From Entophlyctis helioformis (Eukaryota; Chytridiomycota; Chytridiomycetes; Chytridiales; Chytriomycetaceae): a DNA stretch of 64,000 nt. This document shows, piece after piece, positions 1 through 64,000 of this stretch. Under the pieces are notes generated by a model. The model was not told the origin of the DNA, searched no databases, and saw only the letters and a list, made by a program, of their open reading frames with translations. Position 1 is the stretch's first letter. Every line of letters starts with the position of its first letter. Location: positions 1-64,000 of the forward strand of contig JAHLKH010000053.1 in NCBI GenBank assembly GCA_025526915.1, written 5' to 3'. Position numbers and translations under genes: made by a program.

Positions 1-173
1 ACTTTAACAAGACCGCGTAGCCAGCTCCTGCCTTGCCCTCAATACAAGTGGCCTTGGCGAATAATCGATGGGATTCCGCATCCGGATCTCGTCCAGATCA
101 GCTACGACGCAGGCAACCCGAATAAAAGAGACCACTTTCCTCATTTGTTTTTGCTGAGCGCAAACACGCTGCC

Positions 174-3100
174 ATGCAGTCGTCCAGCGACGCGGGCGCG
201 ACTCGCCCATCGTCCTCCATCACTTTTCCCGACATCAGGCCCAGTGCCCCTACATCTGCTACGCCTGGCGGCCACCATGCGGACTCGGCAGGCAGCAGGT
301 CTGCGCGAAAGTCACGTCCAACAGGTCGCGAGTCGGCAGGTTCAAGAGGACGCATCCAGATGCGTGCCCGTAACACCGACCTCAAGCCGCCAGACCCGCA
401 GTCTGCTCTTCCTGTCCAGCCATGGTCGCTCGTCAAGTCCCACATCACAGGCGTCTTGGGGTCGAAAAACTTGCTGCAGGTCGTCACGACCGACGAGGCT
501 CATGGCAATCTCACACCACCAGCCGCGAACGCCTCCAAGAGCCAGTCCAACACGCAGGCCAACTCCAACAATGCCGCTTCCAGCGGATCCGCATCTGCTT
601 TGTCATCAGCCCCCTCGTCAGGACCATCATCGGCTGGCGCAGTTTCTGCGACAAGAGATGCCACTGGTCGCTCTGGACAACCCAAATCGACAAAAAGCCC
701 TCAGAAACAAGACAGCCTGCCTGAGCCCAACGATCAGCAGCAGCAGCAACAGCAGCAGCAGCAAGCCAACGCAGCTTCATTGCCCATCACCATCACCCAC
801 GGCTTCCAGCTGCTCCGCACGCTTGCAAATCCACGGCCAACCATCAAGTCCGTTCTGTACATCCCAAACTCGTCCATGTTTGTGTCGCTTGACTCAAGCT
901 ACATCTATCTGTGGAAGGGCGGCGCGCGCATCCACAAGGTATCCACACAGCCCGAAAACGACAAGAATGGCCGCAGGCAGCCATCAAAGAAAGGATCGGG
1001 CATGTCAGGCAACGGACATCTTCCCGGCGTTGTTGCCATCTCCAAGTGGATCTACCTTGATCGACAGCGCGTCTATATTGTCGCAAACACTCGGCTTGAG
1101 CTCAAGGTATGGCCAATGCATCCATGACATGGCATCCCGTGAATGACTGAAATTGCTGGCGTCCACAAACAGGTGCTCGACATCCACTTTGAGGAACTCG
1201 CTGTCATCTCCAACCCCAAGCCCGTGTTGAGGTATGCTATCCCATGCACGATGCAGGTTGGCAACTGTTTCTGAGGCTTGCCATCATGCAGCATCGAGTC
1301 TGTGCCGGACAAGAACGAAATTATATGCGGCGAAGTCGGAAGCATTCGGGTACGGGCATTGTGTGCAATGTGGTTGGGCCATGGCGTGTGCGCGTGCGTG
1401 TGCATGCCTGTGTTGCAGATACTGACAGCGCCGTCATTGATGGACATGGCAGATATGGCGTGTTGTCAAGTCAAAGTAAGCGACGAAACGGACAATGCAC
1501 CAACCAACCTGCTGCTTGACTGACTGGCTTTCCGCAGCTTCATTCACATGGAAGTGTACAATCTGGAAGAGCGACGCGTCATCACCCACAATCTGGAAGA
1601 GGAGTGGGTCGCGTTTGTGTACTATGACAGGCTCCTGGACCGCATCTTTGCTGCGTGCGACTCAAACCTATATGCAAGTGGACATGATCGCCATGCATTT
1701 ATCCGCGTCTGTGCTGGTCGTGATGCTCAATCGACAATACTGCTGACATTGCATGCGTACAGATCTACGACTATGCATCTGGAGAGCGCATTGACAACTT
1801 TTACAACATCCACGAGCTTGGCATCACATGCGTTACATTCTACGAGCCATTCGAGTACATTATCACTGGCGGCAAGGACGGCAGCAGTAAGTCTATTCCG
1901 TCGTCGAATGCAAAGCGTGCTCTCGCTGACCGTCCCTGCTTGCACTGCCAGTCAAGATCTGGAATGCACGCAAGTTTCTCATGTTCGACTTTCACGAGCA
2001 CTTTAACGCCATCACCGGAATGGCTCTTCTGGAGAAGGGATGCGAGGGCAGTCCAGGATCTATTCCTCTGCTGCTCTCGTCGAGTCTCGATGCCACAATC
2101 CGCATGTGGAACTTTGAAACGGGCCAGAGCTTGTACCGGTTAGTAGAACGACGCTGTGCTTGTTGATACGACTGGTAAACTGAAGGTTGCAGTCGCTCGC
2201 AGACTCGACACGCATCAGCCATGTCTTGGCATTTCGTTCATCAAAAAGAACCACTTTTACCACTACACCAACACATCCGTGCAGCTGTGGAATGTCAACC
2301 GATATCAGCTCACATTTGTCTTTTTCAGGTGCGCATCGAGCATATGATGCCCAAGCTGCTGATACACCAGGTGCTGCGAGGACGGTGCGCTGACATGCAC
2401 TATGCAATGTTACAAAGATCCACTCCGCTCATCATGCGTCGTGTCACCCATCCCGGAAAGCCGCCGCGCATCCTCACAGCCATTGCAGACGGCAGTGTGA
2501 AAATGATCTCGCCCGTCACGGGCATCGTCATTGCCACTGGCTTCCCGGTCCACAAGGATGCCATTACAAAGGAGATTGCCTACAACATGAGTTCGGGTAA
2601 GGCGGAAAAGATGCTCTGAAAGACAAGGCTGCAAATGCGCACATATGCTCACGAGTGGTGGTCTTGACAGAGACGCTGTATAGCTTCAACACGAATGGCG
2701 ACATTATCCTCTACGACTCGAACGCCAACCCATTCAAGATTCTGGACATCTGGGAGCTGTCGAGTGGGTGATGCTGAACAAGGCGCATGCCAGCATTGCA
2801 CATGCAGTTGGCTGACTGTGCGTTGTCATGCTTAGAAACACCTGGACGAGAGCAAATTACGTGCATCTGCGGGCTCGAGTTTTACAATCACAAGATGGGC
2901 AGCAATGCTGACGCTGATCGTCGGATTGTCCCCAAATCCCGACGAACGCCAAAGTTCTTTCTGGTTGCCGGCAGCGAGAATGGCCAGATCCTGCTGCTGG
3001 ATCTCGAGCAGCGTGGAAAGCAGGAGTTGCTTGTGCAGGTGCGTCCGAGTGGCTGCTTGAAGTTCCACGCGCCATGTCTCTTTGCAGTGCAACAATAGCT

Positions 3101-6100
3101 TATCCATGACTTGCGCGCGCGTGTGTGTGTGGACACGACACAGGCACACAGCGCTAAAATTACCATGCTTGCATTCGACCCTCACAACCTGTATCTGATC
3201 TCTGGTGGAGAAGGCAAGCAGACTTTTGATTGGATTGCATGCCCCGCGACTCTGTAAGACTGATGTGCGCCAAATGATGCAGACTACCTGATCAAGGTTT
3301 GGGCACTTCGCAGCGTTGAAGGAAAGGTGGCATTTGGAGGCGGTTTGATGTCGGGCATGGCGACCATGAGCACCACGCAGTCCATCAGTCTGCTCCCGTG
3401 TCCACATTGACGCTGAATGGATTTGACGTGCCCAACAAGACCATCTCGCTGTCGTTCCAGGCGTCGTCCATGGCCGTCCCTGCAATGGCGGCATCGTTGT
3501 GGCCGATTACCTGAGAGACGTGACTCTGACGCCTGGAAAGGCTGAGCAGGACCAGACGGGCAAAGTGTGCATCATTGCATCGGATACGACTTTGGCGTGT
3601 GGGCATCGGCAAACGACGATGGCACAGTCAAGATTTGGGATGCCGACAACACTATTATACGGTAGGACTGAAGTGGAACTGCCAATAGCACTGAGCGGAT
3701 CAGAGTGTCAGGATGCTGACAGGTTGATGCCGCAGTGAGATCCAGTTCAACGATGTCATTTCGTCGTTGTGCTTTGCAAATGCACGCGGTGATCTCCTGG
3801 TTGGCATTTCGGACCAGATCAGCATTGTGCGAGTGCAAGACTGTAAGCTGGTGGACGCTGATGTGCTGCCGATCGACGCACTGCTCAATGGACGGAGCTA
3901 AAGGCTGGGATATGCGCAAACAGATATGCCGTACAACATCCTCAAGCTCATGGTCGGGCGTGACTATGAGGACGACGAGACGGAGATTCCGATTGCCTTT
4001 GATCCCAACCTGGACTTTTGGGAGTATCGATACGAAACCGAAAAGGAGGAGCATGGCAAAGTACAGGAATGGCACATGCAAAAGTACGCAATGCCAAACA
4101 AACATCATGTCTTGGAGGGTCGTCTGACGCCATTTGGAACGCCAGAGAGCAGATCACAAAACAGGACAGGTGGAGGATGAGCTCGAGTATCTGCTGGAGC
4201 TATCGCAGCTCAGAAGACAAGAGGCGACAAAGGCGAGTGTTATGTGAACGGCTCTTTACATTCGGCTCCCATGGCTAACATGGATGTGTCGGCACCAACA
4301 GAGACGCAACCGCCGCAAGTTTCTGTCGACAGAAAAGGCTGGGTTTATGCACGCGTTGCGGCTCGAGAAGATGGAGCAGATACGCGCTCGGCAACTTGAG
4401 CGCGAGGGATTGGCAGCTGGACCTCGGGGACGCAAAAGGAGCCAGAGGCACGCGACGATGACTCTGACAAGGAAGCCTGGAGCGCGCCAACCAGCATGCC
4501 AAGGCTTGCCGAGCCCAAACCATTGGCGATGCTCAGGAGGTTGTCGAGATCTTGAGTGGTGCCACGAGCGAGCCGTTCTGGCAGAGGCTCTCCACCAACA
4601 ACACCGCCTGTCGAAACTGTAAGCCTGGACAGTAATGTGGTGCTCTGTGAGCCTAAAGACTCACACGTACACCTTGTGCACTTTACAGGATCACGACGCT
4701 GATGCACGTGACAACCAGATCAAGGAAGAGGAAAGCGAGATCCAGCAAGGCCAAACTGATACCCAACTTGAGCAAGTTTCAGATCAGCTACAGCAGCTGG
4801 ACCAGAAAGTGATGATCAGGACGATGACGCTGGCGACTCCAAGGAAGATGCTTCTGCACCTGGACAGGACGGCTCAGCAGCAATTGCAGCCGAGGCACAG
4901 TTGACGGCAGCAAGGCAGTCGGAGCGGTTGAAAATGCGCGAGCGCATGCTCAAGGCCCACATTGCACTCCCAAACAGCACGCTCATTGGCGAGATGGCTC
5001 CAACTCGGAACCGCCAAAGGAAAGCCAAGAAGGACAAGCTGCACATCAAAAGCAAGAGCCGCAAGGAAGGCGGCCAGAGCGACTCGTCGGGCGAAGAAGA
5101 GCAGGATCAGGAGTTCCTCAAAGACATTTGGGGTGCTGGCGGCCAAGATGGGTCCGGCAAAGGTGCAGGAGGCCGGCCCAGTGCAGCAGCGGCATCTGCC
5201 ATGGACGCTGCCCGACAACGGCGCCAAAAGGCACAGCAGGCTCAACAAGCCTACTTTGACAAGACCATGGACGTCAATCTCGAAGACGATGACGACGAGC
5301 TGACTGGTTCAAACGCGAATCTTGGTGGAGCACAGCTGCAGCGCGAGTTCTCGCCCGACGAACCGCTCTTCAGCTCGAAAAAGTCCAAAGGCGACAGCAA
5401 GAAGAAGGGCGGCAAGGGTTCGCGTAGGCGATCAAGCATTGTGCAAAAGCCCAAGAGCGGAAGCCGAGACGATCTGTCACGAAGCAAGCCCACATTGGCA
5501 ACACAATCAGAAGAGCCGCCGACGGAAGCTCGTCCAACAACAGCGTCCAAAGCTGACCAGCAAGCTGGAATGCCGCAGCCCGTCACCTCCGTCTCGGTGT
5601 CTGTGCCGTCTCTTGCCAAAGATCAACAGAAACAGGATGAACAGCAGCAGCAACAGCCGCAGCAAGATGATCAGGCCACAAAGGAGGAGCCGATTGGCTC
5701 GCAAGACGCACCAACTGGGCAAGATCCCGGCGCCGTGGCTGCACCTGCTGCAGATCCTGTCCGCGCAGGACGACCGGTGACTCACCTCGAGTTCCAGCCT
5801 CTCAACCCGCACGTTGTCGATATTTCACGCGCATGGGAGATGCGTAAGCCACCGACCGAACCCAAAGCGTTTGTACTTGGACAGCGCAACGCGGAGCTGT
5901 ACGGTTCAAACATGCAGGCCTCGCCTCCGTCGGCACTCGTCAAGATCCGCAAAACACTTCAGCGCACAAACGAAGCAGCGGCAAACTACGGCAGCAGACG
6001 CCCATCTCAAGCGACCTTGACCTTTAATGGAAAGATGGACCAGCAGACCAGTGACATTTCACAGGCGTTTGACAAGTACAAGAAGCAGAAGCCCGCCTTG

Positions 6101-7828
6101 CTGCGATCGTACTCGGAAGAGGCGGACCTGGCTGTCGAAGAAGCAGCCCATTTCGTCTGGGACATGTTTAGAAACTATCAGGACCCTGAGCGCATCACAG
6201 AGAGCCTCAAGCCGCTTACCAACTACTTTGCAGCCGGAGAGCTTGAAGAAAAGGTGGGACGCTGCGCCACGTTGCACATCTCACAAGCCTGCTGCTGATT
6301 CGTTGCATGTCACGGCTTCTACCATTGCAGCCAAGTATTGAGATCTCAACCGTGGCAAATGTCCTTGGAAACATTCTCAAGACAGGGACGCCTGATCAGC
6401 TCATGGATGCATCCAAGGCACTGCTGTTCCTCTACCAGACGTTCCGGGAAGATTTTCGCAGTCCGCTAAGTGTCTTCATATCGCCCCAGCTCGACCAGCT
6501 GACCAATCCAGACGCCGAAGTTCGGTCGGTTCTATGTGAGAATGTGACCAAGTTTGGAGTGTATCACGACACTATTCTGCTTGGCCTAATCTACTGCCTA
6601 AACGATCGCGAGAGCATGGTTGTGTGCGTTTGATGGCAAGACTGTGGCGGGATGACCAAATTAGCTAACGCGTCATGGTGCGACAGAGAGGCTGCCATGC
6701 GTGGGCTTGCACAGTTTGGCATTACCGACAAGGCAATGCTGCGTGCCGCCATGATTCATCTGGGCATGATCAATGGCGAAGTTGTGCGCTATTACGAGGA
6801 TGCAGGCCTTGACGTGAGTTTGCGATCATGCACATTGCCTGATTCCAGTGGGCTTACACAATCACATACAGCGCATAGCAAGGGAGATCAGGATCCGAGA
6901 GCTTCAGCAAAACCGCCAAACCAACTTCCAAGTGCAGCATTGGCTGGACCAGATTGATCTGCGTGTTCTTCAGATGCGTCGGCAGGACAGCTACTATGAG
7001 CATCTGGCGGGCATCTTCTTCCCGCCTGATGCGGGCGACCGCGATGGCATCGTACGCTCACGGTTGATGAACGAAAAGAGTCTTGGGATCCACGGCATCG
7101 AGGACACGCTGTCATCGCTTGAGAATGCGTCTGCAGATGTCAGTTTTGCAAGCATGAGCAGCTATCTGGACGGCTGGGACATTCGAAGCAATCGCAGCCA
7201 AAAGGTTCTGCGCCAAAGCGCGAGTCAGCAGAAACGCAAAGCATCCTTGCTGCACGCGGATGTCACGTTGAATGCCATCAATGAGCAGTCGGAGGAAGGA
7301 TCGACGCACGGGATGACACCGCCGCTGATGCTTTCGTCGCCGAATGCGCTCTCGTCATCCATGGCTGGCTGGGCCATGCCACGCAATTCGACCAACACAT
7401 CACGGGCAGCAGTCACAGCACCGATCGTCACAGACTTGGGAGGCATTACAGTCCCACACAGCAGCAAGGGCTCGGCATCCAAGCATCGCCTCCTGCCAGA
7501 GGTGCATCATGGGCCACCTGTAACGCATCGCACCACACCCACAACGCGGTCGTTGACGGTCGCGATTGTCAAGAATGTGCGTGCAATGACCGCAGGAGCC
7601 ATATTCGCCAAGAAGGGATCCAAGTGGAACAAGAACACTGCGCTTGTGATGGGCGATGTTCCAAGGCCGAGCACAACCGGCGGCATATTCGATTCAAGCA
7701 TTAGCAGAGTTAGCACGACAACGAGTGTTGGAGCGGCTGCTCGCAGGAATGCTGGCAGCAGCATGGGTCGGTCAAGTGGGATCGCGTCTCGCGCCACGTC
7801 TTTGCCCGAGCGGCTCACCGTTTTGTAG
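174..7828 (+). CDS. WD40-repeat protein, WDR87/WDR97-like, multi-exon
   Basis: A long gene read through many short introns. It starts at ATG 174 with a disordered Ser/Gln-rich leader that includes a poly-Q run near 738-774. A WD40 region follows; visible blades include VKIWNARKF (about 1955), IRMWNFETGQ (about 2100) and VKIWDADNT (about 3630). A charged coiled middle (about 4900-5800) comes next, then a helical HEAT-like C-terminal part (about 6100-6830), and the frame stops at 7828. The order WD40, charged linker, helical repeats matches the WDR87/WDR97 group, which is linked to motile cilia, so an axonemal role is inferred. Three one-base frame breaks near 3390, 3485 and 3580 interrupt otherwise good WD40 sequence. 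One intron near 3214 uses a GC donor. It is possible, but not favoured, that two genes are joined here; exon edges were not all fixed. Confidence 0.6.
738..774 (+). repeat. CAG trinucleotide run (poly-Q)
   Basis: An almost pure CAG/CAA run encoding about ten glutamines inside the first exon of the WD40 gene. Similar runs occur in other genes of this window. Confidence 0.8.
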
Positions 7829-8060
7829 TGTTCATTTCAATATACATAATGTTCGACTCTGGAGGGTGTGTGCTAGCCATTCCATCGCCGTATGCGGAGA
7901 TGCAGCGAGTGGATAGTCTGGCAGATGAGCAGGCTTTGCCTTGCAGAGGCTCTCTGCTTGGAGAGCATCTCCGTGAAACCAAAATGCACGCCGTTCACAT
8001 CGCGTTCGATTTTCCAACGTTTCTGACAAACGCGACATCCAGCGGCTTCTGGACCCCGAC

Positions 8061-9318
8061 ATGCCGCCCAAGCGAGCCACCAGTGCATCAAAGGGAGGCA
8101 AGGGTGCGTCTGCAAAAGATCGGAAGGGAAGCGCTGGCGATCTCCTAATTGCGCCGCCGGACCCAAACGCCATTCGCCGACGAGAATTGCGGCCACAGTA
8201 CGTCCAGTACTGCAAGCAGTTTGTGACGGATCCGCTCCCAGGCATCCTCAAGCGCATCGACGAAGCAATCGATCAGAACAAGGAGATTCAACAAGTTAGT
8301 GCTGTCGCTATTCTGGGCCGATCGTGTCTCTCTAACAACAAGGGCATGCCGTGGCTCTCGCGTCGTAGCTCATTGTCGATGCTGCGTGCTTACGGACAAA
8401 CGACATTGCTGCCATTCGTTCCACGTTTCGCAAGTACACGCCGCTGTATGCGTTGTGTCTGTGGAAGACCAAATTTCAAGACACGGCCTTTCAGACGACG
8501 GTAACAAGACTGTCTTTGCAAGTCGTTGCAAGCCATCCACCACTCATTGCTGACCAGTGGGGCTTAGATTGGGTTTGTGGCCATGAAGCAGACACTCGGA
8601 TCTCTGCAGCTTGTCGGCAACGACCTGACAGAAGCACACGCACCGATACTCGCGAGTTTGTGCCGTGAGTCGGTGCGTCTCAAGTCGCTGGTGCTCGATC
8701 ATAACCATCTGGGCATTGGATGCATCGCAATCCTCAAAGGCATCTGCGAAAACAATGGATGCATTCTTCAGAAGCTGTCCATGCGATACTGTGCAATGGA
8801 CTCGGATGCAAGCCCTTTTCTTGGAAGCATCATCGCAAGACTTCCTACCCTAAAGTACGACTGCAGACAATGATTGAGACCGTGCTCTGATGGCTGACGT
8901 ACCGATCCACAGGTCGCTGGATGTGGGGGGAAACCTGATACGCGACGAAGGACTGCCTCCAATATCGCGTGCACTCACGGAGACTAAGACGCTGTCCATC
9001 CTTGGTCTGGCATTCAACGAGATCGGAGACTCGGCCATCAGCGGCTCGCTTCCCTTTGCCGAGTTTTGCCGGCTTGTCATCGCCAGCCCTCTGACACAGA
9101 TCGACTTGAGCGGCAACTTCTTTGGAGACCATGGCATGGAAAAGCTGCTTGAGATCCAGCGGCAGCGCAAAGTGGCGTGGGCAGCAGGCAAGGCACCGCC
9201 CCTCAGGCTGCTTGTTCCCGAGCGTGCCAACAACAGCGTGTTTGATGGGATCTGGGACATGAATACTGCCATGACGGCTGTGGCTGGAAAGAAGGGCAAG
9301 AAGGGCAAGAAGAAATGA
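8061..9318 (+). CDS. Leucine-rich-repeat protein (ribonuclease-inhibitor type)
   Basis: Four exons (8061-8294, 8369-8500, 8568-8854, 8913-9318) join in phase to give 352 residues. After a lysine-rich start (MPPKRATSASKGGKG) there are ribonuclease-inhibitor-type LRR units such as LKSLVLDHNHLGIG, LKSLDVGGNLIRDEG and LSILGLAFNEIGDSA. The tail ends in a run of KKGKKG. Proteins of this type often form part of axonemal or basal-body complexes, and the neighbouring WD40 gene is of the same kind, but no specific orthologue was identified. No membrane segment or enzyme motif is visible. The gene sits 232 bases downstream of the WD40 gene on the same strand, and no frame breaks were found. Confidence 0.75.
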
Positions 9319-9956
9319 AGCCCGGTTCGTCTTCTGGAAGGCATTGCGTTTGGAACGAACGCCGAGCATCCATTGGTAGATCCAGACTCTTCCTCCCAGA
9401 CCAAACGCATCAAACCGCAGATTGCTGGCACGCATACCACAAAGCATGCCAAACAGACATGTGCTCGGGGCCGATTACATGCTGGCGCTCTCCACAGCAA
9501 GCGCCTACGATGATGGTGCGCCGCAAGTGCATTTTGCAATGCTGCGACTCATCAGCTTTGCTGGTCGGAATGCAGCATCTGACCTGTACTCCTGGTGCTG
9601 CTACTTGTGCCACTGCAAATGTTGCTTCGACACGGCGGCGCGATATCGGCGATGCACAACACAAGGCGCTACGAGCCAGAGGGGATCCATCTCACAGCAA
9701 GCGGCATCGCTGGTGGAGGCGCTGAGAGCAAACACGAAAGCAAGTCCAGGTGCAGAGCAGGGTGAGTTCCACTCGATGCTCACAGGTTGGGGTCGGCACT
9801 GGGTGCAGTTGCTTGGGTATTTGGCACACGGCGGCCATTGTTCGATCATGGCTTCGTGTTGGTGTTTCATGGCACCAAAGCACAATCAAGATAGGCGTGC
9901 TCTCGGCTGTGTGGATCGAGGCAAGCATGCCTGGCTGGCTGACAAGTGGCTGGACC
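9319..9956 (+). other. Intergenic, no gene seen
   Basis: About 640 bases between the LRR gene and the RGS gene. Open frames here have no family resemblance and are crossed by better-supported flanking genes. It presumably holds the RGS promoter. Confidence 0.5.
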
Positions 9957-12900
9957 ATGCTTAAAGTGCAAGGCACCTCACCAGGCGGCAAGCCCGCTTC
10001 ACGCCACGAGTGGCTGCCTCGTGTTGTTCGCAAGGGTCAAGATCGCACCACCGACCATGTTCGCAACTTTACTCGCGTGGTGATACGCGGCACGCCCACC
10101 AATGACTTCAGCATTGTCGTCGACCGTCGCGTAACGATAGAGTACCTTGCGCAGCAGATCGAGGCCGAGTTTGCGTACCGCTGTCTCTTTCCCCCGCCAA
10201 AGACCCCTGACCCAGACGCATCCCTCAACGCGTCCATGGAACGCTCCACAAGCCATCTGGCTCTTGCCAGCCACTCTCCGTTCCAGTGCGGATTCCTCTA
10301 CGACCACGCCATGATGCCGCTGCGTTTTCAAGACCTGGTTGGCGATGTGCTTGAAGAAGACTCGATCGTCACGGCAGTCAACATCTTTGACGATGACCAA
10401 GAGTACCTGTCGCTCGCCACCGATCTCGGAGCAGACGGTCTTAGCGCAATGTTTGAAGACCGCATACAAGGTATGCTTACCGCATATCGTCCATCTATAT
10501 ACAGTGCACAGGCAAAACTCTGGCAGACCAAGCTAACGCTCAAATCCAACCAAGCGCCAAGATCAAGTCATGTGCATAGTCGCATTGCAAGTAATGATAA
10601 TGTTGCGGGCAGATACAGCCAGCACCGCAATGCAGATGCGTCGACTGCACAGGAAGGCATTCCAACCGTGGTTGTCGTGCCTGCCGAGTCATTGAACCAA
10701 GTGGAAACGTCGACACTGTCAAGCTCGGACCTCGACATTAGCAATCGCGGACATGGACGCGGCTTGGCAGGCATCCGTAGCCAGTCGCAGATCACCACGG
10801 AATCTTCTCACCGACGGCGTGAGGGAGCCATTGCCGCATCTCTGGCCACCCTCGACAGTCGCTTCCAACTCTTTATCCGAAACTCCCTGTGTCTTGACGC
10901 TTTCCATACAATCTGCATCGAGCATTTTGCAATCGAGAACCTGCTCTTTTGGTTGGACGTCGAGGTCTACCGCCAGATCGGGTCTCTCGACATCGAAGCG
11001 CACCGGCTCTACATCTGTCTGACCTACATTGCCCCCGGATCACCTCTCGAGATCAACATAGCCGACGAGATCCGCCGCGACATCATGTGTGGCACCGAGT
11101 CCGCCAACGATCCAGCCATCATGACCGTCTTTGACGAGGCTCAAGAGCGCATTTACGCACTTGTCAAGGGCCACACGTATGCCATCTTTGAGCGCAGCAA
11201 GGCATATGCGAACCTGAAGGCAATGCACAGCAAAGGTATACATGCACACGCCATGGGGTATGCGCATTGACAGCTGTGCAAGGCATTGATCTCCCACTGC
11301 TCGACAGATGAGCGGTCATTCGCCAATCATGTGCTGCAGCTGTCAACCTTTGAGCACAAGCCAAGCTCCCTTCGCGCAGCTGTGCGCCATATTCTCAATC
11401 ATTCATTCCCCGACTCGGCGACACTGGCCGATAAATCCTTGTCGCTCCCGCATCTGGCGTCACTGCACGGGCCGGTGCTTGCTGTCAGCGGCATTCAAGC
11501 CACGCGTTCGGAAATACTCGATCAAGTTGTCAGGCACTTTTTCCCCGACTCGCCATGCCTACCGATCGAAGGCTACTTCAACGACCGCCAAAAGACCCTG
11601 ACAGACATCCGCCAACGACGCGTCAAGAAGGAGCGCCTCATCTCCAAGTTCTTTGGCCAGCACCCAAGTGCCGAGCAACTTAAGCGGCAACTAGATAATG
11701 GATCGCACACGATGCTTTCTCGCTGCAGCATGGAGTCGCCGTCTGGTCATAATCCACGATACTCTGTCACAAAGACGAATCCAGTCGATGGCGAGCTTGA
11801 GGATCTGGATATGTCTCTAAGCGATGGCCAAGTGAAAATCCGTTTGGGCACCGATCAAGCCGACAGTGCAGACAGCAAAGTCAGGCATGAGCAACACGAG
11901 CCAGACCAAGCTCCAGCCCAGCCGTCGCAGCAGGCGTCGATGCCACGGCAAGACTCGTCGTCACAAGATGATATGCCGCGCGGCGTTGATAAGCGCAGCA
12001 AGATGAAAAAAGCCGAGAAACTGCAGGGCATCTTTGGCGAGAAGCTGCCCTCGAGCCAGCTTGTCGGACAGAACCTGGCCAATCCCGAGGATGAGTTTGT
12101 TGCCGATCAGCTTGGCAATAGTGCGACATATGTCTCCCAGACACAGCTGAACCTCGTGCAGCCTGCAGCAGTTATCCAACCGTTGGTGATGCTTGCAGCA
12201 CCCATCATTGCGTTTACATCCGCAGATCCGCAAGAACCCGAGGCACCAGCCCCCGTCACAGTCAACACGCTGGATGCAGAGGAAAAGCGCGTGCTAACAA
12301 GGCGGAGCAAGAAAGCGACAGACATTCTCGGCGAGAAGCTGGACGAAGAGCTGGCGTCACAAATCGTGGCCACCGGCCTTGGCCGCAACCCGGCATTTGA
12401 CGATGGGCTGCCCCGATTGCGGCTCTCTGTTGCAGTCAGTCCAGCAAGCAATGACCGAGCCGCCGATGTGCCGCCATCTCCTAGCGCCGAATCGATCTCG
12501 TCGCGTATCTCGGACACCACAAGCCCAGCTAGTCCTGTGTATGACGATAGCGTCGAGCGCGAGTATCGACGCAAAAAGCTGCGCAAGCTGCACCAGTTCC
12601 TCGGCGAGCGTCTTCCACCAAGCATGCTCGAGGGCGATGGAGGAACGACTGGACGTGCTAGCGTCATGCGGCCACGATCGTCGACGGTAGGCGAGCGTCC
12701 AAACGCAGCGTTGTTCGTGGCTCTGTCAACAGAGAGCCCTTACGATCCAAGTGCCAAGCTTGGTGCTCTCATGCGTGCACACAAGATGACCATTCGGGGT
12801 TTGGAGCGCGTTATTACAGACAAGCAAGCAACGGCCGAGCTGGTGCGGGCGGTCAAGGAGTTTGACTCTGAGGAGCTGCAGCGAAATGCATCGAATATCG

Positions 12901-13439
12901 CGGCGTCGGGACCCACTGGCAGCACGGTCAGCACCAGCAGTGGTGGCACCGGAAGCAACAACAGCCTCGCCGTGCTCAGCGCTTCGCGACGCAAGCCCAA
13001 GTTTGACGATCAGTTCCGCCAGTCTGAGCGCCGCGTTCGAAAGATCTCGCAGTTTTTCGGCGACGAGCTGTCAGCAGAAGAGATCCACCAGTTCATCAAC
13101 AAGAGCCTGATCTCGGACATTGAGCGCACAATCATGGACGACTACTCGTCTGGGCTGCTCTCCGAGGAGGAGATGACGGCGCTGGTTGTCGACTTGAAGC
13201 GACTGAACGACAGCCTAGTGGACAGCAACAGCAACACCAATCTGCAGCAGTCTCGGCTGTCGCGCGCAAGCAGCTCCTCGCAGATGGACACTGAGACGCA
13301 AAACAGGCTCGAGGCACTAGACAAGCCAGGAAACAGCATGGCATCGTCGGCCATGCTTCTCATGCACGCTTTTTCTCCAAAGAGTCGGCGCGGAAGCAAA
13401 CAGTCGCCGAAATCGGCCTTTGACCTTTCATCGACATAA
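9957..13439 (+). CDS. RGS-domain protein with five FFGE-like repeats
   Basis: Two exons (9957-11235 and 11308-13439, phase-1 intron of 72 bases) encode about 1,136 residues. The ATG at 9957 is chosen because it directly precedes well-formed coding sequence; the frame is open upstream to 9750. An RGS domain lies at about residues 290-425 (SRFQLFIRNSLCLDAFHTIC, IENLLFWLDVE), the fold that accelerates GTP hydrolysis by G-alpha subunits. The C-terminal half carries five spaced copies of a basic short motif ending in FFGE/ILGE/FLGE. Regions between are disordered and acidic or Ser-rich. The protein probably dampens heterotrimeric G-protein signalling at the membrane, and the window also encodes a class C receptor. 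The N-terminal region (about residues 10-170) may hold a Ras-binding or ubiquitin-like fold (VVIRGTPTNDFSIVVDRRVT); this is a guess. Confidence 0.85.
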
Positions 13440-13472
13440 GTGGTCATCCCAAAATACTACCAGTTTGCAATA

Positions 13473-14074
13473 ATGGGCCGTGGAAAGCAGAGTTTTTCGA
13501 TCCTTGTAAGCCTGGACCCGCCACTCAGGTGTGGGCAGTTGCCCTGCGGCCCTCTCACGGCTTACGTGGACATGTCCAGATTGCATCCGCCGAGCCTGCG
13601 TCTGCGGCGCGGTCGGCGACTGCCAAGCCAAATGCAGTGGAGCCAAAGGCCAGGAGCCCGCGTGGAAAGGCGCAGACGGTTGACGTGGCCGTGACGCCTG
13701 CATTGGCACCAGCACCTGGTGCTCAGTCAAACATCAGGAGCCCACGAGGAAGGGGTCCAGCCAAGACTGCTGGCAGCAATGCCGCACTTGCTCTCCCAGC
13801 CGCACGCAAAGTCGCCAAGAAAGACCTCGCCACCACCAAGCCAGCATCGCCTTCAAAGAAGCCCCGCGCGAAGAAGGCCGCCGCGGACGCGTCGCCAACT
13901 AAGAAGCCGCGTCGCGTGAGGCAAACAGCAGCAGTAGCACCTCGGGTTGCCAAAAAGCAGGCCCCTGAAAGGAAGCTGAAACTCCTAGTGCCGTACGACC
14001 ACATTGTCAACGACGACAGGCCGTTCTTTTCTCGAGTCTCGGCATGGATTGGCGCAGCACTCGGGCTCAACTGA
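13473..14074 (+). CDS. Small basic Lys/Ala/Pro-rich protein
   Basis: Exons 13473-13505 and 13580-14074, with a 74-base phase-0 intron, give about 175 residues. The protein starts MGRGKQSFSIL and is rich in SPRGK, SPRGRG and SPKK-like motifs and in Lys/Ala repeats. These resemble histone H1 tails or HMG-type DNA-binding proteins, so a nuclear or chromatin role is likely but not shown. A more hydrophobic end (WIGAALGLN) follows. A shorter 23-base intron is also possible from the same donor but was judged too short. The gene lies 33 bases after the RGS stop codon and converges on the minus-strand gene next door. Confidence 0.55.
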
Positions 14075-14153
14075 CACATACCACGGGCAATACCTAGCCA
14101 AGCAGACACTCGGCCAGAGAGTCGGGCAGATAGAGGCAGATAGACAAGGGCTT

Positions 14154-17100
14154 TCAATGAACAGACGTTGCGGCAACACCCAAATCCGTGCCTTGTGGAG
14201 ACGATACAGACCGATGTGGTATGGGGCTGTGATGGACGCGTGCAGGCGTGCGATGCTTGGGATGCATCTCATCGGCATCATCAGGGACTGGCTCGGAGCA
14301 CACGAGATCGATGTTGTTGTCATTGTGCGTGTTGTCGCTCGCGTCATTCCATCCTTGCGACATGGCGCAAATGGCGCCAAGGTGTGCTTCTGGCCGCTGA
14401 TGAACAGCACGGACGCCGACTGCGCTGACGGGCAGTGTCAATATGCGTTTTGGGGGATCGTGGCGTGCTGCAACCGCGGAACCTGTGGCCGCATTTGGCG
14501 GTTGATCTGCTGCTGGCTTCTCCTCCGAGTCAGTCGTGGCCTCTGTCGTTGAAATGAGTGCAGAATCGGCCGGAACGTGTGTGTGGATATGCGGCATGGG
14601 TTCCTGCGCCACACCGGCTGCTGCTGCAGCATGGTTGCCACCAGCAGTCTCTGCCTCCTTTCGGGCATTGCTTGTGCCATCCATTCCATAGCCAGCGCTC
14701 TGGGCTCGGCGTTTCTGGATGCCATTGAAGCGGCGGTTGAATGCCGTCTCAAACTCATCGTCAAAGTCGCTTGCGTCATCCAAAAGCAGCGTCTGCGGCA
14801 GTCGCATTGTCGATGAGGCGCGAGCTGTGGCTGGTCGAGAGGGTGTCTTTGGCCGAAGACACGATTGGAGAGACGCTCTGTCCTGCAGCATCCAAGCTGC
14901 CAATCGCGAGGGCGACCGAGCCGCATCATCGGGCGATGTCACGACCGTGTTTGCCGATTGAGACCCCAGTCGTGCACCTGCTGTTCGTGGGCGTGTAGTA
15001 CGCGCAGGGATGCATCGCTGTGTCTTTGGTATTGCACTTGGACTTGTGTCTGCTCTTGACAGATTGACGCTGATGCTTGGAGCCGACGGCATGTCATGCA
15101 CTGCCAAGCTCCTGTGGGTTTCGTTGGCTTCAGCATTGGCGTCGTCTTGATCGTCATCGCCCATGCGGCTTTGTGGAAGCACGTGGCAAAATTCTGGCTT
15201 GAACGATGTCTGTGCAACTGTCTCAGATGCTGCCTTGATCATGACGCCTGGCGATGGCTTTGGACGTGCTGGCAGCAAGACTTCGGGTGATCGTGTGTCG
15301 CCATCAGGCATACTCGTTCGTGCGCGGCTGCTGCTGTTGCTGCTGCCGGGACGGTATCTTTGCTGCTGCTGTTGCTGCTGTTGTAGCTGCTGCTCCATTA
15401 TCAGACTCTGTGCACGATTCTGTTGCATGACTTGAAGCGCATGCTGGCGCAATGATGCCTGGATGCCGTATCTCTCTGGCCCTGCAGATCGCACGCGCCG
15501 TACACTGCCAACAGTCTGCGCGAGTGAGGATGACGGCCTTGTGACCAGAGGGGCAACAGCAAACGTGGCAGTTTTGCGCTTTGACGACTTTGGCCTCCCT
15601 GTATGTATCCTTGTGCCGTCCTCGGCCAGCTCGTACTCGCTCCATGGTGTGGGCGAGGGCTGCGTTTCTGCGCGGACGGACGCCTGCGTCCCATCCATCC
15701 CGCGTCCATTTGAAGTAGCCATGCTCATGCGAGAACCCGGACGAGAACCAAATGTACTTGCAGCCACAGGTGTGGCTGGTATGCCAACCGACTCGACGGC
15801 TGCCGACGCGTCCATGACGGCAGTAGACGGAATGGTGACAGACGCGGCCGATCGTGGATGGGTCGCAACTGCGCTGGCTGCATTTGGTATTATTGATGCA
15901 AGAGCAGCATCCTGCTGGGGCTGCTCTTGCTCGGCGATGAGCTTGTGTGTCCAAACCAGCGTGCCAAGAGCACAAATGCCTGCGATTGGGCCGCTCTTGA
16001 CAGCCGCGCCTTCAGATCGTGCCGTGTGCGGCCGGGATGCGGCCTTGGGCAGGCCCTCGTAGACTGGGGATCGAAGGAGATGCTCAAACTGATCATTTAG
16101 ACTCACGACGGAACCGCCTTGATCGGGAGTATGGTGTTGTCGACTTGACTTGAATAGACGTCCAGAATGTGTCCAATCGCGTGAATTGTAGTCTGCGATG
16201 CTTGAGATATACTCGCTGTCGTTGTCATGGCTGTGCTGGTGCAGTCGGCTGTCCATGACCGCAATCGCGATGCTTTCAGCATCATCATCATCATCATCAT
16301 CATAATTGTTCACGCTGTCGGTCTGCCTGTGGCTCTCCCCCGAAAATGCCATCCCAGAACTGTGGGCTTTGTGAACCAATCGATTATGAGCGGCCGATGT
16401 TGCGACTGCTATTGATGTCGAATGGATGCGAAGCGGTGCATAGTAGCGGCTAGACTCATCGGAACGACACTGACTTTGCTGCTGCTGCTGCTGCTGCTGT
16501 TTCTGCAGCTTGTGACTGCAGCGGGTGCTGCCCTTGTCGGTCCCCGCAAAGAGTGGCTTGGTTGCCGTTTCAGTAACGCGGCGGATGAGACTACTTGGCA
16601 GATCCAATGATGAGATCACTTGCCGAATCCATGGCACTTCCTCAGCAAAAGTAATGTGCGATCCGGGGCTGCGTCCGCTCTGTGGGCCAAGCTGATGTGC
16701 TTCCTTTTCCATCCGCAGTGCTGTTGGTCCCGACAGCCTGACGCTTGATGCGCTCACCTCGCCACGGCAATACGGAGCGATCTTTGATTTGACTTGCTTG
16801 AGTCTACGCTGGCTTGAATGAGATGCGGATGGATCATGCGGATGCACCGACGAGTCCAGCCTCATCCGATTGGTCTTTGGCGATGGTGCGGAGCTCGGAT
16901 GCTGCGTCATTGACTTGCTTGCATCGTAGGGTAGAGGCGTGACCCTCCTCGCTGACAGGATATGATCAGCTACGCTGGATGTGCTAGGCATAACCACCGT
17001 GACCGCAGGCGGCGATGCATCTGCGGCGCTTGGCAGAAGAGGCATGCCAAACATCGCCGACAGGATCTCTGCATCGGTCGGCGTATTAAACAGCTGGTAA

Positions 17101-17705
17101 GTGATGCCAAACTCTTCGTGGCGGACAGATGTTGATGTGTGCGGCTGTGATGGCTTCTCTGGTTGCTGCTGCTCTGGTTGCTGCTGCTCTGGTTGTTGCT
17201 CAGATTGCACAATTGGATTTGCAGGACGCCGATCGTGCCTGATTGCTGCGGTTGGTGCAGACTTGGCGCGTAACCCAGCCGATGTATTCAGATCGCCCGA
17301 TCCACGCACATTGCTACTAATCCTGGAAATGTGCGTCTTACTCGGCCCAGCATCTGGCACAGGCTTGTCTCCGGCTTTGCTGGGTTTGCCGTTTGGCTGA
17401 AGAGTAGGTGCTGTGCTTTTTGTGGTTGTTGGTAAAGAGACGCCACGGTTTGTCGCGGACGCTGTTGCTGGCACGCCTAATTGCGCTGGCGTCTCAAGGA
17501 TCGCGTTCACAGACGCTGCATTGCCTGCCTGTCCTGTGTTGGAGCTGTGCATCGGCGGCAATGACGCTTCGGATCCGTTGTCTGAGCGAATCACAAATCC
17601 GCCATCGCTTGCTGCGCCGTCCTCATCGTCATCGTCAATAGACAAGTCCACGACCATTCGCAGCATGCTCTTGGAGGGCCGGCGATCTGACAACGAATCT
17701 GTCAT
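14154..17705 (-). CDS. Large disordered protein with RPxTA/RxxSAG motifs
   Basis: A single open frame of about 1,183 residues starting at ATG 17705 (MTDSLSDRRPSKS). No known domain was recognised. It is Ser/Pro/Gln-rich with an acidic stretch near the start, a poly-Q run near 15355-15390, an Asp run near 16280-16300, and many short motifs of the kind RPHTARS, RPRTAGAR, RRAQSAG and RPATARA. Such RPxTA/RxxSAG motifs are common in ciliary and flagellar proteins, which fits the neighbouring cytoskeletal genes; this is inference. The long unbroken frame argues that it is real. It lies tail-to-tail with the small basic gene and directly downstream of the tau-like gene. Confidence 0.65.
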   Translation of the reverse strand: MTDSLSDRRPSKSMLRMVVDLSIDDDDEDGAASDGGFVIRSDNGSEASLPPMHSSNTGQAGNAASVNAILETPAQLGVPATASATNRGVSLPTTTKSTAPTLQPNGKPSKAGDKPVPDAGPSKTHISRISSNVRGSGDLNTSAGLRAKSAPTAAIRHDRRPANPIVQSEQQPEQQQPEQQQPEKPSQPHTSTSVRHEEFGITYQLFNTPTDAEILSAMFGMPLLPSAADASPPAVTVVMPSTSSVADHILSARRVTPLPYDASKSMTQHPSSAPSPKTNRMRLDSSVHPHDPSASHSSQRRLKQVKSKIAPYCRGEVSASSVRLSGPTALRMEKEAHQLGPQSGRSPGSHITFAEEVPWIRQVISSLDLPSSLIRRVTETATKPLFAGTDKGSTRCSHKLQKQQQQQQQQSQCRSDESSRYYAPLRIHSTSIAVATSAAHNRLVHKAHSSGMAFSGESHRQTDSVNNYDDDDDDDAESIAIAVMDSRLHQHSHDNDSEYISSIADYNSRDWTHSGRLFKSSRQHHTPDQGGSVVSLNDQFEHLLRSPVYEGLPKAASRPHTARSEGAAVKSGPIAGICALGTLVWTHKLIAEQEQPQQDAALASIIPNAASAVATHPRSAASVTIPSTAVMDASAAVESVGIPATPVAASTFGSRPGSRMSMATSNGRGMDGTQASVRAETQPSPTPWSEYELAEDGTRIHTGRPKSSKRKTATFAVAPLVTRPSSSLAQTVGSVRRVRSAGPERYGIQASLRQHALQVMQQNRAQSLIMEQQLQQQQQQQQRYRPGSSNSSSRARTSMPDGDTRSPEVLLPARPKPSPGVMIKAASETVAQTSFKPEFCHVLPQSRMGDDDQDDANAEANETHRSLAVHDMPSAPSISVNLSRADTSPSAIPKTQRCIPARTTRPRTAGARLGSQSANTVVTSPDDAARSPSRLAAWMLQDRASLQSCLRPKTPSRPATARASSTMRLPQTLLLDDASDFDDEFETAFNRRFNGIQKRRAQSAGYGMDGTSNARKEAETAGGNHAAAAAGVAQEPMPHIHTHVPADSALISTTEATTDSEEKPAADQPPNAATGSAVAARHDPPKRILTLPVSAVGVRAVHQRPEAHLGAICAMSQGWNDASDNTHNDNNIDLVCSEPVPDDADEMHPKHRTPARVHHSPIPHRSVSSPQGTDLGVAATSVH

Positions 17706-17799
17706 GCTACTTTGAGCAGCTACAGCCTGCAAATACGATTCGAGGGAAACACAACGTGGCTTTCATTTCCGCGATAATTGGGGATCTGATCGGCAGAAA

Positions 17800-18745
17800 T
17801 TATGTGTCGCTCGTGCCAGACGAAGCCGCAGCAGAGTCCGATGCAGACCCGATCTTGGGTTTGGCCTTGCTTCTGAACTCGAGTTTCTCCGAGTAGATCT
17901 TGGTGTTTCCGCCAGCAGGGACGTGGTCCAGATTGTCGAGCGACCCTACTCTGGCAGCCACGTCTTTGAAGACGAGCGGCTGCGAGTAGATCTTGGTGTT
18001 TCCGCCAGCAGGAACATGGTCGAGGTTGTCGAGCGATCCGACCTTGGGAGCCGCCTTGTCCTTGAAGTCGAGCGGCTGCGAGAAGATGTGGACGTTGCCG
18101 CCGCCGGGCGAGTGCCTGACGTTCTGCAGACAAAGCAGCGCATGTGAGAACGGCGCTGCAATGTACTGGATCGCACTGGACCGCACTGGATCGCAGTGCA
18201 TTCACATATGCAATGCCCCCACAGCCACCGCAGCCACTCACGTCGAGCGATCCGACCTTGCTTGAAATGTGCGCGTACTTGCTGCTGGAGCCACGCCGCT
18301 CGGTGCTGCTGCTGCGTGCGAGGCTGCCACTGCCGTTGCCGCTGCCGTTGGACGGCGACCGCACGGCCGAGGTGGCGCGAGTGCCCTCGCGGGTGCTCTC
18401 GCGGGTGGAGCGTGGACTGGCTGCGTTGGCTGTCGGCGTGGCTGTCAGCGTGGCTGCCGTCCGTGCCTTTGACGGTGCAGCAGCCGCAGATGGCGACTGG
18501 GCGAGGGCCGCTGCTCCTGGCCGTGCTGCTGCTCCTGGCCGTGCTGCTGCTCCTGCCAAGCGGCCGGCACTCTGCGCAGTCGGGAGCGGCGAGCGGTCAA
18601 GTGGCGTCTTTGCAGACGGTGTCTTGGGCTGAGCCAGGGGGACTCGCCGAGCACCGCCCTTGAGGGGAGTGGTGGCTGCTGCTGGTGGTGGAGTGGCTGC
18701 TGCTGCTGCTGGTGGTGCAGCCTCGATGGACGCGGCCCCCATCAT
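17800..18745 (-). CDS. Tau/MAP2/MAP4-type microtubule-binding protein
   Basis: Two exons (18745-18242 and 18123-17800; 118-base phase-0 intron) encode about 275 residues. The N-terminal two-thirds is a basic, Ala/Pro/Ser-rich projection domain. The C-terminus has three tandem 31-residue repeats beginning KVGSLDN, with the core HVPAGGN and an IYSQPL-type end, plus a partial fourth (KIGS). The splice joins the first repeat exactly in register (GSLD then [10 protein letters not shown]). This is the tubulin-binding repeat of the tau/MAP2/MAP4 family (KVGSLDN...PGGGN), which binds along microtubules and stabilises them. The ending resembles the region after the last repeat in animal tau. ATG 18745 follows a TG/CA dinucleotide run. 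The family is best known from animals, so its presence in a fungus-like genome is notable. Confidence 0.85.
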
Positions 18746-19155
18746 CGTGTGTGAGTGTGTGTGTGTGTGTGTGCGTGTGTGTGCGTGTGTGTCTGCCGCC
18801 TGTTGCCGGAAACAGGGCAAGGCCAAGCCGTCCATGCCAGCGCCATTTCACGCTGCTGCGCTGCTGCGCTGCTGCTCATCTGGCACGGGCCGAGTGGGGC
18901 TGCATTGTGGCTGTGGAGCGGGCGGCCGCTGTGCAGTTGAGGATCATTGCAGACTGCCACACAACGACAGACTGCCACACAACGACAGACTCACAACGAC
19001 AGACGCGCTGCACACCCGCGCGGTCGAAGCTTTCCGCGTGCGTCCAAGTCAGCTGCCAAGCGGCTTGTCGCGTTCTGCGGGCCGGCCGGCTGCTGCCCCC
19101 GCGTCGACATGAACAGATTTTCCGTTTGCTCTCGTGTGCACACCAACAAGGACGA
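18746..19155. promoter_or_regulatory. Divergent intergenic region with TG/CA repeat
   Basis: 410 bases separate the minus-strand tau-like gene from the plus-strand pentapeptide gene. It contains a TG dinucleotide run (about 18752-18791) and about three copies of an ACAACGACAGACT-like unit (18961-19002). No specific promoter motif can be named. Confidence 0.4.
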
Positions 19156-20904
19156 ATGGCAGCGGCATCAGCGGCATCAGCGACGCCTTCGTCGGCAGCC
19201 ACGGCACCCACGCCGGCAACCGCGCAGCCGCGCAGGGCAGCATCGGGGCCGCTGGCCGGCGCTGCGTCCGGCCCGCATGCGGCCACGGCCACGGCCACGG
19301 CCGGCCCGTCTGTCTTCCAGAACATGAGCCTGCCCAACTCCATCCTGCCGTCGTACCTGACCAAGGCGTCCGACGCCCGCTTCGTCAACTGCAACTTTGC
19401 CCGGTCCATATGGCCGTCGGGCGCCAGTCTGGACGGCTCGTTCGAGCGCTGCACGCTGTCGGCCGCCAGCCTGTCGAGCCTGACGCTGGACAATGTGTCG
19501 TGGACGGATTGCCGCATGGACGGCTGCCTGTTCCGCAGCACGCAGTTCTGCCGAGACGCACGCTTCGAGCGCTGCGACCTGCGCGGCGCCGTGTTTGACG
19601 CCGCAACGTTCTATCGGCTGGTGCTGATCGACTGCGTGCTGGACGGAGCGTCGTTTGTCGACGCCTTTGCCGAGGGCATCGAGGTGCACGGCTCGTCCAG
19701 CCTGCGCGGCACCAACGTGTCTGGCCTGCTGGTGGCGCATCTGCGTCCGCTGGATGCCGCCGTGCCGTCCACGCCCGTGCCGTCCACGCCCGTGTCACGC
19801 TCGCCCAGATCCCTGCTGCCGGCCGCCTCTGCTGGTGGTGCGTCGCTATCGTCGTCGTCGCTGCCGTCGTCGCTGTCGTCCTCTCCCCTGTCGTCGTCGT
19901 CTGCAACAGCAACTGCAACAGCAACTGCAACTGCAACAGCAACAGCTGCTGCATCGCTCGCATCGCTTGCGCTCCCGCCAGCAGCCATTGCACCGGCAGC
20001 AGCAGCACCCGCCGCTCAGTCTGCTGTGCAATCGCTGCCGGCCATTGCCACTCCTCTTTCTGTCGTCGACTGTGCGTCTCAACACACGTCATCATCATCC
20101 GCGCCGCCGCCGCCGTCGCCATCATCGCTGCCATCTCCCGCGCGATCGCTGCCATCAGTGCGGCATCAAGAGCATCAGCAGCAGCAGCAGCAGCAGCAGC
20201 CTCAAGAGCAGCAGCAGACTCAGCAGCGGCCATGGACACCAACGTCGCTGTCCAGATCATCGTCGGCATCATCGGGAGTGGGAGTGGGAGTAGGGAGTGG
20301 CTTCTGCCTCTGGATCAGCGACCGTCAGCAGGGATGCAAGCGCGGCATCGCTTCCATCGGCGGCCACCACTGCCACCACGGCCAGCCAGCCAGGCTCGCA
20401 GATGCAGCTGCAGACGCACGACAGACACCTACAGACACAGTCGTCACTGCAGAAGCGTCTGTCGATACCATGGAAGGACGTCTCGTATCTGTGCTGGCAC
20501 GGCGCGTTTTTTGGACGCGGAGCCAAGAGCCTGCACCATGCGCGTCGCAAGAGCAAGGCGGGCACGGCACAGCCCGTCTTTGTGCCGTCGTGGACACGCA
20601 CGCTGCAGTGCTACATCAAGGCACTCATTGGCGACTTTGACGACGACCGCAAGGCTGCGTTTTGGCCGGTGCGGCCGTCCATGTCTGGCCCGTCGCTGTT
20701 CAAGGCATCCTCGGCGGGATCGTCTGCAGCATCGACAGCATCGACAGCATCAACAGCATCACAGCAGCACCGAAACCCCTGCACATCACCACCAAGCTCG
20801 CATCCAAGTTGGACTAATCGTGGACCTGCCGCCATACAGGCAACCCAACCACCCACACTCACTCATCCGATGCCTGCTGCACATTGCATGCACAGCGAAT
20901 GAAC
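19156..20904 (+). CDS. Pentapeptide-repeat protein
   Basis: Starts at ATG 19156 (MAAASAASATPSS). A right-handed pentapeptide-repeat region spans about 19360-19740, with repeats such as ARFVNCNFARS, CRMDGCLFRST and CDLRGAVFDAATF. It is followed by a long Ser/Ala/Gln-rich linker and then a conserved-looking segment in another frame (IPWKDVSYLCWHGAFFGRG, about 20460-20520). The join needs an intron or one-base changes in the GGGAGT repeat near 20275-20295, and a further one-base break may lead to a C-terminus ending LASKLD near 20813 instead of 20904. Pentapeptide proteins form beta-helices used as binding scaffolds; no enzyme function is visible. The 3' boundary is uncertain. Confidence 0.5.
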
Positions 20905-20999
20905 CGTCCGCTTGCTTGTGCACACACACCAGCTCCACTGCGACATGTAAAGGAGCCATTCATTGTCAATAAAGAGTGCTGCAATGGTACAAGAGCCGG

Positions 21000-22143
21000 T
21001 CATCCGATCGTGAGCTTGAGGAACTCCTCGCGGGTCTTGGGATCGTGGCGGAATGCGCCAAGCATGCAGCTGGTCACTGTCGAGCTGCCGGGCTTCTGAA
21101 CACCGCGCATGCACATGCACATGTGTCTGTTGTTGCCCACATCGCCGTGCGGTTAGTGGATGGATGAGCGCGGTATCGACAGGGATAGCGCCACTTACGA
21201 TGCCTGCATGATGACAGCCACGCCGCGAGGCTTGAGCACCTCGTCGATTGCCAGAGCGACCTGCTTGGTCAGCCGCTCCTGTACTTGCAGCCGGCGGCTG
21301 AACATTTCTGCGATGCGAGCGAGCTTGCTCAGGCCGAGCACCTTCTTGTCGGGCAGGTATCCAATGTGGATCTGTAGGAGGCGCAGCCAGGGTGTCAGCC
21401 AGGTCAGCGAGCAAGACAAGGCTCGTTTCTGCCGCGATGACGATGCCATGCGACAGACAAGCAAGCTGCTTTGTGTTTGTGCCGTGCTCGTGGTGGACAC
21501 ACGGCTCGTCAGGCGAGCAACCCACAGTGTGCTGACGTAATCTGTGGATGGATGGATGCGAGGCCAAGTGGCATCGTGCAAGCACGGATGGAATGCAAAT
21601 CGCACACCGGCATACACCGACATGCACACACATGCATAGACACACTCATTCACACACGCAACGCACCTTGCCAGTGAACGGCACCATGTGGTGCTCACAC
21701 AGCGAAAACACATCAATGTCCCGCACAATCACCATCTCGTCATGATCCTCTTCAAACACAGCTTCGTTGATGATGTCGGTGAGCGACTCCTCGTAGCCCT
21801 TGGTGAAGAACATGAGCGCCTTGGCGTAGCGCATGGGCGTCTTGAGTAAGCCCTCGCGCGCATTGTCCTCGCCAACGTTCTCGAGAATCGTCTGCACGGC
21901 GCCGGCGATGCGGCCGAGCCGCTCCTCGCGGGCCTGTGCCGACTCGGTGAGACGGGTTTCCGTGCCGACCGACGGCCATGCCAGGCCTGCGTTGCTGACG
22001 ACAGAGTTGGCGGGTGATGAGGAGCGTGCGAGGGCATTGCCTGCCGCTGCTGCTGCTGCCGTGGTGCCGTTCTTGGCCTGGGCTTCGGCCGCTATCTGGG
22101 CGGCTGTTGCTGCCACGGCCGGGTGTTGTGCGAATGAGGACAT
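21000..22143 (-). CDS. GCH1: GTP cyclohydrolase I
   Basis: Three exons (22143-21667, 21371-21199, 21126-21000) join in phase to 258 residues. The enzyme converts GTP to dihydroneopterin triphosphate, the first step of folate and tetrahydrobiopterin synthesis, in the cytosol as a decamer. Diagnostic sequence includes [10 protein letters not shown] (zinc ligands Cys and His), [19 protein letters not shown] and the C-terminal TREEFL. A variable Ala-rich N-terminal extension of about 80 residues precedes the catalytic domain, as in other fungi and animals. All active-site segments are intact. The stop codon lies 95 bases from the pentapeptide gene, and the start is 92 bases downstream of the receptor gene on the same strand. 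Confidence 0.95.
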
Positions 22144-22235
22144 GTGAGAATGATGGGGGAAGTCGGATTTATAGGAGGGGGGGATCTAAGTGGGTGTCTG
22201 GCTTGGTGTTTGGCAGAGGATCGCCGGCTTGCCGC

Positions 22236-25200
22236 TTAGCCCGTCACCAACGGAGCGTTGGTGCTGGGCAGCGACGGGGCTGCGTCATGAACGGTGGCCG
22301 TGGGAGAGGTCGCACGTGTGTTGGGCGGCACCTCCACTGGCAGCGCAGAGGGCGTGCCAGACGGCGAGCTGGCAGACGACGATCCAATCCCGCTGGTGTT
22401 CCCGGCGAGCGTCTCGGCATGGAGGAGCGAAAAGATGTCAAACCAGTACTCGGCAGCCTGCACCGTGTCGAACATGATGTCCATGTAGGTCTCGTCGTTG
22501 ATGCGTATGTTGCATCGCAGCTGTTCGGGATCGTGAAAGTCGCTCGACAGCAGCTGGAGGCGAAGCAAACACAGCGTCTCGACAGTCTGCAAGACAGAGA
22601 CAAGTGCGTCAGTCACGACAATGCTTTCAAGCGCATCCTTGGCTGCAAGCCGGCGTGCTTACCAGCTCGCGGTCCATCTGGCGACCTTGGAGCACCATGA
22701 TCCGCACGCTTGGCACAAAGACAACGACGCGCTGTTGCCAAGGCGACATGAAACTGGAAAGCATGCCTTGCCGGACGTAGATGGCGTGCCGAGGCAGTCC
22801 CAGAAGCTGCAGGTTGGCCAGGGCAAGCGGCGTGTTGGGTCCACCAAACATTTCGTCGTCGAGCCCGTCGCTCATATCCACATTAGACGCGGTCGTGTCT
22901 GGCGATCCCGTGCCCTGGCCTTGTCTGCGGCCATCATTACCTCGCAGTCGTTGCTGCTGCTGTTGCTGTTGTGGTTGCTGTTGCTGCTGATGATGATGCA
23001 AAGCAATCGCAGGAATGCCACCACCACCACCGGCTGCCGGCGGTGCTCTCGTTCCGCTCGATCCAGCACGCGGCATGCCCAGCACACCGCCATTCCGCAC
23101 ACGAAGGACGTCCAGGACAGCCAGCCACTTGGGTCCAAACACCATGCCAAAGATCGTGGCTGAGAACATGAATACAGACAGGCTCCGCAGCACAAACGGG
23201 ATCTGCAGTCCAAGCGACTTGAACGACGACACGGGAATGGTGGCAAGGACCCAGGGCAGACAGCCGACGAGCGCAAGCATGATGTTTTGGCGCTCCTTGA
23301 ACCGGCGGTGAAGGTGGCGGTACGTGAACGCGTGGTAGATGCCAAAGAGGAGCACGGATCCGTTGAAGATGTTGCTTGCAGTCCAGAAGAGGGTATTGGA
23401 GAAGATATTGGAGGAGTCGCAAGTGGCGTATGCAGACAATTCCGAGAGATATACAACGACAGGTGCCATGGGCTTCAGGACGGCCCACAGAAAGACAGAC
23501 GCGACGTTGATGGCCAGATGCGCGCCGACGCACAGATACAGCCACCACCATTTGAAGTTTTTGGCCAGCTGAGGGGGAGCCACGGATACCTCGTGTCAGT
23601 GTCGGGACAGTCAAGATCTGTGGGGGCATCGGCATGGATCAGTGTACCTTGGGGTTGCTGCATGTGATGGCCGTGCGCCAGTTGTGTGCAACTAGCGTGC
23701 CGACCGTGAGCGTGAATCCAACCAAGAGCAATGACGGCTGGAGAATGCATCGCAGGGTCGTTGGAGGGCCAATATAGTTCACGATGCTGACCCACATTGT
23801 GGCAATGCCTGCGAGGACAAGCGACAGACAGTGGATATCCGACTCTCTGAAGGCGTCGTGATTAAAGTAGCGCACGATCATGAAGGCTGTTGTGATGGTG
23901 AACAGCATGCCTGCCATGTTGAGTGCCAAAAAGATCCCTGTCGTGAGATCACTCCACTGAATGTACATGGCACCTGTGGAGTTGGCCATGGCGCGATCGT
24001 CAGCCAAGGGCCGCCAAGCCAACTGAGAGATGGATGGCGATACACCAAGACATACTGCCGGAATAGGTGCCGAGAATCTTGCTGGTTGTCAGGACCAGCG
24101 TGCGAAAGAGCGAGTCCAGGTTGATCTTGCCAATCAGAAAGTTGTGAACTGCGTGCAGGAGCGTGGCAATGCTGATGAGTATTGCGCAGTGTCTGGCCTG
24201 GCAGCAGAGACACGCTAAAGAAGTACCATTCTGGTAGATGAGCGGCGAGAACAGGCTAAGGTAGTTGGGCGACACCACACTGGACGGTCGCACGGCGATG
24301 GTGATGTTGCTGAACAGAGGACAGACAATGACCTCGCAGATCTCCGTGTCGTTGTAGAGCGACGTGATGGTGGGCAGGATGCTGTGTGCAACTGCGCGTG
24401 CCTTCTGGACAGGTGCCGATGTCAAGAACTTGAGGACCTGGACAGCAGCCGTCAAATTGCCGACATTCTTGGGGATGGCCATGTGCCAGCCGCCCAGTGT
24501 CGATGCGTGCGTATTGGGACTGCTGCCAATCATCTGGCACGGTGCATAACCAGCAGTGTCAGCACTAATGAGCCATCACGGCATGACATGAGCGAGATGT
24601 GCAGTATCGCGAGCAATCCAACAGTCTTGCTTGCCTTGGTGACGTTCCATGTGAAGCTGACGTTGAGCAGGCGTGTGTCTTTGATGACATAGGGCCAGCT
24701 GCGCAGAAAGAGCGTGTTGCCTGCAGCCCACGACAGGAACGAAGCCTTTTCGTCAAAGAACAGATGTGCCTGCGGGATGATGTCTGGCACCATTTGTTGG
24801 AGGCGTTGCAGAAACGCGCGCATGGGTGGCTGGCCAAGAAGCACCTCTTTGGTGACTGGGTTGATCATGTCCGGAATGCCCAGGCCAGCCAGCCATTCCT
24901 GAAACTGCTTGGACGGCATCAGAGGTCGGGTCAGATTGTGCCAGACCGACAACAGCCTGGACTGGCAGCACCCACGTTGCATGTCAAACCCTCGTAGTCG
25001 TTAAACTGTCCAGAGTATCCAGCCAAGCCCGGGTTGATTGCGCGCTCTCCAGCCAGCACTGTCTGTGCCATAGACTCGAGCTCCGTCCAAGTCTGCGGAG
25101 GCTGCTTGAATCCGTACTTGGCAAGCACTGTCCGTGGCCGGGATTGGACTGGTAAGCAAGTCTGGCCATCCATGCAGGCCAGAAGGATGAGAGCGAGCCA

Positions 25201-26227
25201 AACCCACGATCTGTGCGATAGTAGAGCAAGCCAAAGTCGGCATAAAAGGGAATGGACACAAGGCTGCCATTGACCACGTTGGCCGCCAGCGTCATGGGCA
25301 TGAATGGGTCCAGATCCGGCTTGGTGAAGAACGGCGACAGATCCGCGAGGTAGTGCGCGTAGTCGCCTGTCCAGATGATATCGATCATGACAATGTCGTA
25401 GTTGGTTCTGCCTGGCACGAGGTAGTTGTTGAGCAGCAGAACGCCGTAGTCTGTGCTAGTGACGTCCGAGTCGATCATGTCGATGATGATGTCGATGCCC
25501 GACTGTTCCGACCTGGCGAGACCAAGGTAGCCGAGTCAGCCGCTGCCTGCCATTCACGGACACAAGGACACGTGATGACCAGAGCGCACAAGGCTGCGAA
25601 ATAGGCCGACGGCAGCTGGCTGCTTTCGGCCGGCTGCTGGCTGTGGGCCTAGCGGCCAGCCAGACAGAGCGAGGCAGAGCGAGGGGCTGGATGGGGCGAG
25701 CACGCACCAAGACTTTGTCAGGTTGGTGAGCACTGCCAGCTCGCTTTTGGCCGTGCTTGCCGCAAACATGAGCACATTGATGGTCGGCCGCACTGCGGGA
25801 CCACGCTTGGTGTGAACCTGGCGACTCGCCGGTGCCAGTGTGTGTATGATCGGCAGCGGCCGGCGATGCTGCTCTGGCTGCTCTTGCAGCCGCGCTCCTG
25901 TGTCCACGGCTGCTGTTGCGGCTACCGCTGCGGCTACTGCTGTGATGTCGGCTTGCCGTTGCTCGAGCGCACTCGCCGCTTGCAATTGGTGGAGCGGCTG
26001 TTGTGGGTCTGTCCACGGCAACGAGGCGTGCACATGTCAGAGAGGGACGGACAAACAGATGCGCACAGGCAGGCTGGACGGCACGGGATCGGCGACGACA
26101 TACGGCGATGTGCAGCAGCCATGCGCAGCGACTGCGGGCCGGTGAGCAGGCACCATGCCGACAGCAGCACCAGCAGCAGCGCCAGCAGCCGAGGTCCCAG
26201 CCGTCGCAACAATCCAGCTGTACACAT
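22236..26227 (-). CDS. Class C-type GPCR with bacterial-type solute-binding ectodomain
   Basis: Ten exons (26227-26104, 26008-25708, 25512-25208, 25127-24976, 24904-24635, 24533-24227, 24148-24056, 23973-23648, 23568-22663, 22586-22236) join in phase to 1,044 residues. A signal peptide (LLALLLVLLSAWCLL) leads to an extracellular region at about 115-510. This resembles family-1 extracellular sugar-binding proteins of bacterial ABC importers: IVMIDIIWTGDYAHYLADLS, IPFYADFGLLYYRTD, YEGLTCN then FQEWLAG, and ASTLGGWHMAIPKN. Seven helices follow (about 526-790) with class C GPCR features: Cys at the top of TM3 and in loop 2, NWR after TM3, and an ending of FGPKWL. The tail has a Gln/His run and a folded-looking end. 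It probably senses a small ligand and signals through G proteins. Intron 5 is GC-AG. No frame breaks. Confidence 0.85.
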
Positions 26228-26494
26228 GCGATTGGCAGTCGAGATTTGACTTTGTGGAGGTGAAATGCACCGATGTGGCATTGTGTCGAAGCAGCGTTGA
26301 AGAGAGGATGGGCGAGGACATGGCAAGATCACAGCTCACAGTATGGCGAGGATGAGCATGGGTCGCAAGGATGGCTTTTAGTCGAACGATACGAGGAGAA
26401 TGTGGATCATCAGAAGAGATTAGAGGGGGGGGTGGCTCCCAAAGGGTGCTGAAGACGAACAATCAACAGAGAAGGTGGAGGGGATCAAGGGATA

Positions 26495-28157
26495 TTAGAC
26501 GTTCCAAGAATGCTCAAAGGCGACCAGCTGCGAGATGAGCTGGACGTTGGGCGAGATGTGCGGCGACTGCTCCTTGACGTAAGCGTAGGCATCTTGGAAG
26601 CCCATGCGCTGCGACTTCATGACATAGGCGATGATGAGCGCAGCGGAGCGCGAGACACCCTGCTGGCAGTGGACCAGCACCTTGAGGCCGCGGCCACGCG
26701 CAGTGTGGATCAGGTCCAGCGCTGTTTCCAGCGACGGCCCCAAGTCTTGGTTGTGTGCCCATGCAAACTTGTAGTACTGGATGCCGTTGTGTTGTGCGTC
26801 GGTGGGCACAGCGCCGGCCAGGATCTGAGAGGCAGATGCAGACGACGGGTGCGACGATGTGGGTGCTGCTGATGCTGTCGTTGATGCTGATGCTGATGCT
26901 GACAGGAGTGATGCTGCGTGCGTGTCTGCGAGTGCGGCGGAGCTTGCGCCAGCGGAGCCGGCGGAGAAAAATGTGGGAGTTGTCTCTGGCGTTGCGGTCG
27001 CAGCGGATGAGATTGCCGAGAGCGGTGGCTGCGCAGGCTTGAACGCGTTGGCCGGCGGGAAGGAGGATGAGGAGGAGGACGGCGACGACAGAGGGAGCGA
27101 GCCTGGTGCAAGGGGGTGCGCGGACATTGGTGCAGATGAAGGAGCGGTGGAAGAGGAGCCAGGACGAACGGGGCGGTCGCCGACAAGGGCGGCGCAGAGG
27201 CGGACGCCGTGGACGAGCAGAAGGTCGATGGCGTCTCGGGCACGACGGGGCTTCTGGCACTGGCGAAGCTGGCGAAGCTGGCGAAGCTGGGGCCGGTGCT
27301 GCTGGCGGGCAGGCCGGTGTGCGGCTGCGGGTGGTTGTAGAGGGCCGCAGACGGCGAGGCAGCCGACGATGCAGACGAAGACGCGGCCGACGCCAGATGC
27401 GGCTGCTGGGGGCGTGGGAAGAGGAACGGGCTGTGCTGGCGCTGCTGCTGGATCGACTGGATGTGGGCGGGCAGCTGGGCGGTCATGGGCGAGTCGTTGA
27501 ACAGCGAGTAGGCGGACGTGGGCGAGACGGGCGACATGCGCTCGACGGTGTTGGTGTGTGTCGGAGCGGCCGCCCTGTGCAGCACGCCATTGCCGCCCAT
27601 GCCGCCCATGCTGCTTGTGTCGGCGGCCACAGCCATGGCATCAGCCGCAGAGCCCTGCATGGCCGCAGCCGCAGTCGGAGCGGGTTGGCCGCAACCACAA
27701 TGTCAAGCTCTTGTGCAACGTTGATGACGACCTGGATGCCGATGCTGGCCAAGATGTGAGGATTGGAGGCGATCGTTGCGCAGCCCAGGTGCAGGCTGCC
27801 TGTGCCGGGGAAGATGACGGCGGGGCCGTGGGCGTAGGGGCTCTCGGTCAGGCTGCTGTAGCCGGCGCCGGCGCCCTCTGCGGCATTCGCAGCGTCGTAG
27901 AAGCCCGCTCCAACGCCTGGCCGTCCAAGGTGCAGCGCTGCGGTGCGCGGCCCGCTGGCCGGCAGCGACGCCGCCTTGGCAGTGTTGATGGCGAGCGACA
28001 GCTTGGGCTTGGTCTTTGCGGCCGGCCGCTGCAGGGGGGATGCGGCCGCAGGGGCTGCAGAGCCTGCAGACGCTGCAGATGCGTCGCCGGCAGCGGTGCC
28101 GATGCGCAGGCCAAGCCCAGCGCCCAGCCGTCTTGATGCAAGAGCGGGTCTGTCCAT
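26495..28157 (-). CDS. Dual-specificity protein phosphatase
   Basis: The C-terminal exon carries the phosphatase signature VHCQQGVSRSA (HCxxGxxRS, catalytic Cys and Arg) followed by LIIAYVMKSQRMGFQDAYAYV, typical of MAPK-phosphatase-like enzymes that remove phosphate from Tyr and Ser/Thr. The N-terminal part starts at ATG 28157 (MDRPALASRRLGAG) and ends in IGIQVVINVAQELD, the usual strand before the catalytic half. Between these two halves of the domain lies an unusually long disordered Ser/Ala/Pro/Gln-rich insert (about 27670-26840). Joining the parts needs frame changes near 27670 and 27150, through unidentified introns or missing bases, so the exon structure is provisional. The stop codon is at 26495. 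Confidence 0.7.
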
Positions 28158-31390
<3,233 letters not shown>

Positions 31391-31587
31391 GCTGGCTTTG
31401 TGAGTCGCGTGCGAAATGCACTCGCTACGGAAAACGACACGAAACGCTGCGGATGACGTCGCATCTTCTGCATCACGCCGCCATCATTCCCTCGAAAAAA
31501 ACGGCAAACAGCGCCGTGATACACTTGTTCATTGAACGGCATCTAATGACAGTCATGCCAACAGCCCGACTGCAGACACCGGCCCGC

Positions 31588-33923
31588 TCAATCGTCTTCG
31601 GCATCGTCCTCGTCCACGTACTCGCTGGTCAATGCGTTGCCCTTCTTTGCCATAAGCTGCCTGAGGTTGGTGAGAGTGTACTGGATGATGTCTGCAACAC
31701 GAGCCACGACAGTCAGTTCTCACAACGTTGGCACACAAGACAGCGCGAGCCAGACAGCAGCTTACCAGAAAACGAGAGTTGATTCCGCACTTCCTCGGGA
31801 ATATGAGATTGTAGCTTGGACCAGCGCTGGCGGTACATTTGCGACGTCCACGGCTCGTTGGGCATGAGCAGCGCATCCCAAATGACTTCAGAGTCGTCTG
31901 CGGCTGCCGAACACATCGTGAGCATACGTGTCAGCATATCCGCTGTTTCCCGGAATCCCATTCGCGTCTTGGGCTCTTCTCCTTTGCGGCGAATAATGTC
32001 CGTGTTCCTGCCATCCAGAGAGCGATCGTGAGTGGGACTGGTCAATGGGCCCATCGTCGCCCGCCTGGCAGCGTGTCGGGACATGCCATTACAGAGCAGC
32101 CACGTACCACTTGGCTCGGCATTGATTGTCGGTACGCGTGCCGACCTTTGCAGCAGCCTCGGTCCAAAAGTTGATTTTGCGAACATCGGTGATTCCCTCT
32201 CGCGCCATAATCTCGTTCATGGCCTTGATCAGCAGCGCCGATTCCTCGTCGGTCCATCGTCCGCCATTGACCTCGCCCGTTGCCACCTGCAGCTTCTTCC
32301 ACCGCGCCTTGACGTCCGACAGCCCCAGCTCGCGCTCAATCTCTTTCCATCTCTGGCCCTTGGTCTCAACCAGATGGAGGAGAGCCGCGTCTTCTTCCGG
32401 TGTCCATCGCCGACGGTCGGTGCGGTTGAGAGAGTATGCGCGCGACATGAACCAGTAGACTTGGTCGACAGAGCGGTTGACGGCCGACGCCTCGCGCACA
32501 GCGGCAATAAATCCCGAGTACTTGTTGTCGCTGTACGGGTTTCGAGGAGCAAAGGCGGTGTCTGCATCGGCACCGTTCTTGATCTTGGTGCGGCGATGGA
32601 TAAGATAATGCAGGTCTTCGCGAGGGATGCCGTTCTCGGCCAGGTACGCGTCCACGGCCGTGTCGATGCGTTTGCGCTCTTCACGAGTAAAGATGCCCTG
32701 GTTGTACGTCGCGCGGATGGCTGCCACGTCCTTTGCATTCAGTTCGCTGCGGTACTGAGAGGATAGCACACGGCTGTCGAGAGAGGGATCCACCGCTCGG
32801 ATCTTGACTGCAACGGGAGTGACTGGAGTGACAGCTGTGGTGGGCATCGGAATGAGCATAGCTGCTGGCACGGGCGGAAGGAGGTTGGCCGCAGATGAAG
32901 ACGAAGCGACTGCCGGTGTTGCAATGGCTGTCGGTGCATTGCTGCGCGTCGCGCGAGTCTTGGCTGGTTGTTGGGTTGCAGCAACAGTCGGAGCAGGCGT
33001 CTTCGCCTTGGCGATCGAGCGAGTCGATCTGGCATTGCGGCCGACGCAGCAGCCTTGTGCGCAGAGCCAGAGACTGCAGCGGCGGCAGCAGCGGCAGCAG
33101 CCGCCTCGAGGTCGTCGGTCGAGGCAGACGCGTGGCAGGCATGAACGCTGCCGCAGCGGCAGCAGCAGCGGCAGCAATCGCAGAGGCCGCATGACTGGGA
33201 TCGGTGCCCGCGCCTGTGTGAGCGGCGCAGCAGCCGCCAGCACGTTCTGCAGCGCCACGCTCTGCTCCTGCGTCATGCCCATGAACGTGTCGGCCACTGG
33301 GGAATGTGTGGCAACGTGGGCATTTGCGGCTGCGCAGTAAAGGCAGCGGCAGCAGCGGCGGCGCGGCAGCAGCAGCCATGGCAGCAGCAGGCGAAGTCGC
33401 CGTTGCGTTCGCATGGCCCGGCTGCTGCTGAACGGGGCGTCCTGCATTGGCGGCTGGGCGAGCGCTGGCGACGATGTCGTTGTCGCTGTCGTCCGAGTCT
33501 GGCACTTCTGGAAAGTCGAACACAACCGCGGGCTGCGGCTGCTGCAGTTGCTGCTGCAGCATGCTGGTCCGAGACATGCCGGCCCGAGGTGCAGCGACAG
33601 CCGCAGGCGGTGCAGAAGACGTCGCTGTCGTCGCTGCCGCAGACGCTGCCGGTGGGCAGAGCGCTGCGGGGCGTCGGCCTTGGACTTTGTTTTCTTTCTG
33701 CTTCCGTCGCCCTTGACGGTGCTGCCGGCCGGTGCTGCAGGTGCTGCCTGCGATGCAATCTGGGTCTTTGGCGGCGTATGCGTCTGGACCTGCGTCTGGA
33801 CGTGGTCTGGGCTTGCGCCTGGGCCTCCTTCTCGGCCCGCCTTGCCCGCTTGGCTGCCTTGCGAGCCGCCTTTTCAGCAGCAGCAGCCGCCGCAGCGTCG
33901 CGGTCGTGCGTGCGTTTCGTCAT
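31588..33923 (-). CDS. Reb1/TTF1-like Myb-domain DNA-binding factor
   Basis: Reads from ATG 33923 (MTKRTHDRDAAAAAAAEKAA), a basic Ala-rich start, to a stop at 31588. The conserved part lies between 32800 and 31690: a helical segment (ERKRIDTAVDAYLAENGI) followed by Myb/SANT repeats (RRRWTPEEDAALLHLVETKG, NGGRWTDEESALLIKAMNEI, NFWTEAAAKVG, TDNQCRAKW). The final exons (32007-31766 and 31691-31588) join in phase and end in an acidic tail. This layout matches the Reb1/TTF-I group, which binds rDNA terminators and promoters in the nucleus. The N-terminal half is Ala/Pro-rich and changes frame about seven times, always with one base missing, between 33800 and 33020, so that part of the model is weak. 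Confidence 0.75.
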
Positions 33924-34093
33924 TCTCTGGCCAGCGCATCATGCCGTGGGCAACGAGTCAGCAGCCCGCATGCACGGCCAGTGGGCGACGCACATCGGCA
34001 AGCACGCCATGCCGCCAACCTGCAAGACTGTGACTGTCGAGCCGATCGGGACATCTCTGGCTCGACAATCGACGTAGAAATGTCTGGATCGAA

Positions 34094-34141
34094 CACGTGT
34101 CACGTGACACACCACGTGACTAGATTGCAGGGCGGGCCAAT
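34094..34141. promoter_or_regulatory. Three CACGTG boxes and a CCAAT box
   Basis: CACGTG occurs at 34094-34099, 34101-34106 and 34113-34118, followed by CCAAT at 34137-34141, upstream of the minus-strand Reb1-like gene that starts at 33923. A reverse CCAAT (ATTGG) lies near 34210. CACGTG is the core site for bHLH factors such as Cbf1/USF, and CCAAT for the Hap/NF-Y complex. The clustering is seen in the sequence; the regulatory role is inferred. Confidence 0.5.
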
Positions 34142-34411
34142 CAGAACGAGAGAATCGAGGGACAGGCAATTCTGTGTTTCCCCATAGAAAACCTTGCGCC
34201 GGCACCTGATTGGTCGGCTGGTTTGCCTCGAATTTTGTTCAATTTGGCATCCAATTTCCAATCGTTTTGAATCCAATTTCATATTCTTGTCCGGATTCCC
34301 AGTCACTCTGAGCAGCCTGCAGTCGATGCTTCTCAAGTCGTGGTCGCTTTGGCGCTGGCTTGTGGACTGCTGAGCCTGTCCAAGGGCAGCAGTTGTTGCG
34401 TGTTGGTAGTT

Positions 34412-35996
34412 TCACGAAGAACTGTCCTGCATTTCCTGTTGCAGCTGTTGGCCTTCTGCGTCCAGGCGGCGCACTTGTGTGTGCTGCTGGGCTGCCTGCT
34501 GCAATGTCCGAACGGGCGACGTCACAGGCGACACAGACGCACTGGCATCTGCTGCTGCTGCTCTCTTCCGCTTGCTTGTCGCTCTTTGGCGGCTGGCTGT
34601 TGGCGTGGCAGCTACAGCAACGGCTGGCTGTCCAGGCTCGCCCGCAAGGTCCTTGCCGTCGTCGAGATTGTCAAGGCACACAGTGTCAACAGAGTCGCAA
34701 CTGTTGACAGCCATCGCACAAGAGGCAGACGAGCTCACCAATGAGGACGTGGATGGATCACTCGGCGTATCGTTGAGCTGCCGCGTATCGTCGAGCTGCT
34801 GTAAGGCATCGCACTTGGATTGATCTGACTTTGAGAACTGTGAGGCGATACACAGAGAATGCCTGCAGCAATTCTGCTCACTCATGTCAACCTCTATCCT
34901 GGCTGCCTTGGTGTAGACAGCATACTCTTTCTGGATGGGATTGCTGATGGATCCCCAGACAAAGATGTTGTATGATTTGTCATACGATGTGTATGTGCTG
35001 TTTGTGCAGTTAGTCTGCTGTGCGGTCAGTGCATACACATCCTATGAGAACATCCTACCGGCCTTTGCAGGATGGCTCAACAAGGAATCCGCGCTGCTTG
35101 ACGTCCATCGACCTGATCTTGAAGATGAGTTGCATCTGTCGTGCGGCTGACATGAACTCTTCCAGGTCTGACTTGTCATTCCGGCCCTTTCCAGTCCGCC
35201 GTAAACTGTCTCGCCACGCGTTAAACAGCTGTGTTGCATGCAATGGTTAGTGCTGATCGTCAAGGATAGTGTGTTGTCTGCATGCTTGTAAGCTTACTTG
35301 CTCTACGGGATAGGACGTAAGCGCGCGATCATACAGGTGCGTAAAGGTCGCTCCTTCTGGGACTGCAAACTCTGCTTTTGGATCAAGTGTCGCAAGCATG
35401 CCCAGATTCTGGTTGTTGGCTGCTGCAAAGACACTCGTCTCGGCAAACTGTCGTGTGAGGTTTGGGAGTGGATTGCACTGCTTATTGTGCGTTGTGGGTG
35501 ATCAGACTTACCTTGTGATGATCGCAGTACTTTGCATAGTGCTCAAGGAGTTGGAGGATGCTGTTCTTGAACGAGGGATCGGATGCAACGCCATGCATCA
35601 CAATGTCAGGATTGCTGGGATCTTTGAGGCACGGGAGCTTGACGAGAAGCTTGTCAATGTCTTTGAGAAGCACCAACAATACTTCACGGCCGCCAGGTTT
35701 CGCCTTGATGGCAAAAGCAGGGACGTTGTTGTTAAGTCATTTTGGCACGAAACTTGTCAGAACCAAGGGGATGCAAGACGCTTGGATGCATATGACGCCT
35801 TTACGCGGGCCGTCTGTGAGCTTGACGAGTGGCAGCAGCGAGTATATTTGGTTTTTCTAGTCCCCAGTGTCATGCTTTCGAATGAACCATTGTCGCAGTG
35901 GAAGCACAAGCTGTTGTCCAGAACCTTTCCTGTTGGGTCGATGGCCTGCGGGTCTGCTTGACTGGGAGCTGGCTCTGTGGTGGCTGCTGCGTCCAT
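34412..35996 (-). CDS. Unrecognised multi-exon gene beside the nuclease locus
   Basis: Supported exons include one ending at 35512 (FKNSILQLLEHYAKYCDHHK), 35447-35298 (50 codons, FAETSVFAAANNQN to SYPVEQ), one from 35228 (LFNAWRDSLRRTGKG, then DLEEFMSAARQMQLI) and a last one ending at 34412 with a basic patch (SKRKRAAAADAS) that looks like a nuclear localisation signal. A possible first exon starts at 35996 (MDAAATTEPAPSQ) and contains CFHC. Splicing between exons 1 and 2 and before the last exon is unresolved. The order of helices in the middle faintly resembles the C-terminal winged-helix part of origin recognition complex subunit 3, but this is too weak to name it. It is divergent from the PIN-Fanzor locus and could belong to the same element or be a host gene. 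Confidence 0.4.
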
Positions 35997-36889
35997 GTCG
36001 TCCTGCTGGTGCACAGCGGCATGTGGTGGCTGTTGCTCGTCCATTCCAACTCTGTCGCCAGAGCACCACTGCCACTGGTGGTGGGATCGCTGTGATTGGT
36101 CGAGCCCAGATCGTGTTGCGGCACTTGCCCAAATGTGCGCCATCAACAGCGAGCACAACACAGGCGACAACACAGCGGCAGCTGACAGGCAGATGGTTCC
36201 GACGGGCGGATGGTTCCGACGGGCACAATGGGCACAGGGAAGCGGGAGAACAAAGGCACCAACCAAGCTGGCGGAAAATTGGGCCAAGCTGCCACGTGGC
36301 AAGTGGATCTGATGCGATAATTGTGGATATGGGCGGCGCTGGGGTTTCTCCCATCCCGACAAACCTCGTTGCGCTTCGCACCACCAACGGCAGCTGACAG
36401 GTGTGTCTGTGTGTGTGTCTGTGTGTGTCTGTGTGTGCCTGCGTGCCTGCATGCCTGTTTGCGTGTGCGTGCGTGTGTGTGTGTGTGTGTGCGTGCGTGG
36501 GCGTGGGCGTGTGCGTGTGCATGTGCATGTGTTGGAGAGGGACGTGTGCATGCAGGCGCAACTGAGCGGCAGGCAGCAGGCTGCACCGATGCACTGCTGG
36601 AAGTAGAAGCGCTTGCTGGTACTGACCATCATGCTGTTCTATGCCCCTGCCTGCCACGCTCTTCACAGCCCAAGACCTCATCAGCCCACAACTGCCCCCT
36701 GCCCAAGACAACCAGCCCACAACTACCGCCTCATCAGCCGCCAGCCCACGACTGCCGCATCTTGCCAATCATAAGTCCCCACTGTTTCGCCGCTGCCGCC
36801 CATTCTGTTCCACCGCTGCCGCGTGCTTTCTTGCAGACACACTCTTCACTGCCACATGCTGACGCCCCCACCACTCGCCTCGACACAGC
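35997..36889. other. Divergent intergenic region with TG/CA repeats
   Basis: About 890 bases between the orphan minus-strand gene and the PIN-Fanzor locus. The stretch 36402-36540 is a degenerate TG dinucleotide repeat with embedded TGCG and TGCC units. Open frames across it are simple-sequence artefacts. No terminal inverted repeat matching the far end of the locus was recognised by eye. Confidence 0.4.
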
Positions 36890-39800
36890 ATGGGAATCAC
36901 CGGATTCGGCCAGTATCCAAGAAGGGGTATTGCAGCGTCGCAATACCCCCCGACGACAAGGTGTCCGGCGCATTGGACGTGGCATTCGGAGCCACCCAGC
37001 CGCACCAGCCTCATCATCAACAGCACCAGCCTCATCAACAGCACCAGCCTCATCAGCCAGCCGCACCCAGCATCATCATCATCCTTGTTGATGTGTTGAG
37101 TGTGTTCTACCCGCAGCTCGCAGCAGCAGCCGCACTTCAGCCGCCATTGTCCATTGGTGAGTGGCTAGCAATCGTCGCACCCATCCTTGAGGCATTCCTC
37201 AAGTCAGTCGGCGACGGCCGGATCATCATCTTCCACGTCGACGGCCAGCACGGCGACTCTGGCATCAAGCAGCAGGCGCATACCAGCCGCGCCTTGAGCG
37301 TCTTGCGCGCAGCGGCCAAGGTCCAGCAGTTCTTTGCCAAACGTGCAACCAATCAAGGGTTTAGACAGCTAGAAATGCAAGTTCCCTGCTCTGTGTTGCA
37401 TGTGGCGATCCTAACTAACAGTCAATGTTGCAGAAAAGAGCTGCAAGCCCTCCTCCATTCATTCACGTTGACACGCGACCATAAGGGCCACATTGCCGAT
37501 GCTCTCAAGATGCTGCTTGGACCCACTTCCCCGCATAGGGTCTGTTGGTGTGCCCACGAGGCCGACGTTTGCATTGCACGCGACGCTGCCGAGTATGCAA
37601 GCCAGCCAAGGTACAGATCGCCATGATATCTGTCTGTTGTGATTGATGGCTGACAATCTGCATCTCACAACAGCGACATTCCCATGGCGGTGATCGCCAA
37701 CGACTCGGACGTCATTTTCCACTGTGCCGGACGTTGTCCTGTGATCACGACACGCATGTACCGCGGCCGCGCCACCAATATCCACACATACAATCACCAG
37801 GGCATTGCGACCGTTGCAGCTGCCCTGGGATTGCGCAATTTCCCGGGCGCCTGCCGACTGGTCGCCGCCCTCGCAAAAAACGACTATCACAATTGTTACG
37901 GGCGAGGTATGTGCGATTCCTGGCTTCATGCTCTGTGTTGTCATCGATCCTGTGGCGTTGACTAACTCGTGTTGCCACTCACATCATCTTGCAGGCATTG
38001 CTGCTGCCGTCAAGTTTGTTAACAAGCAGTTTGACGCCATGGCAAAGAAGCGCGGCTTCAAGAATCCGGCCGACTTCTGTGCGCTGCTTCAAGATCCTAC
38101 GGAGGCCATGGATTTCGCGTACACTGTCGGATTCGCGTACTACAACGACCTGCTGAAGGTTGGAGGCGTGGCTCTTGCCAAAACTTTCCTGAACGCCTTT
38201 GCCGTTTTCATCCTTCACGAGGAATCTGGGGCTTTCGCCAACACGGTCGTCACCCAGACTGGCAACAGCAGTCAACCCACCGCGCCAGTGCCGAGGCAAG
38301 TCTTTGCTTGACTGGTCGAGGACGCTGCATTGTGGATGCATTTGCATGCATAGCACCATACTGACCATCCATTGCTACGTGGAAATGACAGCAGCCAGGC
38401 TGCCAACACGACCACCACGCCCCAAGAACGGTATGTATGCATGTGATCTCTGCGGGTTCTCGCATTACTGACTTATGCTCCTATTTTGATGTCATTTTTG
38501 GATCGTGATGCAGATGCCAGCTGCGTGACAGCTGCGTTCTTGTTCACCCCAAGTCACAGAAACACAACCCCAACTCGATCGCCGTACATCTGACTCTGGA
38601 GGACGTTGAACGGCTTGGCATCGACATTCTCAACACGAGGGAGATAGATGCAGCTTTGGACGAGATCAAGAACTGCCCAATTGCTCTCGACTGCGTCCTC
38701 AAGTACACGGCAGATCGCCTCGCTGGCATGCCAGACAGTGTTGCTGCCCGTGATCTTCTGGCCGAGATCAGCAGGTCGGCGAGCTCGAAACTGTTACGGA
38801 TTGTCCACGAGCAGTCTCAAGCAGCGACAGTACGCGCGACGCTCGAGCCAGTCGATCAGGCTGTTTGGGATGGACACGTAAGTTGCTGCATGTCTCTGAT
38901 GCATGTGCACTCCTCGCCTGGACGTGTCAAACTCAATCCACTGCTCATTGTACAGGGCGCCGCTGAAAGGATGAAGAAGCAGTTGGGCAAGATCGTCAAT
39001 TGTCCATGCAAACCACACCGCCACCTATCGACACCGCGTACGTACTGCTTGCATTGTGATCATGCCAACTCGTCTACTGACAGCACCTTCTTTGCTGAAC
39101 GGTGCTATTCCAGAAACAGATGCGAGAAAGACTCACAGAAAGACCCACAGCAAGCCACGCAGCAAGTCAAGCATCAAGGCAAGGCCATCACCCGAGGCGG
39201 TTCCCCATTGACTGCTGCCGACATCTGCGACAAGGCCGCGGACAGGCTGAACAACCTGAGAAGCCTCACGGATGGCCAACCAGTGACACGCCGCGAGCAG
39301 CTGAAAGCGGCCATCGACTTGCTAGAGTCCATCATCAAGCAAGCCACGGTGCGTCTTCATCTTCACTGGCTGTGTGTGCATGCCATGACTTGGCACGATC
39401 ACTCATTGTTCCACTTGACAGGAGGCTCAACTGCCCAAGCTGCCCGAGCAAGAACCGCCATCTGCCGACGGCCAGGCTGGTCAAGCAGACCGCAAGATCT
39501 TGTATCTCAATCAAGATGCAGACATCCGGACGACGGTCAGTTCTGGTGTTCCATTGTTGCTTGCGTATGCATTGTGTGCACTTGAATGCATTGCTGATCA
39601 TGCATCCAACCTCCACAGGCACGACACCGAATCACCAAGCAACAGGAGGTGGCGAACAAGCAGAAGCGCGAAAAGCAAGCTGCCAAGGCCGCGGCAAACA
39701 AGGCCATCGACAGGAACAAGGAGAGTGCACGCCGGCAAGACCGCCATAAGAAACCAGTGGACCCGAAGCAGACGTACGTGTTGTACACTGTGCCATGTGC

Positions 39801-42800
39801 CTTGGGCATGCTTGCTGACATGTGTGGGCTTTGCAGACGCAAAGGTGGAGCACGAGTGACACAACGTCGGGTTGACAGAAAGGGGGGACGCCTCATGTCA
39901 GGGGCACCCATGACGCTCCCTGCGGCCACCGCCAGCGAGAATCAACAGCCTGCTACAGTCACCAGCGGCAATGATCAACAGCCAGCCGCGGACACGCCCG
40001 ACCATCCCACCACTGACGCACCTGATCCACCCGCTGCAGACGCACCCGACCATCGTAGCATGAGAGTGGAGCTGGAGGTACGATTTAGGATCACCATTCT
40101 GCCTGTCTACATGCATGTATGACTTTGCATTTACTGACATGTTGGCTGGCATGGTGCTCAGGACATGCTGTCCAGTGGCCCGCAGAGTGCCCCGATCTTT
40201 GGCATTCATGCCATCAGGTCATCGGCAGGCTGGACGCGTCCTCTGCTCTCCCAGGACGTCGTCACAAGGGTGCACTCGTTTACCGTCGGTGCGCGGCATG
40301 CTGGCCTTGTCATCATCGGCGCCATCCTCGAAGAGCTACTCGAGCTCGATCAAGACGCACCCCTACCGCCCAAGTACAATATCTACGGCTGGCTTGATGG
40401 CCAGACAACGCGGTACTGCTTCCTGGACGTCGACTTCAAGCAACTCGATGACCTCGGTGACAAGGACGTCATCAAGGGCCTTGGTGGTGTCACAAAGCGG
40501 AGCTCCTGTCTGGCCGATTCACGCTTCGCGAGGGCATCACTGCGCGGGCCATGTACGGACGGAGTCAATACAACCACACGAGCAGGGAACGTTGCTTTGG
40601 GCACCCAGTGAAACTGGCAAAGGGTACGACACTCGAGTGCTGTACGTTCGAGTCGCCGGAGTCGCCCGAGCATGACACCGCCAAGCAGCCCGACGATCAA
40701 CCAGTTGCACCCCAGCCAGCTGTGCCCGATGATCATGGCAAGCCTGAGCAGCCAGCAGCACCAGCACTGGCAGTGCCAACACCAGATGACATTCTCTCGA
40801 TCATCACGACGGATGAGTCGTCCATGGCATCCCTCTTCCGGCACGTGTCGTATGTGTTGACTGGAAGCGGGATGGAGCAGCCGCAGTCCACCATGCTCCA
40901 GCTCAATGCTTGGCTCGTGACCATCGCCCAGCTCATGATCCATCGTTGCTGGACGCCGAGCACGTTGCAGGCCAATGCGACCAAGAGAGCCAACACGACC
41001 AAGAACAATACGCGGCAGAAGGGCACGACCAAGAACGACGCACGGAAGGCCGAGTGGAAGGCAGGTGCGCGGCATCCAACCAGATGGTGGTCGAGCTCGC
41101 ACCCAGACAACGCACAACGGGCTGATGCACAGCAGGCAGCTGTGCCCTATCGGCTTGTCAACACCCTGCTGACCGCAAGCCGCGACATATTCAGCAACCT
41201 GGCGAGGGAGGTGAGCGCCACACTCGCCAAGCACTTCATCGAGAACCGGTCAAAGCTTGCATTGGTCGCAGCCCAGAGAGCAATGCCTGCTGCGACTTCT
41301 GAGCAGATTGCAGCGTGGGTCGATGCCATATTTGCGACCGTTGAGACCACCAAGGTTGCCAGGCGTGCCGCCACTCAGGACACTGCTCAGGCCGCTGCTC
41401 AGGACGCCCCATTGCCGGCCATTGAGGACAATGCCATGGACGACGCCATGGACACCACTCAGGATGCCACCATGGATGACGCCATGGACGCCGCTCAGGA
41501 TGTCGCTCCTCCCGCCCCAACTCTCAAGCGGACCGTGTCACAGCTTCTTCTGGCCACTGATGGCAGTGCATCCAAGAGGCAAAAGGACGAGACTACTGCC
41601 CCTGTCGCCACAGATGCCATGCAAGACACACCACCAGCCGCACAGGATGGGGACGCCATTGAGATCCCGCAAGAGCTGCATCCAATTCGGGCGATTGTGC
41701 GCAGCATGTCAACATCGGACGTTGGACGCTTCTACCAACTCCTCAAGCTTGCTGGCACTTCGGTGATGAAGCTCTGCCCGCAGCCAGCAAGCCGTGATCC
41801 GTTTTCCTCGTCACCGAGGCCACGCTCTTTTGGGCGGTGGTGGGGCACAAAGGGATCGCATGAATGGCAAGCACGATCCTGTCCTCCAAGCATTGCGAGA
41901 GGAGCTCCTGGCCGCAGTTGGTAAGTTGCATGTGTCTATGCCACGTCAATGCTATTTGATGCTGACACTCTACTTTTATCCAAAACTGCAAAGATGGCAC
42001 GTTGACTCTCGAGTCGACCAACGACGACATCCAAAGGGCCTTCAGCAATAGCAAGGAGCTGGCCATCCTCGACATCCTCCTGCCCGGCCTCCGCCCCAAG
42101 AATCGACGCCGTCCAACGCAGGCCGAGGGTGATGAGGCCGCGGTTGATTCTCAGCCTCTGGTGGCTTCAAAGCAAGTGATCAGACAAGGCAGCATCATGA
42201 CGGACGGATACACGGTCTATCAGCTGGCACTGGACTGCCGCACAGACCGTCCAGAGTCGCCTTGGTGTATGTGCCGTGCTTGGATGCTTTGGTGCACGCA
42301 TTGATTCTGACCACTGCCTTGCTCTGCAGGTCCCAACGCGGCGTCTCCAGCCCAGCAGCCCAGTCTTGCGGATGCTGCTGTTGGCATCCTTAATGCCTTG
42401 AATGGTCAATTTATTGAGCCTGACCACATGGACGTCACATGTGAGTTGCTGTGCCAATCCAGACGCGTACTTGTTGTCCACACCAACTGACATGCCATCC
42501 ACAGCCGCCAATCCAGCCGACCCATCAGCCCCAAGCCAAAAGCACCCAATCCTGTAAGCCACTTGCATGCTAAACTTGCGCTTTGGTGCACATGCATTGC
42601 ACATTCCTCACTCATGTCATGGCACGACAGGCCAAGCGCAACTTTAATGCATCCCAGCGACTGCCCAATGTTGCTGATGCCAACAAGCTGCTCGCCGACA
42701 AGGACTTTGTTCGCGTTGTCAGCTTTGATTGGGGCAAGCGGTACCTGTATGGCGCGTCCAGCATGCTGGTCAATGTCAAGGAGGAGACATACACGATGGA

Positions 42801-43797
42801 GTCCAACTACGTGCTCGCCTCTGGCATGGCACGAGCCGAGCACAGCCTTCAGCGGTGGTATGCATGCAATGACTCTGCCACGCGCACTCTTGACAGATCA
42901 ACTCACAGTGCCCGCCTCTTGTGCCAGGCTCAACAATCGATATGCCAAGGCTGCGGACGTCCACAAGGCCATTGCATTCAAGACAGCAAAGCATGCCGAT
43001 CCAACGCCACAGCAGGCGAGGAGCGTTTTGGGATCTTCGCTGCCATGCATACTGCTCGCCATTCCTGAATGCACGGGTACGTTTTCTCTGTTTCTGGATG
43101 TCCATTGACATGACCGCCATGCTGCTTGATCGCCTGCTGATTGCACTGGATGGCATGGCATGGCGTGACATTCCACAGAAGGTCAAGGCCAAGCGGTTCA
43201 CCATGCGCAGCAACAGCACGTCTGATCGCGGAAACGCTCTTGAAGGCATCATGAAGCTGGCAGGATCGACCACTGGCAAGCGCGCATCTGCTGCATCTCA
43301 AGGCTGCTGTGACAAGCCAACAGAGAAGGACATTCCCGTTGTCTGGGCATTTGGCATCGACTTTACAGGCCAAGGTGGCCGGCACGCTGTGTTTGAGAGG
43401 TTTCTCATCAGGCATCTGCGGTCGTCTGGATATGCCTATGTGCGTCTGGATATGCCACCCATCCATCCATCTATCCATCTGTGCACCAACTGACACACGA
43501 TCATGCACACACACACAGATCTACCGCTGCAACGAGAACCTGACCAGCCAGATGTGCCCGCAGTGCAAGCAACGGATCCCATACAAGAACCGCACCAACC
43601 TGCGACGCTACGAGTGCACAGCATGCAAGGCCGTCTACCACCGAGACGTGCTTGGAGCCACCAACATCGGAATGGTCGCACTGGGGCATTTGCTCTTTGG
43701 ACACCGGCCGCTCTACTTGACGCACACGCCAGCCGGTCAGCCTGTCAACAGCATCGCAGCAGTGTCCTCCACAGACACAGCACGTCACTCCATGTGA
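36890..43797 (+). CDS. XPG/FEN-like PIN nuclease joined to a Fanzor-type RuvC nuclease
   Basis: Nineteen exons read in order from 36890 to 43797, about 1,840 residues. The N-terminus (MGITGFGQY) and exons to 38295 have XPG/FEN motifs: ILVDVLSVF, FHVDGQ, HEADVCIARD, ANDSDVIF and KNDYHNCYGRGI, so all the usual metal-binding acids are present. A Lys/Ala linker follows (39619-40077). The C-terminal part is Fanzor/TnpB-like: GSIMTDGYTVYQLALD (about 42190), RuvC-I VVSFDWGKRYLYGA (Asp at 42727), NENLTSQMCPQC (Glu at 43534), CTAC, and HRDVLGATNIG (Asp at 43645). Fanzors are RNA-guided DNA nucleases often carried by transposons. Intron phases agree except for about seven points where one base seems missing. 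One intron (donor 38296) is GC-AG. Two adjacent genes remain possible. Confidence 0.7.
43179..43797 (+). other. Fanzor RuvC-II/III and zinc-ribbon region
   Basis: The last two exons (43179-43439 and 43519-43797) hold WAFGIDFTG, ERFLIRHLRSSGYAY, the Glu in NENLTS, two CxxC pairs (CPQC and CTAC) and the final RuvC Asp in RDVLGATNI. The Glu lies right before the zinc ribbon, which matches the rearranged RuvC-II position described for Fanzors rather than the bacterial TnpB position. The core is uninterrupted here. Confidence 0.8.
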
Positions 43798-44092
43798 CTT
43801 GCAGCACCACCAACACTTTGAATCGGGGCACCTCCCGATCGACCTAACGGGTCACTTTATTCTTACAGAAATGGTGCAAGGCGCTCTGGTTGATGTGCCT
43901 CGCCCGCCTGTCGTCGCATGCTCATTGCTGACTCGAACCTTCCATCGTGTGATGTGCTCGCTTGCCTTCGTCGCCTCTCGCGTTTAATTTAATTCAATGA
44001 TTCTTGGTAATTGTTTGAATGTCGGGCCATTTGCCGGCAAACCGCCGGCAATCAGAAGCCAGTTCTCAAGCTTTGCCCAATTCAAACAACGA
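43798..44092. other. Intergenic between Fanzor locus and DYNLT1
   Basis: About 295 bases containing the hairpin above, then AT-richer sequence (TTTAATTTAATTC near 43985) and a GCCGGC-containing palindromic patch (about 44029-44050). This probably includes the right end of the mobile element and the DYNLT1 promoter, but no element boundary can be fixed. Confidence 0.35.
43822..43839 (+). other. Perfect hairpin downstream of the Fanzor stop
   Basis: An ATCGGG / CCCGAT inverted repeat with a six-base loop starts 25 bases after the stop codon at 43797. Guide (omega) RNAs of TnpB/Fanzor systems usually cover the 3' end of the gene and the sequence just beyond, so this is a candidate structural piece. 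It could equally be a chance hairpin. Confidence 0.3.
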
Positions 44093-44813
44093 ATGGACGA
44101 CTTGCAAGGTGTCGAGGAGAAGGCCTTTGTGGTGGACGAGGTCAACAACGTCATCAAAGAGGTGAGTCGACGCTGCCTGCATGCGTCGGCTGCCACGCAT
44201 GCCCCTGCACTGACCCGCCCGCACTGGCTGCATGGCTGCATGGCTGCCTGGCTGCCTGGCTGCATGGACGAGCGCAGTCCATCGAAAACACGATCCAGAA
44301 TGCAGCGTATCACCACAACAAAGTCGGCCAGTGGAACTCGAACATTGTCGAGCAGACTCTCAAGCGTCTGACTGGCCTCAACAAGCCATTCAAGTACATT
44401 GGTAAGCCTGCTGCCGCTCTCGTTGCGTTCTTTTGCCAGCGCGGCGTGCAAACTGCCGTGCGAGCTGTCGTCGCTGTTTGACGTGACTGCTGGGCTCGCC
44501 GGCCGTCCCTGGTCACGCTTGTCGCGCTCAGAGTCGCGTTGTTGCTGCATCGGTGGTGCCTGGCATCATCTGCATGGCACTGACCGGCTGCACGCATCGC
44601 AGTCACATGCACCATCATGCAAAAGAACGGCGCTGGTCTGCACTCGGCGTCTTCGTGCTACTGGGACAACTCGAGTGATGGTTCGTTGCATGCAGCGTCC
44701 GCCCGCCCGAATGCCGCTCACTGACGTGGCCCATATGGACAGGCAGCACAACCTACAAGTACGACTCCAAGACAATGTATGTCATTGTCAACGTGTTTGG
44801 TCTCGCCATCTAG
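44093..44813 (+). CDS. DYNLT1: Dynein light chain Tctex-type
   Basis: Four exons (44093-44161, 44278-44401, 44603-44680, 44743-44813) join in phase to 113 residues, the same length as human DYNLT1. Recognisable segments are [51 protein letters not shown] and a C-terminus ending FGLAI. The protein is a dimeric light chain of cytoplasmic and axonemal dynein that links cargo or intermediate chains to the motor. Introns are short and canonical. The gene converges on ETFB, with about 225 bases between stop codons. Confidence 0.95.
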
Positions 44814-45038
44814 ACGCTTGCTGTTTGCGATGCCGCGCGCATGACCATGGCCATTCTCCTCTCGCTACACCAGCCATCACAACCCAATACAGCCAGTACA
44901 TATTTACAGCCGCGTTGAGTTGGCCGTCGGCTTGAGTCGAGCTTGTTGGTTTATTCAGGTCGCGCACGACACATTGTCTTGGGGCAGACAGGATACAGGA
45001 AACTGCCGCCCATCTGCGTCCGGGCAGCCGGTGTCTAT

Positions 45039-46544
45039 TTAAATGACACCTGCAGTCTTGAGCTTGCTGACAAGCTGCAGTCATTTGGTGTTCGACGCTG
45101 AGTCAGTCGCGAATGGCAAGGCGCTTCAAGAGCAAGAGAATAGCTCACCTCATCAACACTCTCGACCTTCTTGCCGCCAACGCGCTTGGCAGGCTCAAAG
45201 ACTTGCAGAACCTCGATCGAAGGCGTGACGTCAACACCAAGATCCTCCGGCTTGAGAGTCTGGAGCGGCTTCTTCTTGGCCTTCATGATGTTGGGGAGAG
45301 TCGCGTAGCGGGGCTCGTTCAGTCTGTCGGACATGGCGTTAGAATCGCATGTGCGAAGCGCCAGGAAGATTGGGAACTGCAGACGGACCTGAGATCGGCA
45401 GAGACAATGGCGGGGAGAGGGGCTTCGAGGGTCTCGAGACCACCGTCGATCTCGCGGGTGACGAGGATCTTCTTGGCAGCATCGGCAAACTCGATCTTGG
45501 ACGCAAACGTTGCCTATAAGACAGCCATTGTATGTTAGCAAGCCACAATGGCATGTGCAGCGGTCCACAGCGAGAGGGCCTTACCTGCGGCCAGGAGAGG
45601 AGACCGGCAAGAAGCTGGCTGGTCTGGCCGGCATCGTCGTCGATGGCCTGCTTGCCAAGGATGACGAGACCAGGCTTCTCCTTGTCAACCACGGCTCTGA
45701 TGAGCTTGGCAACCTGCCCTCCGAGCGAAAGCAAACGCATCGGGATCGTCGGATCGCAAAGAGTGTCAGCTGGCAGCGATCGCGTCGACTGCACAGAGCC
45801 ATGCGGGCAGCAGCAGGGTGTGCCAGCTACCGGCAAGCCACAAAAGCAGCAGCCCCGCCTGTCGAGCGTCACGATGCATGAATGCGAGCGGATGGGATTG
45901 CGCACCTGCAGCGGCTGGACTTCCTGGCCCTCGGCAGTGGTGATGTGAATGGCCTTGTCGGCACCCATGGCGAGCGCCGTGCGGAGCGTCTCCTGCGACT
46001 TGGCGGGGCCAACGGAGAGGGCGATGACCTCGGAGGCGACCTTCTTCTCCTTCATGCGGACGGCCTCTTCGACGGCGATCTCGTCAAAGGGGTTCATGGA
46101 GTGCTGCGGTTGGTGTTGCCGTTGGTGTGGTTGCGGATGGTGGTGCAGTTGGAAGAGGCGGCCGTGGTGGCGTGTCGAGCCAGGCAGCAATGGCAGCGGT
46201 AGGCGCACCAGACGACGGCAGGGCAGCCCATGGCGCACAAGCCAACGAGGGCCGGTCGGTCGGTCGGTCGGTCGGTCGGTCGGTCAGCATCTGATTGAGC
46301 AAGTGATGGCGGGCCGCATGCGCCATGCGCTGCCAGCCAGCCAGCCACTCCCAACTGCTCGCCGGCAGTGGGCAATGGCTGGCTGCAACGCCGGCTGGGT
46401 GCAGGGCGGGGCCACCAGACAGACGCACATGCGGCTGCTGCGTACCTTGACGTTGGCCGTCTCGACCTTGCCGCCAACCACACGGATCTTGACTGCATAG
46501 TCGACGACACGCTTGACGGGCACGAGCACACGGAGACCAGACAT
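45039..46544 (-). CDS. ETFB: Electron transfer flavoprotein subunit beta
   Basis: Six exons (46544-46446, 46103-45906, 45713-45585, 45513-45389, 45323-45149, 45074-45039) join in phase to 253 residues. The protein pairs with ETF-alpha in the mitochondrial matrix to pass electrons from acyl-CoA dehydrogenases to ETF-quinone oxidoreductase. Conserved parts include [70 protein letters not shown], the family signature region [18 protein letters not shown], and DLGVDVTP. Intron 1 contains a GGTC tetranucleotide repeat. The start codon faces that of the ALO gene across 23 bases made of a perfect palindrome. Confidence 0.95.
46253..46284. repeat. GGTC tetranucleotide repeat
   Basis: About eight tandem GGTC (CGGT) units within ETFB intron 1. 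Simple-sequence repeat, no function inferred. Confidence 0.85.
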
Positions 46545-46569
46545 ATTGTGGTTTGCGGCAAACCACAAT
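46545..46569. promoter_or_regulatory. 25-base perfect palindrome between divergent start codons
   Basis: Two 12-base arms (46545-46556 and 46558-46569, ATTGTGGTTTGC and its complement) flank one central G. The palindrome begins at the base next to the ETFB start codon and runs into the ALO start codon at 46568. It fills the whole gap between the two genes. Confidence 0.7.
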
Positions 46570-48436
46570 GACGACCGCATCGAGGAAGCCAATCCAGCTC
46601 GCCAAGGGGCACTCGTTCCAGAACTGGGCCAAGACGTTCTCGTGCCAGCCCGAGGCGTACGTGCGTGCGGCCAGCGAAGACGATGTGCTCCAGGCCATCG
46701 AGGCTGCCCACAGACACAAGCTGCCCATGCGCGTCGTCGGCTCGGGCCATTCGCCGTCTGACATTGCCTGCACCAACGGCATTATGCTCAACATTGACGA
46801 CATGAACCGTGTCATCCATGTGAGCTGCCTGCCCATCTGCCCATCTGTCTGTACATCTGTCTGTCTGTCTGTCTGCCTCTGCCTGTCTGTCTCTCTGCGC
46901 ATCGCACCTGCCTATCGCCTCGTGAATGGCTGCCGTCTGGCATCTGCTGGCATCTGCTGGCTTGTCGCGTTCTTCCGCCGCAATCGGCCAGCGATCGCAG
47001 ATGCTCGAGCAGTTGATCCGCAATGCATCGCTCCCATGCAGCCATGGCAGCCATGGCAGCCCGACCACTGACACTGGCAACCCACAAAAGATTGATGTGG
47101 AGAAGAGACAGGTGACCGTCGAGGCCGGCATGAAGCTGCACATGCTCAACGATCTGCTGGATCGCATCGGATGCGCCGTCCCAAACCTCGGCTCCATCTC
47201 GGAACAGACGATTGCTGGTGCAATCAGCACCGGCACGCACGGCACAGGCATCAACATGGGCTCGCTCGCCACCATGGTCATCGAGCTTCGTCTGATCACC
47301 TCGTCCAAGGAGACGCTCACGCTGTCGCGCAGCAACTCGCCCGACAAGTTTGCGGCTGCGCTGTGCGCTCTTGGCGCGCTCGGCGTCATTACTCGCGTCA
47401 CGCTGCAGGTTGTGCCTGCGTTCCAGATCAAGACCGAGCAAGAAGCGATCACGTTCCGCCAAATGATTGATAACTTTGAACCGCAGGTCAAGAGTGCAGA
47501 CTTTGTGCGGTTCTGGTGGTTCCCGCACACAGATGACTGCATTGTCTGGAAAGGGAACCGCACAAACGAGGTACGCCACTGCTGTGCGTGCAGCCTGCAG
47601 GCGATCATGTGATCTTGCTGACCGCTGTATGCACGCACGCATAACAGCCCGCACAGCCATCCAAGATCAACTGGATCAAGGACACGCTGCTTGGCGTGCA
47701 CGTCTACGAAATGTCGCTCTTCATGTCGACCCTCGTGCCCTCACTCGTCCCATCCATCAACAAGCGCTACTTTGAGCGCTTCTTCCGCAAGTCGGTGTCG
47801 ACCATCGACAAGAGCTTCCGCGTCTTCAACTTTGACTGTCTGTTCTCGCAGTACGTGACCGAGTGGGCTGTGGACTGGAAACGCGCTCCCGAAGCGCTCG
47901 AGCGACTCAAAAAGTTTATCGAGGACCATCCCGAAGTGGTGGCGCACTCGCCCGTCGAGATCCGGTTTGTCAAGGGCGATGATATCCCTCTGAGCATGTG
48001 TCAGGGCCGCGATACATGCTTCATTGGCATCATCATGTACAGGTGCGTGTGGGTCCACTGGTGGTTTGTTTTGGCGTGCCACACGACTCACGAAACTCGA
48101 CAGACCGTATGGCTTCGACGTAACCAAGGAGACGTACTGGAAGGGATACGAGGACATTATGAATGACCTTGGCGGCCGTCCGCACTGGGCCAAGGTGAGC
48201 GACATGCCGATCCGTCCACAACCATTGGCTTTGCTGACAATGCTGTTGGTGCTGTTGCAATCGGTGCATAGGCTCATTTGCTCACGCCAAAGGAACTGAG
48301 AGAGCGGTACCCCATGCTGGACAGCTTCAATGCCATCCGCGCTCAGCTCGACCCCACCGACATGTTCGCCAATGACTATATCCAGCGGCATCTCCTGGGC
48401 CGCAGCACAGCCCCCAAGATCCATGCCAAGCTGTGA
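46568..48436 (+). CDS. ALO1: D-arabinono-1,4-lactone oxidase (L-gulonolactone oxidase family)
   Basis: Five exons (46568-46819, 47091-47570, 47648-48042, 48104-48194, 48272-48436) join in phase to 460 residues. The enzyme oxidises an aldonolactone in the last step of erythroascorbate or ascorbate synthesis and is usually bound to the outer mitochondrial membrane. The FAD-binding domain has VVGSGHSPSD (His for covalent flavin), LNIDDMNRV, QTIAGAISTGTHGTG and GALGVITRVTL. The ALO domain has EIRFVKGDDIPLSM and ends FANDYIQRHLLG. An in-frame ATG at 46553 also exists, but 46568 is preferred. Intron 1 holds a TCTG tetranucleotide repeat. Confidence 0.93.
46843..46896. repeat. TCTG tetranucleotide repeat
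   Basis: Interrupted TCTG/CTGC units in intron 1 of the ALO gene. No function inferred. Confidence 0.75.
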
Positions 48437-49056
48437 CTGCGGTTTGCTGCGTTCAAGTATGCCGTCCGCAGAAGAATGAAGGAGGTCATTTTGCCATTTG
48501 TATTTACAAGCAATACATCGTGTGGCCATTCGCAATCATTCACATGCACAAGCAAACAAAGCAGATGCTCTCAGGATGATGCTGAGCGGCCCCAGTATCG
48601 AGAACTAACAGCGAACCCAACAAGCGACTGCCACGACGACATGGCTGAGACTGCTGGTGACGCGCGGTGGCTTGCACTGGCTTCACGGTCACGAGGCACA
48701 AAGTTGGTTTGGGTTGCTCGAATGCTGCTAATGCTGCTAATGCTGCTGGAAGTCTTGGTCGCCACAAGCGCCATGCTAGGTGGTGATGCCTGTGCAGGCT
48801 CATTGTCTACTCTTTCAATCGTCACTTGCAAGGGCTGCTTGCCAGCCGCGTGCGGCAGATCGGGCGATGGGTTGGAGTTGGGAAGAGGATCAAGCCCAGC
48901 ACCTGGCTGTTGGGCACGGACATGTTCTCCAGGTCCCAAAACATTGTGCACAGTGGCTGCTGCATCGTGCTGGATCTGTGCAAACAATGCTGAATTGTGG
49001 CGATCGCGCTCTTTGCCCACAACTCACCGACCAGCAGCCGTCCACGCAAGCGAGCC
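48437..49056. other. Intergenic, no gene seen
   Basis: About 620 bases between ALO and TVP18. Open frames on both strands lack family resemblance and codon character. It includes a short TGCTAA/TGCTGC repeat near 48722-48750. Confidence 0.45.
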
Positions 49057-50036
49057 ATGTCCATTCTCGACGACATCAAGTCTGGCAAGTGCGCCATCTA
49101 CGGCCAGTTTTCGGCGCTGGCGTCCATTGTCTGTACGTTGTGTCTATCCGAGTGCTTGTTTGCCTGCTGCCTGCCTGTGTGCTTTCAAGCCTGCCTTGCG
49201 TGCCTGCCTGCGTGCCAGACCCTTGCCTTGCGTGGATCCCAGCTGACGCCCGCCAATGTGCGCATCCGCCAGTCCTGATCCTCTTTGGTGTCCTCAACCT
49301 GGTGTCCACCCTCATCATCTTTGCCGTCCTCGGCTGGTGAGTGCCCGTCCCCCACGCTTGTCTCTACGCCTGCCTGCCTGCCTGCCTATCTGTGCAGCTT
49401 GCCTATCTGTGCAGCTTGCCTATCTGTGCCGTGAGCTGCCTGTCCGTCACTGCCCGGCCATGCCCAAGCATCGCCTGCTCCGCAATCTCCGCGGAGACAC
49501 CATTGCTGCACCGCACCACATCACATCACGTTGAATCAGCCACTGCAGCACAGCTGCACCCGCACCCGCACCCGCACCTTCCGCCCACCTCCGCCCGATG
49601 ACGACTCGCCTTGGTGACTGACCCTTTCTGGCAGGATCTTTGCGGGCATCATCATCCTCATCGAGATCCCCTTCTGCACATGCTGCGTCAACGACACCCT
49701 CACGCGCATGTCTCGCTTCTTCCAGGCGAACCAGTTCAAGGCGGCGCTGTATCTGGTCTTTGCCGTCATCATCTGGCTGTCGACCCGCGTCGGCAACTCG
49801 ACCATGATCATCTCGGCCATCTTCCTGACGCTGTCGTCGTTCTTCTACGGTGAGTCCCATGCCGCAACCACCCCCCGACCATGCTTGCCTCGGTGTCTTG
49901 CGACGATGAGACTAAGCCGGGCTTGCCATGGACGCCTTTAGGTGTCGCTGCCTTTAGAAAGGAGGACCCTGCCAAGAGCACCTTCAACGGCTCGACTGCC
50001 CAGGCCGCCACGTCGACACTTGGCGGCAGAGTCTGA
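49057..50036 (+). CDS. TVP18: Golgi membrane protein TVP18
   Basis: Four exons (49057-49132, 49273-49336, 49635-49849, 49942-50036) join in phase to 149 residues. Four hydrophobic segments are visible, including LILFGVLNLVSTLIIFAVLG, IFAGIIILIEIPF, KAALYLVFAVIIWLS and TMIISAIFLTLSSFFYG. The IEIPF and Phe/Tyr-Gly patterns and overall length match the TVP18 / calcium-channel-flower-domain family of late-Golgi vesicle proteins. The start MSILDDIKSGKCAIYGQFSA is typical of the family. It is tail-to-tail with RRP36, with 130 bases between stop codons. Confidence 0.88.
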
Positions 50037-50166
50037 GCAATGCCCCCCCAAGATCTGTACCTATCACTCTCTCTTTTCCGTATCCCAATGAAGCGCACGT
50101 GCACTTTATTAGGCTGCACGTCTCGCACAACCCCTGATGTGGCACCAGCGACTAGCGTGGTTGCTC

Positions 50167-51449
50167 CTACTCCTCGTTTGCACGGCTGCGACGCTGGCCT
50201 GGAATCCGTCTGTGCTCGCGACTCGCGTTCTTCTTGCGGCGCTTCTCGAGCAGCTTGTCCAGATCCTGTCCCTTTTCGGAGAGCTTGTTGAACTTGTCCA
50301 CGAGCTCGCGCTTCTTGAGGTCGGCTGTGTGCGTTGTGGGTCACGCGGCCAGTGGGTTGGTGAGCCAAGACGCTGGCATCAGATGGGCATCAGATGAGCA
50401 TTCACGGCAAGAGACAGCCTTACAGTTCTTCATATAGAACGGCGTCTTGCCGTCCTTGACACGCTCGATTTCCTTCTTGCGCCACTCGGTCTTGATCTTC
50501 TGGCGCTTGTCCTTGGCCTCGTTTGTCTTTTTGCGCGACAGCTGCACTCGCACAACCCGAGCATCAGTCAGCCGGCCATCCATCTCTTCTTCCAGCCAGC
50601 GGCACTCCAGACACGCACCATTCTGGACAGCGTGTCGTCAATCTCGGCACGACGCTCGGGATCTTTGCTCTTCTTCTTTTCTGCCTTGAGCTGCTCGATC
50701 TCGTCCTGTTCGTACGAGGACAGGAAACCATACGACCGCTTGAACAGATCCTCGTTCATCTTGCCTGCAAACGTCTCGAATCTCGGATCTCTCGACACCT
50801 GTGTTGCATGCATGCCAGTCAATCGTCTGCGGGCCATTCGGCCAACCAGACAAGCCACGAACCCTCTTGACAGGCTCAACGACTTGGCGCGCTCTCGACA
50901 CGGGAAACTTTGAGGATATTTCCATGGGCCTGGTATGGGCATGTATCGCAGTGGCACACAGACCGAGGCTGCGTCAGTCGCATTGCCAATGCAGACTGCG
51001 GATCCACACAGCTCCACTTGCATGTTCTTGTTGGCGCGCTTTGCTGGCCGCTTGTACGCCTTGCGTTCAGGCTCTTCTGCTGGCGCGTCCTTGGCCTTGC
51101 CATCTGCGCCACGCAGCTTCTTGCTCTGTGGCTTGTCGTCTTCGTCTTCATCGTCGTCCTCATCGCCTTCGTCGTCGTCTTCGTCGTCGTCGTCGACTTG
51201 GCTGCCATCTTGATCCTCCTCATCCTCATCGTCTTCATCGTCGTCGTCCTCATCGTCGTCTTGCGGCAGGCTGCGCTTGGCCGACTTGGATACAGCCTTG
51301 GCCGCAGGCTTCGCACTGGACCCGATGGCCGAGCCGTCCGGCTTGTTCCAGATGGAGTTGAATGTCTTGAGGCCAACGGACCGCTGGACGGTTATCAGGT
51401 CGCCAAACGACAGCGACGCCAGCGACTCCTGCGGGCCAGCCCGAGGCAT
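50167..51449 (-). CDS. RRP36: rRNA processing protein RRP36
   Basis: Five exons (51449-51022, 50929-50863, 50798-50619, 50541-50424, 50324-50167) join in phase to 316 residues. RRP36 works in the nucleolar small-subunit processome for early 18S pre-rRNA cleavage. The N-terminal part ends in a long Asp/Glu tract and basic clusters; the conserved domain has SRDPRFETFAGKMNEDLF, YGFLSSYE, KKKSKDPERRAEIDDTL, KTPFYMKN and LVDKFNKLSEKGQ. Intron 1 uses a GC donor (51021) and only that choice keeps the conserved KNMPMEISSKFPVSR in frame. The start is 67 bases from the divergent TAF4 start. Confidence 0.92.
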
Positions 51450-51516
51450 GCGAGCGTCAGTCCACCATCTGCCGTCCATCCATCCAGGCATCCAGGCATC
51501 CAGGCATCCAGGCATC

Positions 51517-54500
51517 ATGGCGCTTGCCCGTGAGACGGTCTCCTTTGGCATTTCTTCGGAAACGTCGACGACGAATTCCCGCCCCTCACAGTTGCACCAC
51601 GGAATGGCCCGCGACCACAGCAACAACGGCAACGGTAGCGGCAACGGCACCGGCAGCGGCAACGGCAACGGGGGCAACGGCGTGGCGGGCACACACGACG
51701 ACACTTCGTTCCTGTCCCTGCTGTCGGCCACTGTCCAGCAGCACCAGCACTCGCTCGTCGCCGCCACCTCCTCCGCCGCCTTCGCGCAGATCACGGCCAG
51801 CAGCACTACTGTTGCTGGCACGCTCGGCTCGTCCGGCGCTGCTGGCGCTGCTGGCTCGGCAAGCGACGCAGCGCTGGCAGACCTGCAGAGCATGTTTGCA
51901 GGCGCCGCCCCGCTCGCACCTTCTTCGCAGGCGTCTGCCGCTGGCGCCGGCTTTGGCTCTGGCTCTGGCGCCATGTCTGCGCCTGCACCTGCGCCGGCCG
52001 CTCCAACGCTGCCAGGGCTCGACACCAACGAGCACGTCAACACGCTGCTGCAGTCTGTGGCTCCAGACAAGATTGCCTACGTCACGCAGCTCTTCCGGCA
52101 GCTGCAGGTCCGTCAGCCATGATCTGCGTCGTCTGCGTCATCTGCAGAGTGTCGACAGTCTCTCTGCCGGTGCCTTGGCTGCTGTGCCCCGCCATTCAAC
52201 TCATCCAATCCATCGTGGCTGGCCTTGACAGGAAGGCGACATTGACCAAAAGTACTTTGTCTCCGAGACAACTGTCCTGATCGAAGAGGCTGCCCAGGCC
52301 AAGGCTGAGCAGGTGCGTGCCAAGCCGCTCTCTGCTCGTGTCCTGCACAGCATCTCTTTCCGTGCCGTGACCATGCCACTTATCACGCCAACCTCTTCAA
52401 TCGTTTTATAGATGGAAAACAAGCGTGCCCTTGATTCTGGATCTTCTGCTGCGTGCGTCTTGCTTGCTGCTCCTATCCTTGGTTTGATTCCTGCGGGACT
52501 GACGGTCCGACTTGCACAGATCCAAGCGGCAACGGCTGGACTCCAACGCCAACTCGTCAAATGCCGCATCGGCTGGATCGTTGCCCTACTTCCCACAGTT
52601 CTATGCCGGACAGAACCAGTCTGCCCAAGTCATGCAGAACCAACCCAACTGGGCTCGAACCCGTACGTGCATGCCGCGCATCTGTGCAGTCTGGCGAGCT
52701 ACTGACAGTTTACCCGCTGCAGACGCCATGAACGCAGGTCTTGGCTCGTCAGCAGCCACAGCTGGCGCGGCAATGCGTCGCAGCATGCAGGGAAACAACC
52801 CGATCTCGTCCATGGCCGGATTCAGCCAGCCTTCTGATCCTCAGTCATCCCCCAGCACCTCGCATCAGCAGTCTCCGCAGCAGTCCTTCTCGGGTCTGCC
52901 TGGCCAGCAGCGCCTCGCACCCCACCCCCAGCCAATGATCACACTCCAGCTGCCCACGGCTACATCTGGATCTGGCTCTGGCTCCATCCAGCTTCCATCT
53001 TTAGCACCCGCCCAGCCAGCACGGCAAAAGGCTCCCCAGGTGGACGCGAGCAGGATGGACGTCGACAGCATGATGGACGTCACCAGTTACGGCGGTGTTG
53101 ACCTGCGCGAGGAAGAGTATACCATGGCCGACACGCTCGGCAGCCATACTTTGGCGACTGGCTCCTTTTCCGAGCAGCCGTTCCTAAACCCTCAGGCAGT
53201 TTCTCGGCACGTGCAGCAAGTTGGTGAGTGGCTCTCTGGTTGATTGTCTGCATTGCTCGATCCTGCAGCACCGCCAGAGACGAATGTGCTAACGTCTCGA
53301 TGCTGGTGGATGCTCCCCCACTGCAGTCCGAACTGCCGGCCTGAGCCAGACAGATCCAGCCGTCCCAACGCTCGTTTCACAGGCCACGCAGATGTTCATG
53401 CTCGCCCTGCTCCGACGCATGCGAACCGTCTCGCAGCACCGATCAGGTGCTGACCTGGAGGATTTTCTGCACACGGAGCGGAGTCGAATCTCGGACCGCT
53501 ACCAGCTCGATGTTGTGCAAGTCGATAATGTCAAAGGATACATTCTTGATGTCGAAGTGCGCGAGCGCGAAGAGGACGAGCGACTGTTTACGGTGCTCGG
53601 ACCGCCAATCGTGCTCGGCGAGGGCGGCGAGGGCGAGGGCGAGGGAGGCTTATTTGCTGGCGCTGCTCCGCTTGTTCCTGGTGCTCCAGGCTCGACCGCG
53701 TCAGGTGCTGGAGGCGATGCTGCTGCTGCTGCCAATGCCGCGGCTGGTGCTCCTGGCTTGCAGGGATCAGTGGCTGCAGGCACACAGCCACAGCAAGGAC
53801 AGGCGGGTGGGGCCGATACCGTTGCGAGTCAGCCTCTCAAGAACCTCGAGACGTCGTCGTCGACTTCCACGTCTCAATCCATGCAAACCAAGCTCGGCGC
53901 GCAAGCCAATGACGGTGCTGGTGTTGACGGCGCGGACGCGTCAGGGACAGCAAAGTCCAAGGATGGGCAGTCTGCGTCGGCATCGGCGACGGGAGAAAAG
54001 GGCGACAAGGCGGAAAAGAGCGGCAAGGCCGACAAGGCCGACAAGGGAGACAAGGGAGACAAGGGGGACAAGGGCAAGAAGGCAGCCCCCAAGCGCATTT
54101 CCAAACGCGACATGCCCGAGTCGATCAAGAACAAGCTTATCAACAAGACGGCGCTCATGGCGGCTGGCGGCGCCATGAAGAGCTGGATGCTTCCCAATGC
54201 CGGATCTTTGGCGGCATCGACAGGCGGCGCAGCAGGCTCGGGTGGAGCTGCCGGCGCAGGCGGACTGCGCGTGGTGCCCACAACTCGGCCACTTGGAACG
54301 GGTGCCGAGGGTCTTGGCGGGGCGGATGGGGCTGCTGGAGGCATGGATGCTGGCGCTCGGTCCGGCATGGGCCTGATCGATGGCAGCAGCAGCGGCGGCG
54401 GCGGCGTTGGTGGTGGCGGCGCGTCTGGGGCCGACTTTGGCTTCTCTGGCATGCCGCAGGCGACCGTGCAGCGAGCGTCCAAGCGCATCATGCTCAAGGA

Positions 54501-54579
54501 CGCGTTGTTTGTGCTTGAGCAGCAGCCCTCCTTTCGCAAGAGCTCTCTGCTGTACAAATGGCTGGCAAATGTCAAATAA
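51517..54579 (+). CDS. TAF4: TFIID subunit TAF4
   Basis: Six exons (51517-52107, 52232-52312, 52412-52452, 52520-52662, 52723-53223, 53327-54579) join in phase to 869 residues. TAF4 pairs with TAF12 through a histone fold and helps hold TFIID together. The conserved C-terminal region contains GGVDLREEEYTM, FLNPQAVSRHVQQV, LLRRMRTVSQHR and, at the very end, RIMLKDALFVLEQQP with SLLYKWLANVK. N-terminal and central parts are Gly/Ala/Ser-rich and include a charged GDKGDKGDKG segment near 54045. ATG 51517 was taken as the start; ATG 51603 in the same frame is possible. The gene converges on HMGCL, with 100 bases between stops. Confidence 0.85.
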
Positions 54580-54679
54580 AGCGGGGCACGCTCTGCCTGG
54601 ACGGTCTCGAGTGGTTCGTGTATTGTGTGGTTGGATGGATGGTCTGTTGGACAAGAGGAGGATAGAGTGGGCAGACGGC

Positions 54680-56016
54680 CTAGGCAGAGTCGGCGAGACC
54701 GAGTTTGTTGATGATGGCAAGACCCGTCTTGGATCCGTTTGCGCGGTTCAGGTGCTTGGAGATGGAGTGGCCGGTCTTGGCCAGAGCCTCCAGGTCGACG
54801 CCCGTCTTCAGGCCAAGGCCGTGCAGCAGGTACACGACATCTTCCGTGGCGACGTTTCCAGTGGCACCCTTTGCATACGGGCATCCACCTGTACAGAGCG
54901 GGATGAAGGCAGGCCATCAGCCGCCATGGCCAGAGCGATGGAGAGAAGCAGACGATTGCTGGTGCACTTACCGAGACCGGCGACCGAGCTGTCAACCACG
55001 CGGACGCCCATCTCCACCGACTTGAGAATGTTGGCAATGGCCTGGCCGTATGTGTCGTGGCAGTGAACCGCGATCTTGTCCATGGGCACCACACGCGACA
55101 CGGCATCAAGCACGGTCGCGAACTTGTTGGGCGTGCCTGCACAGCACCGAGTCAGGCGGTTGGCCGGCCAGTCCTTCTTCGGCTCCACACACAGAGGACA
55201 TGCACCACGATCGCTTACCAACACCAATGGTATCGCCCAGTGAGATCTCGTAGCAGCCCATGTCGTACATCTGCTGAGCGAGCTTGGCAACGGCGCTCGG
55301 CCGCACATCGCCCTCGTACGGACAGCCAACCACGGTCGACACGTATCCGCGCACCCGGACACCGTGCTTGAGTGCCTCGTCCACCACGAGCTTGAACCGG
55401 CGCACGCTCTCGTCGATCGAGCAGTTGATGTTCTTTTGAGAGAAGCTCTCGGACGCGGCGCCAAAGACGGCGACCTCCTGCACGCCGACGGCCAGGGCAG
55501 CCTCGAGGCCCTTGAGGTTGGGCACGAGGACGGGGTAGGAGACGGACGGGGCCTTTGCGATGGCGGCGTAGAGGGCAGCGGCGTCTGCCATTTGAGGCAC
55601 CCATTTGGGCGACACAAACGACGTGGCTTCGACAACGCGCAGGCCGGACGAGGCGAGCGAGTGGATCAGCGACAGCTTGACGGGCGTGGGCACGATGGTC
55701 TTTTCGTTCTGCAGGCCGTCTCTGGGGCCCACCTCGACGATCTTGACAAAGTCCGACGTCTGCTCGGCTGACTGTTTCGTTGGGGACGTCACACGACCCG
55801 ACGGCGGGTGGTCAGTGCAGCGAACACGGGCGATGGGAGATGGAGGGATGGGCGAGTGGATGGTTGCGATGGACGGACGCACAGTGGAGCGGAAGCGGCG
55901 GGGGTGGGCAGCGAGGGCAGCCCCAGCGGCCGCAGAGGCACCGACGCCACGAGCACGCAGCGCCGACACGGCAGCGGCAGCAGACGACGCAGACGACGCA
56001 GTTTGCCTGAGAGCAT
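54680..56016 (-). CDS. HMGCL: Hydroxymethylglutaryl-CoA lyase
   Basis: Four exons (56016-55828, 55771-55219, 55136-54972, 54888-54680) join in phase to 371 residues. The enzyme splits HMG-CoA into acetyl-CoA and acetoacetate in leucine breakdown. A basic, Leu/Arg-rich start ([19 protein letters not shown]) looks like a mitochondrial targeting sequence. Catalytic motifs are [47 protein letters not shown] and [16 protein letters not shown], whose Cys is the active-site residue. A GTG-initiated longer frame upstream was rejected because ATG 56016 with a 56-base intron gives a normal presequence. The start codon is 13 bases from the divergent TRM9 start. In the family this enzyme links leucine and ketone metabolism to ETF. 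Confidence 0.92.
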
Positions 56017-56029
56017 CTCGAGATTGCGA

Positions 56030-57164
56030 ATGGCGAGCCAAGCTCACGAGGCACCGCAGCAGCAGCGCAGCTCGAGTCGCAGCAGCTCGAGTCGCAGCAG
56101 CTCGAGTCGCAGCATGTGCATGCCGTGTACGACTGCATCGCCCCGCACTTTTCGGCGACTCGCTACAAGCCGTGGCCGGTGGTCGACAACTTCCTGCGGT
56201 GCGTTGTGCGCTCCTGGCGTCTGGGGCAGCGGTCGGGGCGGTCGTCTCGGGCGGGTTTGCTGGGAGTGGCCTCTTGGCTTGAAGGGCCGGCTTGTGCGTT
56301 GGAGCGACGGCGCACTGACGATCGACTGGCGGCGCACAGAGACCTGCCGGACGGATCGCTGGGCGCCGACGTCGGCTGCGGCAACGGCAAGTACATGGGC
56401 GTCAACCCGCAGCTGCTGACGCTCGGCTCCGACCGCTCGATCAAGCTGGCCGAGATTGTGCTGGAGCGTGGCTTCGAGATCCTGGTCTGCGACAATCTCG
56501 TGCTGCCGTACCGGTCCAACGCCTTTGTACGGCCGCTGCTGCGTCGCCTGCCACGCCACCTTGCTGCCACGCTGACTTGCTCGCTGTCGACAGGACTTTG
56601 TGCTGTCGATCGCCGTCATCCACCACTTTGCTAATCCCGAGCGGCGGAGGCAGGCGATTGCCGAGCTGCTGCGGATCTTGCGGCCCGGTGGCAAGATGCT
56701 TATCTTCGTGTGGGCTATCGAGCAGCAGGTCTGTGGATGCGCTCGGCTTGTGGCGTTCATGCGGATCTGGGCCAGTGCACGGCTGACCTGCAGCCGGCTT
56801 GCATCGGAAAGGGAAAGCGCAAGTTTGAGCAGCAGGACGTGTTTGTGCCGTGGCGCATGCCCAAGCGGACGTACGGCAACACGCAGGCTGCATCTGCCAA
56901 CAGTGCATCTGCGCCGTCAACGGCCGTCGGTGTTGAGCAGAGCGAGGATGTCGTGTACCAAAGGCAAGCCGTGTCCAAGTCGCGCCTCAACGCGACGGCC
57001 GTGTGTTCACCAGCACTGACCGACTCGACAGATACTACCACATGTTTGCCACGGGCGAGCTGGATGGTCTCGTGGGCGAGGTCAGCGGCGGCCGCATCCT
57101 GGTGTCTGGCTACGACCGGGACAACCACTATGTCATTGTCGAAAAGGTTCCGGCGGCACAATAA
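56030..57164 (+). CDS. TRM9: tRNA wobble-uridine carboxymethyl methyltransferase TRM9
   Basis: Class I SAM-dependent methyltransferase of the Trm9/ALKBH8 type, which completes mcm5U at tRNA wobble positions together with Trm112. Exons: 56030-56198, 56340-56526, 56594-56728, 56794-56963, 57032-57164. Motifs are [23 protein letters not shown]-binding [59 protein letters not shown] and, at the end, [10 protein letters not shown]. The frame containing HAVYD has no ATG before an upstream stop; ATG 56030 is one base out of phase, so a missing base in the 15-base CTCGAGTCGCAGCAG repeat (56071-56114) is the likely cause. The fourth intron (donor 56964) is GC-AG. Confidence 0.85.
56071..56114 (+). repeat. 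15-base tandem repeat, about three copies
   Basis: CTCGAGTCGCAGCAG units coding for LESQQ just before the conserved TRM9 start region. The reading frame changes within or beside this repeat. Confidence 0.75.
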
Positions 57165-57330
57165 AGGGGCAACTTTGCGCATTTTCCAGCGACTGCAGCA
57201 CATCACGTAAGCGCCGCGCCGCCAGGCTGTTGGCGCTGCAGACACCACCGAGGGAACACAGACTGACAGCCAGGATACGGCAACGGCGCTGGCACACCTT
57301 GGCACCACCCTGCAGGGACACGGCACCGCC

Positions 57331-58555
57331 ATGGCCATCAACGTCTTTCAATATGCGGGCGACATGCTGCATCTGGTGTCCATTGTGATTCTGCTGCTCA
57401 AGATATACACCAGCCGGTCGGCAGCAGGTGCGCTCTGTGTCGCTGGTTGTGCCGCTGGTGTCGCTGTGCTTGGTGCAGACATGCAGACATGCAGGCACGC
57501 ACGCACGCAGGCAGACATGCACGCAGGCAGACATGCAGGCACGCAGACATGCAGGCAGCCGGGCAGTCTCGGCTGGAGTGCAAGAGCACCGAGTGTTGCT
57601 TGGCTGGCAGGCTCCACGCAGCGCCTCTGCCATCTCGAGAGATTCTCCATGCCTCCATGCCTCCTGTCGTGGCGCATGTGCTTGCCCGTGTGGCCCGTGT
57701 GGCCCGTCTGCTGCTCCCGCGAGCGCTGCTGCTGCTTCTGCTGCCGCCCCTGCTCTGGCACTGCCAGCCACCACCGCGCACAGCCTGCAAGACGCCGAAG
57801 ACAGACGGACAGACTGACCGGCGCTTGCTCTCCGACAGGCATCTCGTTCAAGACACAGGCGCTGTACGCAACCGTGTTCCTGTCCCGGTACCTGGACCTG
57901 TTCATGACCAGGACGCTGTACCTGATTGTCATGAAGCTGTTCTTCATCTCGTCGTCGCTCGTCGTGCTGTACCTCATGAAGATCCGCTACAAGGCGTCGT
58001 GGGACCCGGCGCTGGACACGTTCCGCGTCGAGTTCCTGATCGCTGGCGCCGCTGTGCTGGGGCTTCTGTTCCATCCCGGCTCGTGGGACAACATCCGCGA
58101 GGTGAGCTCCGTGCAAGATGTCTGTGCATAGTAGGGCGGCGCACCTGCCTCGCTTGCGACTGACCCGCTGCCGCATCGAACGTGCCGCCGGCCAGATCTT
58201 TTGGTCGTTCTCCATCTTCCTCGAGTCGGTGGCGATTCTGCCGCAGCTGTTCCAACTGTCGCGGACGAGCGAGGCCGAGACGATCACGTCGCACTACCTG
58301 TTCGCGCTGGGAGGGTACCGCCTCATGTACATTCCCAACTGGATCTACAAGTACTCGTACGACCCCAAGTTCCACGACTGGATCTCTGTAGTTGCCGGCC
58401 TGGTGCAGACGACGCTCTACATTGACTTTTTCTATGTATATTTCACAAAGTGAGTGTTGCCGGTGCGCCGCTGTGCTTGCGATCCCGTCGACTGACTGGT
58501 GATCTGTGCGCGCCGCAGGGTCTTGAAGGGCAAGAAGTTTAGATTGCCAGCGTGA
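57331..58555 (+). CDS. ERD2: ER lumen protein retaining receptor (KDEL receptor)
   Basis: Four exons (57331-57427, 57839-58101, 58196-58449, 58519-58555) join in phase to 216 residues, close to the usual 212-220. The receptor binds HDEL/KDEL ends of ER proteins in the Golgi and returns them in COPI vesicles. It starts with [78 protein letters not shown] and [15 protein letters not shown] are conserved. Seven hydrophobic segments and a Lys-rich cytosolic tail (KGKKFRLPA) are present. Intron 1 is long (411 bases) and rich in GCAGGCA/ACGCACG repeats. Confidence 0.95.
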
Positions 58556-59103
58556 GCAAGACAGCAGAGGGCGGCGCGCGAGCCAGCCCCGCCAGCCAGC
58601 CCCGCCAGCCCGCCATCAATCTCCCATCCCACAACCGCCGCACCGCCAGCGAGACCCAAATTGCGCAGCAGCACTTGCCCAGGCAATAAATGCCCGTCGA
58701 TCCCGCCGTGTGTGCTCGCTCGAATTTCTGCGCACCGAGGCCGCCTCACAGTCCCGGCTTGGGGAACGGTGGGCAATGTGCTGTCCCGCGGCCGGGGCGT
58801 TATGCTGAATGGCTGTGACGGCCGGTGCTAGAGCGACCAACGAGGCCCCTATTAATCGCGGCTCAGCGTTTCTTTCGCTGTGACCGTTTCATGCTGTGGG
58901 CACATTCCCCCTTCCCTCTTGGATCTGCACGAGGCTGCAGTGTCTGTCGAAGCCAACGGATGGCTGTCGGTCTGCTTGTTTGTGTCAGTCAGTCTGCTTG
59001 TGTCAGGCTGCTGAATGCCGAGTGGGCCAGTCAGCTTGCCGAGTGGGCCTGCCTCCAAACACCTCAGAATTGCCTTTGCAATCTTGGCGCACAAGCGACC
59101 AGC
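58556..59103. other. Intergenic, no gene seen
   Basis: About 550 bases between the KDEL receptor and the TBC gene. Nothing beyond short Pro/Ala-type and TCTG-like simple sequence was seen. It presumably includes the TBC gene promoter. Confidence 0.45.
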
Positions 59104-62100
59104 CATGTTCATCCGGCCGATCGACGTGGCGTTGCTGCCAGCAGCCGGCACCGTGTGGCAGGACCACGCTGGCAACACGCACTTTGTGCTGCAGTCCAAG
59201 AAGAAGGACGGCGGCAACGTCATGCGCTCGCTCTTCTCGGGCCTGTCGATGGGCCTGGGTCTTGCGCAGCAGCAGCCCCCGCAGCCGTCGGTGCCCGTGC
59301 CGAGTGCCACGTCCGCGTCCGCGTCTGGAGGTGCTGCTGCCACAAGCACCTCAGGCACCACCAGTGCGGCCGGTGGTATCGCAGCGAGCGTGGCAGCAGG
59401 CACGTCCAGCACGGTCGATGCCGCTTACAGACGCTCGCTGCTCGAGTTCGACTTTCGCATCCTGCTGCGCTTTGTGAGCCGCAAGCAGGTCTTTGTGGTG
59501 GCGGTCGACGACGCATTCGACAAGATTCACACCGTGAGTTCATGCTGCGGCGGGCAGCGACTGCGTCGAGTCGCTCGCTCGCTCACTCGCTTACTTGCTC
59601 GTTTGGTGGTTGGCTGCTCTGGCCGTGTCTGCCATTCTCACCGCACGTGGCATACCTGCTGTTCCAGGACTGGAACTGGGTCGAACGCAACTTGTTCCTC
59701 AAGGTGTGCAGCCCTTGTCGTACCATGCCGGCGTGTTGCTGGGCGGCTGCTCAGCAGCAAGCCAGATGCCCATGGCCGCTGACAGTCTGACCACTGCACA
59801 CCCTGAAAGCTGGCCGAGATCGACGCTGCGTCCCTGTCCGCCAAGCCGCACACCACGCCCGACCAGATCGACAACCAGCTGCTGCGCCAGTTTGAGGAAA
59901 TGACCGAGGAGTATGCAGGTGCGCGTGTGTCCTTACAGGCATGCATGTGTGCGCATGGTCCAGTCTCTGATGCGCAACGTGCCGATCTTGACAACCATGG
60001 ACAGATCCGCAGGCTGCCGGTGCCAAGGCCAAGCTGCTCGATATCAAGAACCAGCTTGCGCTCGTCTTTCCAAGTGCCAACGAGGACGTGCTTCTCAACT
60101 GTACGCAGCATGGCGTGCTGCCTGCCCTCGCCATCGCCTCTGTCTGGCAGCTGATCGTGCCTCCATAATCAGTCTATCCTTGTACATACTGGGTGACAGA
60201 CGTCATCTCGGCGCGCGGGCAGCTGTGTATTGGCCGCAACACAGTCTACTTCTTTGGGACGCGGCAGCCTGGCCAAGCAGATCAAGACACGAGCGTGCCG
60301 ACCAGCGTCGCCATCCTGTTTCCATATCGCCAGATCAGCGTGCTTGAACTCGTCACGGCAAAGCGCGCGTTGATCCCAGATTCTATCCAAGTTGGCGTCA
60401 AGGACAAGACAGTGCGTGATCAGTGCCCCACTGGCGTGTGTCGGCTGTGACTCTACGTGTGGTTGGCTGACAAGCATCTGTCTGCCGACCAACAGTACAC
60501 GTTTGTGCTCTATTTCCACCGCAAAGAAGTCTACCGGATACTCATCAGTCTGTGCGACGCTGCCATGAACCGGCTGATCAAGGGTGCCGAAAACTCCCTC
60601 TCTGCATCCCATGAAATGTTCTCCAAGAACAGCTCCAATATGACCGGCGACCTTGCTATTGCAAGCGTCAACAAGGGCGGCGGCTTGCTCATGGGCAGGT
60701 CTCGCGAAGTGTTTGGTTGGACGGCGGGCATCGCGCCACCATGGACAGAAACATGAGCCTTGGCGTCAGCGGCATGGATGTCGGCGACAGCGATCTGGGG
60801 GATGCCATTGGCGAGCAGGACTTTACAGACCAGGCTGCTGTCGAGTCGCCTGCCAGCATTAAACTGCAAACGCCACACGGATCTGCGCGAGGCAAAGATC
60901 CGCACTCTGCTCAGCACGCCACGATACCCGCGCCACATGCTGCTCCTGTGCGCGACACGGTCGCGTCGGCATCATCGTCAAACACTGTCGTCCGGTACTC
61001 GCACATCAAGACGGCCCTCGTCAACTCGCTCACTGATCTCGACAACCAGAATAGAAACCTCGAGTTTCGCAACCTCTTTCGCCTCTCTTACCACGAAACC
61101 ATCACAATGGAGGAATCGCCCTGCTACTACTTCACAAGCCGTCATCCACATCCTACACGGGCAACCTATACCTGTCCCAAAACTTTGCCACCTACGCAGC
61201 GCAGTTCCCGGCATCCAGCTCATCTGCCACTGCTGCGGCGGCGGCCTCTGCGGCGGCTACCGGCTCGTCCGTGTCCATATCCATGCTGTTTGACAATGCA
61301 CAGGATCCCAACCTCGTGTTCGTCATCCCGTACTCGCACATTGTGTCCATCAAGAAACAGCCTGCAACAGCCCTGCCGCTCTCTGGGAAGCTCTCATCCT
61401 TTTCGTTATCCGGATACCTCGTCATCTCGAGCAAAAACCGCGGCGAGTTTTGGTTGGCGTTTTCAGCCGCCAAAAGCCGCGATCGGTCTCGGACATCCTC
61501 CTGTCGCGTATCCGCACTGTCGACTGGCGCTTTGACGACGATGTGGTGATTGGTGGCCGCAACGGAATGACTGTCGCTGGCGGGCATGGAGCCAGCGTCG
61601 CGGCAAGCCCCCTGTCGAGCCCAATCTATGGCGACGCACCAGCAGCCACACGTTCAGGGTCGGTTTCTTCCCTCTATTCCGGAGCAGCAGCATCGCCAGC
61701 CATCAGCAGCAGCACGTACATGAGCACATACAGCTACGACGGCTCGGCGGCCAGCAACAGCACGTCTGGCGCAGTGGGTGGCAACGGCAGTAACGCAGGC
61801 GGCAGGATCCAAACACTTCGCACTGGTCTCAAGTTCATCATGCCGCAGACCGAGAGGAACGGCCGCCCGACGATTGCCAAGGAAGACGATCCGCATCCAT
61901 TGCACGATGGAGCGACTACTTTGACGCGAATGGACGCGATGTATGTATTGTCAAGGACATGCGTGCATTGCGCGACCTGCTTCTCCGCACAGACGGTGTG
62001 CCCGAGCGATTCCGCGGCGACTTTTGGATGCTCGTGTCGGGTGCATGGTACTCCAAGCCAGAGACGGGCTACTACGAGCAGCTGCTGTTGGCCAACCAGC

Positions 62101-64000
62101 ACCGCGCCAATCCGTTTGCGGAAGAGATTGAAAAGGATCTGCACCGGAGTCTGCCTGAGCATCCTGCGTACCAGAGCCCCGTTGGCATTGATGCGCTGCG
62201 GCGACTGCTGACGGCTTTCTCGTGGCGGAATCCGGCCATTGGGTATGCCCAAGCACTCAACATCATCTCGGCTGTGCTGCTGCTGCATCTTCGCGAAGAT
62301 GACGCGTTTTGGATGCTGTGTAAGCGGCTGCCAACCTTTTGATCTCCATGTGCTGGCCGAATGGCTGACCCAACTTTTTGAATGGCACCAGGCATGATTG
62401 TCGAGCGGATGCTGCCTGACCACTACACGAAAACACTGGTTGGCTCTGTTGTGGACCAGTCTGTGTTCAAGCAGCTCGTGCGTGTTCATCTGCCGACGCT
62501 TGACGCGCACCTCGAGAAGCTGTACATAGATCTGTCCACGTTTTCTGTGCCCTGGTTCTTGTGCTGTATCTCAACTCGGTGTCCTTCAAGGTCGCCATCA
62601 AGCTGCTCGACTACTTCTTCCTGGACGGCCCCAAGTTCCTCTTCTGGATGGCAGTGGGCGTGCTCAAGGTCAATGAGGGCAAGCTCATCACCAAGGGCAA
62701 GGACGACGACATCTTTGTGGCCATTCTCAAGACTTTTTCACTCGTCTGGGTCTGCCGGACTCGGACTCGACTCGCCTGTGGTCGGAGCAACGCCGTCAGA
62801 CAGCACGCCGTCCGGTGCTCCTTTGGCCCCTGATCGGCCTCTGGATCTGGCGGCGGTGGCCATGACGGCGGAGTCGGGCATGGATCCGACATTTCCACCA
62901 TGACAGGCCGGCCGCTGTACGAGCATCTCATCATGACGGCATGCACGGTCCTTGGCCGCAGATCACGACGGAAACGATTGACACGCTGCGGATGCGGTAT
63001 CGCCTCAAGGTGGTGCACCAGATGGAAGACACCAACCGCAAGTCGCAAGTGCGCACGCTTTGCGAGCAGGTCACGCTCTCGTTTGACGAAGTGTCCAGCG
63101 TCTACGACCAGGTGCGGCAACTCGAGTTTGTCCACGGCGAGGAAGAAGAGGATCCGAACGGCCATGCTGCTCGGCTAACGGACGAGGGCCGGCTCGAGGA
63201 AGACGGCATGCGTGCCACGTTGGCGTCTCTTGGTGGATGGGGCCTCGTCTCGCGGTACCAGCGACAGACGCGTGTGGCGCGACCGCGTGCGCTGTCGGCT
63301 GCCAATGGCATTAGCGGCGGCGGCGCGGCAGCTCTCTCCTCGGCAGCCCACTTGCACCCGTGCCTGCGTCACAAGACACCACTCACAAGAGCATCAGCCT
63401 GTATGATTTCCGCAAAGTGTTTGGCATGGTGAGTCCGTGGCGTGGCACGCCTGCCAGTGACCATACCGCGGCAATGCGCAGGAAGACGACCATGGCTGGT
63501 CGCAGTGACGGCACCGGCACCGGCACCAGCATAGGCCGGACGGCGGCCACGCTCCGCCCTCAATCGACATCAGCACGTCTACAGCCGCCGAAGACCTGCA
63601 CCTCACGCTCGTCGACCGCGTCTACTTTTACTGCTCGTTCCAGTTCAACTTTGTGCAGCGCCAGAAACGCGGGCAGGCCGAATCAGCAGCAGCAGCGCGT
63701 CTGTTTGCAATGGGCGGCACATCGGGCACAGGGCCGGCATCCACGCTGTCGGGTACAGGAGGCCCATCATCTGAAGCCAGCGAGCCTGGCTACGTTGTCG
63801 ATCTGGCAGCCATGGTGCATGTGCTCGACGCCGTCATGAAACAGCCGCTGCATTCGCGGCTGAGGTTCCTGTTTGATCTCCACGACCTGGACGGCGACGG
63901 CGTGCTCAACAAGATCGAGCTCAAGGCCGTCATGGACAGTTTTCTCGAAATGTTTGAAAAGTCTCGCGTTGTGCAGGGGCGGTCGGATGATGGCCGCAGT
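59104..64000 (+). CDS. TBC1D8/TBC1D9-type RabGAP with GRAM and EF-hand domains (3' partial)
   Basis: Begins MFIRPIDVALLPAAG at 59104 and runs off the right edge. In order: first GRAM-like region (VTDVISARGQLCIGRNTVYF, about 60190), second GRAM-like region (NLEFRNLFRLSYHETI about 61050; VFVIPYSHIVSIKK about 61320), TBC domain (RALRDLLLRTDGVPERFRGD about 61960; IEKDLHRSLPEHPAYQ with the Arg finger; GYAQALNI with the Gln finger; RMLPDHYTKTLVGSVVDQ) and an EF-hand near 63870 (DLHDLDGDGVLNKIELKAV). This layout matches TBC1D8/9 proteins, which switch off Rab GTPases in membrane traffic. At least nine points, for example near 60720, 61140, 61490, 61920, 62560 and 63400, need a one-base shift, always in the same direction. 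Confidence 0.8.

Follow-up and report, generated by a model that had tools for sequence, protein, structure and literature searches.

A decayed transposon copy in Entophlyctis helioformis with a probable single gene joining a PIN nuclease-like half to a putative Fanzor nuclease

Fanzors are eukaryotic TnpB-like RNA-guided nucleases; Fanzor1 proteins, such as SpuFz1 of the chytrid Spizellomyces punctatus, are about 600 aa long. To our knowledge, the known Fanzors are single nucleases. A locus of the chytrid Entophlyctis helioformis raises the question of whether such a nuclease can be fused to another: a reading made from the sequence alone had proposed that exons of an XPG/FEN-type PIN nuclease run on into those of a Fanzor. 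In the literature we found no earlier description of a flap-type nuclease joined to a Fanzor nuclease. We analyzed the window, a stretch of 64,000 nucleotides of contig JAHLKH010000053.1, and compared it with related loci in the same genome. We consider it probable that the locus is a damaged transposon copy with one 19-exon gene for a PIN-linker-Fanzor protein and a candidate omegaRNA at its right end, a system whose mode of action we infer.

The locus is one decayed member of a multicopy family of transposable elements, with more than 100 related loci in the E. helioformis genome. When other copies were aligned to the window by blastn, the matches broke at 34181-34212 on the left and at 44038-44053 on the right. 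The left TIR-like end of the window copy, GAGGG..., was placed by eye at 34157, and at its right end the final ~38 bp present in other copies are gone or changed. A GAGGG-type left end was seen in 8 of 10 left flanks (the exceptions are C162 and C50), and the right end of element copies reads ...CCCCTC. One copy, C178, has a perfect 9-bp target site duplication (TSD), AGAGTAAGC, and C121 has a near match; comparison of the flanks of C1, C13, C125, and C130 gave no evident TSD. Multiple copies, TIR-like ends, and the TSD at C178 together give the setting expected of a Fanzor, a eukaryotic transposon bounded by TIRs and a TSD. A MULE-like transposase class, suggested by the 9-bp TSD, is no more than a guess. 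That a mobile element might carry both parts had been suggested beforehand and is borne out; that the locus itself is a repeated element had gone unnoticed. The earlier guess of a chytrid source also proved right.

Automatic splice models made copy by copy contained spurious introns and disagreed with one another, and we replaced them with a single hand-checked model projected onto all 8 copies modeled. It has 19 exons and 18 introns, all GT-AG, and runs on the plus strand from an ATG at 36890 to a TGA at 43797 (Table 1). The exons named in the sequence-only reading lie on this strand, in order and where it had placed them. Its further claim, that no stop interrupts them, fails for the window copy, which has 33 internal stops under the shared model, the first after 69 residues, because of single-base deletions in several exons. 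The reading is uninterrupted in two of the eight copies, C1 (1,845 aa) and C50 (1,829 aa), and internal stops occur in the other six; one of these, C178, is diverged, and projection of the model may itself contribute some of its stops. Across the eight aligned copies, many 60-bp bins have an excess of substitutions at third codon positions; this excess is clear at 40.2-41.8 kb and weak in parts of the linker, such as 38.6-38.7 kb. For the whole gene, dN/dS is a moderate 0.35. The predicted product of the intact-looking copies is about 1,830-1,845 aa long and consists of an N-terminal XPG/FEN-like 5′-nuclease (PIN) domain, a variable linker, and a C-terminal Fanzor-type RuvC nuclease.

Table 1. 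Features of the element copy in the window (positions are those of the window)
Feature	Position	Strand	Basis or remark
Whole element copy	34157..44038	n/a	blastn of other copies and comparison of ends
Left-arm gene remains	34250..36150 (approximate)	-	no recognized domain
Exons 1-4, XPG/FEN-like PIN half (36890..38299)	36890-37358, 37434-37610, 37674-37906, 37995-38299	+	shared model, acidic residues; exon 4 end (38299) ambiguous by 4 bases, exon 5 start then 38392 instead of 38399
Exons 5-8, linker (region 38399..40077)	38399-38430, 38514-38877, 38956-39037, 39084-39348	+	homologous exons, phases in C294, C172
Exons 9-11, linker	39422-39535, 39619-39773, 39837-40077	+	homologous exons, same phases in C294, C172
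Exons 12-15, N-terminal Fanzor part (40162..42553)	40162-41920, 41994-42266, 42330-42440, 42505-42553	+	shared model, codon-position substitution pattern
Exons 16-19, RuvC and zinc ribbon (42631..43797)	42631-42857, 42928-43076, 43179-43439, 43519-43797	+	PF07282, motifs
3′ block, GAATCGGGG..CCCGATCGACC..GGGTCACTT	43820..43857	+	two hairpins, candidate omegaRNA scaffold
AG-free right-end stretch	43858..44038	+	conserved GCTGAC; candidate intron, acceptor in host DNA

The C-terminal half is of the Fanzor/TnpB type and thereby a putative RNA-guided nuclease. In the C50 protein, the Cas12f1-like TNB/OrfB zinc ribbon (PF07282) was found with an E value of 6.2e-11 (42.7 bits against a cut-off of 26.3); the NCBIfam model guided_TnpB matched at 1e-6, below its cut-off. 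The half carries the RuvC D-E-D residues and a zinc ribbon, in the motifs FDWG, E-x6-CxxC, CxxC, and HRD, and we take exons 12-15 to be its putative WED/REC part. With Fanzor1 it has in common the alternative RuvC glutamate, placed six residues ahead of the first CxxC, the zinc ribbon, the RuvC-III Asp, the setting in a eukaryotic DNA transposon, and a conserved, hairpin-forming 3′ end. Unlike Fanzor1, it has DWG in place of DPG, an extra N-terminal PIN half, and about 1,800 rather than about 600 aa, and the candidate scaffold lies ~220 bp inside the right end of the element. In Yoon et al. 2023 (PMC10711439), the alternative RuvC-II glutamate is defined as lying six residues before the zinc finger, which is where it lies in the window, C1, and C50 (NENLTSQMCPQC), and Fanzors are described as having DPG at RuvC-I almost exclusively; the same three copies have FDWG there instead. 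The paper also describes TnpBs with a rearranged RuvC-II glutamate and a non-DPG RuvC-I. These resemble the E. helioformis protein in having D-x-G, where x is not P, plus the alternative E pattern; the chytrid protein differs in being eukaryotic, intron-rich, and fused to a PIN-type half. In the PDB, neither the C50 Fanzor half nor the A3 profile found a Fanzor chain; the rows were weak or due to chance, those for the C50 half being weak and TnpB-like.

The whole 1,829-aa protein had no match among 7,988 candidates in a protein database search; profiles of the PIN and RuvC parts found 4 and 5 proteins, respectively, all from E. helioformis. Two short peptide patterns per half revealed no relative of either in viral contigs.

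We asked whether the two halves form one gene, in the order PIN nuclease, fast-evolving linker of ~400 aa, and Fanzor/TnpB half. A Fanzor N-terminal exon lies downstream on the same strand at 69 of the 95 listed PIN loci, and at the other 26 none was found within 5.5 kb in another orientation among the matches listed. Likewise among the matches listed, at least 56 of the 95 are followed on the same strand, at a distance of 2-13 kb, by a RuvC or right-end match. Seven PIN loci without a listed RuvC match were chosen for inspection of the downstream sequence; two ran off contig ends, and all five remaining stretches do contain RuvC, so that these loci did not bear out the idea of PIN-only families. 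At the C60 PIN locus, a RuvC match lies 11 kb away on the opposite strand, with none listed downstream. Exon order and the checked intron phases recur even between copies with as little as 32-58% identity in the PIN exons, and the agreement of phases across the middle that had been claimed for this locus extends to diverged families. In every matched exon from 1 to 12, codon positions 1 and 2 are better conserved than position 3 between families. Some of the small-exon matches are weak: in C294, exon 8 matched with an E value of 0.12 and exon 11 with 0.51, and exons 7 and 10 searched alone gave no match; in C172, exon 9 matched with 0.016 and exon 11, which has a frameshift, with 0.003, and exons 8 and 10 searched alone gave no match.

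Because the frame is continuous in two copies and the junction exons and phases are kept in distant families, the sequence leans clearly toward one gene, presumably with a single transcript. The main competing explanation, which we hold to be unlikely, is two adjacent genes in one element: a PIN gene ending at the intron 4 stop or near exon 10, followed by a Fanzor gene that starts separately, for instance from an exon 11 Met or from the initial Met of exon 12. The deposited annotation fits this arrangement, since model P0002 (349 aa) appears to stop within intron 4, RuvC models P0005-P0009 are separate from the PIN models, and no deposited model that we found spans both halves; these models look fragmentary, however. 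Exon 12 begins with an ATG in C50, C294, and C172, the exon 11 Met is common to the same three copies, and the linker is weakly constrained (dN/dS of 0.75, C1 versus C50). Yet the residues before the exon 11 Met are similar as well, and the phases of exons 8-12 (0, 0, 2, 0) are kept across families; by eye, both C294 and C172 keep those of the exon 8/9 to 11/12 junctions. Exon 6 is homologous between families at 37-38% amino acid identity, but inspection by eye found no start codon common to them, and the exon can be reached only through the exon 4-5-6 splice chain, which counts against separate genes. In C294, C6, and C172, intron 11 lacks an in-frame stop, so that the reading goes on there even unspliced; in the window's family, the unspliced intron holds a stop. 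Finally, the distance from PIN to exon 12 is tight, 2.4-3.0 kb in 64 of 69 loci. The fusion that had been proposed is thus favored by the spliced frame of C1 and C50 and by the conserved junction, with the split deposited models on the other side.

If there is one protein, what is its N-terminal half? XPG/FEN nucleases have seven acidic positions in order and start with MG(I/V). In the PIN half, D61, D111, E192, D194, D219, D221, and D279 (C50 numbering) match this pattern and are invariant in six aligned rows from at least three families. An hhalign comparison with host FEN1/EXO1/XPG gave an E value of 5.7e-4 (one control, 0.42), with five of the seven acidic positions aligned and the PIN EAD/DSD/NDY motifs opposite EAE/DMD/CDY of host FEN1. 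As in FEN1, EXO1, and XPG, the seven positions and the MG(I/V) start are present, but overall sequence similarity is slight, and here the half is coupled with a putative RNA-guided nuclease carried by a transposon. Its best Pfam family is XPG_I_2 (PF12813, "XPG domain containing," presumably the family linked to asteroid), which matches three of the six rows below its cut-off, at best with an E value of 3.6e-4 (row A1). In P0001, it scores 17.2 bits against a cut-off of 24.2, and in P0001 and P0002 it aligns over the EAD...D(S/T)D...NDY region; the C50 PIN half had no XPG_I_2 match in the Pfam search. Neither XPG_N, XPG_I, nor XPG_I_2 matched the PIN half over the curated cut-off. HMM searches for the domains named by the sequence-only reading recovered the OrfB-type zinc ribbon and left the XPG families below cut-off, and its XPG/FEN assignment is remote. 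Whole-genome searches with PF00867 and PF12813 (E limits of 10 and 1, respectively) listed no exon of the elements examined; two other loci pass the PF12813 cut-off, both outside these elements. A PDB sequence search gave no match for the PIN half.

By these data, the relationship of the PIN half to XPG is remote. An alternative is a PIN-like fold without flap nuclease activity: a relative that is inactive or binds RNA, for instance, would bring binding rather than cutting to the fusion. The remoteness of the XPG similarity and the poor predicted model (pLDDT of 54) would fit this; with that model, Foldseek/VIA lists contain some 5′-nucleases (XRN1, ExoIX, T4 RNase H, plastid exonuclease 1, and Rat1) amid unrelated folds, several of which rank higher. 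All seven expected acidic positions are nevertheless invariant and dN/dS is 0.18 for this half (0.57 for RuvC), and we regard a noncutting PIN half as very unlikely. It is highly improbable that the element is a relic parasite in which the fusion arose once and was copied without any joint-protein function, its constraint reflecting recent amplification: six of eight modeled copies are broken and the overall dN/dS is moderate, but the active-site residues of both halves are kept across families with saturated fourfold sites in exons 1-12, which requires long selection. In these same families, the RuvC exons and the right end are almost the same.

The right end of the element may supply the guide. 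The 3′ hairpin block, a candidate omegaRNA scaffold, is strongly conserved (aligned in 19 of the 21 stretches examined and folded in 7); an Rfam search of the window gave no match. Between it and a conserved donor-like AAGGTRAG, absent from the window copy, lies a short variable hairpin. We had considered this hypervariable segment as a stored guide and abandoned the idea because most of the 7 folded copies have a hairpin there. Beyond AAG/GTRAG come a conserved branch-point-like GCTGAC and a stretch in which AG almost never occurs up to the last base. Of 27 flanks counted where the element end matched, 8 have AG as the first two host bases; this AG test was post hoc. Conceivably, the guide of this dual-nuclease transposon protein is attached by splicing, the scaffold being joined from the AAG/GTRAG donor to an AG in host DNA; we rate this as distinctly unlikely. 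If true, the Fanzor half could be directed to the empty site, where the PIN half could process the break.

For the single dual-nuclease protein, we envisage that a guide RNA would be copied from the right end of the element plus its flank, that the guided Fanzor half would cut an empty or homologous site, that the PIN half would trim flaps at the break or transposon joint, and that repair would then copy the element back in. An RNA-guided and a flap-type nuclease kept on one polypeptide in diverged lineages would suggest what follows the cut, and with such a family one could test directly for a role in transposon retention. Where saturated 5′ exons adjoin RuvC and right-end modules that are almost the same, exchange of modules between families of the element would be naturally recorded, and the right end suggests one specific way, open to testing, in which a guide might be attached.

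The sequence-only reading, which had proposed a single locus fusing an XPG/FEN-type PIN nuclease to a Fanzor, held up in part: the exons it named are present on the plus strand where it had placed them. Using frames, splice sites and copy comparison, we built a 19-exon model by hand (PIN half, exons 1-4; linker, 5-11; Fanzor half, 12-19) and projected it onto eight aligned copies of the surrounding element, those in the window and on contigs C1, C50, C125, C13, C130, C298 and C178. Under this model the C1 and C50 copies have no internal stops (1,845 and 1,829 aa), as the sequence-only reading had stated for the middle of the locus, but the window copy has 33, which arise from single-base deletions in several exons. 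Internal stops are also found in C125, C13, C130, C298 and C178. Every intron is GT-AG in seven of the eight copies; in the diverged C178, three introns of the projected model deviate from this. Exon 4 can be joined to exon 5 in two ways, both of which preserve the frame: through a GT donor at 38300, or through a GC donor 4 bases earlier that pairs with a correspondingly earlier acceptor.

Judging from exon comparisons between families, one gene probably encodes both halves. We read three distant-family copies, C6, C294 and C172, the first two being 94% identical. Exons 1-4, 6, 9, 11, 12, 13 and 16-19 of C50 were matched in both C294 and C172 in an exon-by-exon search, from which exons 5 and 15 were left out as too short. 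Exon 7 matched in C172 only and exon 8 in C294 only, C172 gave a weak match to exon 14, and exon 10 found none in either copy by this single-exon search; some small-exon matches in C294 are weak (exon 8, E 0.12; exon 11, E 0.51). Read base by base by eye, the junctions and phases across exons 8-12 are identical in C294 and C172, with a frameshift within exon 11 of C172. Intron 11 contains a stop in the window's own family; in C294, C6 and C172 it has no in-frame stop, so there the linker frame continues into the Fanzor half, spliced or unspliced. Among 95 listed PIN loci, 69 are followed on the same strand by a Fanzor N-terminal exon, in 64 cases at a distance of 2.4-3.0 kb; the other 26 have no listed Fanzor N-terminal exon within 5.5 kb in any orientation (130 exon-12 loci typed out of 150 matches, second fragments excluded). 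Counting against one gene, the deposited models put the two halves apart, and the linker is under weak constraint (dN/dS 0.75).

The Fanzor half matches PF07282 (E 6.2e-11), bearing out the expected OrfB zinc ribbon, and NCBIfam guided_TnpB below its cut-off (E 1e-6). Its motifs are FDWG, an alternative glutamate (NENLTSQMCPQC) and HRD. PMC10711439 describes DPG as near-exclusive among Fanzors, whereas the element has DWG. Since the zinc ribbon and alternative glutamate are present and DPG is absent, we class it as a variant type of Fanzor. No description of a fusion between a Fanzor and a FEN1/XPG-type nuclease was found among the papers listed for Fanzor and TnpB in an open-licence library, in keeping with the sequence-only reading, and the excerpts of PMC3627910, PMC10711439 and PMC10432273 do not mention one.

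In the PIN half, D61, D111, E192, D194, D219, D221 and D279 (C50 numbering) are kept in all six PIN rows, from at least three families. The relationship to XPG/FEN nucleases is remote: XPG_I_2 matched three of the six rows (best E 3.6e-4) without reaching its cut-off, and did not match the C50 row itself. Against host FEN1/EXO1/XPG, the PIN profile gave E 5.7e-4 and 30% probability with active-site residues aligned; one unrelated control gave 0.42. The AlphaFold model of P0002, the deposited 349-aa protein of the PIN side, is poor (pLDDT 54), and fold searches with it brought up some 5'-nucleases mixed with unrelated folds, several of these ranking higher. Elsewhere, C38:89474-90367 gives another XPG_I_2 match; it falls within an open frame of 771 aa, possibly an ordinary host gene, located a few kb beyond the right end of an element copy. 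Near 291 kb on C2, a remnant of the RuvC/zinc-ribbon exon lies antisense, directly downstream of the host FEN1 gene.

The locus, on contig C53 (the window), is one copy of a repeated element in the 29.57-Mb genome (482 contigs) of the chytrid Entophlyctis helioformis. Six copies match it at 91.7-92.5% and C178 at 81%; in C1, C13 and C50, which were fetched far enough, the alignment starts at 34181 or 34212 and stops at 44038 or 44053. Diverged relatives number more than 100, a lower bound as the best candidates alone were scored. Left ends start with GAGGG in 8 of 10 flanks read; right ends terminate in ...CCCTATTGCCCACCCCTC, and in the window copy the final ~38 bp are missing. C178 is flanked by a perfect 9-bp target duplication, AGAGTAAGC, and C121 by a near match; none was evident in the flanks compared at C1, C13, C125 and C130. 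Copies share an identical right flank in the pairs C162 and C298, C121 and C312, and C22 and C169, so some may have spread by segmental duplication. The left-arm gene, with no noteworthy Pfam match and no known domain, may represent what is left of a transposase.

Features of the element and its neighbors (window positions)
Feature	Position	Strand	Remarks
Left-arm gene	34250-36150	minus	Part of it 92-94% conserved across many copies, other families among them; stops in copies read
19-exon gene model	36890 (ATG) to 43797 (TGA)	plus	
Stretch downstream of AAGGTRAG position	43858-44038		
Presumed Tctex-type dynein light chain gene, by resemblance	44040-44800		Adjoins right side of element
Presumed electron-transfer flavoprotein beta-subunit gene, by resemblance	45.3-46.9 kb	minus	

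The right end carries a nearly invariant block, GAATCGGGG.ACCTCCCGATCGACC..GGGTCACT, in 19 of 21 stretches examined (missing from C40 and C6), which folds into two hairpins in most of seven copies. Of these 19, 17 go on to AAGGTRAG, which is absent from the window copy; the C294 stretch stops before reaching it. Downstream of this position, 17 of 18 related and thus not independent copies (14 extending to the element end) have no AG, against 4.3-7.1 expected in each, and C13 has one; shuffling C1 gave an AG-free result in 10 of 20,000 trials. AG forms the first two bases of 8 of 27 distinct right flanks (expected 1.3, post hoc P 3.5e-5) and falls inside the first five in 15 (expected 5.0). The 27 are 39 stretches minus 9 without a recognizable end and 3 duplicate flanks; a count of 5/34 was set aside for misplaced element ends. 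The stretch looks like a candidate intron with its acceptor in host DNA. This reading is weakened by the conserved GCTGAC, which sits ~140 nt before the right end, a greater distance than the gene's own introns show.

The element is also a mosaic. At fourfold-degenerate sites, agreement of C50 with C294 or C172 ranges per exon from 12 to 53% across exons 1-12 and from 72 to 100% across exons 16-19 (few sites in some). Over window 42631-44038 the RuvC exons are near-identical at synonymous sites to C294 (locus L030) and C172 (L031), with saturation upstream, and the right end is highly similar between these families. This contrast argues that exchange or conversion between families has affected the RuvC exons and right end much more recently than the remainder of the element. 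Ordinary ectopic conversion would equally yield such exchange, as would the use of other copies as repair template after RNA-guided cutting. That the element encodes an active dual nuclease working in its own retention is a tentative proposal, judged somewhat less likely than not.
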